Shown one piece after another: positions 1-64,000 of a stretch of DNA of 64,000 nucleotides (position 1 is the stretch's first letter; every line of letters starts with the position of its first letter). The DNA is from Thiohalomonas denitrificans (GTDB lineage: Bacteria > Pseudomonadota > Gammaproteobacteria > Thiohalomonadales > Thiohalomonadaceae). Location: NCBI GenBank assembly GCA_020725115.1, contig DYFR01000016.1:21471-85470 (forward strand), written 5' to 3'. The notes beneath the pieces are model-generated. The model searched no databases and was not told the DNA's origin. It saw nothing but the letters and a program-made list of their open reading frames with translations. Position numbers and translations under genes: made by a program.

Positions 1-1809
<1,809 letters not shown>

Positions 1810-1836
1810 TCCGCAGCGCGGCCGTCACCACAACCA

Positions 1837-1865
1837 CCGCCGGGGCGCACGCCCCGGCGGTTTTT
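1837..1865 (+). terminator. Intrinsic terminator of katG
   Basis: Perfect 10-bp GC stem (CCGCCGGGGC / GCCCCGGCGG) with a 4-base loop, followed by TTTTT, 27 bp after the katG stop. Confidence 0.9.
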
Positions 1866-1909
1866 AGCCACAGACTGACCTCCAAATCCATGGTTCGCTT
1901 ATGGATGCC

Positions 1910-1963
1910 TTGCATTTATAAACGGAAAAGCGAATATTATACGTATTAGCGTATGATATACGC
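1910..1963 (+). promoter_or_regulatory. Candidate hipBA promoter and palindromic operator
   Basis: An AT-rich patch in otherwise GC-rich sequence. It holds TTGCAT, a 19-bp spacer (slightly long) and TATTAT. These are followed by two palindromes: ATACGTAT (1939-1946) and the perfect 15-bp inverted repeat GCGTATGATATACGC (1949-1963). HipB-type antitoxins autorepress from such operators. The second palindrome overlaps the ATG at 1953, which argues for translation starting downstream at 1983. Confidence 0.45.
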
Positions 1964-1982
1964 AAAGCCGGATAGAGATGCC

Positions 1983-2399
1983 ATGAACGACCCCAAGCAC
2001 CTCGGCACACAGATCGCCGAGCACCGAAAACGCAAGAATCTGACCCAGGCCAGTATCGGGCGCCAAGGCACCATTTCGGCCATTGAGAAGGGCGGTAACG
2101 TGAACCTGTATACCTGGCTCGACACGCTCGATGCCATCGGCCTGGAGGTTCAACTGGTTCCGCGCACAACGGCCAAGCCCAGTGCGGTCGCGTCGCAAGA
2201 GGCGGCCTACACATCGAATTCCAGCCGTCAAACTCTGCAGCCTCGTCGCTCCGGACTGAAACTGAAGAAGGCCGTAACGGCGACGGCAGTGCCAACCCAC
2301 GTATCACTTCAGGTGCTCGAGGGAAAAATTAAGCGTGCCCGCAAAAACAGCAGCGAGGAACCTTCGCGCCTCCTGGCGGCGCGTCAGATAAAGGATTAG
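1983..2399 (+). CDS. hipB: HipB-like antitoxin, XRE-type helix-turn-helix
   Basis: DNA-binding antitoxin expected to bind HipA and repress the hipBA promoter. I choose the ATG at 1983 (MNDPKHLGTQ) because the upstream ATG at 1953 lies inside the palindromic operator; this gives 138 residues. The HTH spans about residues 8-55 (IAEHRKRKNLTQ...GTISAIEKG). The segment between LTQA and GTISAIEKG is SIGRQ, about five residues shorter than in a typical XRE fold, where a full second helix and turn are expected. The C-terminal half is a basic, low-complexity extension (LKLKKAV, KIKRARKN) of unknown role. hipA begins 4 bp after the stop, so the two are co-transcribed. GC content is lower than in the flanking genes, consistent with mobility of TA modules. 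Confidence 0.8.
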   Translation: MNDPKHLGTQIAEHRKRKNLTQASIGRQGTISAIEKGGNVNLYTWLDTLDAIGLEVQLVPRTTAKPSAVASQEAAYTSNSSRQTLQPRRSGLKLKKAVTATAVPTHVSLQVLEGKIKRARKNSSEEPSRLLAARQIKD

Positions 2400-2403
2400 G
2401 CCG

Positions 2404-3714
2404 ATGTCGACCATGCAAGGACTGCGAATCCGCCTGAATGACACTGTGGTCGGCTATCTTGCCCACCAGTCGACTGGCGCCAACATATTCGTGTTCGCCG
2501 ACGAATACATTGCAGCCGGCCCAACCCGTCCCGTGCTCGGACAGATGTTCATCGACCCGAATGGGGATGAAGGGCGAACCATCGAAATGTTGCAGGAGGC
2601 CTACGTCAACCGCCAGATAGTTCCTCCTTTCTTCTCGAATCTGTTGCCGGAAGGAGTCCTGCGCGAACACGCCGCCAGGGAACTCAAGCTCAGCGAGGAC
2701 AATGAATTCGAAATCCTGGGGGCCTTCGGCAGCAAGCTACCCGGTGCCGTGGTAGCTGAACCTGTGATACTGGATGACATTCCCGATCGGCTGCGGAGTA
2801 ACCACAAGGGCAGGGAATTCATGCCGGGAGAGGCACCGGTTCCGTTTTCGCTCGGCGGTTCACAACTCAAGTTCTCCATGTTCCGCAGCAACGGGATGTT
2901 CACCCTCGATACAGGGGCGGCAGAGGCAGAATACATCGTGAAACCTCCGCATCCGCTGCACGCACACGTACCCGTCAATGAGTACGTGTCGATGCGGCTC
3001 GCCGCCGCCGCCGGTTTGAACGTTCCAGAGGTACTCCTGTTGCCCCTGAGCGCGGTGGATACCTCGCAAATCCCCCACCTCGGTTTCCCGAGGGAGGAAG
3101 GGTATGCATACGCCATTCGTCGCTTCGACCGGACATCGGACGGACGGCGGATCCATATTGAAGACTTCGCCCAAGTGTTCGGCGTTTATGCATCAGAGGA
3201 GTATTCCGCAACCAACTACGACACCATGATGCGGGCCATCTACGCCTTGCCCCACGGCAAGGATGACTTGATGGAATTCGTGGGCCGCCTGCTGGTCAAT
3301 GCGCTTCTGGCGAACGGCGATGCCCACTTGAAGAACCATTCGCTGATCTACTCCGATGGCATGACTCCCCGCCTGGCGCCGCTTTACGATGTGGTCAGCA
3401 CGCAACCTTACATCCGCCCGGACATGAACGAATCGGCAGCCTTGAACCTTGGCAAAACGAAGGACTTTGCGGACTACGACGCGGACAGGTTCGACTATGC
3501 GGCACGCCGCGGCGGCATTGATCGCGCCCTGGTCCGCTCCGCGGTGGCGCAGACCCTCGATCGCGCCATGTCCACCTGGCCGACACTGTTTCGCGAACTG
3601 GAGGTACCAACCTTCATGTGGGCGCGGCTGCAATCGCATTGGCGGCGACTGCGTCCCACCCTGGCGGCAGTAGGAAACGTAATCGGCAATGCGAAACAAC
3701 GAACGGAGTCCTGA
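2404..3714 (+). CDS. hipA: HipA serine/threonine kinase toxin
   Basis: Full-length HipA (436 residues). In the family, HipA is a kinase that phosphorylates glutamyl-tRNA synthetase or related targets and causes growth arrest until neutralised by HipB. The N-terminal subdomain runs to about residue 110 ([13 protein letters not shown] ... FFSNLLPEG). A regulatory/P-loop-like stretch with a serine follows ([11 protein letters not shown], about 147-157), then the kinase core with [13 protein letters not shown], the catalytic loop [11 protein letters not shown] (about 302-312) and the metal-binding YDVVS (about 327-331). All key kinase residues appear present, so it is probably active. It sits directly behind hipB. 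The substrate cannot be told from sequence alone. Confidence 0.92.
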
Positions 3715-3856
3715 CCATTCGGTAGATGAGTCCACCACTCGGCTTGCCCAGGCCCCTGCCCCCTCCTACAATGCGGACTCGCCATTCCCGAGGACGGCCA
3801 GCTTGCCTCTGTTAGAGCACCAGGTGCCAGTCCCACAATCGACAGCAGAGACCGCC

Positions 3857-5140
3857 ATGAAACACTCGCACGAACTCTTCACTGCCGCCCAGAAACACAT
3901 CCCCGGCGGCGTCAACTCCCCGGTGCGCGCCTTCAAGGGCGTGGGCGGCGAGCCGATCTTCTTCAAGCGTGGTGCAGGCGCCTATCTGTGGTCGGAGAGC
4001 GACAAGCAATACATCGACTACGTCGCCTCCTGGGGCCCGGCCATCGTCGGCCATGCCCATCCCAAGGTGATCAAGGCGGTACAGGACGCGGCAGTGAACG
4101 GCCTGTCCTTCGGTGCGCCGACGGTGACCGAAACCGTGATGGCCGATCGCCTGTGCGAGCTGGTGCCGTCCATGGACATGGTGCGCATGGTCTCCAGCGG
4201 CACCGAGGCGACCATGAGCGCCATCCGCCTGGCGCGCGGTTACACCAATCGCGACAAGATCGTGAAGTTCGAGGGCTGCTACCACGGCCACTCCGACTCC
4301 CTGCTGGTGAAGGCCGGCTCCGGCATGCTCACCCTGGGCGTGCCGAGCAGCCCCGGCGTGCCGGCATCGCTCGCCGAGCACACCATCACCCTGCCCTACA
4401 ACGACGCCGAGGCGGTCAAGGCCGCCTTCAAGACCGACGGCTTCCACATCGCCTGCATCATCGTCGAGCCGGTGGCCGGCAACATGAACTGCATCCCGCC
4501 GGTGCCCGGATTTCTGGAGACCCTGCGTGCGGTGTGCGACGAGTATGGCGCGGTACTGATCTTCGACGAGGTGATGACCGGCTTCCGTGTCTCCCTCGGC
4601 GGCGCCCAAGGCCACTACGGCATCAAGCCCGATCTCACCACCCTCGGCAAGGTCGTCGGCGGCGGCATGCCGGTGGGCGCCTTCGGCGGCAAGCGCGAGA
4701 TCATGGAAAAGATCGCCCCTCTCGGTCCGGTCTATCAGGCCGGCACGCTGTCGGGCAACCCGGTGGCCATGGCCGCCGGCCTCGCCAACCTCGATCTCAT
4801 CAGCCAGCCCGGCTTCTACGAAGACCTGGCCCAGAAGACCGAGTACCTGGTTCACGGCATCATGGCCGAGGCGAAAAAGGCCGGCATCCCCATGAGCGAA
4901 AACCACGTCGGCGGCATGTTCGGCCTGTTCTTCACCGAGGAAGCAAAGATCACCAGCTACGGCCAGGCGGTGCAGAAGTGCAACGTCGACCGTTTCAAGC
5001 TGTTCTTCCACGGCATGCTCACCGAGGGCGTGTACCTGGCGCCGTCCGCCTTCGAGGCGGGCTTCGTGTCGGCGGCGCACACCACAGCCGATCTGGATGC
5101 CACCATCGCGGCGGCAGGCAAGGTGTTGCGATCGTTGTAG
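3857..5140 (+). CDS. hemL: Glutamate-1-semialdehyde 2,1-aminomutase
   Basis: PLP-dependent enzyme that converts glutamate-1-semialdehyde to 5-aminolevulinate in the C5 route to haem and other tetrapyrroles. The track ORF begins at 3689, but homology begins at [26 protein letters not shown], so I place the start at ATG 3857; this gives 427 residues, the usual family length. Visible are the PLP region with the Schiff-base lysine ([18 protein letters not shown]), the substrate-site [15 protein letters not shown] and the aspartate motif [12 protein letters not shown]. It probably forms a single-gene unit: hipA lies 142 bp upstream and a palindromic repeat follows. The long antisense ORF (3812-5080) is a codon-bias shadow. 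Confidence 0.97.
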
Positions 5141-5146
5141 CAGACA

Positions 5147-5228
5147 AATCTATCCGCCAATGAACGCAAATGGACGCGAATAAATGCACAACATTTGCGT
5201 TTATTGGCGTTCATTCGCGGACTGATTC
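5147..5228. repeat. Imperfect palindromic intergenic repeat
   Basis: Two inverted arms around the sequence ccgccaatgaacgcaaat and its mirror atttgcgtttattggcgttc, separated by only a few bases; together they would fold into one long stem of about 35 bp. It fills the space between hemL and the metallo-hydrolase gene and overlaps the artefactual 5' extension of the latter ORF. Only one copy of this type occurs in the window. Confidence 0.75.
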
Positions 5229-5238
5229 TTTTGCCCTT

Positions 5239-5871
5239 ATGCGTTATCAAATCATTCCCGTCACGCCGTTCCAGCAGAACTGCTCCCTCGTGTGGGACGA
5301 GCAGAGCATGCAGGGCGCACTCATCGACCCGGGCGGTGACGAGGAGAAACTGCTCGCCGCCGTGCAGCAGGCCGGCGTGACGCTCACCAGGCTGCTGCTC
5401 ACCCACGGCCACCTGGATCACGTCGGTGCGGCGCGTACGCTGGCCGATCGGCTGGGCATTCCGGTGGAGGGGCCGCAGGAAGAAGATGCCTTCTGGCTGG
5501 CGAAGCTGCCGGAGCAGGCAATGATGTTCGGCTTTCCCGACACCCCCGCCTTCCTGCCCGAGCGCTGGCTCAGCGACGGCGACACGGTGCAGATCGGCTC
5601 GCTCACGCTGGACGTCATCCACTGTCCCGGCCACACGCCGGGCCACGTGGTGTTCCATCATGCGCCGTCGCAGACCGCCTTCGTCGGCGACGTGCTGTTC
5701 AAGGGATCCATCGGCCGCACCGATTTTCCGCGCGGCGACCACGACGCCCTGATCCGCTCGATCCGCGAGCGGCTGTTTCCCCTGGGGGACGCGGTGACCT
5801 TCGTGCCCGGCCACGGCCCCATATCCACCTTCGGCCGCGAACGTATCAGCAATCCCTTCGTGACCGACTGA
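5239..5871 (+). CDS. gloC: GloC/YcbL-type metallo-beta-lactamase-fold hydrolase
   Basis: Predicted type II glyoxalase-like thioester hydrolase, acting in the cytosol on S-lactoylglutathione-type substrates. Metal ligands are in canonical places: THGHLDHVG (HxHxDH), CPGHTPGH, FVGDVLF and the C-terminal VPGHGP. Length is 210 residues, typical of the short GloC form that lacks the GloB C-terminal domain. The ORF track extends the frame upstream into a palindromic repeat; the homologous start is MRYQIIPVTPFQQN at 5239. It could be another MBL-fold member, but the QQNC motif near the start and the motif spacing fit GloC best. Confidence 0.88.
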   Translation: MRYQIIPVTPFQQNCSLVWDEQSMQGALIDPGGDEEKLLAAVQQAGVTLTRLLLTHGHLDHVGAARTLADRLGIPVEGPQEEDAFWLAKLPEQAMMFGFPDTPAFLPERWLSDGDTVQIGSLTLDVIHCPGHTPGHVVFHHAPSQTAFVGDVLFKGSIGRTDFPRGDHDALIRSIRERLFPLGDAVTFVPGHGPISTFGRERISNPFVTD

Positions 5872-5942
5872 CAGCCGCCCATACCTGACGTAGAATAGGG
5901 CCTTTCCTCAAGGACGCCGCGGCCCCTGCCACCGACAATGGA

Positions 5943-8129
5943 ATGAACGCCTCCGCCACACCCCGCTATACGCCGCAGCCTGCTACGGTCGATGCCGCCC
6001 TGGTGGACATGTTCCACCGCCGCGCGCCTGTGCCGATCATTGCCCTGAACATCCTGTTTGCCGGCCTGTTGATCCTGCTGTGGCGGGAACATCTCGAACC
6101 GCTGCCGCTGCTGCTGTGGTTCGGCGCCATGACCCTGGTGGCACTGGCCAATATCCTGCGCCACCGCCGCTACGAAACCGCCTTGCGCGACGGCACCGTG
6201 GAACCTGCACACTGGCGGCGCTCCTTCATCCGCGGCACGCTGGCCAACGGCCTGATGTGGGGCGCCGGCGGCATCCTGCTCTATAGCCCCGCCCACCCGC
6301 TGCACAGCGCCGTGATCCTGCTGCTCATCTGCGGTATCGCCGCCGGTGTCGCCGCCTCGCAGGCCTCGATATGGCCGGCGGTGGTGGTGTTTGTATTCAC
6401 CGCCATCCTGCCGCCGGCAGCGGTCATACTCGCCATCGGCGAACCCATCCACATGGTGACCGCCGGCCTGCTGACGTTTTATCTGGCGTACATCCTCACC
6501 GTCGGCGAGATCAATCACCGCACCATGCTCGACGCCATCCGCCTGCAATTCGAAAACAGCCAGCTGCTGCATGATCTGCGGGAGCGGGAGCAGCACTTCC
6601 GCTCCCTGGTGGAAAACGCACCGGACATGCTGATGGCGGTCAGCGCGGGGGGGCAGCTGCTGTTTCACAGTCCTTCCATGGAAAACACGCTCGGCTATGA
6701 CGCCGAACAGCTCGCCGGACGCTCGGTATTCGACCTGATCCACCCGGAGGATCATGCGCTGGTACGCGACAAGATGCGGCAACTGCTGAACGGCAGCAGC
6801 GACAGCGACAGCGCGGAAACCCGCTGGCGCGGCGCCGATGGCGAGTGGCGCCTGCTGCAATGCGTGGCGCGACGCATCGGTGACAGCGAACCGGCGGCGC
6901 TGGTGGTCAACGCCCGCGACATCACCGAACGCCGCGCCATGGAGGATGAGTTGCGCCAGGCCCGGGATGCGGCGGAAAACGCCAGCCGCATCAAGAGCCA
7001 GTTCCTCGCCACCATGAGCCACGAAATCCGCACCCCCATGCACGCCATCCTGGGCATGGCGGAACTGTTGCAGCAAAGCAAGCTGAACGACGCGCAGCAG
7101 GGCTATGTGCGCACCTTCCAGGCCGCCGGCCGCCACCTGCTCAACCTCATCGACGATATTCTCGACTTCTCCCGCATCGAGGCCGGCGGCCTGCAGCTGG
7201 CCGATCGCCCCTTCGATCTGGGGCATCTGCTGGAGGAGGTCAGCGGATTGCTTGGTGCACAGGCACGGGAAAAAGGACTGCAGTTACGCCTTGAGGTCGA
7301 CCCCGCACTGCCGCTGTGGCGCCGGGGTGATGCCCAGCGCCTGCGTCAGGTCATGGTCAACCTGGTGGGAAACGCCATCAAGTTCACCGCGCAGGGCCAC
7401 ATTCTGCTGACCATGACAACAGATGAGAACAACAGCGACATACTGCGTTGCACCGTCAGTGACACCGGAATCGGCATCGCCCCGGATCAGCTTGCCGGCC
7501 TGTTCAGCCCATTCAGCCAGCTCGATGCCGGGCACACACGGCAGCAGAGCGGCACCGGACTCGGCCTGTCCATCTGCCGACGCCTGCTCAAGGCCATGGG
7601 CGGCGGAATCACGGTGGAGAGCGAGCCCGGTCAGGGCAGCCGCTTCAGTTTCACCGCCCACCTGCCGCAGGACAAGACCGTCGACACTGCCGCAAAAATA
7701 TTGCCGGCAACCGACGCCACACTGCCGCCGGCACATCTGCTGGTGGCCGACGACTCTGCCATGAACCGTCTGGTCATCAAGGAATTTCTCAGCGGCACCG
7801 CCTGCCGCATCGTTTTCGCCGAAAACGGCGCAGAGGCAGTGTCGTTGTTCATGCAGCAGGATTTCGACATGGTGCTGATGGACATCCACATGCCGCAACT
7901 GGACGGCTGGGCCGCCACACGGCACATCCGTACCTACGAGACCGACACGGCCCGCGCACCGGTACCCATCGTGGCACTCACCGCCAGCGCAATGGAAGAA
8001 GATCGCCGCACCTCTCTTGCTGCCGGTTGCACCACCTTCGCCGCCAAACCGCTGGATCGACGCCAGTTGCTGGGACTGTTGCACCAATATCTTGCAGCGG
8101 ACTCAACACCCCTCAGCCAGGATATCTAG
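5943..8129 (+). CDS. Membrane hybrid histidine kinase (PAS-HisKA-HATPase-REC)
   Basis: Two-component hybrid sensor of 728 residues. Domain order: an N-terminal membrane region with about five to six hydrophobic segments (residues 30-190), a short coiled linker, a PAS domain (about 218-335; FRSLVENAPDMLM ... HPEDHALV), HisKA with the phospho-acceptor His in MSHEIRTPMH (about 358), HATPase_c with N box NLVGNAIKFT, G1 DTGIGIAPDQ and GTGLGLSICRR, and a C-terminal receiver with acidic pair VADDS, phospho-acceptor MDIHMP (about 646), Thr in ALTAS and Lys in AAKPLD. No Hpt protein, response regulator or obvious target gene is adjacent, so its output is unknown. It appears monocistronic. Confidence 0.93.
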   Translation: MNASATPRYTPQPATVDAALVDMFHRRAPVPIIALNILFAGLLILLWREHLEPLPLLLWFGAMTLVALANILRHRRYETALRDGTVEPAHWRRSFIRGTLANGLMWGAGGILLYSPAHPLHSAVILLLICGIAAGVAASQASIWPAVVVFVFTAILPPAAVILAIGEPIHMVTAGLLTFYLAYILTVGEINHRTMLDAIRLQFENSQLLHDLREREQHFRSLVENAPDMLMAVSAGGQLLFHSPSMENTLGYDAEQLAGRSVFDLIHPEDHALVRDKMRQLLNGSSDSDSAETRWRGADGEWRLLQCVARRIGDSEPAALVVNARDITERRAMEDELRQARDAAENASRIKSQFLATMSHEIRTPMHAILGMAELLQQSKLNDAQQGYVRTFQAAGRHLLNLIDDILDFSRIEAGGLQLADRPFDLGHLLEEVSGLLGAQAREKGLQLRLEVDPALPLWRRGDAQRLRQVMVNLVGNAIKFTAQGHILLTMTTDENNSDILRCTVSDTGIGIAPDQLAGLFSPFSQLDAGHTRQQSGTGLGLSICRRLLKAMGGGITVESEPGQGSRFSFTAHLPQDKTVDTAAKILPATDATLPPAHLLVADDSAMNRLVIKEFLSGTACRIVFAENGAEAVSLFMQQDFDMVLMDIHMPQLDGWAATRHIRTYETDTARAPVPIVALTASAMEEDRRTSLAAGCTTFAAKPLDRRQLLGLLHQYLAADSTPLSQDI

Positions 8130-8261
8130 CCACGCTGTACCACATGCGACAGCGCTGCAGAACTTTGTCATTGAACTTTCACCGTTTCGTAGCACAATAG
8201 CGGCAGTAGACTATATTCATTTACGCCCATCAGGCGACAGCATCAGGTCAGGGAGCACATC

Positions 8262-8594
8262 ATGGCAGAGCAGAAGAAATCGACCACCCCACGCAAGAGT
8301 TCCACCACCGGCAAGGAAGCGAAGCCCAAGGCTGCCGCCAAAGCTGCCGCCACCAGGAAGGTTGCCCCCAAAGCTGCTGCTACCGGGAAGGCCGCACCCA
8401 AAGCGGCGGCGTCCAAGAGCAGCACCCCACGCGCCAGAAAGAACTCCATCAACGAGGAAATGCGCCTGCGCATGGTGCGGGAGGCGGCTTATTACCGCGC
8501 CCTCAACCGTGGCTTTAACGGTGGCGCCGAACAGGAAGACTGGTTTGCCGCGGAGCATGAAATCGATGTGATGCTGGGGAAACTTACTTCGTAA
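8262..8594 (+). CDS. DUF2934 protein with histone H1-like Lys/Ala tail
   Basis: Small protein (110 residues) in two halves. Residues 1-65 are a low-complexity, strongly basic Lys/Ala/Pro tract with repeated units such as KAAPKAAA and KVAPKAAAT, resembling bacterial histone H1-like or AlgP-type tails. Residues 66-110 (NEEMRLRMVREAAYYRAL...DWFAAEHEID) match the DUF2934 pattern (a short helical domain with a W..AE.EI ending). A nucleic-acid-binding role for the tail is inference only. It is followed by a palindrome and a terminator shared with the convergent metY. Confidence 0.8.
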   Translation: MAEQKKSTTPRKSSTTGKEAKPKAAAKAAATRKVAPKAAATGKAAPKAAASKSSTPRARKNSINEEMRLRMVREAAYYRALNRGFNGGAEQEDWFAAEHEIDVMLGKLTS

Positions 8595-8595
8595 G

Positions 8596-8668
8596 AGTTT
8601 CGAATTTCGAGTTGCGAATTTCGGGTTTCGAACCCACCCCCGGAACTCGAAACCCGGAACTCGAAACT
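8596..8668. repeat. Inverted-arm repeat (GTTTCGA type)
   Basis: Arms built from agtttcgaatttcgagtt and cggaactcgaaac form an imperfect inverted repeat of about 73 bp between the DUF2934 gene and the terminator. Architecturally it matches the other short-unit inverted repeats of the window (tandem short words on one arm, their complements on the other), but the word is different. Single copy here. Confidence 0.7.
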
Positions 8669-8672
8669 GAAA

Positions 8673-8701
8673 AACGCCGCGCCCACGCGCGGCGTTTTTT
8701 T
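8673..8701. terminator. Bidirectional terminator between DUF2934 gene and metY
   Basis: Stem AACGCCGCGC / GCGCGGCGTT with loop CCAC, A-rich on the left and a T8 tract on the right. It works for the forward DUF2934 gene and, on the other strand, for metY, whose TAA stop lies at the edge of the T tract. Confidence 0.85.
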
Positions 8702-9977
8702 ATTTGGCGGCGACCAGAGCCTGCGTGATATCGGCAATGATGTCGTCGACGTGCTCGATGCCGATGGACAGGCGCACCATATCTGCCGATACGCCGGCCG
8801 ATTTCAGCTCGGCATCGTTGAGCTGGCGGTGGGTGGTGGTGGCCGGGTGGCAGGCCAGCGACTTGGCATCGCCGATGTTCACCAGGCGCACGATGAGCTG
8901 CAGCGCGTCGATGAACTTCGCCCCCGCCTCGCGCCCGCCGTCGATGCCGAAGGACAGGATGCCGGAGCCGTTGCCGTCGCGCATGTACTTCTGCACCAGC
9001 GGGTAGTCGGGCGAGTCGGGCAGGCCGGGATAGTTGACCCAGCGCACCTGCGTGTGCCCTTTCAGATACTGCGCCACCTTGAGGGCGTTGGCGCCGTGGC
9101 GCTCCATGCGCAGGGCCAGGGTCTCGATGCCCTGCAATATCAGGAAGGCGTTGAACGGCGACAGCGCGGCGCCCATGTTGCGCAGCGGCACCACGCGACA
9201 GCGGCCGATGAAGGCAGCAGCACCGAAGGCTTCCGTATAGACCACGCCGTGATAGGACGGATCCGGCGTATTGAGCATGGGAAAACGCTGCGCGTTGGCC
9301 TTCCAGTCGAACTTGCCGGAATCGACGATGATGCCGGCGATGGAGGTGCCGTGACCGCCCATGTACTTGGTCAGGGCGTGCACCACGATGTCGGCACCGT
9401 GTTCGATGGGACGGCACAGATAGGGCGAGGGCACGGTGTTGTCCACCACCAGGGGCACGCCCCTGGCGTGCGCTGCCTCGGCCAGGCGGCCGAAGTCCAC
9501 CACGTTGGCCGACGGATTACCGATGGATTCGCAGAACACCAGCTTGGTCTTGTCGTCGATGAGCGCGGCCAGGGCGTCGATATCGTCGTGCGCCGCGAAG
9601 CGCACCTGGATGCCCATGCGCGGCAGGGTGTGGGCGAACAGGTTGTAGGTGCCGCCGTACAGGCGCGCCGTGGTGACGATGTTGTCGCCCACTTCGCACA
9701 GCGCCTGCACGGTATAGGTGATCGCCGCCATGCCCGAGGCCACCGCCAGGGCCGCCACACCGCCCTCCATCTCCGCCACGCGCTGTTCCAGCACGGCGTT
9801 GGTGGGATTCATGATGCGGGTGTAGATGTTGCCCGGCACCTTGAGGTCGAACAGGTCGGCGCCGTGCTGAGTGTCGTCGAAGGCGTAGGAGGTGGTCTGG
9901 TAAATGGGCACCGCCACCGCCTTGGTGGTGGGGTCGGGGGCATAGCCGCCATGGATGGCGATGGTTTCCAGTTTCAC
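8700..9977 (-). CDS. metY: O-acetylhomoserine (thiol)-lyase / aminocarboxypropyltransferase
   Basis: PLP-dependent Cys/Met metabolism enzyme that converts O-acetylhomoserine and sulfide (or methanethiol) to homocysteine (or methionine). The track ORF runs to 10934, but the protein starts at a GTG codon at 9977 (KLETIAIHGGYAPD), preceded by GAGGAG; it has 425 residues, the family length. Recognisable are the PLP phosphate site (VASGMAAITYTVQ), VVDNTVPSPYLCRPIEHGADIVVHALTKYMGGHG with the Schiff-base Lys in ALTKYMGG, and the C-terminal VRLSIGIEHVDDIIADI. The promoter region upstream is occupied by a CGCAGAG-type inverted repeat. O-succinylhomoserine-using MetZ is the main alternative; the length and ALTKYMGGHG fit MetY better. 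Confidence 0.93.
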   Translation of the reverse strand: MKLETIAIHGGYAPDPTTKAVAVPIYQTTSYAFDDTQHGADLFDLKVPGNIYTRIMNPTNAVLEQRVAEMEGGVAALAVASGMAAITYTVQALCEVGDNIVTTARLYGGTYNLFAHTLPRMGIQVRFAAHDDIDALAALIDDKTKLVFCESIGNPSANVVDFGRLAEAAHARGVPLVVDNTVPSPYLCRPIEHGADIVVHALTKYMGGHGTSIAGIIVDSGKFDWKANAQRFPMLNTPDPSYHGVVYTEAFGAAAFIGRCRVVPLRNMGAALSPFNAFLILQGIETLALRMERHGANALKVAQYLKGHTQVRWVNYPGLPDSPDYPLVQKYMRDGNGSGILSFGIDGGREAGAKFIDALQLIVRLVNIGDAKSLACHPATTTHRQLNDAELKSAGVSADMVRLSIGIEHVDDIIADITQALVAAK

Positions 9978-10010
9978 GTCGTGACTCCTCGTTATTAGTG
10001 ATAAGAGACA

Positions 10011-10201
10011 ACACGTCGCAGAGACGCAGAGGGCGCAGAGAACGCTCCCCGTATGTAACGGATGTGGTGCAGACTGTCCATATGCCGATGCAACAGCGCC
10101 GTTTATTGGGTGTCGGCGGGCAAATGCCCGTGCAACCACTCCGCCATGAATATGGTCGCCGATAGTGTCTTGACTCTGCGTCTCCGCGTCTCCGCGACAA
10201 A
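10011..10201. repeat. CGCAGAG-family inverted repeat, copy 1
   Basis: Left arm gtcgcagagacgcagagg (10015 onward) and right arm ctctgcgtctccgcgtct (10174 onward) are near-complementary and about 130 bp apart. The element lies between the divergent metY and DedA-type genes, so both promoters must lie inside or beside it. Confidence 0.8.
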
Positions 10202-10220
10202 TAGGTTTTAGAATCAACCC

Positions 10221-12176
10221 ATGGACTTCGGCCTGCTGGATATCGTGCTCGACTGGCTGCGCGCCAACCCGGCCTGGGCCGGCGTGGCGGTGCTGCTCAT
10301 CGCCTTCGGCGAGTCGCTGGCCCTGGTGGGGCTGTTCCTGCCCGGCGCGGTGCTGATGTTCGGCGTCGGTGCGCTGGTGGGGGCGGGAGTATTGCCGCTG
10401 TGGCCCACCCTGGCCTGGGCGGCGGCGGGGGCCATCGCCGGCGACGGCGTCAGCTTCTGGCTGGGACGGCACTTCCACCAGCGCATCCGCGTCATGTGGC
10501 CGCTGCGCAGCCATCCGGAACTCATCGGACGCTCCGTCGACTTCTTCCACCGCCACGGCGGCAAGAGCGTGCTGCTCGGCCGCTTCATCGGGCCGATCCG
10601 CCCGGTGATCCCGGTGGTGGCCGGCATGCTGGAAATGCCGGTGCGCCGCTTCGTGGTGGTTAACGTGATTTCCGGCCTGCTGTGGGCGCCGGTCTACGTG
10701 CTGCCCGGTATGGTGTTCGCCGCCTCGCTGGGCCTCGCCGCCGAGGTGGCGACGCGGCTGGCGCTGCTGCTCGGCACGCTGTTGCTGCTGCTGTTCCTGG
10801 TGCTGTGGCTGACGCGCCGGCTGTTCGAGTTTTGGCACCGCCACGCCTACCACCTGCTGCGCAGCGGCCTGCTCTGGGCCGAGCGCCACCCCCACCTCGG
10901 CCACCTGCCCGCCGCGCTGCTCGACCCGGCCCACCCCGAGGCGCGCGGCCTGAGCCTGCTCGGCCTGCTGCTGTTACTGGCCGGCGCCACGCTGCTGTGG
11001 ACAGCGCAGGCACTGGGCGGCGGGCCGCTGCCGGATCTGGACGAGGCAGTGCGCCACGGCCTGGAGGCGCTGCGTACACCGTGGGCGGATCGGCTGCTGC
11101 TGCCCCTCGCGACCCTGGGCGCGCCGCTCACCCTGTTGCCGCTGTTCGGCGCCGTGTTGTGCTGGCTCCTGCTCCGCCGCCAGTGGCAGGCCGCCAGTCA
11201 CTGGCTCGCGGCAGCCTTGTTCGCACTCCTGTTCGCCCTGCTGCAGGGACTGACTCCCGCGGGCGTTGCTCCGGGCAAGACCGTGGTGGCCGCCGCCGCC
11301 ATCTACGGCTTTCTCGCCGTGCTGCTCACTCGCGGCAGCGGCGAGCGCTGGCACTGGCTGACCTATAGCGCCATGGCCCTGCTGCTGGCATTGATCGGCT
11401 TTGCCCACCTGTACCTGGATAGTCAGCCGCTGTCGGCGGTGCTGATCGGTCTGTCGCTGGGACTGCTTTGGGCCACCCTGCTCGGCATTGCCTGGCTGCG
11501 CCACCCGGCAGGTCGGCCCGCCGCACGCCCGCTGCTGACGGTGGCACTGCTGACGGTGCTCATGGCGGGGGGCTGGTATCGGACTCACCAGTTCGAGATC
11601 GATCGCGCGCAGCAGGCCGTCATCGCCATGGAGCACCCCATGGATGCCGCACACTGGCTGCAACAGGGCTGGGAAACCCTGCCTGCCGAACGCGACGACG
11701 TGCGCCACCGCCGCAGCCATCCGCTCACCGTGCAATACCCCGGCGAACTGGCGGCACTGCAACAGGTATTGGAGAAGCTGGGCTGGCGGAAACCCATCGC
11801 CCTCGATGCCCTGAGCTGGCTGCAATGGCTCAACCTCTCTGCCGGGCCGGCCGAATTGCCGGTACTGCCCCAGGTTCATGCCGGCCATCACCAGCAGCTG
11901 CTGCTGATCCGTCCCGCGCCGGACGGCCGCCGTCTGCAGACCCTGCGGCTGTGGTCCAGCGGACTGCGACTGCAACCGGGCGACACCCCGCTGTGGATCG
12001 GCAATAGCGCCTGGCTGGAGAGCGAGCGCCTGCTGGGCAGCTTTGCCATACCGCGCACACTGGAGGATTTCACCGCGCCGCTGCAGCAGCTGAGGGAGGA
12101 TCTGCTCGTCGCCGGCTGGAAGGTGACGGTGGTGCGGCGGGAGGATGGTCGGCAGGTGGTGTTGGTGCAGCCGTAA
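10221..12176 (+). CDS. DedA – degenerate PAP2 – LssY-C fusion membrane protein
   Basis: Inner-membrane protein of 651 residues in three parts. Residues 1-200 are a DedA/SNARE-associated domain (FGESLALVGLFLPGAVLM, GRHFHQRIRV, GRFIGPIRPVIPVVAGM), a family implicated in lipid-carrier flipping. Residues about 240-445 align in layout with a PAP2 phosphatase, but the catalytic motifs are missing: where PSGH is expected the sequence is GVAPGKTVVAAAAIYGFLAV, and where SRxxxxxHxxxD is expected it is FAHLYLDSQPLSAVLIG. Residues about 470-651 are a soluble LssY C-terminal-like domain. Similar DedA-PAP2-LssY architectures are known; the loss of the phosphatase signature makes this PAP2 part probably structural. 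It is convergent with the LON-domain gene. Confidence 0.85.
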   Translation: MDFGLLDIVLDWLRANPAWAGVAVLLIAFGESLALVGLFLPGAVLMFGVGALVGAGVLPLWPTLAWAAAGAIAGDGVSFWLGRHFHQRIRVMWPLRSHPELIGRSVDFFHRHGGKSVLLGRFIGPIRPVIPVVAGMLEMPVRRFVVVNVISGLLWAPVYVLPGMVFAASLGLAAEVATRLALLLGTLLLLLFLVLWLTRRLFEFWHRHAYHLLRSGLLWAERHPHLGHLPAALLDPAHPEARGLSLLGLLLLLAGATLLWTAQALGGGPLPDLDEAVRHGLEALRTPWADRLLLPLATLGAPLTLLPLFGAVLCWLLLRRQWQAASHWLAAALFALLFALLQGLTPAGVAPGKTVVAAAAIYGFLAVLLTRGSGERWHWLTYSAMALLLALIGFAHLYLDSQPLSAVLIGLSLGLLWATLLGIAWLRHPAGRPAARPLLTVALLTVLMAGGWYRTHQFEIDRAQQAVIAMEHPMDAAHWLQQGWETLPAERDDVRHRRSHPLTVQYPGELAALQQVLEKLGWRKPIALDALSWLQWLNLSAGPAELPVLPQVHAGHHQQLLLIRPAPDGRRLQTLRLWSSGLRLQPGDTPLWIGNSAWLESERLLGSFAIPRTLEDFTAPLQQLREDLLVAGWKVTVVRREDGRQVVLVQP

Positions 12177-12206
12177 GGCGATGACGCAGGCGCGGGGAAC
12201 GCGTTC

Positions 12207-12794
12207 TCATACAAAATCCCCGCTCTCCATCACGGCGCGCAAACGCTCCAGCCGCGCCAGCGGTTCGTCCAGTTGCAACAGGTATTGCTTCAGTTCCAGT
12301 TTGAGCGGCAGGAGTTCGGTAAGGCGGGCACCGAGCCAGGCGGCATCATCGTACCGGCGCGGCAGTTTGGCGTAGGGAAAGTCGAGCTGATCCAGGATGC
12401 CCTGCAGCAGTTGGGCCAGATGCTGATAGTCCTCCGGCACCGCGCAGGACGGCTCCGGCATCAGCAACTCCACCTCGGCCCGGATCAGCTGGTTGGACTG
12501 CACCTGGCTGGAGAGGATACGGAAACGCTGCTCGCCGCTGACGTTGATGCCGAGCAGTCCGTCATCGCGGCGATCGAACCAGCTGATGCGTGCCAGCGTG
12601 CCGACCTCGTAGGTACTCGCCGCGGCACCGATCTCCTTGCCCTCGCGGATCAGGCAGATGCCAAAACCGCCGTCCTGCCGCAGGCAATCGCTCACCATGT
12701 CGAGATAGCGCGGCTCGAAGATGCGCAGCGGCAGGACGCCGCCGGGGAACAGGACGGTGTGCAGGGGAAACAGCGGAATGTTCTGCCTGCGCAT
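12207..12794 (-). CDS. LON-domain (LON substrate-binding) protein
   Basis: Stand-alone N-terminal Lon domain (195 residues) without ATPase or protease parts. The diagnostic start IPLFPLHTVLFPGGVLPLRIFEPRYLDM is complete, followed by GTLARI and the beta-barrel/helical pattern of the family. Such proteins are widespread and presumed to bind proteins or peptides; the biochemical role is not established. It is 9 bp downstream of ubiX on the same strand and likely co-transcribed. Confidence 0.92.
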   Translation of the reverse strand: MRRQNIPLFPLHTVLFPGGVLPLRIFEPRYLDMVSDCLRQDGGFGICLIREGKEIGAAASTYEVGTLARISWFDRRDDGLLGINVSGEQRFRILSSQVQSNQLIRAEVELLMPEPSCAVPEDYQHLAQLLQGILDQLDFPYAKLPRRYDDAAWLGARLTELLPLKLELKQYLLQLDEPLARLERLRAVMESGDFV

Positions 12795-12803
12795 GGTGCG
12801 TGC

Positions 12804-13409
12804 CTAATCGCCCCAGCGCGGGGCGAGCTGCTGATCCAGGCCGAGATGGTCGAGGATACGCGCCACCACGAAATCCACCAGGTCGGACACCTGCTGCGGC
12901 CGATGATAGAAGCCGGGCGCGGCCGGCATCACGGTGACGCCGAGGCGGGCCAGGGTGAGCATGTGTTCCAGATGGATGGCCGACAGCGGCATCTCGCGCG
13001 GCACGATGATCAACTGGCGTCGCTCCTTCAGCATCACGTCGGCGGCACGCTCGATGAGATTGTTGCTGGCCCCGGTGGCGATGGCCGACAGGGTGCCGGT
13101 GGAACAGGGACACACCACCATCGCCCGCGGCGCATTGGAACCGCTGGCCACCGGTGCCAGCCACTGATCCTTGCCGAACACCTGCAACTGCCCCGGTGCC
13201 GCCGCATACATGCCGCTGAAAAAGGCCTGCATCTCCTCCGGCCGCCCCGGTACCTTGAGATCGGTTTCCGTCGCCAGCACCACCTGCGCCGGACTCGACA
13301 CCATCAGATACACCGGCTGCCCCGCCTCGATCAGGCACTGCAACAGGCGCAGGCCATAGGGCGCGCCGGAGGCGCCGGTCATGGCCAGACTGATGGCGTC
13401 GCGGCTCAT
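12804..13409 (-). CDS. ubiX: Flavin prenyltransferase UbiX
   Basis: Makes the prenylated FMN cofactor used by the UbiD decarboxylase in ubiquinone synthesis. Visible are the Rossmann-like FMN site [43 protein letters not shown] and the phosphate/prenyl site [23 protein letters not shown] follows. I use ATG 13409 (201 residues); a TTG 9 bp upstream is possible. The gene lies downstream of a repeat that separates it from mpl, an order (mpl–ubiX) common in gammaproteobacteria. ubiD is not in the window. Confidence 0.95.
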
Positions 13410-13426
13410 CGGATCCAAAACCCCAT

Positions 13427-13564
13427 GTCGCAGAGACGCAGAGACGCAGAGATAAACGATTCGCTCATACCCGTGGTCTCGAATGGCTGCGGGTTGACCG
13501 ACGGAACGCTCGCGCGATATTTAACCGTTATTAACATTCTCTGCGCCTCTGCGCCTCTGCGGCA
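13427..13564. repeat. CGCAGAG-family inverted repeat, copy 2 (overlaps mpl 3' end)
   Basis: Left arm gtcgcagagacgcagaga, right arm ctctgcgcctctgcgcctct, about 87 bp apart. The right arm encodes the last ten residues of Mpl (AAEAQRRREC) and the region immediately beyond gives its TAA stop. Confidence 0.85.
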
Positions 13565-14922
13565 GGTGTTGATTGTTCTAAGGCTGCCAGCAGCTTGGCA
13601 TGGATGCCGCCGAAACCGCCGTTGCTCATCACCAGCACGTGGTCGCCGGGGCGGGCCGCGGCGCGCACGGCGGCGACGATGGCATCGATATCAGCGTAGA
13701 CGATACCCCGCTCTCCGAGAGATGCGGTTGCGGCGCCCAGATCCCAACCCAGGTCGCTGGGATGATAGAGGAACACCAGGTCGGCGGCGGCCAGGGACGG
13801 CCCCAGGGTGTCGCGGTGCACGCCGAGGCGCATGGTGTTGGAGCGCGGCTCCAGCACCGCCAGGATGCGCGCCGCGCCGACCCGCTTGCGCAGGCCGGCC
13901 AGGGTGGTTTCGATGGCGGTGGGGTGATGGGCAAAGTCGTCGTACACCGCCACCTCGCCGGCCACGCCGCGCAGTTCCAGCCGGCGCCGCACGTTCTTGA
14001 ACTCACCCAGCGCCGCGCAGGCCTGCGCCGCCGGCACCCCGGCATGGCGCGCCGCGCCGATGGCGGCGAGGGCATTGCTGACGTTGTGCCGGCCGAGCAG
14101 CTCCCACTGCACCTCGCCCTGCACCATACCGTTCCAGGCCACATCAAACCGGCTGCCGTCCTCGGTGCGCAGCTTTGCACTCCAGCCGTCGCCATCGCCG
14201 AATTTTTCCACCGGCGTCCAGCAGCCCATCTTCAGTACCCGTGCCAGCGCCGCATCTTCTGCCGGCGCCAGGATCAGCCCCTGCCCCGGCACGGTACGCA
14301 CCAGATGATGGAACTGCCGCTCGATGGCGGCGAGGTCGGGAAAGATATCGGCGTGGTCGTATTCCAGGTTGTTGAGGATCGCCGTGCGCGGCCGGTAGTG
14401 CACGAACTTGGAGCGCTTGTCGAAGAAGGCGGTGTCGTATTCGTCCGCCTCCACCACGAAAAATGGCGTGTCGCCGGCGCGGGCGGAGAGACCGAAGTTG
14501 TGCGGCACGCCGCCGATGAGAAAGCCCGGCGCCATGCCGGCGTACTCGAGAATCCAGGCCAGCATGGCGGCGGTGGTGGTCTTGCCGTGGGTCCCGGCGA
14601 CGGCCAGCACCCACTTGTCACGCAGCACGTGCTCGGCCAGCCACTGCGGCCCGGAGGTGTAGGGGATGTTGCGGTTCAGCACGTGCTCCACCGCCGCATT
14701 GCCGCGCGACAGGGCATTGCCGATCACCACCATGTCGGTGTGGGCGGGAATGCCCGCCGGCGCATAGCCTTCAGTGAGGTCGATACCCGCCGCGGCGAGC
14801 TGTTCGCTCATGGGCGGGTAGACACCGGCGTCCTGGCCCGACACCGTATGGCCGGCGGCGCGCGCCAAAAGCGCAATGCCGCCCATGAAGGTGCCGCAGA
14901 TGCCGAGGATATGTATGTGCAT
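13531..14922 (-). CDS. mpl: UDP-MurNAc:L-Ala-gamma-D-Glu-meso-DAP ligase
   Basis: Peptidoglycan-recycling Mur ligase that attaches the salvaged tripeptide to UDP-N-acetylmuramate. The track ORF extends upstream into a repeat; the homologous start is MHIHILGICGTFMGGIALLAR at 14922 (463 residues). The ATP P-loop is AVAGTHGKTTTAAML; NNLEYDHADIF, LLGRHNVSNALAAI and YDDFAHHPTAIETTL are typical of the Mpl subfamily. Oddity: the final residues AAEAQRRREC are encoded by the arm of a dispersed repeat, so the original C-terminus has been replaced or extended. The catalytic core is unaffected. Confidence 0.95.
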   Translation of the reverse strand: MHIHILGICGTFMGGIALLARAAGHTVSGQDAGVYPPMSEQLAAAGIDLTEGYAPAGIPAHTDMVVIGNALSRGNAAVEHVLNRNIPYTSGPQWLAEHVLRDKWVLAVAGTHGKTTTAAMLAWILEYAGMAPGFLIGGVPHNFGLSARAGDTPFFVVEADEYDTAFFDKRSKFVHYRPRTAILNNLEYDHADIFPDLAAIERQFHHLVRTVPGQGLILAPAEDAALARVLKMGCWTPVEKFGDGDGWSAKLRTEDGSRFDVAWNGMVQGEVQWELLGRHNVSNALAAIGAARHAGVPAAQACAALGEFKNVRRRLELRGVAGEVAVYDDFAHHPTAIETTLAGLRKRVGAARILAVLEPRSNTMRLGVHRDTLGPSLAAADLVFLYHPSDLGWDLGAATASLGERGIVYADIDAIVAAVRAAARPGDHVLVMSNGGFGGIHAKLLAALEQSTPAAEAQRRREC

Positions 14923-14944
14923 GGAACTCCGCCTTGCTTTAATC

Positions 14945-15041
14945 AGATACAAGAGGAAAGAGGAAAGATACAAGGGAATTCAAAACGGCACGAGCGCAGC
15001 GAGTTCATCCCCTTGTATCTTGTCACTTGTATCTTGTATCT
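14945..15041. repeat. GATACAAG-family inverted repeat, copy 1
   Basis: Left arm agatacaagaggaaagagg, right arm cttgtatcttgtcacttg with a further ttgtatct; the centre contains gaattcaaaa and cacgagcgcagcgagttca, shared with the other copies. It sits between the mpl start and the 3' end of the next minus-strand gene. Confidence 0.85.
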
Positions 15042-15046
15042 CGGTG

Positions 15047-15547
15047 TCAGACCACCAGCCCCATCATGCTGTAGGCGAGAAAGGTGTAGCCGAGGGCGAA
15101 CAGCAAAGCGATACCCTGATTGACCTCCAGGGCGTGGCGCAGGATATGTACCGTCACCACCACGCTCCACACGATCACCACCAGCGACAGCAACGAAGGC
15201 ACGGCGCGCGCGCTGTCGCCCTCCGCGGCATAGAACCAGGCCGTGAGCGGCAGGGCCAGCAGACCCAGCACGATCTCGCAGCCGGCCAGTGCGGTGGCCG
15301 TCTGTTGCAGGCGCTGCGGCTTGCGGTGCACCAGCAACAGGCCCTGCACCACGCCCAGCAGCAACACGGTGCCGAGCACCGCCGCCAGCAGGGATTGCGC
15401 CAGGGGCAGGGTGAACAGGGCAAACACCAGCCCCAGCAGCGCATGCGTCAGCAGCGTGAGCAGGAGCAGGAAGCGTGATGCAGGCAGTTGCTGCGGCCCG
15501 GCGCGCAGCCGGCAGATGTCCATGAATATCTTGAGCAATTGTTCCAT
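15047..15547 (-). CDS. YIP1-like small membrane protein, unknown function
   Basis: About 166 residues with four to five predicted membrane helices after a short amphipathic start (MEQLLKIFMDICRLRAGPQQLPASRF). The ICxxRxGPQxLPxS pattern is one I associate with an uncharacterised YIP1-like family of gammaproteobacteria, often next to mpl. The start is uncertain: ATG 15547 fits the family start, but ATG 15583 has the better ribosome site (AAAGG 4 bp upstream) and would add 12 residues. The stop codon is a few bases from a GATACAAG repeat. It is divergent from rnd. No function can be assigned. Confidence 0.7.
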   Translation of the reverse strand: MEQLLKIFMDICRLRAGPQQLPASRFLLLLTLLTHALLGLVFALFTLPLAQSLLAAVLGTVLLLGVVQGLLLVHRKPQRLQQTATALAGCEIVLGLLALPLTAWFYAAEGDSARAVPSLLSLVVIVWSVVVTVHILRHALEVNQGIALLFALGYTFLAYSMMGLVV

Positions 15548-15665
15548 CGTGCGGGGTTCCAGCACCGTAGCGGCGAGGCCCATGATACCTTTCGTCTCGC
15601 TGCGGCAGCAATGCACGGCCGGGCACCGTATACTTGGCGCACTTTCCGCGAACCACGAGCCGCCC

Positions 15666-16820
15666 ATGTCCGTACCGTATATCGACAATCCCACCGATCT
15701 CGCCACCTACTGTCGTGAACTGCGCACGCATGACTGGTTCGCCATCGACACCGAATTCATGCGCGAGAAGAGCTATTACCCGCAACTGTGCCTGATCCAG
15801 ATCGCCACCCCGGATGGTGCCGTGTGCATCGACCCCTTCGGCATCGACGACCTCGGCCCGCTGCTGGAACTGCTGTACGACCCGGCCATCCTCAAGGTAT
15901 TTCATGCGGCGCGGCAGGACCTGGAGATATTCCACGTCATGCGCGGCACGCCGCCCGCGCCGGTGTTCGACACCCAGCTTGCCGCCACCCTGCTCGGCCA
16001 CGGCGATCAAGTAGGCTACGGCGCGCTGGTGAAGGAGACCCTGGGCGTGGAACTGGAAAAGGCCCACAGCCGGGCCGACTGGAGCCTGCGCCCGCTCACC
16101 CCGGAACAACTGGAATACGCCGCCGACGATGTGCGCTATCTGGTGCAGGTGTATGAAAAGCAGCGCGCCGCGCTGGAGCAGAACGGCCGCCTGCCCTGGC
16201 TGGCGGAGGACTTCGCCGCACTGTCCGACCCGCGCACCTATGAAAATCCGCCGCAGGAGGCCTGGCGCCGCATCAAGGGCGTCAATTTCCTCAAGGGCGT
16301 ACAGCTCGCCGTGCTGCAACAGGTCGCCGCCTGGCGCGAACAGGTGGCCCAGGACTCCGATCGGCCGCGGCGCTGGGTGCTGAAGGACGAGGTGATGTTC
16401 GACATGGCCAAGCTGATGCCGGACAGCCTGGACAAGCTCGGCCGCATTCGTGGCCTGGAAAAGGGCACCGTGGAACGCAACGGCAAACGCCTGCTGGAGC
16501 TGATCCAGCAGGGCCGCAAGATGCCGAAGGAAGACTGGCCGCAACTGGAGACCACCGTACGCCTGGCGCCGGAACAGGAGGCGCTGGTCGACGCCATGAT
16601 GGCACTGGTGCGGCTGCGCGCCCAGCAACATCAGGTCAGCGTCCCCACCCTGGCGCCGCGGCGCGAGGTAGAGCGTTTACTTGGTGACGATCCCGAGGCC
16701 GCACTGCGCCACGGCTGGCGCGCGCAACTGGCGGGCCACGATCTGGAGCGGCTGCTGCGCGGCGAGCTGTTCCTGCACATACGACAGGGCCGCCTCGAAG
16801 CGGAAGAAAGCGGCATATGA
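15666..16820 (+). CDS. rnd: Ribonuclease D
   Basis: 3'-5' exoribonuclease for tRNA and small RNA maturation, 384 residues. DEDDy exonuclease motifs are all present: DTEFMRE, HAARQDLEIF, and YAADDVRYL with the Tyr variant. Two C-terminal HRDC-type domains follow (about residues 210-290, around RRWVLKDEVMFDMAKLMP, and about 295-375). The start ATG 15666 gives MSVPYIDNPTDLATYCREL; the track's longer ORF is an upstream extension. A CGCAGAG repeat begins 16 bp after the stop. Confidence 0.96.
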   Translation: MSVPYIDNPTDLATYCRELRTHDWFAIDTEFMREKSYYPQLCLIQIATPDGAVCIDPFGIDDLGPLLELLYDPAILKVFHAARQDLEIFHVMRGTPPAPVFDTQLAATLLGHGDQVGYGALVKETLGVELEKAHSRADWSLRPLTPEQLEYAADDVRYLVQVYEKQRAALEQNGRLPWLAEDFAALSDPRTYENPPQEAWRRIKGVNFLKGVQLAVLQQVAAWREQVAQDSDRPRRWVLKDEVMFDMAKLMPDSLDKLGRIRGLEKGTVERNGKRLLELIQQGRKMPKEDWPQLETTVRLAPEQEALVDAMMALVRLRAQQHQVSVPTLAPRREVERLLGDDPEAALRHGWRAQLAGHDLERLLRGELFLHIRQGRLEAEESGI

Positions 16821-16836
16821 ACGACGCAAACATCTG

Positions 16837-16900
16837 CCGCGGAGGCGCAGAGGCGCAGAGTTCCACTCATTTCATACTCTGCGTCTCCGCGTCTCTGCGC
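16837..16900. repeat. CGCAGAG-family inverted repeat, copy 3
   Basis: Left arm ccgcggaggcgcagaggc, right arm ctctgcgtctccgcgtctct, separated by 16 bp, between rnd and the cardiolipin synthase-like gene. Confidence 0.85.
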
Positions 16901-16933
16901 TGGTTTGTGATCTTTGCCCTCAGATAACCCACC

Positions 16934-18094
16934 ATGCAGGCGCCCCTCCCGCTCAACCGCAAACGTTTCCCCTGGCGCAGCGGCAACCGCTTCGAGCTGC
17001 TGGTGGATGGCGGTCATTTCTTTCCCGCCATGCTCACCGCCATCAAGGCGGCGCAGCATTACGTACTGCTGGAGATGTACCTGTTCGAGTCAGGCACCAT
17101 CGCCAACGAATTCATCGACGCTCTGGCGGCCGCCACCGCACGCGGTGCGCGCATATACGTGCTGCTGGATGACTTCGGCGCACGCGAGTTGCACCACGCC
17201 GATCGCCAGCGCCTGAGCAAGACCGGCGCGCATCTCGCCTTCTACAATCCACTGCGCTACGGCAAGCTGCGCCGCAATCTGTGGCGCGACCACCGCAAGC
17301 TGCTGCTGGTGGACGGCAGCGTGGCATTTACCGGCGGCGCCGGCATCACCGATGAATTTGCCCCGGCCGACCCGCAGCACTGGCATGACGTGATGCTCGC
17401 CGTACGCGGCCCCTGCGTGGCCGACTGGCACGCGGCCTTCGCCCAGGTATGGCACCTGGTACACAACAACCGGGGCGATATGCCGGCCCTGCCCTTGCCG
17501 CCGAATGGCGGCAACACGGCCCCCGGCCACAGCGCCGGCCGCGTCACGCTCAACGAGCCGCTGCGCATGGAGATCAAGCGTTCGCTGCTCAAACATCTGC
17601 GCAATGCCGAGCGCCGCATCTGGATTGCCAGTGCCTATTTCATCCCATCGTGGAAGATCCGCCGCGCCCTTTACCAGGCCGCACGCCAGGGTTGCGATGT
17701 GCGCCTGCTGCTGCCCGGCCCCCACACCGATCATCCCGGCGTACGCCATGCCGGCCGGCGCTATTACAGCAGGCTGCTGGCCGCCGGCGTACGCATCTTC
17801 GAATATCAGCCGCGCTTCCTGCACGCCAAGATACTGCTGTGCGACACCTGGGTATCCATCGGCTCCAGCAATATCGACCGCTGGAACTTCAGCTGGAATC
17901 TGGAGGCCAATCAGGAGGTCGAGGACCACGGTCTGGCCGAGCAGGTTGCCGCCCTGTTCGAGGCCGACTTCACCCACAGCCGGGAAATCCTCGCCGGCGA
18001 ATGGCGGCAGCGTGCCTGGCACCGGCGCGCCCTGGAGCGGTTCTGGGGCATCATCGAACTGTGGCTGGAGCGGCTGAGCCAGCGCCGCCCGTAG
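16934..18094 (+). CDS. clsB: Phospholipase D-type cardiolipin synthase (ClsB-like)
   Basis: Phosphatidyltransferase of 386 residues with two HKD sites: DHRKLLLVDGSVAFTGGAG (about residues 119-137) and LHAKILLCDTWVSIGSSNID (about 296-315). Like ClsB it lacks the N-terminal membrane helices of ClsA and begins with NRFELLVDGGHFFPAMLTAI. It is expected to make cardiolipin or phosphatidylglycerol at the inner membrane. Sibling PLD-family enzymes are possible, but both motifs and the overall length fit ClsB. Flanked by repeats on both sides. Confidence 0.88.
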   Translation: MQAPLPLNRKRFPWRSGNRFELLVDGGHFFPAMLTAIKAAQHYVLLEMYLFESGTIANEFIDALAAATARGARIYVLLDDFGARELHHADRQRLSKTGAHLAFYNPLRYGKLRRNLWRDHRKLLLVDGSVAFTGGAGITDEFAPADPQHWHDVMLAVRGPCVADWHAAFAQVWHLVHNNRGDMPALPLPPNGGNTAPGHSAGRVTLNEPLRMEIKRSLLKHLRNAERRIWIASAYFIPSWKIRRALYQAARQGCDVRLLLPGPHTDHPGVRHAGRRYYSRLLAAGVRIFEYQPRFLHAKILLCDTWVSIGSSNIDRWNFSWNLEANQEVEDHGLAEQVAALFEADFTHSREILAGEWRQRAWHRRALERFWGIIELWLERLSQRRP

Positions 18095-18101
18095 GCGCGC
18101 C

Positions 18102-18209
18102 AGTTACAAGTGGCAAGTTCCAATATCCACTGCGGACGGCCCGAGACACTTTTTTGTATCAACGACGTTTTTTCACTTGAAACTTGTCACTTGCAACTTG
18201 TAACTTGCC
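18102..18209. repeat. GATACAAG-like inverted repeat, divergent copy 2
   Basis: Variant arms agttacaagtggcaagttc and cttgtcacttgcaacttg, with a non-conserved centre. It is clearly related in design to the GATACAAG family but uses TTACAAG instead of ATACAAG. It ends a few bases before the next gene's ATG and therefore contributes its leader. Confidence 0.7.
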
Positions 18210-18212
18210 ATT

Positions 18213-18749
18213 ATGAAAATCTGTCTAGTTTCCGATAGTCACGACAACCGTCCCCTGCTCGCTGCCGCAGTGGGTGAGGCCAAGGATCTGGGTGCCCAGG
18301 CAGTATTGCATTGCGGCGATGTGGTGGCGCCCACCGCACTGCGGCCACTGCAACAACTCGGCCTGCCGGTGCATGTCATCCACGGCAACAACATGGGCGA
18401 CACCTACGCCATGTTCATGCTGGCACAGGAACCCAACAGCGTCATCTTCTATCATGGCCAGGATGCCGGCCTGGAGCTGGGCGGGCGGCGCATCTTCCTG
18501 GTTCACTATCCGCATTACGCCCATGCCCTCGCTGTCACCGGCGACTGGGACATCGTCTGCTGCGGTCATGATCATCGTCCGGCGATCAAATCGATCGCCA
18601 CCGTCAAGGGCGGCAGCAGCCTGCTGCTCAACCCCGGCACCGTGGCCGGCGTCGGCCCGCGCGCCAGCTACATCTTCGGCGACCTGGAAACCATGGAATT
18701 CGAAATCCGCGACGTTCCGGGGGGGAAGACAGATACAAGATGCAAGTGA
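18213..18749 (+). CDS. YfcE/MJ0936-type metallophosphodiesterase
   Basis: Calcineurin-fold phosphodiesterase of 178 residues. Metal motifs are MKICLVSDSHDN, LHCGDVV, HGNNMGD, LVHYPHYAHA and CCGHDHRP. Members hydrolyse artificial phosphodiesters in vitro; the natural substrate is unknown. The last residues (DTRCK) and TGA stop are read from the left arm of a GATACAAG repeat (agatacaagatgcaagtga), so the C-terminus is repeat-derived. It is convergent with the DksA-like gene. Confidence 0.9.
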   Translation: MKICLVSDSHDNRPLLAAAVGEAKDLGAQAVLHCGDVVAPTALRPLQQLGLPVHVIHGNNMGDTYAMFMLAQEPNSVIFYHGQDAGLELGGRRIFLVHYPHYAHALAVTGDWDIVCCGHDHRPAIKSIATVKGGSSLLLNPGTVAGVGPRASYIFGDLETMEFEIRDVPGGKTDTRCK

Positions 18750-18850
18750 CAAGATACAAGTTAGTGAACTCGCTGCGCTCGTACTGTTTCTGAATTCAAA
18801 CAATCGTGCGCGCAGCGCACTCCTCTACTTGTATCTTGCAACTTGTATCT
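18731..18850. repeat. GATACAAG-family inverted repeat, copy 3
   Basis: Left arm agatacaagatgcaagtg, right arm cttgtatcttgcaacttg, centre gtgaactcgctgcgctcg ... gaattcaaacaatcg ... cagcgcactc. Located between two convergent genes; the left arm carries the stop of the phosphodiesterase gene. Confidence 0.88.
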
Positions 18851-18854
18851 GTGT

Positions 18855-19250
18855 TTATAGAGTTGGCTTGCCTTCTTCGGCGTACATTTTTTCGTGCTGT
18901 TCCTGGTGTTCGATGCAGCGCCGTGCGGACGGGTAGGCCTGCAGGCGGGCGTAGGGAATATCGATGCCACAGTCCTCACACAGGCCGTAACCACCGGTAG
19001 CGATACGCTCCAGTGCGGCCTCCGCCTCGCGCAGTTCGATGATCAGGCGGCCCATCACTGCCACGTTCACATCGCTGAGCAGATCGGCCACTGACTCTTC
19101 GCCGGCATCATGCACCTGTCCGGCCAGATCACCATACTGCTCCCCATCCGTCACCAGCAGATGCTCACGAATCTCACCGCGCAGGCGTGCACGCTCGGCA
19201 GACAGCAGTTGCTTGAGGTTATTCAGTTGCTCATCGCTCAGGTGCGTCAT
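18855..19250 (-). CDS. DksA/TraR-family zinc-finger protein
   Basis: 131 residues. An N-terminal coiled coil (about 5-75; LKQLLSAERARLRGEIREHLL) precedes a zinc-finger segment GLCEDCGIDIPYARLQAYPSARRCIEHQ with CxxC then CxxH, where DksA has CxxC twice. DksA-family proteins enter the RNA polymerase secondary channel and modulate transcription; this is a shorter paralogue, probably not DksA itself. Start ATG 19250 is backed by AAGGA 6 bp upstream; the track ORF extends too far. Confidence 0.88.
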   Translation of the reverse strand: MTHLSDEQLNNLKQLLSAERARLRGEIREHLLVTDGEQYGDLAGQVHDAGEESVADLLSDVNVAVMGRLIIELREAEAALERIATGGYGLCEDCGIDIPYARLQAYPSARRCIEHQEQHEKMYAEEGKPTL

Positions 19251-19305
19251 GGTATTTCCTTGCAGGTCGGACTTCAGTCCGACAAGAGAGCGTATCCGGC
19301 GGCAT

Positions 19306-19746
19306 TCAATAACCGGCGGTATTCTTTTCCACCCAACGATGCCCCGAGGGCAGCTGCTCCTTTTTCCAGAATGGAGCGTTGGACTTGAGATCTTCCATGA
19401 TGTAACGGCAAGCTTCGAAGGCATCCTTGCGGTGCGCCGACCAGGCCGCCACCAGTACGATGGGATCGGCGGGGCGCAGTTCGCCGACGCGATGGATGAT
19501 CAGGGTATCAAGCAGGCTCCAGCGCTGGGCGGCAGCCGCACAAATCTTCTCCAGATGCTTCTCGGTCATCCCCGGATAATGTTCCAGAGTCATGGCGCTG
19601 ACCGCATCACCCTCATTCAACTCGCGCATGGTGCCAACAAACACCGCCGCCGCACCGGCCATGCCATGCAGCGTGGTTTGAGCCTGCTCGTAGTCCGCCA
19701 CCTCGTGCCAGGGATTCAGCGGGGCAACACGCACCTCGATCTTCAC
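19306..19746 (-). CDS. moaE: Molybdopterin synthase catalytic subunit MoaE
   Basis: Large subunit of molybdopterin synthase, which inserts two sulfurs from MoaD thiocarboxylate into cPMP. 146 residues; [45 protein letters not shown] and the catalytic [10 protein letters not shown] are all present. It follows moaD by one base, forming moaD-moaE, divergent from moaC. Confidence 0.97.
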
Positions 19747-19747
19747 T

Positions 19748-19981
19748 TCAGCCCCCGGTCACCGGAGGAAAGAAGGCCACTTCGTCACCATCGTGCACGG
19801 TGGCATTCTGATCCGAATACTCCATGTTGATGGCCACCAGCACATTGCCCGGCATGGCCTTGCCGCCGGAGGCCTGCAGCCATACGTCGGCTGCCGTCGC
19901 CATCTCGCCGATCTCCACAGAGGCGCCGTCACACCCCAATTGTTCCTTCAGGCTGGCAAAGAATTTTACCGCGACAGTCAT
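19748..19981 (-). CDS. moaD: Molybdopterin synthase sulfur-carrier subunit MoaD
   Basis: Ubiquitin-fold sulfur carrier of 77 residues ending in the obligatory Gly-Gly (FFPPVTGG), which is thiocarboxylated and feeds Moa[11 protein letters not shown] is the typical C-terminal signature. Start ATG 19981. First gene of the moaDE pair; the promoter must lie in the 81-bp gap to moaC. Confidence 0.96.
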
Positions 19982-20062
19982 GTTCTTTGTCCCCGCTCAT
20001 TTGCGCCGCTATCCATCGAAAGCCTATCATGGTTGCCCGCAGCGAACCACTTAGACACGACC

Positions 20063-20551
20063 ATGAGCGAACTGACCCATTTCAACACTGCCGGTGCGGC
20101 CCATATGGTGGACGTCGGCGCCAAGGCCGTCACCGCCCGTACCGCTGTCGCCGCCGGGCGCATCACCATGCTGCCGGCCACCCTGGCCCTGGTGAAACAG
20201 GGCAACGCCAAGAAGGGCGACGTGCTCGGCATAGCGCGCATCGCCGGCATCATGGGCGCCAAAAAGACCGCCGAACTGATCCCGCTGTGCCACCCCATCG
20301 CCCTCACCCACGTCGACATCGAGTTCGAACTGGACGAGGCGAACAGCGCCGTATACTGCCGTGCCACCTGCGAGACCGCCGGTCAGACCGGTGTCGAAAT
20401 GGAGGCCCTCACCGCAGTGCAGGTCGCCCTGCTCACCGTGTACGACATGTGCAAGGCCGTCGACCGCGGCATGACCATCGACCACGTGCGTCTGCTGGAA
20501 AAGAAGGGCGGCAAGTCCGGCCACTGGCACCGCGATGAATCCTCCAACTGA
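20063..20551 (+). CDS. moaC: Cyclic pyranopterin monophosphate synthase MoaC
   Basis: Acts with MoaA to make cPMP, the first intermediate of molybdenum cofactor. 162 residues from ATG 20063 ([21 protein letters not shown]); core motifs [47 protein letters not shown] and the C-terminal KKGGKSG are intact. The longer track ORF runs antisense through moaD. moaA is not in the window. Confidence 0.97.
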
Positions 20552-20563
20552 GTAATGTCTTGA

Positions 20564-20743
20564 ATGAACGACAAAGAATTTGGCACCAATTTCTGGCTCG
20601 GCAACGCCATCCTCGGTCTCGCCCTCTTCATGCTGCTGTTCATGGGTTCGCTGTGGGAGACTTTCGGCCCGCTGGCCATGGCGCTATGGGCCGCCGTGGC
20701 CGCCCTCGGCGTCTATCTGGTGATGAGCAAACCACCGAAATAG
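20564..20743 (+). CDS. Small two-helix membrane protein (absent from ORF track)
   Basis: ORF of 59 residues, just below the track's cutoff: MNDKEFGTNFWLGNAILG, then two hydrophobic stretches (about 13-32 and 36-54; LALFMLLFMGSLWE, MALWAAVAALGVYLVM) ending SKPPK. It starts 12 bp after the moaC stop. The GC codon pattern and clean two-helix hydropathy suggest a real gene, possibly translated with moaC. I do not recognise a family. Confidence 0.6.
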   Translation: MNDKEFGTNFWLGNAILGLALFMLLFMGSLWETFGPLAMALWAAVAALGVYLVMSKPPK

Positions 20744-20844
20744 CCCCCCAAGGCGGCGATCACATAGCCGCTGCGCCGTTTCTGTACTAGACCCTTCCCT
20801 TATCCGGCCCGCACTGTGCGGGTCGTTGCAAGGGGAGGTGTGCC

Positions 20845-21456
20845 ATGAAGATCCTTATCGTCTACTACTCCATGTACGGGCATATCCAGCGTCTGGCCGA
20901 GGCGGTAGCGGAAGGTGCACGCGAGGTGGCAGGCGCCGAGGCCGTGCTGCGCCGCGTACCGGAGACCCTGCCGGCGGAAGTGCTGGCAAAAATGGGCGCT
21001 ACCGCGGCACAGCAGGCGCAGACCAACATTCCCCTCTGCACGGTAGAGGAACTGGGACAGGCGGACGCCGTCATCTTCGGCACACCGACGCGCTTCGGCA
21101 ACATGTGCGGCCAGATGCGGCAGTTCCTCGATGCCACCGGACAGCTCTGGGTCAGCGGCGCGCTCATCGGCAAGGCCGGCAGTGTGTTCACCAGCAGTGC
21201 CACCCAGCACGGCGGCCAGGAGTCCACCATCCTCAGCTTTCACACCACGCTGCTGCATCAGGGCATGGTGATCATCGGCCTGCCCTACAGTTTTCAGGGG
21301 CAAATGGGCGTGAATGAAATCACCGGCTGTTCGCCCTACGGCGCCTCCACCATCGCCGGCGGCCAGGGTGAGCGCATGCCGAGCGCCAACGAGCTGGCCG
21401 GCGCCCGCTTCCAGGGACGCCACGTCGCCACCATTGCCGCCAAACTCTGCAGCTGA
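20845..21456 (+). CDS. wrbA: NAD(P)H:quinone oxidoreductase, WrbA type
   Basis: Flavodoxin-like FMN enzyme that reduces quinones by two electrons, protecting against semiquinone stress. 203 residues; FMN-binding [58 protein letters not shown] and [11 protein letters not shown] are diagnostic. A strong ribosome site (GGGGAGG) precedes the ATG. It appears monocistronic. Confidence 0.96.
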
Positions 21457-21526
21457 CGATGCGCTCCGTGGCGCGCGAGGAACAGGATGCGAGGGACGAG
21501 ACTTCAGTCTGCCCGTGCCGTATCCC

Positions 21527-22117
21527 TCATTCGATCCGGCAGGCCTCCTCGAAGGCGAGACGCGGGCCGCGCGGATACAACTTCTCGCGCACGCCGTAGC
21601 CCAGGGCGCAGATGAACAGCGACTTCACCTTGCCGTCGGGGAAAAACTCCGCATCCAGTTTGGCGTTGTCGAAGCCGGACATCGGGCCGCAGTCCAGCCC
21701 GAGGCTGCGTGCGGCGAGGATGAAATAGCCGCCCTGCAAGGCCGCGTTCAGGGTCGCGCTGGCGGCGATCTTGTCCGCCTTGCCTGCATACCAGGAGCGG
21801 GCATCGGTATGCGGAAACAGGCGCGGCAGCTTTTCGTAGAACTCCAGATCCATGCCGATGATCGCCACCACGGGTGCGGACATGGACTTGTCCACATTCC
21901 CCTCCGCCAGACAGGGCCTGAGACGCGCCTTGGCCGCGGCACTCTGCACGAATGCGATGCGTGCCGGGCAGCTGTTGGCAGCGGTCGGACCCCATTTCAT
22001 CAGATCATAGAGTTGCTGCAGCTGTGCCGCGCTGACCGGACGCTCCTGCCAGTGGCTGAAACTGCGCGCCTCGCGGAACAAGGTATCCAGGGCGGTGTCA
22101 TTCAGGGGTTCGTTCAT
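21527..22117 (-). CDS. Nitroreductase-family malonic semialdehyde reductase (RutE/HadB-like)
   Basis: FMN-dependent oxidoreductase of 196 residues. FREARSFSHWQERPVSAAQLQQLYDLMKWGPTAANSCPARIAFV and LGLDCGPMSGFDNAKLDAEFF match the RutE/HadB subfamily, which reduces malonic semialdehyde or 3-oxopropanoate-like aldehydes and nitro compounds. No rut pyrimidine genes are nearby, so the physiological substrate is open. Start ATG 22117; the track ORF continues upstream without support. Confidence 0.85.
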   Translation of the reverse strand: MNEPLNDTALDTLFREARSFSHWQERPVSAAQLQQLYDLMKWGPTAANSCPARIAFVQSAAAKARLRPCLAEGNVDKSMSAPVVAIIGMDLEFYEKLPRLFPHTDARSWYAGKADKIAASATLNAALQGGYFILAARSLGLDCGPMSGFDNAKLDAEFFPDGKVKSLFICALGYGVREKLYPRGPRLAFEEACRIE

Positions 22118-22205
22118 CGTGGCTTCCTTTGGTTGATGCGGGTATTGCCAGTGTAGCGACAGCGCCGGCTCGACACGAACGGCGTGGCTGCGCATACTCG
22201 CGCGC

Positions 22206-22883
22206 ATGCCTCACATTACGCCTCCCCGCGACGAAACCGAACTGCTGGCCCGCGCGCGACGGCTCGCCGGCCGCACTCTGGGCGAACTCGCTGCCGAACT
22301 GGGCGCAGCGGTACCGGCCGATCTGCGCCGCCACAAGGGCTGGGTGGGACAGCTCGTCGAACAGGCCCTCGGCGCCACCGCCAGCTCCCTTGCTGCCCCT
22401 GACTTTGAGGCCATCGGTGTGGAACTCAAGACCCTGCCGGTAGATGGGCGCGGCCTGCCGCGCGAATCCACCTATGTCTGTACCGTGCCGCTGGAGGCGG
22501 CGGGCGAGGATTGGGAACACAGCTGGCTGCGGCGCAAGCTGGCGCGGGTATTGTGGCTCCCGGTGCAGGCCGAGAAAGGCCTCGCACTGGCAGAGCGACG
22601 CATCGGCAGCGCCCTGTTGTGGAGTCCATCGCCGGAAGAGGAGGTGCTGCTGCGCCGCGACTGGGAGGAACTGACCGAACGCATCCTGCTCGGCGAGCTG
22701 GAGCACATCAGTGCGCGTCATGGCGAGGTGCTGCAGATCCGCCCCAAGGCTGCCGACAGCCGTGCCCTGCGCCATGCCATAGGCCTGGACGGCGAGCGCG
22801 TGCTCACCAACCCGCGCGGCTTCTATTTGCGTGCGGCATTTACCGCCGCCATCCTGCGCCGCCACTTCGTGCTGCCGGGCTGA
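22206..22883 (+). CDS. mutH: DNA mismatch repair endonuclease MutH
   Basis: Nicks the unmethylated strand at hemimethylated GATC during MutSL-directed repair. 225 residues; KGWVGQLVEQALGA and the catalytic DFEAIGVELKTLPVD (Asp, Glu, Lys of the restriction-enzyme-like site) are intact, as is GEVLQIRPKAADS. Its presence implies Dam methylation in the host. Oddity: the last 16 bases before the stop recur exactly 207 bp downstream, beyond a block of intergenic repeats. Confidence 0.96.
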   Translation: MPHITPPRDETELLARARRLAGRTLGELAAELGAAVPADLRRHKGWVGQLVEQALGATASSLAAPDFEAIGVELKTLPVDGRGLPRESTYVCTVPLEAAGEDWEHSWLRRKLARVLWLPVQAEKGLALAERRIGSALLWSPSPEEEVLLRRDWEELTERILLGELEHISARHGEVLQIRPKAADSRALRHAIGLDGERVLTNPRGFYLRAAFTAAILRRHFVLPG

Positions 22884-22939
22884 AAGAGGGGCTGCGTTGC
22901 AAGGAAAGAAGCGCCAAGGGGGCAGAAAACAAAACATCC

Positions 22940-23005
22940 AACGCAGAGACGCGGAGGCGCGGAGGCCACAGAGGGAACAGCTCAAAATCTCTGCGCCTCT
23001 GCGTT
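22940..23005. repeat. CGCAGAG-family inverted repeat, copy 4
   Basis: Left arm aacgcagagacgcggagg, right arm tctctgcgcctctgcgtt, close together, downstream of mutH. Confidence 0.85.
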
Positions 23006-23032
23006 GAGGGTTTTGAATCCTGCGGTTCGGGA

Positions 23033-23066
23033 CGTAGGGGGATAAGCGCAGCGCATCCACCCTACG
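23033..23066. repeat. Short palindrome around GGATAAGCGCAGCGCATCC
   Basis: cgtagggggataagcgcagc and gcatccaccctacg form an imperfect hairpin. A related palindrome occurs at 42460-42490 in the opposite sense, so this is a dispersed short repeat. Confidence 0.7.
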
Positions 23067-23127
23067 ATCTACTTCGTGCTGCCGGGGTAAATACTCCGCA
23101 ATCCTGTCGCGACGCAACAGCTGGAGT

Positions 23128-23499
23128 TCAGCCCACGCCGAGGTGCTGACCGTAGCGGGAGTAGAGTCGAGCATCCAGGTGACGGTTGTAAATGGAACGG
23201 CCGTCACCCTCAAAGTCGATAAACTCGGCACCAATGCGGAAACAGTGCTCACTGCCGTCATACACCGTATGCGCCACACGCACACGGGCAAATACCCTTA
23301 CATACTCATCGGTTTCGACATCAAGGATATTGAGGAATATGCGCAGCATATCGCCGGTATCGGCATTGTATTCACTGAGTAACTGCAAGCCGCCCAGTGA
23401 TATGTCATAGGTCCAGACATAATGCACGCTCTCATCTGAAAGCATGACTCCGACCTTGTGGCGAATTTTGATACGGGGGCTGGCGCGTCGTTCCTGCAT
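23128..23499 (-). CDS. PilZ-domain protein (putative c-di-GMP receptor)
   Basis: Single-domain PilZ protein of 123 residues. The c-di-GMP signature is complete: an Arg-rich start ERRASPRIKIRH (RxxxR) and DISLGGLQLL (D/NxSxxG) about 20 residues later. Likely binds cyclic di-GMP and signals to motility, adhesion or secretion partners, none of which is adjacent. It ends next to the repeat block that follows mutH. Confidence 0.9.
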   Translation of the reverse strand: MQERRASPRIKIRHKVGVMLSDESVHYVWTYDISLGGLQLLSEYNADTGDMLRIFLNILDVETDEYVRVFARVRVAHTVYDGSEHCFRIGAEFIDFEGDGRSIYNRHLDARLYSRYGQHLGVG

Positions 23500-23559
23500 G
23501 GTCTCAATTATTCTTCATGACGCCGGGGATGATGCCTCGGCGGGAGGTGCTGCACTATC

Positions 23560-24219
23560 TCACACCGGTGCAACACGCTGCAAAAAGTCCTGCACCAATC
23601 CCCAGCATTGATTGGCATAGGCCTCGTTGTAGCGCTCGCTGCCAGGGTTGACGAAGCCATGCCCGGCATCGAAGGCGTGTGTCTCCACGGTCTTGCCGGC
23701 GGCGGCCATTGCCTGATTGAAGCGCTCCATCTTGTCCGGCCAGGTGCGTTCCTGCTGGGCATAGATGACCAGCACCGGGCCACCCAGCTCCGCCAGGGCC
23801 TCGCTATCGGTCACCATGCGACAGTAAAACAGAACGGCGGAACTGACCACCTCCGGATCGAGCAACGCTGCCAGCAGCGCCTGCCTCCCCCCCAGCGACC
23901 AGCCCAGCGTGGTGACCTTGCGGCCGCCCTGTTTGAGGTGTTCCAGCGCGGCCAGGAGCTTGTTGTCGGCAATATCCTGATCCAGATTCCGCATCAGTTC
24001 ACCCGCCTGCTCGGCATTGGTCGCCTTCTCGCCGTCGTACAGGTCAATGACCATCGCCTTGTAACCCAGCGCCGCCAGACGATCCGCCCACTGCTGGTTG
24101 TACTTGAGCACACCCCACCAGTCATGAATGAGCAGGATGGCATGGCTGGCCGTGTCGGGACCGACCACATAGGCCTCGGCCTCATTCCCATCGCGCGTTT
24201 TCAGAATCGTCATCGCCAT
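23560..24219 (-). CDS. Dienelactone hydrolase-family alpha/beta hydrolase, Ser nucleophile
   Basis: 219-residue alpha/beta hydrolase. LLIHDWWGVLKYNQQWADRLAALGYKAMVIDLYDG is the DLH oxyanion/lid signature, the nucleophile elbow is LGWSLGG, and the His is in DAGHGFVNPGSERY. True dienelactone hydrolases use Cys (GxCxGG); here the nucleophile is Ser, as in many DLH-like esterases of unknown substrate. Start taken at ATG 24219 (MAMTILKTRDG), with 24213 equally possible. Confidence 0.85.
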   Translation of the reverse strand: MAMTILKTRDGNEAEAYVVGPDTASHAILLIHDWWGVLKYNQQWADRLAALGYKAMVIDLYDGEKATNAEQAGELMRNLDQDIADNKLLAALEHLKQGGRKVTTLGWSLGGRQALLAALLDPEVVSSAVLFYCRMVTDSEALAELGGPVLVIYAQQERTWPDKMERFNQAMAAAGKTVETHAFDAGHGFVNPGSERYNEAYANQCWGLVQDFLQRVAPV

Positions 24220-24423
24220 AACAGACACCAATAGAATTCGCTACGCACATCCCTGCAGCATGAACAGACCATCCGATCATCCCGTACCGCTGGCGGCGCC
24301 TATTGTAGCCGCGCCACTGCATGAGTCCATCCCCTTGTGTGGCGCAGGGCCTGCGGCCATGAAACCCATATCCTTGCCCGTAACAGCACGACTCCCCCTG
24401 CCGTCGATACCGCAGCCGCCGGC

Positions 24424-25245
24424 TCACTCTTCGTGGCTGGTGCTCCGCACGATATACCCACCCGACTTTTCATCCAGTTCCATCTGCAGCAATTGTCGCG
24501 CCGCCATTTCTTCCAGCAGCTTGCTGAAGGAACGGAAACCATAATAGGACTCGTTGAAGCCCGGCTTGCGCCGCTTCAGCGCCTGTTTGACCATCGAACC
24601 CCAGATCTTTTCCTCCTCACCGCGCTCGGCAAACAGGGCATCCACTGTCTCCGTCACCAGTTCAAAGGCCTCCTGCGCCTTGTCATCTTCCTCACGCACC
24701 ACCCCCTTGGTCTCGGCCGACTTCTTGCCGGCGGCCTTCTTGCGACTGCGGGTTTTTTTCTTCTCCTGCTCGCGCACCAGATCGTCGTAGAAGATGAATT
24801 CGTCGCAATTGGCAATGAGCAGATCGGAGGTGGACTTCTTCACCCCGACACCGATCACCATCTTGTTGTTCTCGCGCAGCTTGGACACCAGCGGCGAGAA
24901 ATCAGAGTCGCCGCTGATGATGACGAAGGTGTCGACATGGGACTTGGTGTAACACAGATCGAGGGCATCGACCACCATGCGAATATCGGCCGAATTCTTG
25001 CCGGACTGGCGCACGTGGGGGATTTCAATCAGTTCAAACGAGGCTTCGTGCATGGGCGCCTTGAACTCCTTGTACCGCTCCCAGTCACAGTAGGCCTTTT
25101 TCACCACGATGCTGCCCTTGAGCAACAGCTTCTCCAGTACCTTGCCGATATCGAACTTGTCATACTTCGCATCACGCACGCCCAAAGCGACGTTCTCGAA
25201 GTCGCAAAACAGGGCCATGCTCTGTGTCGTGTTCATTACGCTCAT
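24424..25245 (-). CDS. NYN-domain RNase-like protein with C-terminal LOTUS/OST-HTH-like domain
   Basis: 273 residues. Residues 8-165 form an NYN/PIN-like nuclease domain (LabA/DUF88 type) with acidic metal residues in ALFCDFENVALG, SADIRMVVDALDL and VIISGDSDFSPLVSKLRENNK. A Lys-rich linker follows (REQEKKKTRSRKKAAGKK). The last 75 residues (EEKIWGSMVKQALKRRKPGFNESYYGFRSFSKLLEEM) resemble an OST-HTH/LOTUS winged helix that binds RNA. Likely an RNA-processing nuclease. Start ATG 25245 has AGGAG 8 bp upstream. Confidence 0.85.
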   Translation of the reverse strand: MSVMNTTQSMALFCDFENVALGVRDAKYDKFDIGKVLEKLLLKGSIVVKKAYCDWERYKEFKAPMHEASFELIEIPHVRQSGKNSADIRMVVDALDLCYTKSHVDTFVIISGDSDFSPLVSKLRENNKMVIGVGVKKSTSDLLIANCDEFIFYDDLVREQEKKKTRSRKKAAGKKSAETKGVVREEDDKAQEAFELVTETVDALFAERGEEEKIWGSMVKQALKRRKPGFNESYYGFRSFSKLLEEMAARQLLQMELDEKSGGYIVRSTSHEE

Positions 25246-25261
25246 ATCGGTGCTCCTGAAT

Positions 25262-25588
25262 TCAATCCAGATAATGCAGCGCCAGCCATACCGTGGGCTG
25301 CTGCGCGGTGGTCCACTCCACACGGTGACGGGTACCTGCCGGGATGTTGAGATAGTCGCCCGGACGCAGGACCACCGTATCGCCTTCGTCCTCAAAGCGC
25401 AAACCCGCGCTGCCGCTCAGCAGCACCACCCATTCGTGTTCTAACTGCTGGTACCAGAAATCCGACGGCGAAGCCTGACCATGGGAAACAATGCGCTCGA
25501 GGCGCACCATCCGCCCCTGCAGCAGAGTGTCGAACACCTCCGCCGGCAAAGGTGTCGAAATGTTGGAAAACAGATTCTGGATCTTCAT
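25262..25588 (-). CDS. Small cupin-domain protein
   Basis: 108-residue single cupin: LEHEWVVLLSGSAGLRFEDEGDTVVLRPGDYLNIPAGTRHRVEWT contains the cupin motifs, with His/Glu and the second-motif His as possible metal ligands. Function cannot be inferred. It lies 16 bp upstream of the NYN gene on the same strand and may be co-transcribed. The start may be ATG 25588 or an alternative 27 bp upstream. Confidence 0.8.
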   Translation of the reverse strand: MKIQNLFSNISTPLPAEVFDTLLQGRMVRLERIVSHGQASPSDFWYQQLEHEWVVLLSGSAGLRFEDEGDTVVLRPGDYLNIPAGTRHRVEWTTAQQPTVWLALHYLD

Positions 25589-25641
25589 CGCATGCACCAG
25601 GTGCTTACGCCGCATCGTCGCCCTCAGTGTAGCCGGAAAAA

Positions 25642-25671
25642 GAAAAAGCCGGCCTCGCGGCCGGCTTTTTC
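25642..25671 (-). terminator. Intrinsic terminator of the small lipoprotein gene
   Basis: Perfect 13-bp stem GAAAAAGCCGGCC / GGCCGGCTTTTTC with loop TCGC. On the minus strand the stem ends in a T5 run. It is 18 bp after the lipoprotein stop and separates it from the cupin gene. Confidence 0.9.
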
Positions 25672-25689
25672 AACACCATGGACTGAGCC

Positions 25690-25902
25690 TTACTTGCTTT
25701 CGGCTGCAGCCGGAGCCTGATCAGCAGCAGGAGCCTGCTCGGTCGACGCGGCGGCGGCCGGAGTCTGCTCGGCAGGCGTTGCTGCCTGGGCTGCCTGTTC
25801 AACGACCGAAGCGGCCGGGGCCTGGGCAGCCTCTTCTTTCTTACCGCAACCATACACGGTCAGGGCCAGGAGTACGGCCAACGCAATGGCAACGTTACGC
25901 AT
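25690..25902 (-). CDS. Small Ala/Pro/Gln-rich putative lipoprotein
   Basis: 70 residues: a signal-peptide-like helix MRNVAIALAVLLALTVYGCGKKEE with a lipobox-like VYGC (Tyr at -2 is unusual), then a low-complexity tail of EQAPAA/AEQTPAAA repeats. Predicted exported and probably lipidated, with a disordered spacer. A GTG 9 bp upstream is an alternative start. It has its own terminator. Function unknown. Confidence 0.75.
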   Translation of the reverse strand: MRNVAIALAVLLALTVYGCGKKEEAAQAPAASVVEQAAQAATPAEQTPAAAASTEQAPAADQAPAAAESK

Positions 25903-25911
25903 GTTTTTCAC

Positions 25912-26238
25912 TACCTCAATACGGAAAAGTTAGGGTTGCAATCATTAGGGAACATTACCCGCAGTCAAAACCCATCTCATAAATGCTGCCGCCTGTCCGC
26001 CAGCCTGAGGGCATATCCGGGATCTATGAGATGAGTTCTGAGATGCGGGCGGGGCATATTCTGAGAGAATGCCACGGGCGCGGCTACGGCTTTTGGGTAG
26101 AAACCCGGAAATATATTTTTTCGCCATCCGTTCAAGGAGATAGCAAAAAGGCCTCTTACCAAAGGAATCAACTGGTGCTAGCATCGCCCGCTTTTTTTTG
26201 CCACGCGGGTACCTCCGCGCTCTGCCTTTTCGTACCTG
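25912..26238. other. Gene-free stretch upstream of the lipoprotein gene
   Basis: 327 bp without a convincing ORF. It should hold the lipoprotein promoter. A 69-bp inverted repeat lies at 25969-26037, and there is a smaller imperfect hairpin around GGCATATTCTGAGAGAATGCC. The 130-residue ORF 25983-26375 (+) runs antisense into the MscS gene and has no recognisable features, so I do not accept it. Confidence 0.6.
25969..26037. repeat. 69-bp inverted repeat element
   Basis: Arms AACCCATCTCATAA and CTATGAGATGAGTT are complementary at 12 of 14 positions and flank a 41-bp GC-rich centre. It has the form of a REP-like or MITE-like palindrome; only one copy in this window. Confidence 0.6.
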
Positions 26239-27795
26239 TCAAGCCTGCTCCAGGTGGAAGAAATGCCGTATCTTGCGCAGCATTTCCGATTCGCGCTGCG
26301 CAGTCTTCGGGGCCTGCGCTTGTGTGTCCAGCGCCTGCCGTGCGCTGTCCAGGCCGCCGCGGCGCCCGGCCATGACGTGGGAGATTTCCTCAGCCAGTGC
26401 CGGGCGCGACTGGATGATGCTTTCGAACGAGGCCTTGTCCAGGCGATAACATTCCACATCGCTGCGGGCAATAACCGTTGCCGTTCGCGGCTCGCCGGTC
26501 ATCAGCCCCATTTCACCGAAGAATCCCGGCCCCTGCGCCGCATCGATCACGCCCAGCGGACGCTGCCCCCCGCCCGCCTCCAGTACCACTTCGGCCTCGC
26601 CCTCGGTGACGATGTACAGCCAGTGTGCCACCGCGCCCTGCTGCGTCATCACATCACCACGCACGAATGGCGTGTACTTGAGGCGGTCCGCCACCAGATG
26701 CAACTCATCCTCGGTCAGCGGCCGGAACAGCTCCACCCGACGCAGGAACTCCAGACGCTGCTGAATTTCCCTGCTGCGGCGCAGCTCATCATGCTTGACC
26801 CCTTCTTTTTCCACATGCACATACTGCTCCGGTATGCACGGCACGATCCCGGCCCGCTGCAACGCCGCATAGATATGCAGTCGAACCGCCGAATCTGCAG
26901 GATCGTCTACTGCCAGATCGGTAAGCCAGTAACGTGCCGCATAACGTGCCGAACTATCGGCAAAATCCATCATCACACAGTTGGGCGCCGGCTTGCGTGC
27001 CACATGGGGGATATCTGTCTTGCTCAATGCCCGCTCCACCACGTCAATAACGCGTGATGGCGGCACACTGTAGGAAATATTGAACCAGATCCAGCGGCGC
27101 CATTGCTCCGGCTGCCCCTGGCGCCGCCCCAGCACCGCGAACTTGCCCTTCATCAACTGGCTGTTGGGTATGACCACCGTCTCCCAGTTGCGGGTTTCCA
27201 CCGAAGTGGAACGCCAGCGGATATCGACCACGCGCCCCGTGACATCGTCCACCTTGATCCAGTCGCCCACCTGCAACGAATCATCCAGTTGCAGCGCAAT
27301 GCCGCCGAGAATATTGCCCAGGGTATCCTGCATGGAGAAGGCGATCACCGCAGTGATCACCGCCGAGGTTGCAACGATGCCGGACAGATCCACGCCCGCA
27401 TAGCGCAGGCGTACCATGCCCCACACCACATAGGCGGCGATCACGGCCATGTCTTCCAGGATGCGTGGCGGCGCCAGCCGTAACAGCGGCAACAGCCAGC
27501 GGAACAGCAGCAGGCCGGCCAGCCGGATTACCGCCATGCCCTCGACCAGCAGGAACAGCTCGCGCAGGGAGGAGGCAGCCGCATTGAATCCACCGGCGAA
27601 CAGCAGGGCGCTGAACAACAGGCCCGCCAGGCTTGCGGAGAACAGCAGCAGGGTATTGATCAGGGAGTGCCGAGCCTCCGGTACCGCACGCAACAAGACC
27701 AGTGCCATCAGTACCATCACCGGCAACAACCAGCCGATACCCTGATGCCCGGCATACTGCACCATCACGCTCCAGTCCCACTCCGCGCCCGACAT
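26239..27795 (-). CDS. MscS-family channel with C-terminal cyclic-nucleotide-binding domain
   Basis: 518 residues. About four N-terminal membrane helices precede the MscS pore helix and beta domain (ITAVIAFSMQDTLGNILGGIALQLDDSLQVGDWIKV, VEIRWRSTSVETRNWETVVIPNS-like segment). The final 150 residues are a cNMP-binding domain (VELFRPLTEDELHLVADRL ... GFFGEMGLMTGEPRTATVIA) with the Glu and Arg of a phosphate-binding cassette. This matches the bacterial cyclic-nucleotide-gated (bCNG) branch of MscS, in which ligand rather than tension is thought to gate. Stand-alone gene. Confidence 0.92.
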   Translation of the reverse strand: MSGAEWDWSVMVQYAGHQGIGWLLPVMVLMALVLLRAVPEARHSLINTLLLFSASLAGLLFSALLFAGGFNAAASSLRELFLLVEGMAVIRLAGLLLFRWLLPLLRLAPPRILEDMAVIAAYVVWGMVRLRYAGVDLSGIVATSAVITAVIAFSMQDTLGNILGGIALQLDDSLQVGDWIKVDDVTGRVVDIRWRSTSVETRNWETVVIPNSQLMKGKFAVLGRRQGQPEQWRRWIWFNISYSVPPSRVIDVVERALSKTDIPHVARKPAPNCVMMDFADSSARYAARYWLTDLAVDDPADSAVRLHIYAALQRAGIVPCIPEQYVHVEKEGVKHDELRRSREIQQRLEFLRRVELFRPLTEDELHLVADRLKYTPFVRGDVMTQQGAVAHWLYIVTEGEAEVVLEAGGGQRPLGVIDAAQGPGFFGEMGLMTGEPRTATVIARSDVECYRLDKASFESIIQSRPALAEEISHVMAGRRGGLDSARQALDTQAQAPKTAQRESEMLRKIRHFFHLEQA

Positions 27796-28042
27796 GCCGC
27801 CTCCTCCCGTCTTGACCTGACACTGTTATAACCCAGCCGACGGCTGCTAGGATAGGCGGCGCGATACGTGGCCCAGCGCAGCATGACGACGATGAGTGAA
27901 TTACAGACCGTAACAGCCCCGGCGGCCGGCCCCCCATCCAGACGTGCTGGAGGGCGGTTCCCGCCATACGAAGTCCGCGAGACGCTGCACGGACCAGGAA
28001 AAACCCGCAGCGATTGATTCGTTACTACAACCCGGAGTACCC

Positions 28043-28300
28043 ATGGCACGCATCAAGATTTACAGTACCGGCACCTGCCCCATCTGCGACAAGACCAAGA
28101 CCCTGCTCAACAAGTGGGGCATCGCCTACGAAGAGGCACGCATCGACCTCGATCGCAGCCTGCTGCAGGAATTTTCCCGTATCACCAGCGGTGCCCGCAC
28201 CGTGCCGCAAATCACCCTCGACGAACGCTGGATCGGCGGTTTCAACGAACTGACCGAGATGCACATGGAGGGTGAACTGGACGAACTGATGGAGGAGTAA
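28043..28300 (+). CDS. Glutaredoxin (Grx3-like)
   Basis: 85-residue dithiol glutaredoxin: KIYSTGTCPICDKTKTLLN has a CPIC active site, and TVPQITLDERWIGGFNEL is the glutathione-binding TVP/GG pair. A cytosolic thiol-disulfide reductant. Ile in place of the usual Tyr or Tyr/Phe in CPxC is uncommon. Start ATG 28043 is backed by GGAG 7 bp upstream. The longer track ORF begins at an unsupported site. Confidence 0.92.
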   Translation: MARIKIYSTGTCPICDKTKTLLNKWGIAYEEARIDLDRSLLQEFSRITSGARTVPQITLDERWIGGFNELTEMHMEGELDELMEE

Positions 28301-28504
28301 CCCTGCCCTTGTGCTGCGCTATGTCTTGTCCATCACCCGCGGCTTGCCCCGCCGCGCACCCTGCGGCCGGTTCTTCTCCTCCTTGCTGAAGGAAAATCGT
28401 CCGAACAGGACACAACCTTTCATGCCGGGGTCACACGCAGATCCCGGCACCTTGAGACAGGCACCGTTGTTGTCGTGTGGGCAAGCCCATCCGCCCATGC
28501 GCCA

Positions 28505-30286
28505 TCAACCTTCCAGCACTTCCGGCGGCGCCACCTTGAGCACCTCCTCAATGGTGGTCTGGCCGTTGGCCACTTTCTGCGCACCGTTCAATCGCAACGG
28601 GCGCATCCCCTCATGGATGGCCTGGCGCCGCAACCGGCCGATGTCGCAATCGGCAGTGATCAGTTTCTTCAGTGCCGGCGTCACCTCCAGCATTTCATAC
28701 ACACCGACCCGGCCACGGTAACCGGTCTGGCGGCATTCCAGACAGCCCACCGGGCGATTGATGCTGGCCGGCGTATTCACCTTCCACGGCGTGACCAGCG
28801 ACTGCCACATATCTTCATCCAGCGGCACCGGCTCCTTGCAGTGGGGGCAAAGGGTACGCAGCAGGCGCTGCCCCAGCACACCGAGTACGGTGGCCTTGAT
28901 GAGATAGGGCGGCACGCCGATTTCGAGCAGGCGGGTGATGGCGGCGGGGGCATCGTTGGTATGCAGGGTAGAAAACACCAGATGACCGGTGAGCGCTGCC
29001 TGTACCGCCATCTCTGCGGTTTCATGATCACGGATCTCGCCCACCATGATGATGTCCGGATCCTGGCGCAGCAGGGTGCGCACGCCGCTGGCGAAGTCGA
29101 GACCGATATTGTGTTGCACCTGCATCTGGTTGAAGCTCGGCTCCACCAGTTCGATGGGGTCTTCGATGGTGCAGATATTCACATCCGGTGTCGCCAGCTC
29201 CTTCAGCGTGGTGTAAAGGGTGGTGGTCTTGCCCGAACCGGTGGGGCCGGTGACCAGGATGATCCCGGTCGGCTCATTGATCATCCGCTGCCACAGGCTG
29301 GTTTCGCCGCTGCTGAAACCGAGCGCGGCATAATCCTTCACCAGCACCTCCGGGTCGAAGATGCGCATCACCAGCTTCTCACCGAAGGCCGTAGGCATGG
29401 TGGAAAGGCGCAGCTCCACTTCATTGCCCTGCGCGCTGCGCGTTTTCAGACGGCCGTCCTGCGGGCGGCGCTTCTCCGACACATCCATGCGTCCCAGTAT
29501 CTTGATGCGCGAGGTGACCGCTGCCGCCACCGAGGCAGGTATCTGGTAGACCATATGCATCACGCCATCGATGCGGAAGCGGATGTTGGTCTGCTCACGG
29601 CGCGGTTCGATATGGATGTCGCTGGCGCGCTGGGCATAGGCATATTGCAGCAGCCAGTCGACAATACTGACGATGTGCTGATCATCCGCCTCCAGCTTGC
29701 CGGCGCGGCCCAGCTCCATCATCTGCTCCAGATTCTGTACGCCGGAGCGCTCGCCCTGGCGGCTGTCGTCGCTGGCGGCGCGCACCGAATGGGACAGGGC
29801 GTAGAACTCGATCAGATAACGGCTGATCTCCTCCGGATTGGCCAGCACCCGCACGATGCGTTTACCCAGGATGCGCGTCAGCTCGCGCTCCCACTCGCGC
29901 ACCTCCGGTTCGGCGGTGGCGATCACCACCTCGTCCGGCCGCACCTCCAGCGCCAGGATGTTGAAGCGGCGCGCGTAGGCATAGGACATCACGGCAGTGG
30001 TCGTCGGCACATCGACCTTGAGTGGATCGATGCGCAGGTAATCCATGCCCGAACGGCTCGCCAGCCACTCGGTCAGCGCGGGCAGATCGAGCATTTTCTG
30101 CGGCACGCGGGCATTGGCCCATTTGTGCTGGGCAATGGTAATGAGCGGATGCTGTTTGCGCGTCATGGCCGGCGCCACGGCCTTGAGGGTGCTGCCCCGC
30201 TCCTCGTCCAGCAGGCCGTCGGCCATCAACATGTCCAGGACACGCCCCAGTTCCAGGGCTTGATCGTGCGGTGTGGTTTTGGCCAT
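28505..30286 (-). CDS. GspE/PilB-type secretion ATPase without its machinery
   Basis: 593-residue AAA+ motor of type II secretion / type IV pilus assembly. It has an N-terminal MshEN-like region, then arm DIHIEPRREQTNIRFRIDG, Walker A GPTGSGKTTTLYT, Asp box TIEDPIELVEP, Walker B DIIMVGEIRDHETAEMA, His box GHLVFSTLHTNDA, and a tetracysteine zinc site (CPHCKE ... GCLECRQTGYRG). All catalytic elements are intact. No GspF/PilC, pilin or secretin gene is adjacent; instead it is the last gene of a three-gene operon with an exported methyltransferase (6 bp upstream) and an AF1514-like protein. Whether it serves a remote T2SS/T4P cannot be told. Confidence 0.92.
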   Translation of the reverse strand: MAKTTPHDQALELGRVLDMLMADGLLDEERGSTLKAVAPAMTRKQHPLITIAQHKWANARVPQKMLDLPALTEWLASRSGMDYLRIDPLKVDVPTTTAVMSYAYARRFNILALEVRPDEVVIATAEPEVREWERELTRILGKRIVRVLANPEEISRYLIEFYALSHSVRAASDDSRQGERSGVQNLEQMMELGRAGKLEADDQHIVSIVDWLLQYAYAQRASDIHIEPRREQTNIRFRIDGVMHMVYQIPASVAAAVTSRIKILGRMDVSEKRRPQDGRLKTRSAQGNEVELRLSTMPTAFGEKLVMRIFDPEVLVKDYAALGFSSGETSLWQRMINEPTGIILVTGPTGSGKTTTLYTTLKELATPDVNICTIEDPIELVEPSFNQMQVQHNIGLDFASGVRTLLRQDPDIIMVGEIRDHETAEMAVQAALTGHLVFSTLHTNDAPAAITRLLEIGVPPYLIKATVLGVLGQRLLRTLCPHCKEPVPLDEDMWQSLVTPWKVNTPASINRPVGCLECRQTGYRGRVGVYEMLEVTPALKKLITADCDIGRLRRQAIHEGMRPLRLNGAQKVANGQTTIEEVLKVAPPEVLEG

Positions 30287-30292
30287 GGGGAC

Positions 30293-30979
30293 TCAGTGTT
30301 TGGTAAAGGTAAGAAAATAATTGGTGCGCAGGAAGGCGGGCCTGTCGCTCAGGGTAAAGCCCGCCACGCTGACTTCGTCGATCACCTGCGTCTCGCCGGC
30401 ACGCACATGCGTCATCACCCAGGAGGAACTGAAACCGGCCTCGCGGCGGAAGTCGATGATGATCAGGCGGCCACCGGGGCGCAGCGCCTGGTGAATCGAC
30501 GCCAGCATGGCCTGCGGATACTCGAAGTGATGATAGGTATCACACACAAAGGCCAGATCGATGGAATTGGGTGCCAGAAAGGTCGAGCGCTGCTCGCTCA
30601 CCACCGGCACCACATTGCTGAAACCCTCCGCCTGCGCCCGCACCTGGATGCCGGCAACAAACTCCGGCGCGATATCCACCGCGTACACCCGCCCGCGCTC
30701 GCCCACCTCGCGCGCGAACAGCAGGGTGAACAGGCCGCTGCCGGCGCCGATGTCGGCCACTGCCATGCCGGGTTGCACCGCGCTGGCGGCCAGTATCTCC
30801 AGGCGCCGGGCATACACTTCGCGCCCCGGCTGCTCGAAGGTATCGCGCCATTGCGTGAAATCAGGACTCTCATAGTGGCGGTTGATGCCGGGGGCGACAC
30901 TCTGCTCGGCATGAACCGCCGTCGCGGCCACCGCCAGCAAGCACAACCACAAAACCAGATGACGGGACAGGCGCTGCAT
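30293..30979 (-). CDS. SAM-dependent methyltransferase with signal peptide
   Basis: 228 residues. The first 24 (MQRLSRHLVLWLCLLAVAATAVHA) are a classical signal peptide with AHA/E cleavage. The remainder is a class I methyltransferase: motif I VADIGAGSGLFTLLFA, acidic VYAVDIAPEF, IDLAFVCDTYHHFEYP and LRPGGRLIIIDFRRE. Its partners are gspE 6 bp downstream and an AF1514-like gene 9 bp upstream; ribosome site GGTAGGAG. Export of a SAM enzyme is puzzling because SAM is cytosolic. Signal-bearing predicted methyltransferases occur in other Proteobacteria, but none is understood as far as I know. Confidence 0.85.
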   Translation of the reverse strand: MQRLSRHLVLWLCLLAVAATAVHAEQSVAPGINRHYESPDFTQWRDTFEQPGREVYARRLEILAASAVQPGMAVADIGAGSGLFTLLFAREVGERGRVYAVDIAPEFVAGIQVRAQAEGFSNVVPVVSEQRSTFLAPNSIDLAFVCDTYHHFEYPQAMLASIHQALRPGGRLIIIDFRREAGFSSSWVMTHVRAGETQVIDEVSVAGFTLSDRPAFLRTNYFLTFTKH

Positions 30980-30988
30980 GCTCCTACC

Positions 30989-31273
30989 TCAGGCGAACTC
31001 ACCCAGTGGACGATAGCAGAACACATAGGCACCGTGTGCGATGTCCACCCGCAGTGTGCCGCCGCGATTCTCGGCATAGGCCACGAAGCCCGGTGTCGCG
31101 CAGTGGCGGTGGCACTCGTTCACCCCCGCGGGCGACTCCAGATCACGCCCGCGGTCATACCACGACAACAGCAACGGCTCCTCCACCCGCTCCGCCGCCA
31201 CGCCGTCGGCCAGGCGCTTGGCCTGATTGAAATCCAGCGGCTCCACGCCACCCTCGATGTCTACCTGTTCCAT
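30989..31273 (-). CDS. AF1514-like (DUF5619-like) protein A
   Basis: 94 residues. LDFNQAKRLADGVAAERVEEPLLLSWYDRGRDLESP and GFVAYAENRGGTLRVDIAHGAYVFCY resemble a small uncharacterised family I know as AF1514/DUF5619. One His/Cys cluster (NECHRHCATPG) could bind metal. Start ATG 31273 with a GGTGGGG ribosome site. First gene of the methyltransferase–gspE operon and divergent from a second protein with the same layout (31383). The family name is from memory and not confirmed. Confidence 0.7.
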   Translation of the reverse strand: MEQVDIEGGVEPLDFNQAKRLADGVAAERVEEPLLLSWYDRGRDLESPAGVNECHRHCATPGFVAYAENRGGTLRVDIAHGAYVFCYRPLGEFA

Positions 31274-31382
31274 TGCCCCACCTGATCCGCCTTTGACAGG
31301 CGCCCATTCCCGACTATGCTTCCTGATATCCGAGTGAATCACTCAACATTATCCCACCCGCCCTCTGTACTGGAGGCATACC

Positions 31383-31805
31383 ATGAAACACATCGAACTT
31401 ACCCTCCGCGGCCTGCCCATCGACTACCAGATGGCCAACGCCATCGCCCGCACCGTCGCGCAGCAGCTGGAGTCCGAACCCACCCTGGTAGCCTGGCACG
31501 ACGCCCCGGAAGGGCGCATGTCGCCGGTCATCGAAGGCGCCGACGTGCATAGCCGCTGGCAGGACTACGGCGAAACCCACGGCGGCGACTTCGCCGTCAG
31601 CGTCAACGGCGACTACGACTTCATCTTCGCCGACAGTTCGCGCTACGAAACCCTGGAGCACAGCCCCTACATCGCACTGCGCGACAGCCAGGGCCACGAG
31701 TTCCTCTGCCTGGCCGAACACCTGCGCGATCCCAAGAACCCGCGCAACGAGGCCTGCTTCCCACTGGAAAGCAATGAAGGCTACGGCGGACTGCACGAAG
31801 GCTGA
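31383..31805 (+). CDS. AF1514-like (DUF5619-like) protein B
   Basis: 140 residues, divergent from protein A across a 109-bp gap. The layout is shared: IDYQMANAIARTVAQQLESEPTLVAWHDAPEGRMSPV, then GGDFAVSVNGDYDFIFAD, matching A's AKRLADGVAAE..EPLLLSWYDRGRDLESP and GGTLRVDIAHGAYVFCY. B has an extra C-terminal 55 residues (HSPYIALRDSQGHEFLCLAEHLRDPKNPRNEACF) with two cysteines. Function unknown. A GATACAAG repeat begins a few bases after its stop. Confidence 0.7.
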   Translation: MKHIELTLRGLPIDYQMANAIARTVAQQLESEPTLVAWHDAPEGRMSPVIEGADVHSRWQDYGETHGGDFAVSVNGDYDFIFADSSRYETLEHSPYIALRDSQGHEFLCLAEHLRDPKNPRNEACFPLESNEGYGGLHEG

Positions 31806-31808
31806 GGC

Positions 31809-31920
31809 AGATAAAAGCTACAAGAGGAAAGATACAAGGGAGTGAACTCGCTGCGCGAGTGCTGTTTGAAATTCAAACAACCGTGCGCGCAGCGCACTCA
31901 TTCCCTTGTATCTTGTATCT

Positions 31921-31934
<14 letters not shown>
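31809..31934. repeat. GATACAAG-family inverted repeat, copy 4 (overlaps recQ 3' end)
   Basis: Left arm agctacaagaggaaagat, right arm cttgtatcttgtatcttt then actcttgtatctc; centre gtgaactcgctgcgcgag ... gaaattcaaacaaccg ... cagcgcactc, close to copy 3. Its right end encodes the last residues (EIQE) and stop of recQ. Confidence 0.88.
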
Positions 31935-34047
<2,113 letters not shown>

Positions 34048-34158
34048 GGCCACGCCTCTCACAGGGTTACGGACGGATAAACACAGAGCGGGCGAATGTT
34101 ACCACCAGAGGATGGACTCGCGCCGCTCCCGGCCATCCATGGCCTCCACGGCATAAAC

Positions 34159-34187
34159 AAAAAAAAAGCCCAGGTGGCCCTGGGCTT
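34159..34187 (-). terminator. Intrinsic terminator upstream of recQ (minus strand)
   Basis: 9-bp perfect stem AAGCCCAGG / CCTGGGCTT, 4-base loop, followed on the minus strand by T9. It ends a transcript coming from 34.2 kb or beyond before recQ. Confidence 0.85.
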
Positions 34188-34257
34188 GGAAAGAGGGGAT
34201 GACAAAACTTAAAACCACAGGAGGTCCCACCACACGCCTGTCATCCCCCGGAGGAGT
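34159..34257 (-). ncRNA. Candidate small RNA or leader with intrinsic terminator
   Basis: On the minus strand: TTGGTA (34292-34287), a 16-bp spacer and TATCAT (34270-34265) resemble a sigma-70 promoter. About 10-20 bases downstream begins a perfect 10-bp stem TGTCATCCCC/GGGGATGACA (34239-34248 with 34195-34204) whose loop contains GGGACCTCCTGTGG. It is followed by a 9-bp stem AAGCCCAGG/CCTGGGCTT and nine Ts (34187-34159). This would give an RNA of about 100 nt. It could instead be the 3' UTR of the upstream membrane protein gene. Confidence 0.35.
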
Positions 34258-34445
34258 CATTACGATGATAGTTATTGCACACACCGTACCAACTTCGCCC
34301 AGGAGCAGACATCTGGCGTTAACATATTGCTTTACAATGAAAAACACATGCTGACCACGATCATTTCGGCAGGGCGCACTAGGCGCGGAACTGCCAGATT
34401 CGGCACCACACCCCTGACACACCGCCAAAAATGACGCACCAATAA

Positions 34446-35342
34446 CTATTTGAGACTGTTGCCGCCCTCTTCCCCACCGCCACCAGCCCGGACATGTACC
34501 GTCGGCAGGGGCAACCGCCACAACCAGCCGATACCACGCAGCAGCCCCCACAGGAACAGCAGCGGCAGCACGACCGTTTGCACCAGGAACACCACGATGA
34601 GGTTGATCACCTGCTCGCTCACATCCGTCGCCGCCCGTTCGTACTTGCGCAGATAGCTGCCGACATCCACCGCCGCCGCCGCCGACTGATAGGCGCGCCG
34701 TACCCGATCCACCAGCGATGGGTCATCCACCACCGGGATATCCTGCTCGGCCCCCTGGTTGATCTCCTGGATATTCGAGGTCACCTGCTCGATACGCGCC
34801 GAGGAACTGTCATAGCGTTCCTGCAGAAACGCGCCGTAGAACAATTCACCGGTCATGGCCAGCAGCGGCACGGCGAAGCGCAGCACCAGCAGCATGATGC
34901 CGAGGCGCAGCAGCCAGACCCGCATCTGCGGCGCCACCCGCGGCAGCCACAGCAATACCAGGGCGCCCAGCCACACCGCTGCCAGTGCCCAGGTAAAGGC
35001 GGGCACGGTAAACAGTTCCAGCAACAGCCGTTGCAGGCCCAGGGCGGTGGCGCTGGCCAGCATCACCCAGGAAAACTGCTCCACCAGATCGTTGACGGGG
35101 TCGAGCACCTGGCCCGGGGTGAAGTTGACGCCCACTCCGGCCGGCTCCACCGCGATCGACGTCCCCTGCGCCACCGAGATCACCGCGTTCAGGCCGCGCG
35201 CCACGGCGAAGGTCACCAGTGCCCGCTTGAAGCTGCGCTCGGTATACTCGAAGCCCGCGCGGTCGAGCACGCCGCTGGCGGCCAGCCCCAACAGGGCGAT
35301 GGCCATCAGCGTGAGCCCGAGTTTGACTGCTATTTTTTCCAT
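34446..35342 (-). CDS. Integral membrane protein of unknown function
   Basis: 298 residues with an N-terminal helix (LGLTLMAIALLGLAASGVL), a periplasmic-like loop (residues 30-85), three to four central helices (SWVMLASATALGLQ, FTWALAAVWLGALVLLWL, LLRLGIMLLVLRFAVPLLAM), a soluble predicted coiled segment (SARIEQVTSNIQEINQGAEQD ... VDVGSYLRKYERAATD) and a C-terminal helix (VINLIVVFLVQTVVLPLLFLWGL). I do not recognise the family. Start ATG 35342 with GGAGG 8 bp upstream. Confidence 0.7.
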   Translation of the reverse strand: MEKIAVKLGLTLMAIALLGLAASGVLDRAGFEYTERSFKRALVTFAVARGLNAVISVAQGTSIAVEPAGVGVNFTPGQVLDPVNDLVEQFSWVMLASATALGLQRLLLELFTVPAFTWALAAVWLGALVLLWLPRVAPQMRVWLLRLGIMLLVLRFAVPLLAMTGELFYGAFLQERYDSSSARIEQVTSNIQEINQGAEQDIPVVDDPSLVDRVRRAYQSAAAAVDVGSYLRKYERAATDVSEQVINLIVVFLVQTVVLPLLFLWGLLRGIGWLWRLPLPTVHVRAGGGGEEGGNSLK

Positions 35343-35392
35343 GCCGGTGTCCTCCTTGCCGGTCAGCATAACCGCAGGTTGCGCACAACACG

Positions 35393-35773
35393 ATGGAAAC
35401 CAGATTTCACCAGCTCCGCCCCGGCCAGCATTTTCAATGGCAGGGCGAGACCTACGAAAAGATCAACCCGCTGCTGGCGCGCAGCGTGGACAGCGGTGCA
35501 CAGCGCCTGATCCCGCGCTCCACCCAGGTGATGCCGCTGACGGGGGCACCCCCGCCGGCGGCAGAACCACCCCCGGCAGACCTCCAGGCCGTACGCCACG
35601 CCATTGAGGACTACCATCGCAACAGCCTGCACTGGCTGGATCAACAGAATGGTTCGGAAGAGAAACTGAACCAGGCCCGGGAGGCCCTGGCACAGGCGCG
35701 GCAACGGGTGTTGTCTGCCCTGGGAGAGGAGGGAAAAACGGCATCGGCGTTTCCGGACGGAAACGCCGACTGA
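35393..35773 (+). CDS. Hypothetical small protein
   Basis: 126 residues, no recognised family. The N-terminal half (METRFHQLRPGQHFQWQGETYEKINPLLARS) reads like a small beta-domain of the type seen in phage/cytosolic hypothetical proteins. A Pro/Ala linker (APPPAAEPPPADL) leads to a C-terminal helix (EEKLNQAREALAQARQRVLSAL). A perfect 11-bp hairpin (TCGGCGTTTCC / GGAAACGCCGA, 35744-35769) lies within the last codons; it has no T tract. Convergent with the RRM gene. Confidence 0.6.
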   Translation: METRFHQLRPGQHFQWQGETYEKINPLLARSVDSGAQRLIPRSTQVMPLTGAPPPAAEPPPADLQAVRHAIEDYHRNSLHWLDQQNGSEEKLNQAREALAQARQRVLSALGEEGKTASAFPDGNAD

Positions 35774-35780
35774 GACTGAA

Positions 35781-36047
35781 CTAGCGGCGGCCGCCGCGGC
35801 CCTTGGTCTTGGGCTGCTCCTCGGTCACCTTGAGCGCCTTGCCCTTGTACTGGGTACCGTTGAGGCCGGCAATGGCGGCGCGGGTTTCGTGACCTTCCAT
35901 GTCCACCAGGGCGAAACCGCGGCAATTGCCGCTGAACACATCCATCGAAATCTTCACACCGCGCACCGTGCCGAACTGGGAAAACAGCTCGCGCACATCG
36001 TCTTCACGGGTCTCCGGGGCCAGGTTGCCGACAAACATCGTTTTCAT
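35781..36047 (-). CDS. RRM-type RNA-binding protein
   Basis: 88 residues: one RNA recognition motif with RNP2 MFVGNL and RNP1 CRGFALVDM, then a short basic tail TKGRGGRR. Single-RRM proteins of this kind in bacteria often respond to cold, which fits its neighbour cspA. Start ATG 36047 (GGAGG 6 bp upstream); the longer track ORF is not supported. Confidence 0.92.
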   Translation of the reverse strand: MKTMFVGNLAPETREDDVRELFSQFGTVRGVKISMDVFSGNCRGFALVDMEGHETRAAIAGLNGTQYKGKALKVTEEQPKTKGRGGRR

Positions 36048-36477
36048 GAAAGCCTCCAGGTTGATAGTGGTGCGCACAACCGTACCGACAACGGCTGCGC
36101 CAAATCCGGACAGGGGAATGTCACGGCGGGAGCGTTCCGGGCTAACTATCCGGCGTCCCTGAATTTTTAAGTGGTTACTGACGGAACCCGTCATGTCAGC
36201 CGGGGCCGGCACACCAGGTTTTTGACGGCCACACGGGCACCGAGAACATAAGGTGCCACGCAAACGGTGGCGACAGGCTAACACATAACCCTCCGGATTC
36301 CCCAAAGTAGCCTCAAGAATTTCTTGGCGTTCACGGAAGGAAGGAGGTATAGTGCTTCGCAGCTGCAGACTGTGGCAGCGGTAGTTTAGGTCGTTCTCCT
36401 CCGTGATACCTCCCGAACACCCGCACTTCATGACCTGCACGCACCACCCTAATTAATTGTTTTTGAGGTAAAGAGTA
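36048..36477. other. Intergenic region between the RRM gene and cspA
   Basis: 430 bp without a convincing ORF. It holds the leaders of two divergent genes. The right third contains a promoter-like sequence and the structured cspA leader (listed separately). The left two thirds show no repeat of the dispersed families and nothing I recognise. Confidence 0.6.
36324..36477 (+). promoter_or_regulatory. cspA promoter and long structured 5' leader
   Basis: TTGGCG, an 18-bp spacer and TATAGT (36348-36353) precede about 120 nt of leader. The leader pairs GGAGGTAT (36343-36350) with ATACCTCC (36406-36413) if transcription starts early enough, otherwise the second arm stays free to pair with the ribosome site TTGAGGTAAAG before the ATG. 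Long, structured leaders are a hallmark of cold-inducible csp mRNAs. Confidence 0.45.
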
Positions 36478-36681
36478 ATGGCTACCGGCACTGTGAAATG
36501 GTTCAACGAGTCCAAGGGTTTCGGCTTCATCACCCAGGATAACGGCGGCGCGGACGTATTCGTCCACTTCTCCGCCATCACTGGCTCCGGCTTCAAGACC
36601 CTGGCCGAAGGCCAGAAGGTCTCCTTCGACCTGCAGAACGGCCCCAAGGGTCCGCAGGCGAGCAACGTCGTCGCCCAGTAA
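36478..36681 (+). CDS. cspA: Cold-shock protein, CspA family
   Basis: 67-residue CSD protein: [29 protein letters not shown] contains RNP1 (KGFGFI) and RNP2 (VFVHF). Binds single-stranded RNA/DNA and acts as an RNA chaperone. A long leader and strong terminator frame it as a monocistronic unit. Which csp paralogue it corresponds to cannot be told. Confidence 0.95.
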
Positions 36682-36710
36682 GCCAGAACCGTTTCACGTT
36701 CTGACCGAAG

Positions 36711-36735
36711 AACCCCGCCCCTGGCGGGGTTTTTC
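36711..36735 (+). terminator. Intrinsic terminator of cspA
   Basis: Stem AACCCCGCC / GGCGGGGTT, 3-base loop, followed by T tract, 30 bp after the stop. Confidence 0.9.
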
Positions 36736-36765
36736 GTTTTCGGGCCCAGAAATTATCAATTTTCC

Positions 36766-36821
36766 AACACTCAACGCAGAGAAAACACCGTCATCAGCTC
36801 TGCGTCTCTGCGTTAGGTGTT
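36766..36821. repeat. CGCAGAG-family inverted repeat, copy 5
   Basis: Arms AACACTCAACGCAGAG and CTCTGCGTCTCTGCGTTAGG, 16 bp apart, between cspA's terminator and the rsmC 3' end. Confidence 0.85.
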
Positions 36822-36837
36822 GGGTTGAATCCCGGGT

Positions 36838-37860
36838 TCAGGGCATCAGCTGCGTCACGCGGAAACGGCCGTCGTCGGCCAGCGTGGTGATGCGGGCGTA
36901 ATGCCGCCGCGCCACCTTCTCGATCGGAAGAAACGCATTGGTGACGAACAGCGCCTGGCCACCTTGGGCTGTCAGGCGGCGCGCGGCGGCGACGAAACGT
37001 TCGGTGAGGTCGTACTCGACACCGAAGCCCTGATGGAAGGGCGGATTGCACAGCACCAGGTCAAACACCCCCTCGATGCCCGTGCCGCAGTCGGCGGCGC
37101 ACACCTCCCCCGCGACACCGTGGGCGGCAAAGTTGGCGCAGCAGGCCAGTACCGCGGCGGCATTGTTGTCGCTGGCCACCACCTGCTGCGGCTGCAGCTT
37201 CAGCCAGGCCTGCACCGACAGATAGCCATAACCGCAGCCGAGGTCGCACACCCGTTGCGGCGCACAATCCGGCAGATGCGCCACCAGCAATGCACTGCCC
37301 GCATCCACCTTGTCCCAGCCGTACAGCCCCGGCTTGGTGAGATAGCGCAGCGTGCCGTCCTCGATGACCGGGCGCAGCCGCGGGTAGTCGCGATCATCCA
37401 GTGCCGCGCCGACGGCAGCGCCGCGCTGCACCACCGCCAGATACTGATGGCCCATCTTCCTGAATTCGAGCGCACCGCCCAGCCGCTCCGCCGCATGCTT
37501 TGCATAGGTCTTGATGCCCTGCTGCTTGGCGCCGGACAGCAGCAGCCGGCCGCCGGGGGCGAGCCGCTCGGCGGCGGCGTTGATGACGTGGTGCACCACC
37601 GGCTTTTCCTTGGCGACGCGAAAGAAGATCGCCTCCAGGCTGCCGGCCGGCCAGGGCGCGAAATCGAAGTCGGAAAACTGCGCCGCCCAGCCGGCGGCGC
37701 GCATCTCATCGCTCACGTCGACGCGGTTGGACAGCACCGCCACCGCCGCATTGGGCGCCGGCATGCCGGCGCCGCCGTGCTCACCCAGCACCCACAGGGC
37801 GGGCGCCCGCTGGGCGTGGATCAGGGGCAGCAACAGCGCGAGGGCTCCGTCCTGATTCAT
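36838..37860 (-). CDS. rsmC: 16S rRNA guanine-N2 methyltransferase (RsmC/RlmG type)
   Basis: 340 residues with a degenerate N-terminal methyltransferase-like half and a catalytic C-terminal half (VCDLGCGYGYLSVQAW, DLVLCNPPFHQGFGVEY). NPPF is the signature of RsmC/RlmG, which methylate rRNA at N2 of guanine. TKPGLYGWDKVDAGSALLVAHL fits RsmC (16S G1207). It overlaps the end of rsuA by 4 bp, another 16S modification gene, supporting RsmC over RlmG. Confidence 0.88.
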   Translation of the reverse strand: MNQDGALALLLPLIHAQRAPALWVLGEHGGAGMPAPNAAVAVLSNRVDVSDEMRAAGWAAQFSDFDFAPWPAGSLEAIFFRVAKEKPVVHHVINAAAERLAPGGRLLLSGAKQQGIKTYAKHAAERLGGALEFRKMGHQYLAVVQRGAAVGAALDDRDYPRLRPVIEDGTLRYLTKPGLYGWDKVDAGSALLVAHLPDCAPQRVCDLGCGYGYLSVQAWLKLQPQQVVASDNNAAAVLACCANFAAHGVAGEVCAADCGTGIEGVFDLVLCNPPFHQGFGVEYDLTERFVAAARRLTAQGGQALFVTNAFLPIEKVARRHYARITTLADDGRFRVTQLMP

Positions 37861-38549
37861 CGCAGCGCCTCCACTTCATCCGCGCGCAAGGCACGATATT
37901 CCCCCGGCGCCAGCGCCGGATCAAGGACGACACCGCCGATGGCCTCGCGGTGCAGCGCGATCACGCGATTGCCCAGGGCGGCAAACATGCGCTTGACCTG
38001 GTGATAGCGCCCCTCGTGCAGGGTCACGCGCGCCTCGGTCGGCGCCAGGATCTCCAGCCGCGCCGGCAGCGTCGGCCGATCCTCGCCGTTGAGCATCAGA
38101 CCGGCGGCGAAGCGCGCCACCGCCTCCGGCGCCAGCGGCTCGGCCAGGGTGGCGCGGTAGACCTTGTCGCGGTGGCGGCGCGGCGCGGTGATGCCATGGG
38201 ACCAGGCGCCGTCGTCGGTGAGCAGCACCAGGCCGGTGGTATCGCGGTCGAGGCGCCCCACCGGATGCAGCAGTTCACGGCGCGGCTCCTCCAGCAGACC
38301 GAGCACCGTGACATGGCCGCCGTCGCTGGTGGAGCACACCACGTCCAGGGGCTTGTGGAGCATGAAATAGCGCGGCCCGGGCAGGGCCAGCGGCCGCCCC
38401 TCCAGCTCGACGCGGCTGCCGGCCGGCACATGCAGGTCGGCCGCCTTGACCACCCTGCCGTCGATCGACACGGCGCCGCGCCGCAGCAGCGTACGTACCG
38501 CCGCCCGCGATACGCCGGCCGCCTGGCTCACGTAGCGGTCCAGCCGCAT
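37857..38549 (-). CDS. rsuA: 16S rRNA pseudouridine(516) synthase RsuA
   Basis: 230 residues. An S4-like N-terminus (MRLDRYVSQAAGVSRAAVRTLLRRGAVSIDG) precedes the RsuA/RluB/E/F catalytic core with Asp in GRLDRDTTGLVLLTDDG and the C-terminal HEGRYHQVKRMFAALGN. The S4 domain and length favour RsuA. Start ATG 38549 (GGAAGG upstream). It overlaps rsmC by ATGA and forms an rRNA-modification operon with it. Confidence 0.9.
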   Translation of the reverse strand: MRLDRYVSQAAGVSRAAVRTLLRRGAVSIDGRVVKAADLHVPAGSRVELEGRPLALPGPRYFMLHKPLDVVCSTSDGGHVTVLGLLEEPRRELLHPVGRLDRDTTGLVLLTDDGAWSHGITAPRRHRDKVYRATLAEPLAPEAVARFAAGLMLNGEDRPTLPARLEILAPTEARVTLHEGRYHQVKRMFAALGNRVIALHREAIGGVVLDPALAPGEYRALRADEVEALR

Positions 38550-38698
38550 GTTGCCTTCCGTTTTCAAGCAGATTTCCCGCACTGTCCAAAAAATCGCGGC
38601 ATTCTAGCACCCTTAAAACTTGATTATCCGACTCAACATTTCTATAGCTTTAGTAGCCTTACCCCACCCTGAGGCGCGCAACGCGCCGGGAGGTCGTC

Positions 38699-39208
38699 AT
38701 GAACCGCCGTCTCTACTTCCTGTTTCCCAATCCGCTGCATGCCCGCCACGCGGTGGACACCCTGCTCGACGGCGCCGGCGTCGACGCCCGCCACATCCAC
38801 GCCATCGCCCGCAACGAGGTACGCATCGACCGCCTGCCCCATTCCACCCGACAGCAGAAAAACGATCTCGCGGCGCGGCTGGAATGGCTGCTGTGGAGCG
38901 GCAACCTGCTGCTGTTCGGCATCGCCCTGCTGGTGTTCATCGCCGCCCTGGTGGAAGGCACCACCGGCTGGGCCGTGGCGGCGGTGCTGGTGATGGCGCT
39001 GACCTTTCTCGGTGGCTTCCTGTTCACCACCTACGTGCCCCACGTCCACCTGAGCGAGTTCCGCGAGGCCCTGGCCCACGGCGAGATCCTGCTGATGATC
39101 GACGTGCCAACCGACAAGGTGAAGGCGGTGGAGGACTATGTTCATCGCCACTACCCTGAGGCGGTACCCGGCGGAGCCAGCTGGAACGTGGGGGCCTTCG
39201 GGCTCTAG
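38699..39208 (+). CDS. Two-helix membrane protein, DUF1269-like layout
   Basis: 169 residues. A cytosolic start MNRRLYFLFPNPLHARHAVDTLLDGAGVDARHIHAIARNEV has the shape of a ferredoxin-like or DUF1269-type domain. Two central membrane helices (LLWSGNLLLFGIALLVFIAAL, WAVAAVLVMALTFLGGFLF) follow, then a soluble domain HVHLSEFREALAHGEILLMIDVPTDKVKAVEDYVHRHYPEA. Function unknown. It lies 9 bp upstream of an oxidoreductase gene on the same strand. Confidence 0.75.
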   Translation: MNRRLYFLFPNPLHARHAVDTLLDGAGVDARHIHAIARNEVRIDRLPHSTRQQKNDLAARLEWLLWSGNLLLFGIALLVFIAALVEGTTGWAVAAVLVMALTFLGGFLFTTYVPHVHLSEFREALAHGEILLMIDVPTDKVKAVEDYVHRHYPEAVPGGASWNVGAFGL

Positions 39209-39217
39209 GAGACAGCC

Positions 39218-39883
39218 ATGGACTACAAGATTGAACTGCTGCTCAACGAATTCGTCACCCACGACGTCAGGCGACTCGTCCTCAGCCGCCCCAGGGGCTT
39301 CGACTTCGTGCCCGGCCAGGGCGTGGAACTGGCCATCGACACGCCGGAGTGGCGCGAGCAGGGCCGCCCCTTCACCCCGACCTCGCTGCCCGGTGACGGC
39401 GTACTGGAGTTCACCATCAAGGGCTATCCGGAACACCACGGCGTCACCGAACAGCTGCACCTGCTGCGCCCCGGCAGCAAACTGCTGATGAGCAAACCCT
39501 TCGGTGCCATCCGCTATCAGGGCCCCGGCACCTTCATCGCCGCCGGTGCCGGCATCACGCCGTTCATGGCCATCCTGCGTATGCTCGCCGCCGAGGGCCG
39601 CCTGGATGGGCACCGCCTGATCTTCAGCAACAAGACCCCGGCCGACATCATCTGCGGCCAGGAACTGCACGGCTATCTGGGCGAGCGCAGCCAGCTGCTG
39701 TGCAGCCGCGCCACCGACTGCAACTGCCGCGGCGGCCGTCTGGACTTCGACTTCCTGCGCAGCAACATCGACGACTTCAGCCAGCGCTTCTACGTCTGCG
39801 GCCCGCCGCCCTTCGTCAACTCCATCAACGCCGCCCTCATCGAACTGGGCGCCGTGCCCGACGGACTGGTATTCGAGAAGTAA
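39218..39883 (+). CDS. Ferredoxin-reductase-like FAD/NAD-binding oxidoreductase
   Basis: 221 residues of the FNR fold: FVPGQGVELAI, RPFTPTSLPGDGVLEFTIKGY, GPGTFIAAGAGITPFMAILRML and FYVCGPPPFVNSINAAL are the FAD- and pyridine-nucleotide-binding elements. No iron-sulfur or globin domain is attached. Likely transfers electrons from NAD(P)H to a separate carrier; partner unknown. Probably co-transcribed with the upstream membrane protein gene. Confidence 0.88.
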   Translation: MDYKIELLLNEFVTHDVRRLVLSRPRGFDFVPGQGVELAIDTPEWREQGRPFTPTSLPGDGVLEFTIKGYPEHHGVTEQLHLLRPGSKLLMSKPFGAIRYQGPGTFIAAGAGITPFMAILRMLAAEGRLDGHRLIFSNKTPADIICGQELHGYLGERSQLLCSRATDCNCRGGRLDFDFLRSNIDDFSQRFYVCGPPPFVNSINAALIELGAVPDGLVFEK

Positions 39884-40004
39884 CCGTACTTGAGTCCATC
39901 CCCATACCAGCGGGAAGGCCGGGAGGGGGCGCCTTGAGCTGGATCAGTCAGAAGGCGCGAGGGCCGTGCTATGGTGGCGGCACCCAATACGATCCGCCGC
40001 CATC

Positions 40005-41162
40005 ATGCCCCTGGCCCCCATCGCCCTCTGCCTCTACCTGCTGATGCTGCCGGTCACCGGCATGGTGCCGGTACTGCGTGAACTCACCGGCGGCCGCTAT
40101 CCGCACCTGTCCGACTTCGAGCAGCACCTGTTCATGTCCGCCAACATGGTGGGCGCGCTGCTGTTCGTGCCGCTGGCGGGGCTGCTGTCGGATCTGTGGC
40201 GGCGGCGCAAGGTGATCATCGTCGCCGCCCTGGCGGTGAATGCCTTTTCCCTGCTGATGCTCATGCAGGACTGGAGCTACGGCGTGTACCTGCTGTGGCG
40301 TTTCATCGAGGGCTGCGCCCACATCACCGCCCTCAGCCTGCTCATGGCGCTGGCGGCGGATCAGGTGCGCGAGCGCGGCAGCGGCGCGGTGATGGGCCTG
40401 GTGGGTGCCGCCATCAGCCTGGGCGTCGCCAGCGGCGCGCCGCTGGGCGGGCTCATCGGCCGCCACGGCGGCGGCGAGGCGGTGCTCACCTGGGGTTTCG
40501 TCCTGCTCGCCCTGCTCACTCCCTTCGCCGCCCTCGCCCTGCGCGAACGTGCGGCGCAGCACGATCACGGCGGCCTCCACGCCCTGCTGCGCGCCCTGCC
40601 GCAAAACCGCGGCCTGCTGCTGCCCTATGCCTTCGCCTTCGTCGATCGCCTCACCGTGGGCTTCATCGTCTCCACCCTGTCGCTGTACCTGGCCACGGTG
40701 ATCGGCCTGGACGCCGGCCGCATCGGCCTGGTGATGGCCCTGTTCCTGCTCCCCTTCTCCCTGCTCACCTGGCCCGCCGGCCTGCTGTCGCGGCGCTGGA
40801 ATCCGCTGTGGATGATGCTGGCCGGCAGCGCCGCCTACGGTCTCACCCTCGCCGCCATCGGCTACGCCGACGCTGCCCACATCCCCTGGCTGATGTTCCT
40901 CGGCGGCATCACGGCCTCGCTGATGTACGCCCCCTCCCTGGTGCTGGTGGCCGAACGCTCGCGTCCCGAGCACAAGGCCCTGGCCATGAGCGGCTTCAAC
41001 TTCGCCGGCTCCCTCGGCTTCGTCCTCGGCCCCTTGAGCGGCGGCGCCCTGGTGGCCCTGTTCGGTGCCTACCCGCCCGCCTTCCTCATCGTCGGCGGGC
41101 TGGAAATCCTCTGCGTCCTGCTGTTCCTCCCCCTGGCCCTGCGGCAACGGCCGAAAAAATGA
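40005..41162 (+). CDS. Major facilitator superfamily transporter
   Basis: 385 residues, about twelve membrane helices, MFS signature between TM2 and TM3 GLLSDLWRRRKVIIVAALA and the C-terminal-half counterpart. Start ATG 40005 (MPLAPIALCLYLL); the track uses an upstream GTG. No substrate can be inferred; drug/metabolite efflux is typical of this length. Stand-alone. Confidence 0.88.
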   Translation: MPLAPIALCLYLLMLPVTGMVPVLRELTGGRYPHLSDFEQHLFMSANMVGALLFVPLAGLLSDLWRRRKVIIVAALAVNAFSLLMLMQDWSYGVYLLWRFIEGCAHITALSLLMALAADQVRERGSGAVMGLVGAAISLGVASGAPLGGLIGRHGGGEAVLTWGFVLLALLTPFAALALRERAAQHDHGGLHALLRALPQNRGLLLPYAFAFVDRLTVGFIVSTLSLYLATVIGLDAGRIGLVMALFLLPFSLLTWPAGLLSRRWNPLWMMLAGSAAYGLTLAAIGYADAAHIPWLMFLGGITASLMYAPSLVLVAERSRPEHKALAMSGFNFAGSLGFVLGPLSGGALVALFGAYPPAFLIVGGLEILCVLLFLPLALRQRPKK

Positions 41163-41314
41163 GCTGACCGGCCCGCATTTCTCACCATCACGCGAAGCTC
41201 AAAGTGCCGAGGTGCCACTGTGATGGCAAGAAATGCGGACTCACCTATTGACAGCGCCACCGCTTTGCCGAAAATGCGCGACATTACAATCCCGATCCCA
41301 AACCGAGAGAGAAA

Positions 41315-41713
41315 ATGTCCGACAACACCCTGTGGTACGGCTACCTCGATGCCGGCGAACGCAGCTCCGCCGTGGCCATGGACAACCGCCTCAGCACCGG
41401 CGACCCCACCACCGTCTATCTGTTCAACCTGCAGCGCAATGAAATCATCGAATACAAGCGCGCCATCGTCGAGCCGAAGCTGCGCGAACTGAAGGGCAAG
41501 GAACAGGAACTGGAAACCGAGCTGAAGAGTGCCTACCGCAAGGCCCGCAACGGCTTCACCCCGCGCGGCGCCAAGATCGCCAGCATCCCGGAGAAGGGCC
41601 GGGCCGCCGCCCCGGCCAAGGCTGCCGCCGTCACCACCGATTTCGGCGCTGACGATTACGATGAAGAGGCCTTCGTCGACGAGGCCGGCGACGACGAAGA
41701 CGACAGCGAATAA
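41315..41713 (+). CDS. Hypothetical protein with acidic tail
   Basis: 132 residues. DNTLWYGYLDAGERSSAVAMDNRLSTGDPTTVYLFNLQRNEIIEYKRAIVEPKLREL is a compact region of unknown family. A charged helix (KGKEQELETELKSAYRKA), an Ala-rich linker, and a strongly acidic C-terminus (DDYDEEAFVDEAGDDEDD) follow. Start is backed by GAGAGAAA. Function unknown. Confidence 0.7.
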   Translation: MSDNTLWYGYLDAGERSSAVAMDNRLSTGDPTTVYLFNLQRNEIIEYKRAIVEPKLRELKGKEQELETELKSAYRKARNGFTPRGAKIASIPEKGRAAAPAKAAAVTTDFGADDYDEEAFVDEAGDDEDDSE

Positions 41714-41774
41714 GGCACACCGTGCGCCTGCATTGGCACACGCGCACACCCCCACACCTCGGCAAGACTCGCGC

Positions 41775-41801
41775 GGAGCAGGTCAAACCACGACCTGCTC
41801 C
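41775..41801. other. Perfect 10-bp hairpin
   Basis: GGAGCAGGTC / GACCTGCTCC around a 7-base loop in the gap before the GFA gene. No T tract follows; it may be a Rho-independent remnant, an operator or a processing stem. Confidence 0.5.
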
Positions 41802-41959
41802 CTCACCGCAGCGCACATCAACCCGCACTATTGATCCAGCGCCCCTTTTGCGCGTTAATCAAACCCGCACAACGCCGGATTTTCCTCACTGATGGTGACA
41901 GGCCGAATCGGTTTGTTGCCGATATGGTCGATTAAACAGAACCCGAAAAGGACTTCCCC

Positions 41960-42316
41960 ATGCCCCACTACACCGCCTCCTGCCACTGCGGCAAAACAAG
42001 GTTCTCCTTCGACTGCCCGCCCATTACCAAAGGCCTGCGCTGCAACTGCTCCATCTGCGCGCGCAAGGGCGCGATGATGTCGCCCGAGCCGATTCCGCCG
42101 GAGTTGTTCCGCATCGATGCAGAGGATGCTGCGCTGGGGCTATACCAGTTCGGCGCCGGGACGGCGAAACATTACTTCTGCAAACACTGCGGCATCTATA
42201 CCTTCCACGAAACCGCGCGCAAGATCGGCCACTTCCGTGCCAACCTCGGCTGTGTCGACGGCGTGGATACCTTCGCGCTGGAGGCAGAGGTGTTCGACGG
42301 CAAGCACTTGCTCTAA
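41960..42316 (+). CDS. GFA-family (glutathione-dependent formaldehyde-activating-like) protein
   Basis: 118-residue zinc-fold protein with cysteine motifs HCGKTRF (CHCGK), RCNCSIC and YFCKHCGIYTFH, which bind two zincs in the family. The name comes from Gfa, but most members are uncharacterised. The final codon and TAA stop lie at the left end of a 126-bp MITE-like element, so the original 3' end may have been lost. Confidence 0.9.
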   Translation: MPHYTASCHCGKTRFSFDCPPITKGLRCNCSICARKGAMMSPEPIPPELFRIDAEDAALGLYQFGAGTAKHYFCKHCGIYTFHETARKIGHFRANLGCVDGVDTFALEAEVFDGKHLL

Positions 42317-42438
42317 ATAGGTGTTCCGAATTTGTAACCAGGCATAGGGCGCCCCATGGGCGCCGTGCTGCGGCGGGCACGGCCCGCCCTATGACACACC
42401 GAAGACAAGGTGGATACCAATTCGGAACACTTATTTAG
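42313..42438. mobile_element. 126-bp MITE-like element, copy 1
   Basis: Terminal inverted repeats CTAAATAGGTGTTCCGAATT and (inverted) CTAAATAAGTGTTCCGAATT differ at one position. An inner 9-bp pair CATAGGGCG/CGCCCTATG is nested within. 120 of 126 bases match copy 2 at 58621. It has no coding capacity, lies in the convergent gap between the GFA gene and thiC, and supplies the stop of the GFA gene. Confidence 0.9.
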
Positions 42439-42459
42439 CGGGCAGGGGGATAAGTTCAG

Positions 42460-42549
42460 CAGGGTGGATGCGTTGCGCTTATCCACCCTGCGACAGATGG
42501 GTATGTATTGCCCCGAAAGTCCGGTTGGGTTAGCGCAGCGTAACCCAAC
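42460..42549. repeat. Two short palindromes beside MITE copy 1
   Basis: CAGGGTGGATGCG...CGCTTATCCACCCTG (42460-42490) and GTTGGGTTAGCGCAG...TAACCCAAC (42524-42549). The first is the reverse of the palindrome at 23033-23066. Both are dispersed-repeat types; together with the MITE they leave almost no unique sequence in this gap. Confidence 0.7.
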
Positions 42550-42579
42550 ACGGTCATCAACGGAGCTGCTGCCGTCGGG

Positions 42580-44565
<1,986 letters not shown>

Positions 44566-44748
44566 AGGCAAACATATCGGATCGGTGCCCCAGTTGCAAG
44601 GTAAGTCTTTGCCTTGCTTGAAATATTCGCCATAAAACGTGATGTTACTTTGCACTGCGCGGCTTGTTCGCCACCAGGGAAAGGCGTAACCTTCGGCTGA
44701 CCAATCGGTCAGCCGTTTCTCCCACAAGAAAAATCTAGAGGAATCACC

Positions 44749-45411
44749 ATGGTCGACATGAATCTGGAACAGGCCCGCCACAACATGATTGTGCAACAGA
44801 TCCGCCCGTGGGAGGTGATGGACGACCAGGTGCTCGACCTGATGATGCGCACGCCGCGCGAGGATTTCGTGCCGCCGCAATACCGCAACCTGGCCTTTAC
44901 CGACATGGCCCTCCCCCTGGGCCACGGCCAGGCAATGATGCCGCCACGGCTGGAAGCGCGCATGCTGCAGGTGCTTGCGGTACAGCCGGACGAGATCGTG
45001 CTGGAGATCGGTACCGGCAGCGGCTATGTCACCGTCCTGCTGGCACAGCTGGCACGCCATGTGTACAGCGTGGAGATCGTGCCGGAGCTGAAACAGGCGA
45101 CGGAACACCGCCTGGCGGCACGCGGTCTGACCAACGTCACCCTGGATGAGGGCGATGCCGCCGCTGGCTGGCCACGCCACGGCAACTATGATGTTATTGT
45201 TGTCACCGGTTCAGTGCCGCGACTGGCGCCGGAGTTGCAACAGGGACTGAATGTGGGTGGTCGCCTGTTCGTGGTGGCAGGCGAGGCCCCGGCAATGGAG
45301 GCACTGCTGATTACCCGCCTGGGTGAAAACGAATGGTCACGCGAGAGCCTGTTCGAAACCGAGCTGCCCCCGCTGCAAAACGCCCCGCAGGTACGGCATT
45401 TCGTACTCTGA
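44749..45411 (+). CDS. PIMT-like methyltransferase lacking the active-site serine motif
   Basis: 220-residue class I methyltransferase resembling protein-L-isoaspartate O-methyltransferase: RPWEVMDDQVLDLMMRTPREDFVP, LPLGHGQ and SAM motif VLEIGTGSGYVTVLLAQLA. Where PIMT has GQTISQP, with the Ser needed for activity, this protein has GQAMMPP. It may methylate something other than isoaspartate. It lies upstream of tolC, a neighbourhood I associate with PIMT-like genes in gammaproteobacteria. Ribosome site AGAGGA. Confidence 0.85.
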   Translation: MVDMNLEQARHNMIVQQIRPWEVMDDQVLDLMMRTPREDFVPPQYRNLAFTDMALPLGHGQAMMPPRLEARMLQVLAVQPDEIVLEIGTGSGYVTVLLAQLARHVYSVEIVPELKQATEHRLAARGLTNVTLDEGDAAAGWPRHGNYDVIVVTGSVPRLAPELQQGLNVGGRLFVVAGEAPAMEALLITRLGENEWSRESLFETELPPLQNAPQVRHFVL

Positions 45412-45477
45412 CTTGATTCGGCAGCGCCGCAACCGCATTATTAGCGCTTTCTAATATACCCCGTCGTGAGGGAAACC

Positions 45478-46791
45478 ATGTCCAACTCTGTAGCTCGAAT
45501 TCTCGCCCTGGCGCTGACACTCGGTGCCGCCACTGCCCAGGGTGAAGACCTGCGCGATGTCTATCGCCTGGCCCAGGAAAGTGACCCGCAGCTGCGCGCC
45601 GCCGAGGCCGGTCACCGTGCCGCCCTGGAGGCTCGCCCGCAAAGCCGCGCTGCCCTGCTGCCCAGCGTGAACTTTACCGCGCAGACGCAGTGGAACCAGG
45701 TCGAGATCAAGAAACCCACCGCTGCCGACAACGACTACAACTCCTCCAACTATTCCCTGAGCCTGCGTCAGGCGGTCTACCACCACGATTATTATGTGCA
45801 GCTGCGCCAGGCCGATGCCGGCATTGCCCAGGCCGATGCCCAGTACGGCAGCGCCCAGCAGGCCCTCATCGTCCGCGTCGCCGAGGCCTATTTCAACCTG
45901 CTCGCCGCCGGGGACAACCTGCGCTTCGCCCAGGCGGAGAAGACCGCCATCGGCCAGCAGCTGCGCCAGACCCAGCAGCGCTTCGAGGTGGGCCTGTCCG
46001 CCATCACCGATGTGCATGAAGCACAGGCCGGCTACGACGCTGCGGTGGCACAGGAGATCGTGGCGCAGAACCAGCTGGAGAACACCCGCGAGGTGCTGCG
46101 CGAAATCACCGGTCGCGAGCATACTACCCTGACGCCGCTGGCCGGCGAGATCCCGCTGCAAAGCCCGGACCCGGTCAGCATCGACCAGTGGGTGGAAACC
46201 GCCTTGCAGCAGAACCTGCAACTGCTGGCCGCCGAAGCCGCCACCCATATTGCACGTGAGGAGATGAACCGCCGCCAGGCCGGTCACTATCCGACCGTCG
46301 ACATCGTCGCCAGCCACAACTGGTCCGATACCACCAAGTCGAATACCGTCTCGGCCAACGAAAGCAACAGCAACATCATCGGCCTGCAACTCAACGTTCC
46401 GCTCTACGCCGGCGGTGCGGTGAGCGCCGGTACCCGACAGGCAACCCACCTCTACAGCCAGGCACAGGAAAGGCTGGAGCAGACCCGCCGCGCCACGGTG
46501 CGTCAGACCCGCGACGCCTATCTCGGCGTAACCGCCGGCATCAGCACGGTACAGGCGCGCCGTCAGGCCCTGTCCTCCGCCCGCACGGCATTGCAGGCCA
46601 CCCAGGCCGGTTTCGATGTCGGCACCCGCACCGCGGTGGAAGTGCTCAACTCGCAACGTGAACTGTTCCGCGTTCAGCGCGACTATGCCCGTGCCCGCTA
46701 CGACTACGCCCTCTCCACCCTGCGCCTGAAGCAGGGCGCCGGCATCCTGAGCGAGTCCGATCTGGAGCACGTCAACAGCTGGTTGCAGTGA
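45478..46791 (+). CDS. tolC: TolC-family outer-membrane efflux protein
   Basis: 437 residues: signal peptide MSNSVARILALALTLGAATAQG/EDL, then two OEP repeats of alpha-hairpin and beta-strand (LRDVYRLAQESDPQLRAAEAG; YFNLLAAGDNLRFAQAEKTAIGQQLRQTQQRFEVGLSAITDVHEAQ and a second unit TQAGFDVGTRTAVEVLNSQRELFR). Trimeric exit duct for type I secretion and efflux pumps. Start 45478 has GAGGGA 6 bp upstream. The next gene overlaps its stop by one base. Confidence 0.95.
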   Translation: MSNSVARILALALTLGAATAQGEDLRDVYRLAQESDPQLRAAEAGHRAALEARPQSRAALLPSVNFTAQTQWNQVEIKKPTAADNDYNSSNYSLSLRQAVYHHDYYVQLRQADAGIAQADAQYGSAQQALIVRVAEAYFNLLAAGDNLRFAQAEKTAIGQQLRQTQQRFEVGLSAITDVHEAQAGYDAAVAQEIVAQNQLENTREVLREITGREHTTLTPLAGEIPLQSPDPVSIDQWVETALQQNLQLLAAEAATHIAREEMNRRQAGHYPTVDIVASHNWSDTTKSNTVSANESNSNIIGLQLNVPLYAGGAVSAGTRQATHLYSQAQERLEQTRRATVRQTRDAYLGVTAGISTVQARRQALSSARTALQATQAGFDVGTRTAVEVLNSQRELFRVQRDYARARYDYALSTLRLKQGAGILSESDLEHVNSWLQ

Positions 46792-47363
46792 TGACCACCG
46801 TGCCTGCACTGCTCTGTGCCGCTGAAACCAGCCAGCTGGTGGTCATCGACGTGCAGGCGCGGCTGGCGGCGGTGATGCCGCCGGCAGCGCGTGAACAGGT
46901 AATAAAAAATACCGGTATCCTGCTGCAGGCCGCACGCCTGTTGCAGCTGCCGGTGATTGCCACCGAACAGTATCCCAAGGGTCTCGGCAATACCGAGGCC
47001 ACCCTCGCACAGCATTTCCCCGAGGGACTCGACGTGGTATGCAAGACCTGCTTCGCCTCCAGCGGCGCCCCCGGATTCAATGCCAGTCTCGATGCCCACC
47101 AGGGCCGCCACCAGGTGATCCTCGCCGGCATGGAGGCCCATGTCTGCGTGCTGCAGACGGCCATGGAGCTCATCGGCCGCGGCTATCAGGTGTTCATCGT
47201 GGAGGATGCGGTCAGTTCGCGCGCCGAGGCCAACCGGCACAACGCCATCGCCCGTCTGCGCCAGGCCGGTGCCGTCATTACCAGCACCGAGTCGGTGCTG
47301 TTCGAGTGGCTGCGCGATGCCGGTCATCCGCAGTTCAAGGCCGTGTCGGCGTTGATCAAATAA
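46791..47363 (+). CDS. Isochorismatase-family cysteine hydrolase
   Basis: 190 residues. The triad candidates are Asp in VVIDVQARLA, Lys in DVVCKTCFASSG and Cys in GMEAHVCVLQTAMEL. The layout fits the YcaC/ISOC1-type group of the family, with unknown substrate. Its ATG overlaps the tolC TGA by one base, so it is translationally coupled to tolC. A 415-bp repeat-rich gap follows. Confidence 0.88.
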   Translation: MTTVPALLCAAETSQLVVIDVQARLAAVMPPAAREQVIKNTGILLQAARLLQLPVIATEQYPKGLGNTEATLAQHFPEGLDVVCKTCFASSGAPGFNASLDAHQGRHQVILAGMEAHVCVLQTAMELIGRGYQVFIVEDAVSSRAEANRHNAIARLRQAGAVITSTESVLFEWLRDAGHPQFKAVSALIK

Positions 47364-47377
47364 GCAGAGAATCATTC

Positions 47378-47486
47378 ACCGCAGAGAACGCAGAGAAAGG
47401 CACAGAACGTAATGCGTGCAGGGTGTGACGGGCAACGACGTTTGAGCAACAATCCTTATTCTGCGACCTCTGCGCCTCTGCGGTTA
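47378..47486. repeat. CGCAGAG-family inverted repeat, copy 6
   Basis: Left arm accgcagagaacgcagag, right arm cctctgcgcctctgcggt, 71 bp apart. Confidence 0.85.
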
Positions 47487-47626
47487 ACACAGACACATCG
47501 CTCCCACGCGGAGCGTGGGAACGATAAGATGTGGTGGGAGTCCGATTCATCGGGCGAAAGCGGCGCCGGAACGGCCGCCATCGCCCGGTAAACCGGGCTC
47601 CCACAACGGGGCGAGTAGTTACGGGG

Positions 47627-47734
47627 AAAGATACAAGAGGAGGTGTGCGTTGTGCGCACGGTTGTTTGAATTCAAAAAATCACGAGCGTAGCGAGTTCAT
47701 TCCCTTGTATCTTGTCACTTGCATCTTGTATCTC
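47627..47734. repeat. GATACAAG-family inverted repeat, copy 5
   Basis: Left arm aaagatacaagagg, right arm cttgtatcttgtcacttg then catcttgtatct; centre gttgtttgaattcaaaaa and cacgagcgtagcgagttca, like copies 1 and 3. Confidence 0.85.
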
Positions 47735-47778
47735 TGTTCTACATCCCGGCCTCCCTGCGTTAAGATTCACAACCATCT

Positions 47779-48309
47779 ATGAACCCATCCCCCTTCCCCG
47801 ACGCCGCCCCCGATTTCAGCGACCCGCTCGGCCTGCTGCGCGCCTGCCATGAGCGCATCCTGCAGCACTGCGCCACGCTGGAGCGCCTGGTCGAGCACCT
47901 GCGCGCCCACGGCGTCGACGCCGAGGCGCGTACTGCCGCCGGCAAGATCCATCACTACTTCAGCACCGCCGGCCAGCACCATCACCAGGACGAGGAGCAG
48001 GATCTGTTTCCGCGACTGGCGCGCCAGTCGCTCAAACTCGCCGATCTGGTGCACCGCCTGCGCCAGGACCACGCACGCATGGATGCACTGTGGCAGCAAC
48101 TCGGCCCGCTGCTCGCAGCGCCCGCCCGTATCGACGATCTTGATGCCTTCGCGGCACTGGTGGCGGACTTCGCTGCCCTCTACCGCAGCCATATCGCGCG
48201 CGAAAATGCAGATCTGCTGGAAATGGCGCGCCACATTCTGAGCAGCGACGAGGTAAAAAAACTGGGCAAGCAGATGGCAGAGCGTCGCGGGCGTAGCGCC
48301 CCGTTCTGA
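47779..48309 (+). CDS. Hemerythrin (HHE)-domain protein
   Basis: 176 residues. An HHE four-helix bundle with probable di-iron ligands: His in ACHERILQHCATLE, HHYFSTAGQHHHQDEEQDLFPRLAR, QDHARMDALW and SHIARENADLLEMA. Cytosolic; oxygen/NO sensing or iron storage are known roles of the family. A composite repeat block precedes it. Confidence 0.88.
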   Translation: MNPSPFPDAAPDFSDPLGLLRACHERILQHCATLERLVEHLRAHGVDAEARTAAGKIHHYFSTAGQHHHQDEEQDLFPRLARQSLKLADLVHRLRQDHARMDALWQQLGPLLAAPARIDDLDAFAALVADFAALYRSHIARENADLLEMARHILSSDEVKKLGKQMAERRGRSAPF

Positions 48310-48336
48310 CGGCAGCCATAATGCCGGCACAGCGCC

Positions 48337-49269
48337 ATGAATGACGACATCCCTCCTCTCCGCCGTTTTCTTGCCCCACGCCACTGGCCCATGTGGGCCG
48401 GGCTGGGCTTTCTGCGCCTGTGCGCCCTGCTGCCCTATCCGCTGCTGCTCCTGCTCGGCAACGGCCTCGGCCTGCTGATGTATGCCCTGGTGCCATCGCG
48501 CCGCCGTGTGGCCCGCATCAACCTGCGGCTGTGTTTTCCCGAACTGGACCAGGCCGCACGCGAACGCCTGGTACGCGCCACTTTCCGCTCCGCCGGCATT
48601 TCGGTATTCGAGAACGGCTTATCGTGGTGGGGCAGCAAGCGCCGCCTGCAAAGGCTGTACCGCATCGAGGGCCTCGAACATTACCAGGCGGCCAATGCCC
48701 AGGGCCGTGGCGTGATCCTGCTTGGCGGCCACTACACCACCCTGGAGATCAGCGGCCGTTTCCTCGCCTTTCATGTCGACGGCCTGCAACCCATTTACAA
48801 GCGCGCCCACAACCCGCTGTACGAGGCAGTGATGGTGCGCATGCGCAGGCAACTGTTCGACGACCTGCTGCAAAGTACCGACCTGCGCACCATCGTGCGC
48901 AACGTGAAGGCGGGCAAGACGGTGTGGTATGCGCCGGATCAGGACTTCGGCCGCGAGCGCTCGGTGTTTGCGCCCTTCTTCGGCGTGCCCACCGCCACCC
49001 TCACCACCACCGCACGGCTGGCCAGGCTCACCGGCGCACCGGTGTTGCCCTTCGCCTCGGAACGGCTGCCGGGCACACAGGGCTACCGCATTGTCCTGCG
49101 GCCGGCGCTGGAGGGTTTCCCGAGCGGCGATGATCTCAAAGACGCCACACAGGCCAACACCGCACTGGAACACGAGGTACGTGCCATACCTGCACAGTAC
49201 CTGTGGATCCACCGCCGCTTCAAAACGCGGCCGGAAGGTGAGCCCGATCTGTATCGACGCCAGCCATGA
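48337..49269 (+). CDS. lpxL: Kdo2-lipid A lauroyltransferase (LpxL/HtrB family)
   Basis: Late acyltransferase of lipid A, 310 residues, N-terminal membrane anchor (LGFLRLCALLPYPLLLLLGN). Active-site HYTTLE (HX4E) and substrate motif VWYAPDQDFGRERSVFAPFFG are complete. Its last four bases form the ATGA overlap with waaA, starting an inner-core operon. Confidence 0.93.
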   Translation: MNDDIPPLRRFLAPRHWPMWAGLGFLRLCALLPYPLLLLLGNGLGLLMYALVPSRRRVARINLRLCFPELDQAARERLVRATFRSAGISVFENGLSWWGSKRRLQRLYRIEGLEHYQAANAQGRGVILLGGHYTTLEISGRFLAFHVDGLQPIYKRAHNPLYEAVMVRMRRQLFDDLLQSTDLRTIVRNVKAGKTVWYAPDQDFGRERSVFAPFFGVPTATLTTTARLARLTGAPVLPFASERLPGTQGYRIVLRPALEGFPSGDDLKDATQANTALEHEVRAIPAQYLWIHRRFKTRPEGEPDLYRRQP

Positions 49270-50570
49270 TCGACACTGCCCTCGCCCGCTACCGCCTGCT
49301 GTTCGCACTGCTCACGCCACTGTGGCTCGGCTATACGCTGTGGCAGGCGTTGCGCGAAAAATCATGGCGCTATCTGCGTGAGCGCTGCGGCTTTTATCGC
49401 GGCGAGGCTCCGCAGGAGTCCATCTGGCTGCACGCTGCCTCGGTGGGTGAACTCAACGCCGCCCTGCCACTCATCAACGCCCTGCGCACCCGGCGGCCGC
49501 AGCAACCATTGCTGGTCACCACCGCCACGGTGAGCAGCGCCCGCCTCGCTGCCCGACAGCTGCCCGCCGACGTGCCGCATGTATTTCTGCCGCTGGACTG
49601 GAGCGGCGCAGTGCGCCGTTTTCTCGATCAACACCAGCCGCGCTGCGCCCTGATCATGGAGACGGAGCTGTGGCCCAACCTGTTTGCCGCCTGTGAGCAG
49701 CGTGCCATCCCGCTGATCATCGTCAACGGCCGCCTGTCGGTGCGCACACGCAACGCCCCACGCTGGCTGTGTCGCCAGTACCGCTGCGCCCTCCAGCGCA
49801 CCACTGCCGTACTGGCCCGCTCCGAGGCAGATCGCGCCGGCTTCATCGCCCTGGGGGCGCCGGCGGAACGGGTACAGGTAGTGGGCAACATCAAGTTCAG
49901 CACCGATGTCCAGGCCGCCAAGGCGGTCGTTTCCCTGCCGCGCCCCTACCTGCTGGCCGCCTCCACCCGCGACGGCGAAGAGGCGCTGCTGCTGCGCGCC
50001 TGGCAGCACAGTGATCGCGGCGAACGCCTGCTGGTCATCGTGCCGCGTCATCCCCGGCGCCTGCCCGACATCCTGCGCGACCTGGCGCTGCCGCCGGAGC
50101 AGGTCGCCGTGCGCAGCCGCGGTGAGGAGGTCGGGGCACACACCCGCGTCTACCTCGCCGACACCTTCGGCGAACTCACCGGCTTCATGGCCGGCGCGGA
50201 ACTGGTATTCATGGGCGGCTCCCTGGTGCCGAAAGGCGGGCAGAATGTGCTGGAGGCCGCCCACCTGGGCAAGGCGCTGGTATTCGGCCCGCACATGGAC
50301 AATTTTGCCGACGAGGCGCGGCTGCTGCTGGAGAACGGTGCGGCACTGCAGGTGCAGGACACCGAGGCACTGGGGCAGGTCATCACGGAACTGCTGGCGC
50401 AGCCGGAACGCCTCGCCGCCCTGGGCAAGGCCGCACAGCAGCTGGTGGAACGGCGCCGCGACATGGCCACGCGCTACGCGGTGGCGCTGGAAGAGTGGTG
50501 CCCTCAGGGCGGGAGTGCGGCTACAAACATCGACACCCGGCGCAGAGACGCAGAGACGCAGAGCAGATAA
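49266..50570 (+). CDS. waaA: 3-deoxy-D-manno-octulosonic acid (Kdo) transferase
   Basis: Transfers Kdo to lipid IVA. 434 residues, N-terminal anchor (YRLLFALLTPLWLGYTLW), SIWLHAASVGELNAALPLINAL, METELWPNLF and GGSLVPKGGQNVLEAAHLGKALVFGPHM are typical. ATGA overlap with lpxL. Oddity: the last ten codons (RRRDAETQSR) and stop derive from a CGCAGAG repeat. Whether it transfers one or two Kdo is not visible, but kdkA next door suggests a single phosphorylated Kdo, as in Haemophilus. Confidence 0.95.
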   Translation: MIDTALARYRLLFALLTPLWLGYTLWQALREKSWRYLRERCGFYRGEAPQESIWLHAASVGELNAALPLINALRTRRPQQPLLVTTATVSSARLAARQLPADVPHVFLPLDWSGAVRRFLDQHQPRCALIMETELWPNLFAACEQRAIPLIIVNGRLSVRTRNAPRWLCRQYRCALQRTTAVLARSEADRAGFIALGAPAERVQVVGNIKFSTDVQAAKAVVSLPRPYLLAASTRDGEEALLLRAWQHSDRGERLLVIVPRHPRRLPDILRDLALPPEQVAVRSRGEEVGAHTRVYLADTFGELTGFMAGAELVFMGGSLVPKGGQNVLEAAHLGKALVFGPHMDNFADEARLLLENGAALQVQDTEALGQVITELLAQPERLAALGKAAQQLVERRRDMATRYAVALEEWCPQGGSAATNIDTRRRDAETQSR

Positions 50571-50604
50571 TGGATTTTCTCTGCGCCTCTGCGTCTCTGC
50601 GTCG
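50538..50604. repeat. CGCAGAG-family inverted repeat, copy 7 (overlaps waaA 3' end)
   Basis: Left arm cggcgcagagacgcagag, right arm tctctgcgcctctgcgtctc, 14 bp apart, between convergent waaA and kdkA. The left arm is translated as the WaaA C-terminus. Confidence 0.88.
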
Positions 50605-50624
50605 AGGATTGGACGTTCCTTGCC

Positions 50625-51344
50625 TCATTGGCTTTTGCCGTCACCGTACCCCGCCAGCAAGACCTGCCAGTCGGCATCGCTGAAGGCAATGTCCAGGCTT
50701 TCGTTGTAGAGCTTGCGCAGCGAGCGCAGCAACCGCGCCAGATTGCCGCGTTGCCAGTGCCCGGCCATGCGCAGGCGGCCCCGGTCGAAATCGATCAGGT
50801 ACACACCGGCGTCGGTGAGCAGTATGTTGTGGGCGTTGAGGTCGGCGTGATCGACACCCGCATCGTGGAAGCGGCGGATACACACACCGATGGCCCGCCA
50901 GCGCTCCACCGGCAGAGCGGCCTCCGCCAGCGCCTGCGCCAGGGAGCGGGCGGCAGGTATGCGCAGGGTGACGAGATCGGCGCGGTAAAACAGGCCATCG
51001 TGCTCCACCCGCGCCGCCACCGGACGCGGCACCGGCAGGCCACGCTGATACAACTCCGCCATCAGCCGCCACTCGCGCCAGGCACGGGTATTTTCCAGCC
51101 CGATCCACAGATAGCTGTCGCGCACCAGCCGCCCGGGCAGGCCGCCGCGCCGGTAATGACGCAAAACATATTCGTGGATGCCGTCGCCGACGAAGGCCGT
51201 CTCGCCGCGACCCTGCGCACTGCCCAGCAACTGGCCGCGCCGGCGCCAGGCAGCCGGCTCGAACAGTGCCGGCTCCGCGTGGATCGGCAGGTCCGCATCA
51301 TATAGGATGTGGCTCTTTCCGCTTTGGATTTGAATGGGTTGCAT
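50625..51344 (-). CDS. kdkA: 3-deoxy-D-manno-octulosonic acid kinase
   Basis: Phosphorylates the Kdo of lipid A-Kdo at the inner membrane face. 239 residues from ATG 51344 (MQPIQIQSGKSHILYDADL). RGQLLGSAQGRGETAFV is the glycine-rich N-lobe, DHADLNAHNILLTDAG the catalytic loop, YLIDFDRGRLR the metal site. The ATG overlaps, on the opposite strand, the start of the divergent heptosyltransferase gene. Convergent with waaA. Confidence 0.93.
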   Translation of the reverse strand: MQPIQIQSGKSHILYDADLPIHAEPALFEPAAWRRRGQLLGSAQGRGETAFVGDGIHEYVLRHYRRGGLPGRLVRDSYLWIGLENTRAWREWRLMAELYQRGLPVPRPVAARVEHDGLFYRADLVTLRIPAARSLAQALAEAALPVERWRAIGVCIRRFHDAGVDHADLNAHNILLTDAGVYLIDFDRGRLRMAGHWQRGNLARLLRSLRKLYNESLDIAFSDADWQVLLAGYGDGKSQ

Positions 51345-52413
51345 GCCTTCTCTACCGCTTACATCGCCGCCGGCAAGTCTGTGTATCCTGCGCCTGTCCG
51401 CCATCGGCGACATCAGCCACACCCTGCCGGTAGTGCGCACGCTGCAGGCCCGCTGGCCCGACACGCGCCTCACCTGGATCATCGGCAAGACCGAGCACAC
51501 CCTGGTGGGCGACCTTCCGGGCATCGACTTTATCATCTTTGACAAAAGCCGGGGGTGGCGCGCCTACCTGGACGTGCGCCGCCAGTTGCGCGGCCGCCGC
51601 TTCGACGTGCTGCTGCACATGCAGATGGCCCTGCGTGCCAGCCTCATCAGCCTGCTGGTGGACGCCCCCGTCAAGCTTGGCTTCGACCGTGCCCGCGCCA
51701 AGGATGCCCAGTGGCTGTTCACCAACACCCAGATTGCACCAAGGCAGCGTGAGCACGTACTGGACAGCCTGTTCGGCTTCAGCGACGCCCTGGGCGCAAC
51801 GGAGCGCCTGCTGCGCTGGGACATCCCCATTCCCGAGGCAGCACGGCGCTACGCCGAAGACGTCCTGCCCGGCGACCAGCCGACCCTGATCATCAGCCCC
51901 TGCTCCAGCCAGGATTATCGCAACTGGACCGCGGAAGGCTATGCGGCGGTGGCCGACTACGCAGTGGAAAAACACGGCATGCGCGTCCTCCTCACCGGCG
52001 GCAAACGCGCCGTCGAGCGGCGCTACGGCGATGACATCACACGCCTGATGCACCATCCGGTCATCGACTGCATCGGCCGCTCCGACCTCAAACAACTGCT
52101 GGCCCTGCTGCAGCGCGGCACCGTCCTGCTCTCCCCCGATGCCGGCCCGGCCCACCTCGCCACCGCCGTCGGGACGCCGGTGATCGGCCTGTATGCCTGC
52201 ACCAACCCGTCGCGGGCGCGGCCCTATCTGAGTACACAGTGGATCGTGGACCGCTATGCCGACGCCGTACGGCAGCTTCGTGGGGCCGTACCGGAACAAC
52301 TCCCCTTCGGCAGCCGCGTGCGCGATGCGCGCGCCATGGCATTGATCAGCGCCGCCGAGGTTCAGCAACGCCTGGACGACACCATGGCCACCGCCAGCAA
52401 AGGACGTATATGA
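51343..52413 (+). CDS. GT9 heptosyltransferase (WaaC-like)
   Basis: 356 residues. ILRLSAIGDISHTLPVVRTLQ, LIISPCSSQDYRNWTAEGYAAVADYA, LTGGKRAVERRYG and LLSPDAGPAHLATAVGTPVIGLYACTNPSRARPY match heptosyltransferase I-type enzymes that add the first L,D-heptose to Kdo. The start is ATG 51343 (or 51334); either overlaps the divergent kdkA start. No in-frame start lies nearer the conserved N-terminus. ATGA overlap with the next gene. Confidence 0.88.
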   Translation: MPSLPLTSPPASLCILRLSAIGDISHTLPVVRTLQARWPDTRLTWIIGKTEHTLVGDLPGIDFIIFDKSRGWRAYLDVRRQLRGRRFDVLLHMQMALRASLISLLVDAPVKLGFDRARAKDAQWLFTNTQIAPRQREHVLDSLFGFSDALGATERLLRWDIPIPEAARRYAEDVLPGDQPTLIISPCSSQDYRNWTAEGYAAVADYAVEKHGMRVLLTGGKRAVERRYGDDITRLMHHPVIDCIGRSDLKQLLALLQRGTVLLSPDAGPAHLATAVGTPVIGLYACTNPSRARPYLSTQWIVDRYADAVRQLRGAVPEQLPFGSRVRDARAMALISAAEVQQRLDDTMATASKGRI

Positions 52414-54326
52414 AACTGCTCCACCTGCGCCTGTTCCTGCACGCCCTGCTGTTCCTGCTCGCCGTCACCTTTCTCGGCAAGACGGCCTTCGCCCTCTACC
52501 ACCGCGAATTATTCAGCAACCTTTCTCTGCCCCAGCAGGTCCATGCGCTGCTCTGGGGGTTGCGCTTCGATCTGGCGCTGGCCGCCGCCTGCGCACTGCT
52601 CGCCTTCCTCGCCGCCCATCTCGTATTCCGTCTGGCGCGCCAGCCGCTGCAGCGCCCGCTACGCTGGTTTACCCTCATCGCCGCGCTGTTCCTCATCGGC
52701 CTGCACGGCGGCGATACCCTTTACTACAGCGAGGCGGGCCGGCATTTGGGTTATGAGCTGAAGGAGGGAATGAATTCCGCCGGGGAACTGGCGCGCATGG
52801 CGCTGTTCAGCTACACCGTCACCCTCATCGCCTATCTCGGTGCCATGGCCTTCGCCGTCTATGCCGGCCTGCGCCTGTTGACCAGTGATGCCACGCCGGT
52901 GCGCCCCGCACGCTGGTGGCAGCACCTGGCACCGGAAGGGCAACTGTTTGCCGTGCTGCTGCTCGCCGCCCTCGCCGTGCGCGGCGGCTGGCAGGCCGTC
53001 CCCATGGAGCCGCTGCACGCCCAGCAGATCGGCAACGGCCAGCAAGCCACCCTGGCCCTGAACGGAGCCTACAACGCCCTGTTCTCGTCAGTGACTCCCT
53101 ACGCGATCCGCCCGGTCATCACCGCCGCACCGACGCCGGAGCAGCTCGCCATCGTGCGCGCGATGTATGCCGACTACCACCCGCAGCCGCTGCCCAAGCC
53201 GGAGGCGCCGAACAACGTCGTCATTATGTTCCTGGAAAGCTGGTCCGCCGCCTGGATGGCCCCCTACGGCCACGACCAGGTGACCACCCCCTTCTTCGAT
53301 GAACTGCGCAGCCAGTCGCTCACCACCCACGGCATGCTGGCCGGCGGCCACCGCACCACCGAAGGCATGTTCGCCACCCTCTGCTCGGCGCAGAATCCCC
53401 TCGGCCAGACCGTGGCGCAAAGCCAGTTGCAGAACTATTCCTACCGCTGCCTGCCGCACATCCTGCGCGACGAGGGCTACTCCAGCGCCTTCTTCCAGGG
53501 CTCGCGCAAAAACACCAGCGGCACCGGCGCCTTCGCCCAGCTGCTCGGCTTTTCCGAAAGCTACGGCTGGGAAGACCTGCGCGGGCGCCCGCTGCGCCAC
53601 CCGGAAAACAGCTGGGGCATGCACGATCCCGACATCTACGACTTCGCCCTGGAAAAGATGCGCGCCCTGCCGCAACCCTTCCTCATCGGCATCAACACCA
53701 ACACCACCCACGACAGCCAGATCCCGGCCGGCGTCACCCCCGCCTTCGGCTCTGACACCGCCATCAACCGCTATCTCAGCAACCTGCGCTTCGCCGACGC
53801 CGCCCTGCGCGACTTCCACCAGGCAGTCAACGCCGAATTCGGCCCCACGCTGTTCGTGATCCTCGCCGACCACGCCGGCCTGCCGTCGCCGCGCGCCTTC
53901 ACCAACCATCTGATACCTTTCGCCATCCACGGTCCGGGCGTTCCGCCCCGTGCATCACCGTACTATCACTCGCAACGGGATATCGCCCCAACGGCCCTGG
54001 ACCTGCTTGGCCTGCCGGCAGCACCGGGACATACCGGCATGTCATTGTTAAGCGAAGGTGTGACCTCGTATGCCGATTATTACGAGAGCGGCACCGTGGG
54101 CTGGATTGAAGGAAACCGCCTTGTCAGCCGTGACATATCCTCGACTGCCTGCACGGCCTGCACACTGGCGAATCATGTCTGCCAGGCCCCAACTCCCTGC
54201 ACCGCCGGGGATATGCCCCAGTCAGATCGTGCCATAGCTATCACAACCCTCATGCAATCCCTGCTCTTTGACGGCAAATTGGGCGAGTTTCGGCACCGCA
54301 GCCACCTGGTGGAGAGCAGGCCGTGA
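52410..54326 (+). CDS. LtaS-like sulfatase-fold membrane transferase
   Basis: 638 residues. Five N-terminal membrane helices (LFLHALLFLLAVTFLGK, LHGLRFDLALAAACALLAFLA and others) are followed by a periplasmic alkaline-phosphatase/sulfatase fold. Probable metal/nucleophile residues: VVIMFLESWSAAWM (Glu), GGHRTTEGMFATLCS (Thr nucleophile), FVILADHAG (Asp, His). Relatives transfer phosphoglycerol or phosphoethanolamine to lipids and glycans. Position inside the core cluster suggests LPS or glucan decoration. Paralogous phosphoglycerol transferase MdoB/OpgB is the main alternative. Confidence 0.88.
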   Translation: MKLLHLRLFLHALLFLLAVTFLGKTAFALYHRELFSNLSLPQQVHALLWGLRFDLALAAACALLAFLAAHLVFRLARQPLQRPLRWFTLIAALFLIGLHGGDTLYYSEAGRHLGYELKEGMNSAGELARMALFSYTVTLIAYLGAMAFAVYAGLRLLTSDATPVRPARWWQHLAPEGQLFAVLLLAALAVRGGWQAVPMEPLHAQQIGNGQQATLALNGAYNALFSSVTPYAIRPVITAAPTPEQLAIVRAMYADYHPQPLPKPEAPNNVVIMFLESWSAAWMAPYGHDQVTTPFFDELRSQSLTTHGMLAGGHRTTEGMFATLCSAQNPLGQTVAQSQLQNYSYRCLPHILRDEGYSSAFFQGSRKNTSGTGAFAQLLGFSESYGWEDLRGRPLRHPENSWGMHDPDIYDFALEKMRALPQPFLIGINTNTTHDSQIPAGVTPAFGSDTAINRYLSNLRFADAALRDFHQAVNAEFGPTLFVILADHAGLPSPRAFTNHLIPFAIHGPGVPPRASPYYHSQRDIAPTALDLLGLPAAPGHTGMSLLSEGVTSYADYYESGTVGWIEGNRLVSRDISSTACTACTLANHVCQAPTPCTAGDMPQSDRAIAITTLMQSLLFDGKLGEFRHRSHLVESRP

Positions 54327-54436
54327 TCAGTGCGTGAGTTTTCCTTGCCGCCCGTTGGCACCTGCGGGCTCAGGTACTTATCGCGCAGCCGATCATGTAA
54401 AATTGGCCACCTTTGCCTTACGGGAATATGTCAGTC

Positions 54437-55789
54437 ATGGAAATTGCAGTCGTTGGAACCGGTTATGTCGGTCTCGTCACCGGCACCTGCTTCGCTGAAA
54501 TGGGCCACACCGTCACCTGCGTCGATATCGACGCGCGCAAGATCGAAGGGCTGAAGAACGGCATCCTGCCCATCTACGAGCCGGGGCTGGAAGAGATGGT
54601 GGCGGAGAACTTCCGCGAAGGCCGCCTGCGCTTCACCACCTCGCTACAGGAGGCTGCGCAGGGCGCCAATGTGTTCTTCATCGCCGTCGGCACGCCGCCG
54701 GGGGAAGACGGTTCCGCCGACCTGCAATACGTACTGGCGGTGGCGCGCGAGCTGGGCCAGTACATGACGGCCGGGTACAACGTCGTGGTGGACAAGTCCA
54801 CCGTTCCGGTCGGCACCGCCGACAAGGTGCGCGCCACGGTACAGCAGGCGCTGAACCAGCGCGGTGCCCAACTCGCCTTCGACGTAGTGAGCAACCCGGA
54901 ATTCCTCAAGGAAGGCGCCGCCATCGATGACTTCATGCGCCCGGATCGCGTGGTCATCGGCACCGACACCGAACAGGCTGCCAAGGTGATGCATGACCTC
55001 TATGCCCCCTTCATGCGCAACCATGAGGTGATCATCACCATGGGGGTGCGCGAGGCGGAGATGACCAAATACACCGCCAACGCCATGCTGGCCACCAAGA
55101 TTTCCTTCATGAACGAAGTCGCCGCCCTGTGCGAACGTCTGAACGTGGACGTGGAGCAGGTGCGCCTCGGCATCGGCTCGGATCAGCGCATCGGCTACCA
55201 CTTCATCTATCCCGGCTGCGGCTACGGCGGCTCCTGCTTCCCCAAGGACGTCAAGGCACTGCTGCGCATGGCGCAGGAAAACGGCCTCGATGCCTGGGTG
55301 CTGGATGCCGTGGAACGACGCAACGACCGCCAGAAATACCGCCTGGCAGAAAAGGTCTTCGCCCGCTTCGGCAAGGATCTCAGCGGCAAGACTTTCGCCC
55401 TGTGGGGGCTGGCCTTCAAGCCCGGTACCGACGACATGCGCGAGGCACCGTCCCTGGTACTCATCGAACAGCTTATCGCCGCCGGCGCCAATATCCGCGC
55501 TCACGACCCGGTGGCCATCGAGACCGCCACCCGCGAAATGAAGCAGGGCTGGCTCGACGACGGCCGTGTGCGCTTCTTCGAGCACCAGTACGACGTGCTG
55601 GACGGTGCCGATGCCATGGTGCTGGTCACCGAATGGAAGCCGTTCCGCAACCCGGACTTCAAGCGCATCCAGCAGTCGCTCAAGCAGCCCGTAATCGTCG
55701 ACGGCCGCAACCAGTACGACCCGGCGCAAATGTTGGAACTCGGCATCGAATACTTCGGCATCGGCCGTGGTCAGGTAGAAGCCAAATGA
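54437..55789 (+). CDS. ugd: UDP-glucose 6-dehydrogenase
   Basis: Oxidises UDP-glucose to UDP-glucuronate with 2 NAD. 450 residues from ATG 54437 ([16 protein letters not shown]), chosen because GGGAA lies 10 bp upstream and the NAD motif begins at residue 6; the upstream TTG and ATG in the track are too near. [14 protein letters not shown], active-site Cys in [10 protein letters not shown] and [15 protein letters not shown] are conserved. It overlaps uxs (ATGATG), so product passes directly to the next enzyme. Confidence 0.96.
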
Positions 55790-56742
55790 TGTACTCGCTG
55801 CGCAAACGTATCCTGGTCACCGGCGGCGCCGGTTTCCTCGGCTCCCACCTGTGTGAACGGCTGCTCAACGACGGCCACGACGTCATTTGCCTGGACAACT
55901 TCTTCACCGGTACCCGCGATAACATCCAGCACCTGCTGGGCAACCCGCGTTTCGAGGTCTTGCGTCACGATGTGACACAGCCGTTATATGTTGAGGTGGA
56001 CGAGATTTACAACCTTGCCTGCCCCGCCTCACCACCGCACTACCAGCATGATCCGATCCACACCATGAAGACCAGTGTGCTCGGCGCACTCAATATGCTG
56101 GGGCTGGCCAAGCGCACCGGTGCCAAGATATTCCAGGCCTCCACCTCTGAAGTCTACGGCGACCCGGAGGTGCACCCGCAACCCGAGTCTTACTGGGGCC
56201 ACGTCAACCCCAATGGCATTCGCTCCTGCTACGACGAAGGCAAGCGCTGTGCGGAAACCCTGTTCTTCGACTATCAGCGCGCGCACGGCGTGAAGATCAA
56301 GGTGGCACGCATCTTCAACACCTACGGCCCCCGCATGCACCCCAATGATGGCCGCGTCGTTTCCAATTTCATCATCCAGGCGCTCAAGGGCGAAGACATC
56401 ACGGTCTACGGCGAGGGTCGACAGACCCGCTCCTTCTGTTACGTGGACGACCTCATTGAGGTCTTCGTGCGCCTGATGAACTCCCCTGACGAAATCACCG
56501 GCCCCATCAACACCGGCAATCCTGGCGAGTTCACCATCCTCGAACTGGCGGAAAAGGTGATTGCCCTCACCGGATCACGCTCCAAACTCATCCACCTCCC
56601 GCTGCCGCAGGATGACCCAAGGCAGCGCAAGCCGGATATCACCCTTGCCAAGAAACATCTTGCCTGGGAGCCGGGCATCAAGCTGGAAGAAGGACTGAGG
56701 CCCACCATCGCCTACTTCGACCAGTTAGTGTCGAGCAAGTGA
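55786..56742 (+). CDS. uxs: UDP-glucuronate decarboxylase (UDP-xylose synthase)
   Basis: SDR enzyme of 318 residues that decarboxylates UDP-glucuronate to UDP-xylose. NAD motif [61 protein letters not shown] with the YxxxK pair, and [17 protein letters not shown]. The combination SEVYGDP...SYWG is typical of Uxs rather than of GalE or RmlB. Start ATG 55786, overlapping ugd. It implies xylose (or a derivative) in the LPS core or another glycan. Confidence 0.94.
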
Positions 56743-56754
56743 CGGAGTAGGCCT

Positions 56755-57579
56755 GTGGCAGAGTACCGGGCGACGCTGGTTATCTCCGTCTACAAGGATA
56801 TCGCCAAGCTGCACTCCATCCTGGAGACACTGGCCCGACAAAGCTGCAGCGATTTCGAAATCCTGATCTCGGAAGACGGCGCTGCCGCCGAGGTGGCGGA
56901 GTTTCTGGTGCCCTACCGCGAGAGGCTGCCCAACCTGGCGCACCTGACCCAGGAGGATACCGGTTTCCGCAAGAACCGCGCCCTGAATCGAGCCATACGC
57001 GCCGCACGCAGTGATTATTTCATCTTCATCGACGGCGACTGTGTGCCCCACAGCAACTTTGTGGACGCCCACATCCACCAGGCCGAACCCCAGGCGATAT
57101 GCGCCGGTCGACGTGTTGAACTGGGACCGCGCTACTCACAACGGCTCATCGAGCAACCGGACTTCCTGCACCAGATGGAAAATCCCTGGCGCTATCTGAC
57201 ACTATCCCGCTCCCTGCATGACGATGGCATCAAGAACTACGAATTCGGTTTTGTCTCGCCGCTACTGCATCGACTGACACACAAACGGCCCATCCACATC
57301 GTCGGCAGCAACTTCTCCTGCTCGCGTGCCGCACTGGAAGCGGTAAATGGCTTCAATGAAGAGTTCGAGAGTCCCGGTATCGGCGAGGACTCCGATATGG
57401 AATGGCGCCTGAATGCTGCGGGCTACCACATCAAGAACATCAAGTTTCTGGCCACCGTTTATCATTTGCACCATCCACGGAGCTATGTGGTCAGCGAGCG
57501 CAATCGCCAGATCATGACGGAAACCCAGGCCGACAACCTGTGGCGCTGTCGACGCGGACTTGATCAGGCCATACCGTGA
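56755..57579 (+). CDS. GT2 glycosyltransferase
   Basis: 274 residues, GTG start with GGAGTAGG upstream. A GT-A fold: LVISVYKDIAKLHSILETLARQ, ILISEDGAAAEVAEF, DYFIFIDGDCVPHSNFVDAHI with DxD-like DGD, and GFNEEFESPGIGEDSDMEWRL with ED catalytic-site pattern. The acceptor is unknown; the chondroitin/galactosyl-type C-terminal ED motif suggests a core extension step. GTGA overlap with the next gene. Confidence 0.88.
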   Translation: MAEYRATLVISVYKDIAKLHSILETLARQSCSDFEILISEDGAAAEVAEFLVPYRERLPNLAHLTQEDTGFRKNRALNRAIRAARSDYFIFIDGDCVPHSNFVDAHIHQAEPQAICAGRRVELGPRYSQRLIEQPDFLHQMENPWRYLTLSRSLHDDGIKNYEFGFVSPLLHRLTHKRPIHIVGSNFSCSRAALEAVNGFNEEFESPGIGEDSDMEWRLNAAGYHIKNIKFLATVYHLHHPRSYVVSERNRQIMTETQADNLWRCRRGLDQAIP

Positions 57580-58592
57580 AACTCCTCGTTGTCCGCAATG
57601 ACAAGCTGGGTGATTTCATGCTCACCTGGCCGGCGCTGGCCCTACTCAGAGCCAGTCTGCCGCAGGCAGAACTACACCTGCTGGTACGCGAATACACCCG
57701 GCCGATGGCCGAGTTGTGCCCGTGGGTTGATGACATCGTGCTGATGCCGGAAGAGGACAGCAGATTTGGCAACTGGCGCGCACTGGTGCAATGCCTGCGT
57801 CCGCGCGGCTACGACGCCGTCATCACGCTGTTCTCCACCGGCACTGTAGCCACCGCCTGCCTGGCGGCCAACATCCCCTACCGCCTCGCCCCGGCGACCA
57901 AGGCGGCACAGGTGTTTTACAACAGGCGCCTGAAACAACGCCGTTCACGCTCGGAAAAACCGGAGTGGGAATACAACGTCGATCTGGTGGGGAAATTTTT
58001 GGCTGATCATGGCATCACTGCTGCGGCACTGCCGAAAACACCCTACCTGCAATTTCCCCACGCTGTAACTACTGCGTTGCGCCAACAGTTCTGTCATGAC
58101 CATGGCATCGATCAGCAGGCGCAGCTGGTGCTGATCCACCCCGGCAGCGGCGGCTCCGCCAGCAATCTGTCACTGGAACAATACGCCTCACTCGCCGCGG
58201 CACTGCACAGCGCCCGCCCGCTGCACTTCGTCATCGGTTGTGGCCCGGGTGAGGACTTCAAGGCCGAGACGCTGGCCGCACTGCTCGAAACGCGGCCTCA
58301 CACCATCCTGCGCGCAGGCGGCATCGCCGACTATGCACGCCACATCGCCTGCATGGATCTGTTCATCAGCGGCTCCACCGGGCCGCTGCATGTGGCCGGC
58401 GCCCTCGATGTACCAACGGCGGCCTTCTATCCGCGTCGCCGCTCCGCCACGCCGCTGCGCTGGCAGACGCTCAATTCACCGCAACGTCGTCTGACGTTCA
58501 CTCCTGAGATTACTGCGGGGGAATCGGATATGAGTGGGGTAAAGCTTGAAGCTGCGGCACAGGCCATCAGCGAGCAATTCCTGGGCCGATAA
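57576..58592 (+). CDS. GT9 glycosyltransferase (heptosyltransferase family)
   Basis: 338 residues from a GTG start overlapping the previous stop. MKLLVVRNDKLGDFMLTWPALALLRASLP, VLIHPGSGGSASNLSLEQYASLA and LFISGSTGPLHVAGALDVPTAAFYPRRRSATPLRW are the GT9 signatures. NDKLGD rather than GD.I in waaF hints at a heptosyltransferase III-like or related enzyme. Followed by MITE copy 2. Confidence 0.88.
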   Translation: MKLLVVRNDKLGDFMLTWPALALLRASLPQAELHLLVREYTRPMAELCPWVDDIVLMPEEDSRFGNWRALVQCLRPRGYDAVITLFSTGTVATACLAANIPYRLAPATKAAQVFYNRRLKQRRSRSEKPEWEYNVDLVGKFLADHGITAAALPKTPYLQFPHAVTTALRQQFCHDHGIDQQAQLVLIHPGSGGSASNLSLEQYASLAAALHSARPLHFVIGCGPGEDFKAETLAALLETRPHTILRAGGIADYARHIACMDLFISGSTGPLHVAGALDVPTAAFYPRRRSATPLRWQTLNSPQRRLTFTPEITAGESDMSGVKLEAAAQAISEQFLGR

Positions 58593-58620
58593 CTCTCGCG
58601 GCAAACTTTCGCCGAGGGGA

Positions 58621-58746
58621 CTAAATAGCTGTTCCGAATTCATAACCAGGCATAGGGCGTCCCATGGGCGCCGTGCTGCGGCGGGCACGGCCCGCCCTAT
58701 GACACACCGAAGATAAGGTGGATACCAATTCGGAACGCTTATTTAG
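58621..58746. mobile_element. 126-bp MITE-like element, copy 2
   Basis: Same length and 120 of 126 bases as copy 1, same orientation. It lies between convergent glycosyltransferase genes, 28 bp after one stop. The terminal repeats continue imperfectly outward (AGGGGACTAAAT ... ATTTAGGCCCCT). No ORF inside. Confidence 0.9.
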
Positions 58747-58765
58747 GCCCCTAACCGCAGCAGAA

Positions 58766-59878
58766 TCAGTCCGGCATCGCGCTTCCCAGCAATACCGCCG
58801 CCAGGCGCTTGTAGTGCCTTTCTTCCGCAAACAGATCGTCGGCGCGCGCCTTGCCGGCAGCAGCCAATTGCCGGCGCAACGTGTCGTTACGGGCGAGATG
58901 TTCCAGTTGGCGCGCCAGATGGGCGACATCCTCCGGTGCAAACAGCAGGCCGGTGGCGCCGTCCTCGATAATCTCCGGTACACCACCGGCGTTGGTGCCG
59001 ATCACCGCCACACCGCAACGCATCGCCTCGGCCAGCACCAGACCGAAGGTTTCCATGCGCGTGGCAAGCACGACGGCATCGAAAGCAGGCATCACCTCCA
59101 TGGGCGACTTGTGCGGACCATGAAGTACCACGACCTCGCGCAAATCCCGCTCTTCAATTTCGCGCCGTAGGCGCTGTTCATAGGCGGCGTCCATGGCAGG
59201 ACCGATGAGGGTCGCATGGGCCGGGATGCCGGCGGCACGCAGGCGCTGCACCGCCTCAATGAGCAGATGCTGTCCCTTCTGTTCCTCCATGCGTCCGATG
59301 AGACCGATGGCGAATACACGCTCCGGGATGTGCAGCGAATGCCGCAGCACACGCCGATCAGCGTCGCTCAGCGGCTCCGGAGCGGGCACACCGTAGTAGA
59401 GCCGCTGTACCCGCTCATCCGACAGCGGCAGTAACTGCCGTGCCTGGCGTAGCAGCTTGTCGGTGATGGTGAGATACAGATCGATCTGCCGATAGAGAAA
59501 ACGATGGTAGGCATCGGCCTTGGCACGGCTAAGGGCCATCTGCCGGGTGTATACCAGGCGTACCGGGCGGCTGGCCCAGCGTTTGGCGAGAGCGGCCAGC
59601 AGAAGATCATGCCCCCAGTGCATATGCACCACATCGACGCCGGCCTGATCGATGAGCCGCGCCAGGCGCCACGCCGCCAGCAACGGCAATGCACGGCTGC
59701 GCCGTGCCAGCGTCACATGGGCCAGCCCCTGCTCGTGCAGCCGCCGTTGCAACATGGTGCCCGGCCTTACCACGGCCATCACTTCATGCCCCTGGCGCTG
59801 CAGGGCCTGTGTGGTGCGCAAGGCATACAGTTCCAGTCCGCCGACGCCGTCGGAAGTACACAGCTCAAGTATTTTCAC
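58766..59878 (-). CDS. GT4 glycosyltransferase
   Basis: 370 residues, GTG start overlapping waaE by four bases. GT-B fold of family 4: SDGVGGLELYALRTTQAL, IGLIGRMEEQKGQHLLIEAVQRLR, FDAVVLATRMETFGLVLAEAMRCGVAVIGTNAGGVPEII with the EX7E motif. Probably adds a hexose to the LPS core. Donor and acceptor cannot be read from sequence. Confidence 0.9.
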   Translation of the reverse strand: MKILELCTSDGVGGLELYALRTTQALQRQGHEVMAVVRPGTMLQRRLHEQGLAHVTLARRSRALPLLAAWRLARLIDQAGVDVVHMHWGHDLLLAALAKRWASRPVRLVYTRQMALSRAKADAYHRFLYRQIDLYLTITDKLLRQARQLLPLSDERVQRLYYGVPAPEPLSDADRRVLRHSLHIPERVFAIGLIGRMEEQKGQHLLIEAVQRLRAAGIPAHATLIGPAMDAAYEQRLRREIEERDLREVVVLHGPHKSPMEVMPAFDAVVLATRMETFGLVLAEAMRCGVAVIGTNAGGVPEIIEDGATGLLFAPEDVAHLARQLEHLARNDTLRRQLAAAGKARADDLFAEERHYKRLAAVLLGSAMPD

Positions 59879-60645
59879 AGCCGGCTCCGCCCCGGTTGAC
59901 GCTGGTGCAACAGCACCTTGGAGTATTTGACGAAGGCATGCATGAAGGACAGCGTGGCAACAATGAAACCTGCCAGGCCGTCAAGGAATCCGCGCTTGAA
60001 AAAATACAGACGAATAAAGGTCCACAGGCCATGGGTCAGCGGCGACAACACTGACACTTTTTTGCCCTTGGCGATGATCTCGCGCGCACCGATCTCGGTG
60101 AAGTTGTCGATGGTGCGCAGATGCTCGGAAATGCTGCTGAACGAATAGTGCAGGATATCACCGCCAAGGTCGGTTACCTGCACCCCCTCATCCATCACCA
60201 CCCGGTCATGGGGGTTGGTGCCGCCCCATCGTGCATAATGCTTGTTGAACAGACGCACCTTGCGATCTGGATACCAGCAGTGGTTGAGCCAGCGGTAGAC
60301 ATAGAAGGTCTTGCGCGCCATGCGGTAGGCACGGTGTTCATCCAGTCCCTCTTTCAGCGCAAGGATCGAGTCGCGCAGTTGCGGCGACAGGCGCTCGTCG
60401 CAGTCGAGACTCAGGATCCAGTCGTGGCTGGCGTGGCTCACCGCCAGATTCTTCTGCTCCACATGGCCGAGAAATTTCTGGTGGAAGATTTTGTCGGTAT
60501 AACGGCCGACGATCTCCACGGTGCGGTCGGTACTCAGTGAATCGACGACGATGATCTCGTCGACGATGCCGGCGAGACTTTGCAGGCAGCCCTCGATCTT
60601 CTGCTCTTCGTTGAAGGAGATGATGCAGGCCGAGATCTTAGGCAT
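59875..60645 (-). CDS. GT2 glycosyltransferase, WaaE/KdtX-like
   Basis: 256 residues. ISACIISFNEEQKIEGCLQSLAGIVDEIIVVDSLSTDRTVEI, FLGHVEQKNLAVSHASHDWILSLDCDERLSPQL and WYPDRKVRLFNKHYARWGGTNPHDRVVMDEG are characteristic of WaaE, which adds glucose to heptose I of the core. A C-terminal hydrophobic helix anchors it. It overlaps waaF by 8 bp. Confidence 0.92.
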   Translation of the reverse strand: MPKISACIISFNEEQKIEGCLQSLAGIVDEIIVVDSLSTDRTVEIVGRYTDKIFHQKFLGHVEQKNLAVSHASHDWILSLDCDERLSPQLRDSILALKEGLDEHRAYRMARKTFYVYRWLNHCWYPDRKVRLFNKHYARWGGTNPHDRVVMDEGVQVTDLGGDILHYSFSSISEHLRTIDNFTEIGAREIIAKGKKVSVLSPLTHGLWTFIRLYFFKRGFLDGLAGFIVATLSFMHAFVKYSKVLLHQRQPGRSRL

Positions 60646-61663
60646 GAGATTCCTGCTCCCAGAGAGTATGCAACGCCGCCATCACCTGCTCCGGCCCGAT
60701 GTCTGTCAGGCAGGGCGTATCCCCCAGGGGACACACGCGTTTGAAGCAGGGGCTGCACGACAGGGCACGATACAGCACGCGCGCCTGTGCCGACAGCGGC
60801 GGTGTGTAGGCCGGCGAGGACGAGCCGTACAGCGCGACCAGCGGTATGCCGGTGGCGGCGGCCACATGCATCAGCCCGGAATCATTGCTCACCGCGGCGC
60901 TGGCCAGTGACAACAGATCTACCGCATCCTCCAGCCGCGTCTGCCCGCACAGATTGAGCACACCCGGCGCCGCAGCGGCAATGACATCTCCGTCGGCCTG
61001 CTCCTTGGTCGAGCCGATAATCCACACCTGTCGCCCGCTGGCGACCAACTCCCGCGCAAGTGCGGCGTAATGTGCCAGAGGCCAGCGCTTGGCCGGGCCA
61101 TATTCGGCACCGGGCATGAAGGCTACTGTCGGGCGCTGGATATCGAGGCCTAGCTGCTGCACTACGCGATCACGATTTTCCGTATCGATGGAGAGACGCG
61201 GCAACGGAATGTTCTCGGGCGGCAAAGGCGTGTCAGCAGGGAGCCCCGATGCCACATAGCGATCAATGACACGTGGCAGTAGCGATTTGTTAAGCACACG
61301 CATGTCATTTATAAGGACGTAGCGCATCTCACCGCGGTAACCTGTACGGTGTGGAATGCCAGCGAAGAAGGGAATCAGCGCCGCCTTGAACGAGCGCGGC
61401 AACACAATGGCCTGATCATAGTGCTCGGCGCGCAGGGCGCGGCCGATACGCCAGCGCTCCGCCAGCCCCAGGCTCCCGTGGTTCACCGGCAGGGCGACAG
61501 CGCGGCACACCTCGGGCATGCGCGCCAGCAGGGGCAACGACCACTCCGGCGCCACCACGTCTACCTTCGCGCCCCGTGCCACCAGCGTCATGAACAGGCT
61601 TTGCGCCATGACCATGTCGCCCACCCAGGCCGGGCCAACCACCAATACACGTATCGGTGTCAT
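60638..61663 (-). CDS. waaF: ADP-heptose:LPS heptosyltransferase II
   Basis: Adds the second heptose to the inner core. 341 residues, start ATG 61663. RVLVVGPAWVGDMVMAQSLFMTL, FMPGAEYGPAKRWPLAHYAALARELVASG, AAVSNDSGLMHVAAATGIPLVALYGSSSPAYTPPL and the C-terminal cysteine cluster CSPCFKRVCPLGDTPCL are the WaaF signature. First gene of the minus-strand set waaF-waaE-GT4. Confidence 0.96.
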   Translation of the reverse strand: MTPIRVLVVGPAWVGDMVMAQSLFMTLVARGAKVDVVAPEWSLPLLARMPEVCRAVALPVNHGSLGLAERWRIGRALRAEHYDQAIVLPRSFKAALIPFFAGIPHRTGYRGEMRYVLINDMRVLNKSLLPRVIDRYVASGLPADTPLPPENIPLPRLSIDTENRDRVVQQLGLDIQRPTVAFMPGAEYGPAKRWPLAHYAALARELVASGRQVWIIGSTKEQADGDVIAAAAPGVLNLCGQTRLEDAVDLLSLASAAVSNDSGLMHVAAATGIPLVALYGSSSPAYTPPLSAQARVLYRALSCSPCFKRVCPLGDTPCLTDIGPEQVMAALHTLWEQESHA

Positions 61664-61706
61664 GCCATCCAATCAGACATTACGCATAAGCCTTTGCAAC
61701 TAATGA

Positions 61707-63026
61707 TCATTTGACAGTGTCCGGGCCATGCCTTGAAACTGATTCCACAGGGATTTGTTTGCCAGCGAGGCCTACCACCATGATCAACAGGCACATCAGG
61801 TATGTCCTGACCATCGGGTTGCGTGAAAACCAGGCCTCAGTCAATCCAAACACCATAAATCCCACCACGGTCAGAATCACTCCTGTGGCATAGAAACTTT
61901 GCCATGGCGTCATTGCTGCACGCCATGCAACCCAGCCAATACGAAACGGGCGCCAAAAGGCAAACCACAATATTGCTGCCAACCCCATCGCTCCTGTCGT
62001 TGCCAGAGCATCAAAGTAGATATTATGGGCATGCCCAAACACGACTGTTGAACCGCTGCGTCCCTCAGCAATCAGACGCTTCGTCTCGCGCTCAAAATCA
62101 CCTAGCCCAACCCCGAAAACCGGGGCCTCGCGCCACATCGTCAGACTATCTCGCCACATATCAATGCGGGCCCCAACACTGAAGTCTCCGCCAGAGTCAG
62201 CATCAACCAGATGTGCAATGGCAGTATTTACGCGTGCAGAAACCACATTATCTGGTATGAGTGTCACCATACCCACAAGTGCCAACAGTACTGTACCAAA
62301 CACAATTCCATGGCTCCGGCTCACATATCGATGCAGCAATCCAAAAACAAGCATCATGCCAATCGGAATAAATAACAAACCGTTACGGCTGGCTGCTGCC
62401 AACACTACCAATAATCCCAACAACACAAATACCATGCCGCCAAGCAGTAAACTCCAGCGCTTGGCAAAAGTAATCACACCCACCAGCAGCAGCAAGGTCA
62501 TCAAACCAGTAATATTCCCAAGGATGATGGTTGCATAGAATCCATCCAATCGCTCCTGCAACGTCAGCGTGGCAAAAGCACGGGAGAAGTCCCAGTCAAG
62601 CCCGAACGCCAATGCACCAAACGGACTCAGAACCAATCCTGCCAGGAAAGGCCGTCCCGGCTCACACACATAACGACGAACAGCCAGATAGGCGGGAACG
62701 ACAAAACCAAACGTAGCAAACTTCTCCAGCCGCCGTGCTCCTTCGCGCATTTCATCGCCCAACAAGAACGATACCAACACCACGACGAACAACACACCAA
62801 ACCCGGCGAACAAACGTCGCTCCCACACCAGCAACTTCGGCCAGAATCCCCAGCCGTAGATCAGCCCGATCAATACCAACCAGGCAAAGGGATAACTTGC
62901 CCCCCCTTTTGCGCCTGCGGCAAATATTGGGAACAACAGTATGACGAGCCATATGCTCCAAGCCTGCCAATGCCGGAACGAAAAAACCGGCATTCCGGCA
63001 AATAAACCATTCAGCATCCCAACCAA
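61707..63026 (-). CDS. waaL: O-antigen ligase-like WaaL
   Basis: 439 residues with about twelve membrane helices. A Wzy_C/WaaL periplasmic-loop motif GHAHNIYFDALATTGAMGL supplies the conserved His; FGVGLGDFERETKRLI and RNGLLF precede it. Joins O-polysaccharide from undecaprenyl-PP to the core. The TTG at 63026 has GAGG 8 bp upstream; ATG 63017 is the alternative. The gene is visibly AT-richer than its neighbours, as often seen in exchanged ligase genes. It could equally be a Wzy-like polymerase. Confidence 0.85.
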   Translation of the reverse strand: MVGMLNGLFAGMPVFSFRHWQAWSIWLVILLFPIFAAGAKGGASYPFAWLVLIGLIYGWGFWPKLLVWERRLFAGFGVLFVVVLVSFLLGDEMREGARRLEKFATFGFVVPAYLAVRRYVCEPGRPFLAGLVLSPFGALAFGLDWDFSRAFATLTLQERLDGFYATIILGNITGLMTLLLLVGVITFAKRWSLLLGGMVFVLLGLLVVLAAASRNGLLFIPIGMMLVFGLLHRYVSRSHGIVFGTVLLALVGMVTLIPDNVVSARVNTAIAHLVDADSGGDFSVGARIDMWRDSLTMWREAPVFGVGLGDFERETKRLIAEGRSGSTVVFGHAHNIYFDALATTGAMGLAAILWFAFWRPFRIGWVAWRAAMTPWQSFYATGVILTVVGFMVFGLTEAWFSRNPMVRTYLMCLLIMVVGLAGKQIPVESVSRHGPDTVK

Positions 63027-63046
63027 AATATGAGCCTCACATTTGA

Positions 63047-63832
63047 TTAGCCAGCACCAATCCGGCGCACAATCGATACATTATCACGCAGATGCAATGG
63101 GTTGATGGTACCGACGATCATGCTACTCACGCCGGGATGGCTGAACACGAAACGCATGGCCCCCTCTACCCCTTCACCACCCGCAGCGGTATCGGCATGA
63201 CCGGACAATAAACCTTTCTTCACCACCACGCCCTTATTCAACTCATGGGCACGAGCGATCACCGGTAAGTCATGGGTGTCGCGCGGGTTGCAGGTAGCCA
63301 TCACCACGTCGCAGTGCTCCACCACCCACAGCCCACCCTCGGCGGTCTTGGTGGACATGCCGTAGGCGCGCAGCTTGCCTTCCTGCTTCATGCGTTCCAG
63401 TTCGCCCAGCGCACCTTCGTTATTGATGATGTGCATATCGTTGCCGTCGGAATGCACCAGCACGATGTCCATGCACTCACGCCCCAGTCGTTTGAGTGAA
63501 CGCTCCACACTCATGCGGGTATGGGCTGCGGAAAAGTCGAAGGACGATTGCCCATTTTCAAAAATTTCACCGACCTTGGTGACAATCTTCCAGTCCTGAT
63601 CGCTTCGCAACAACTGACCGAGACGCTCCTCGCTGTTACCATAGGCTGGGGCGGTATCAATGAGGTTGATGCCGAGTTCCCAGGCAAGGTCGAACAAGGC
63701 GCGCACGGCGGCATCGTCGGGAATGGTGAAGCCGGTCGGATACTTCACCTGCTGATCGCGGCCAATCTTCACCGTACCGAGTCCCAGCGGACTCACCTGG
63801 AGACCGGTCGAACCCAATGCCCTCAACTCCAT
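63047..63832 (-). CDS. Aldo/keto reductase
   Basis: 261 residues (most AKRs have about 320). GLQVSPLGLGTVKIGRD, GINLIDTAPAYGNSEERLGQLL (Asp, Tyr), KIVTKVGEIF (Lys) and IVLVHSDG (His) form the tetrad, followed by a short NADPH-binding end. Start ATG 63832 with AGGAGG 8 bp upstream. Overlaps the upstream partial gene by 10 bp. Role in sugar metabolism is plausible given the cluster, not shown. Confidence 0.9.
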   Translation of the reverse strand: MELRALGSTGLQVSPLGLGTVKIGRDQQVKYPTGFTIPDDAAVRALFDLAWELGINLIDTAPAYGNSEERLGQLLRSDQDWKIVTKVGEIFENGQSSFDFSAAHTRMSVERSLKRLGRECMDIVLVHSDGNDMHIINNEGALGELERMKQEGKLRAYGMSTKTAEGGLWVVEHCDVVMATCNPRDTHDLPVIARAHELNKGVVVKKGLLSGHADTAAGGEGVEGAMRFVFSHPGVSSMIVGTINPLHLRDNVSIVRRIGAG

Positions 63833-64000
63833 CGTTCGTCCTCCTGCCACGGCAGTAGCGCATAGCCGGGAAATGGCCACGCGGGAGGCGTACCTGCATC
63901 GCTGGTTTGGGCGACACTCGCCATCTTCAGCATGTCATTGATACACGCCGCCAGGCGCGGCGCAAAGGCCAGCTTGGTGGGCCAGGCAGTGATCACGCCG
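63823..64000 (-). CDS. 3' end of an unidentified gene (runs off the window)
   Basis: The minus-strand frame is open from the window edge and ends in TGA at 63823, inside the start of the aldo/keto reductase gene, giving about 59 C-terminal residues (…APRLAACINDMLKMASVAQ … WPFPGYALLPWQEDERWS). The overlap with a well-supported start makes it a credible coupled gene. I do not recognise the family. Confidence 0.55.
   Translation of the reverse strand, partial: GVITAWPTKLAFAPRLAACINDMLKMASVAQTSDAGTPPAWPFPGYALLPWQEDERWS

Follow-up and report, generated by a model that had tools for sequence, protein, structure and literature searches.

The mutH end and its second copy

Within the window, by which we mean the whole 64-kb stretch of DNA analysed, a mutH gene and a convergent PilZ-domain gene enclose a gap that holds two repeat elements and a second copy of the mutH 3' end (Table 1). 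Four genomes of the same genus (G001-G004), with mutH orthologs at 73-88% identity, formed the comparison set for this junction. Collinearity with G001 and G004 extended over most of the window, and that with a G002 contig over a shorter part of it.

Table 1. Features of the mutH-PilZ junction, with positions in the window.
Feature	Position	Strand	Details
mutH	22206..22883	+	225 aa; Pfam MutH, E 1.3e-27
Copy 1 of the mutH end	22864..22884	+	exact 16-mer 22864-22879; 21 nt at 90%; stop TGA
Inserted block	22880..23070		191 bp; missing from G001 and G004; G002 gap has a different hairpin
Hairpin A	22939..23006		dispersed palindromic repeat; arms of 8-base words; fold -42.6 kcal/mol, z -3.9
Element B, GTAG-tagged REP	23033..23066	+	tag 23034-23037; core 23040-23061; fold z -5.1
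Copy 2 of the mutH end	23071..23091	+	exact 16-mer 23071-23086; stop TAA; tail GGGGTAAA as in G004 (GGGGTAA in G002)
PilZ-domain gene	23128..23499	-	convergent to mutH; Pfam PilZ, E 5.2e-10; collinear in G001, G002 and G004

The 16-mer ACTTCGTGCTGCCGGG occurs as two exact copies on the same strand, spaced 207 bp apart, and the extended match covers 21 nt, of which 19/21 are identical. The preliminary description, which had placed this 16-mer at the mutH end and again 207 bp downstream in the same sense, followed by another in-frame stop, was correct in these respects. Copy 1 is the true MutH end (TTC GTG CTG CCG GGC TGA, that is LPG-stop, with the stop at 22881-22883), and copy 2 reads TTC GTG CTG CCG GGG TAA with its stop at 23088-23090, so that the two differences (GGC TGA vs GGG TAA) both lie at synonymous sites. 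Copy 2 starts four bases beyond the REP palindrome. The duplicated segment probably reaches the mutH stop codon (21 nt), judged from the sequence, and a remnant of a replaced gene end therefore competes with a classical target-site duplication.

Among exact direct repeats with 40-600 bp spacing, ACTTCGTGCTGCCGGG was the longest in the window, for which third-order Markov shuffles gave a mean of 0.2 direct repeats of 16 or more. Its two copies were the sole occurrences in the whole 2.9-Mb genome, which ruled out the second copy as a member of a dispersed family.

The block between the copies was examined for its composition. It had been described as made of dispersed repeats, which held for hairpin A and the REP but not for the tested linker parts (22894-22919 and 23013-23037), for which no second genome copy was found at up to 3 mismatches. 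An origin of the whole block as a copy of some other locus was rejected, because no match spans it and the linkers have no second copy, and no Rfam family was found in the region at E up to 1. The 18-base arm pattern of hairpin A, with up to 2 mismatches, gave at least 328 genome matches vs 55 for the reversed control; since the arms overlap and pair, the elements are fewer than the arm matches, of the order of 100. Hairpin A resembles MITEs and short palindromic intergenic repeats in being short, palindromic, intergenic, multi-copy and non-coding, but its arms consist of repeated 8-base words and, unlike MITEs, its 37 other copies among the matches listed showed no target-site duplication above chance.

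The core of element B gave 47 genome matches vs 0 for the reversed control, and most of the 30 copies listed carried the GTAG tag, with GCAG in the others. Element B is built like the GTAG REPs (PMC3733652) and REPINs of RAYT systems (PMC3733652, PMC2817692, PMC3116915): its tag lies beside a short palindrome, and its many copies are mostly intergenic, several of them in inverted pairs (e.g. L024, L136). Y1 transposase genes are present in the genome, but a cognate RAYT flanked by the same REP was not found, with no element B within 1.5 kb of the Y1 genes. Some REP families are described as lacking a nearby RAYT (PMC3733652), and the cognate gene may be missing from the assembly, which is 91% complete. 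Several copies of element B here differ from RAYT-type REPs in being flanked by direct duplications of gene ends.

The junction in relatives and repeats in other gaps

The exact 16-mer was single in G001, G002 and G004, and G003 had one diverged copy. G001 reads CACTTCGTGCTGCCGGGATGAGCACTCAGCCC with no insert; its mutH ends CACTTCGTGCTGCCGGGATGA, and the PilZ gene end lies 4 bases on. G004 has one copy, GGGGTAAA, followed by a 21-base gap, and G002 has one copy, GGGGTAA, with another hairpin family further on. What lies to the left of copy 1 (mutH) and to the right of copy 2 (GTAAA, then PilZ) is what borders the uninterrupted site. Thus G001, G002 and G004 provide the single-copy empty site expected for a transposon with a target-site duplication, and this single copy in relatives indicates that one mutH end is ancestral and that the block is derived in the present lineage. 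The earlier proposal of an insertion with target duplication, or of a duplication at the gene end, was supported by these relatives: the comparison of the mutH-PilZ gap that it had suggested yielded a single-copy site, and no repeat-free relative carried both copies. Since G001, G002 and G004 share all 16 of the exactly repeated bases, the identity of the two copies gives no date for the event.

Homology between the G002 sequence after mutH and the sequence after copy 1 was not significant. A 16-nt match between the right side of hairpin A and the PilZ flank of G002 exceeded all shuffles, and is a hint only because another A tail reached the same score.

Repeats in other gaps of the genus were also observed. 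In window gaps near 9990-10208, 13410-13583, 14931-15010, 16776-16932, 36739-36842, 47363-47629 and 50501-50644, the hairpin family differs by species, with the word families CGCAGAG, ACAAGAT, TACGAG and others; hairpins seem to have been swapped repeatedly at fixed intergenic places across the genus. A 69-bp palindromic insert at 41174-41244 (GCATTTCTCACC... GCAAGAAATGC) is missing from G001 and has no flanking duplication. The G001 gaps opposite window positions 18760 and 36242 (also L250, L254) hold a repeat of ~200 bp with the ends GGAAGCTCTGAATAAG and its near-complement, which resembles a MITE and recurs in G001 at a number of gene ends. At 28299-28338 the window has 38 bp where G001 and G004 have a gene of ~800 bp between the same neighbours, whose product resembles an ATPase (GARGTGKSSL).

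Duplications flanking other repeat copies

Two tests for flanking duplications were performed. In the strict test, we took, for 38 A elements among the matches listed, the longest exact repeat shared by the flanks within 120 bp. The flanking repeats were 5-8 bases, equal to those of mismatched flanks, save at mutH. Hairpin A as the maker of 16-bp duplications was therefore ruled out, with 37/38 of these listed copies at chance level. A duplication of fixed length was not found at other element copies, being absent from those A copies and ranging from 14 to about 150 bp at REPs.

The permissive test used local alignment of the 400-bp flanks with hairpin words masked, and scored sites that reached 14. 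In the present genome 5/42 REP blocks did so, with 0.75 expected from mismatched flanks, and in G004 and G002 together 2/~27 did (0.36 expected), giving 7 vs 1.1 expected when pooled (Poisson P 1.6e-4). None of the 49 hairpin sites without a nearby REP reached this score (0/30 for A and 0/19 for the ACAAGAT-word family). The comparison of 7/69 REP blocks with 0/49 hairpin-only sites gave a Fisher P of 0.02, or 0.06 minus two weaker cases. Matches at loci of G019, a genome from another genus of the family, were left out of the count because they are ordered REP arrays; these loci (L243, L245) carry tandem REP variants (GATAAGCGAAGCGC or GATAAGCGGAGCGC) with repeated flanks. The results suggested that the association of REPs with flanking duplications looks real in the examined genomes, on few cases and post hoc. 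Empty sites were sought for further REPs, and in three gaps the relatives carried other hairpins, with no clean junction readable.

Individual loci differed in the length and layout of the repeated segment. In the present genome, one gap is bordered by genes that Pfam assigned as a chemoreceptor (MCP) and a GGDEF-EAL gene (L127, L252). A segment of ~150 bp in it, running from the end of the first gene through hairpin A to the end of the convergent one, lies on both sides of a REP pair; the orthologous gap of G004 has one copy, in which hairpin A has the same right flank, and no REP. At the gene end of a polysaccharide deacetylase (L131), 14 bp recur past a REP, with junctions that do not match a simple target duplication. 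About 108 bp are repeated around a REP at L219 in G004, and at L024 a 74-bp hairpin is repeated around a REP pair, its loop being present only there among the loci examined. The match at L023 (36 nt at 86%) may reflect a further dispersed repeat instead of a local duplication.

The exonuclease III-like gene of G004 (L218, L247; Pfam Exo_endo_phos) showed the order gene end and hairpin, REP, second gene end and hairpin. Between these ends 12/51 positions differ, 10 of the 12 in third codon position, and each end reads as an intact tail of the protein, LERPSDHAPVIAEFQR and LERPSDHTPVMAEFRR. The copy taken as left-over is followed by AGGAAAGCAGCGGACAGGATG, the 21 nt after its stop being identical to the single copy of G002, and the last 33 nt of the working copy equal those of G001 except the final base. 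On this pattern the resident allele seems to survive in the left-over end, and the working end looks as if it had arrived with the insert. Such a different allele in the left-over copy points to a one-sided recombination that overwrote the gene end.

Origin of the duplicated gene end

With about even confidence, we propose that a mosaic block of hairpin A and a GTAG REP entered the single ancestral mutH-PilZ junction through a one-sided join and duplicated the mutH end in doing so. We infer that the insert and the duplication came from one event. In this reading the incoming DNA end would have borne hairpin A and the REP together with a mutH 3' end. It would have paired with mutH by homology on the left, and its right end, at the REP, would have been joined without homology just inside the old mutH end. 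The old end would then have been left behind as copy 2, with copy 1 as the working end, and the REP would probably mark the broken DNA end. The scheme would correspond to homology-facilitated illegitimate recombination, in which one homologous and one non-homologous end would overwrite the gene end and leave the old one; this process is known from marked-DNA transfer experiments (e.g. PMC3240628), and here, in distinction from it, a REP stands at the presumed non-homologous end.

A one-sided join would lead to a match that spans the stop codon with only synonymous differences, to varying lengths, and to the allele difference at the G004 exonuclease gene. The single mutH end without insert in relatives, the excess of flanking duplications at REP blocks and the MCP gap also speak for this proposal. 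The tail of copy 2, shared with G004 and G002, counts for a left-over gene end, and the G004 exonuclease locus gives indirect support to homology-facilitated illegitimate recombination. Against the one-sided join we count that no donor strain was found, that no homology switch inside mutH was visible in sliding identity, and that the right-hand junction showed no diagnostic sequence. The post hoc nature of the REP association also counts against it, as does the deacetylase locus L131, which is not a clean fit.

A classical insertion, with staggered nicks 16-21 bp apart at the mutH end, the block inserted and the gaps filled in to give a target-site duplication, has a real but clearly smaller chance of being correct. 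The outer flanks of the two copies (left of copy 1, right of copy 2) are those of the uninterrupted site, the same layout recurs in the MCP gap at about 150 bp, and a staggered-cut duplication accounts for these two loci equally well as the one-sided join does. However, the duplication lengths are spread from 14 to about 150 bp, the other listed A copies have no duplication, the G004 exonuclease ends are different alleles, and IS200/IS605-type enzymes, the proposed REP movers, are described as leaving no larger target duplications (PMC2817692).

Template switching at hairpins could also have duplicated the gene end locally in tandem, the repeats being already there or placed between the units and part of one unit being lost later. 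This appears improbable for mutH, where the gene end alone is repeated and not hairpin A or the REP. L219 in G004 does read as a tandem unit, both copies of which contain the start of the REP, and for it, perhaps for others, such a duplication is possible. REPIN clusters with repeated flanks are described in P. fluorescens SBW25, where every unit of the tandem clusters has its own REPIN (PMC3116915). An assembly artefact, in which contigs overlapping at a repeat were left unmerged, is very improbable: hairpin A and the REP are multi-copy and a related locus has a run of N, but the block itself has no N, gene order is conserved at both flanks, the copy tails differ as those of a doubled overlap would not, and single-copy linkers anchor the block.

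The mutH-PilZ site exemplifies how repeats turn over where convergent genes end, and what merits further work is the connection between REPs and duplicated gene ends. In the portion of the literature covered, we found no account of a single REP lying between duplicate gene 3' ends, and the novelty of this arrangement is provisional. That REPs in this genus move or recombine in a way that leaves a second copy of the neighbouring gene 3' end, of variable length (14 to about 150 bp), is a tentative generalization that we regard as rather doubtful. If true, it would mean that gene ends are rewritten by REP insertions, with the replaced alleles still legible as fossils, in contrast with the clean insertion expected of IS200/IS605-type enzymes. 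By its scar, a second gene end directly beyond the REP, an insertion or exchange could be recognized and dated in existing genomes, and such scars could be compared with the behaviour of RAYT enzymes in the test tube.
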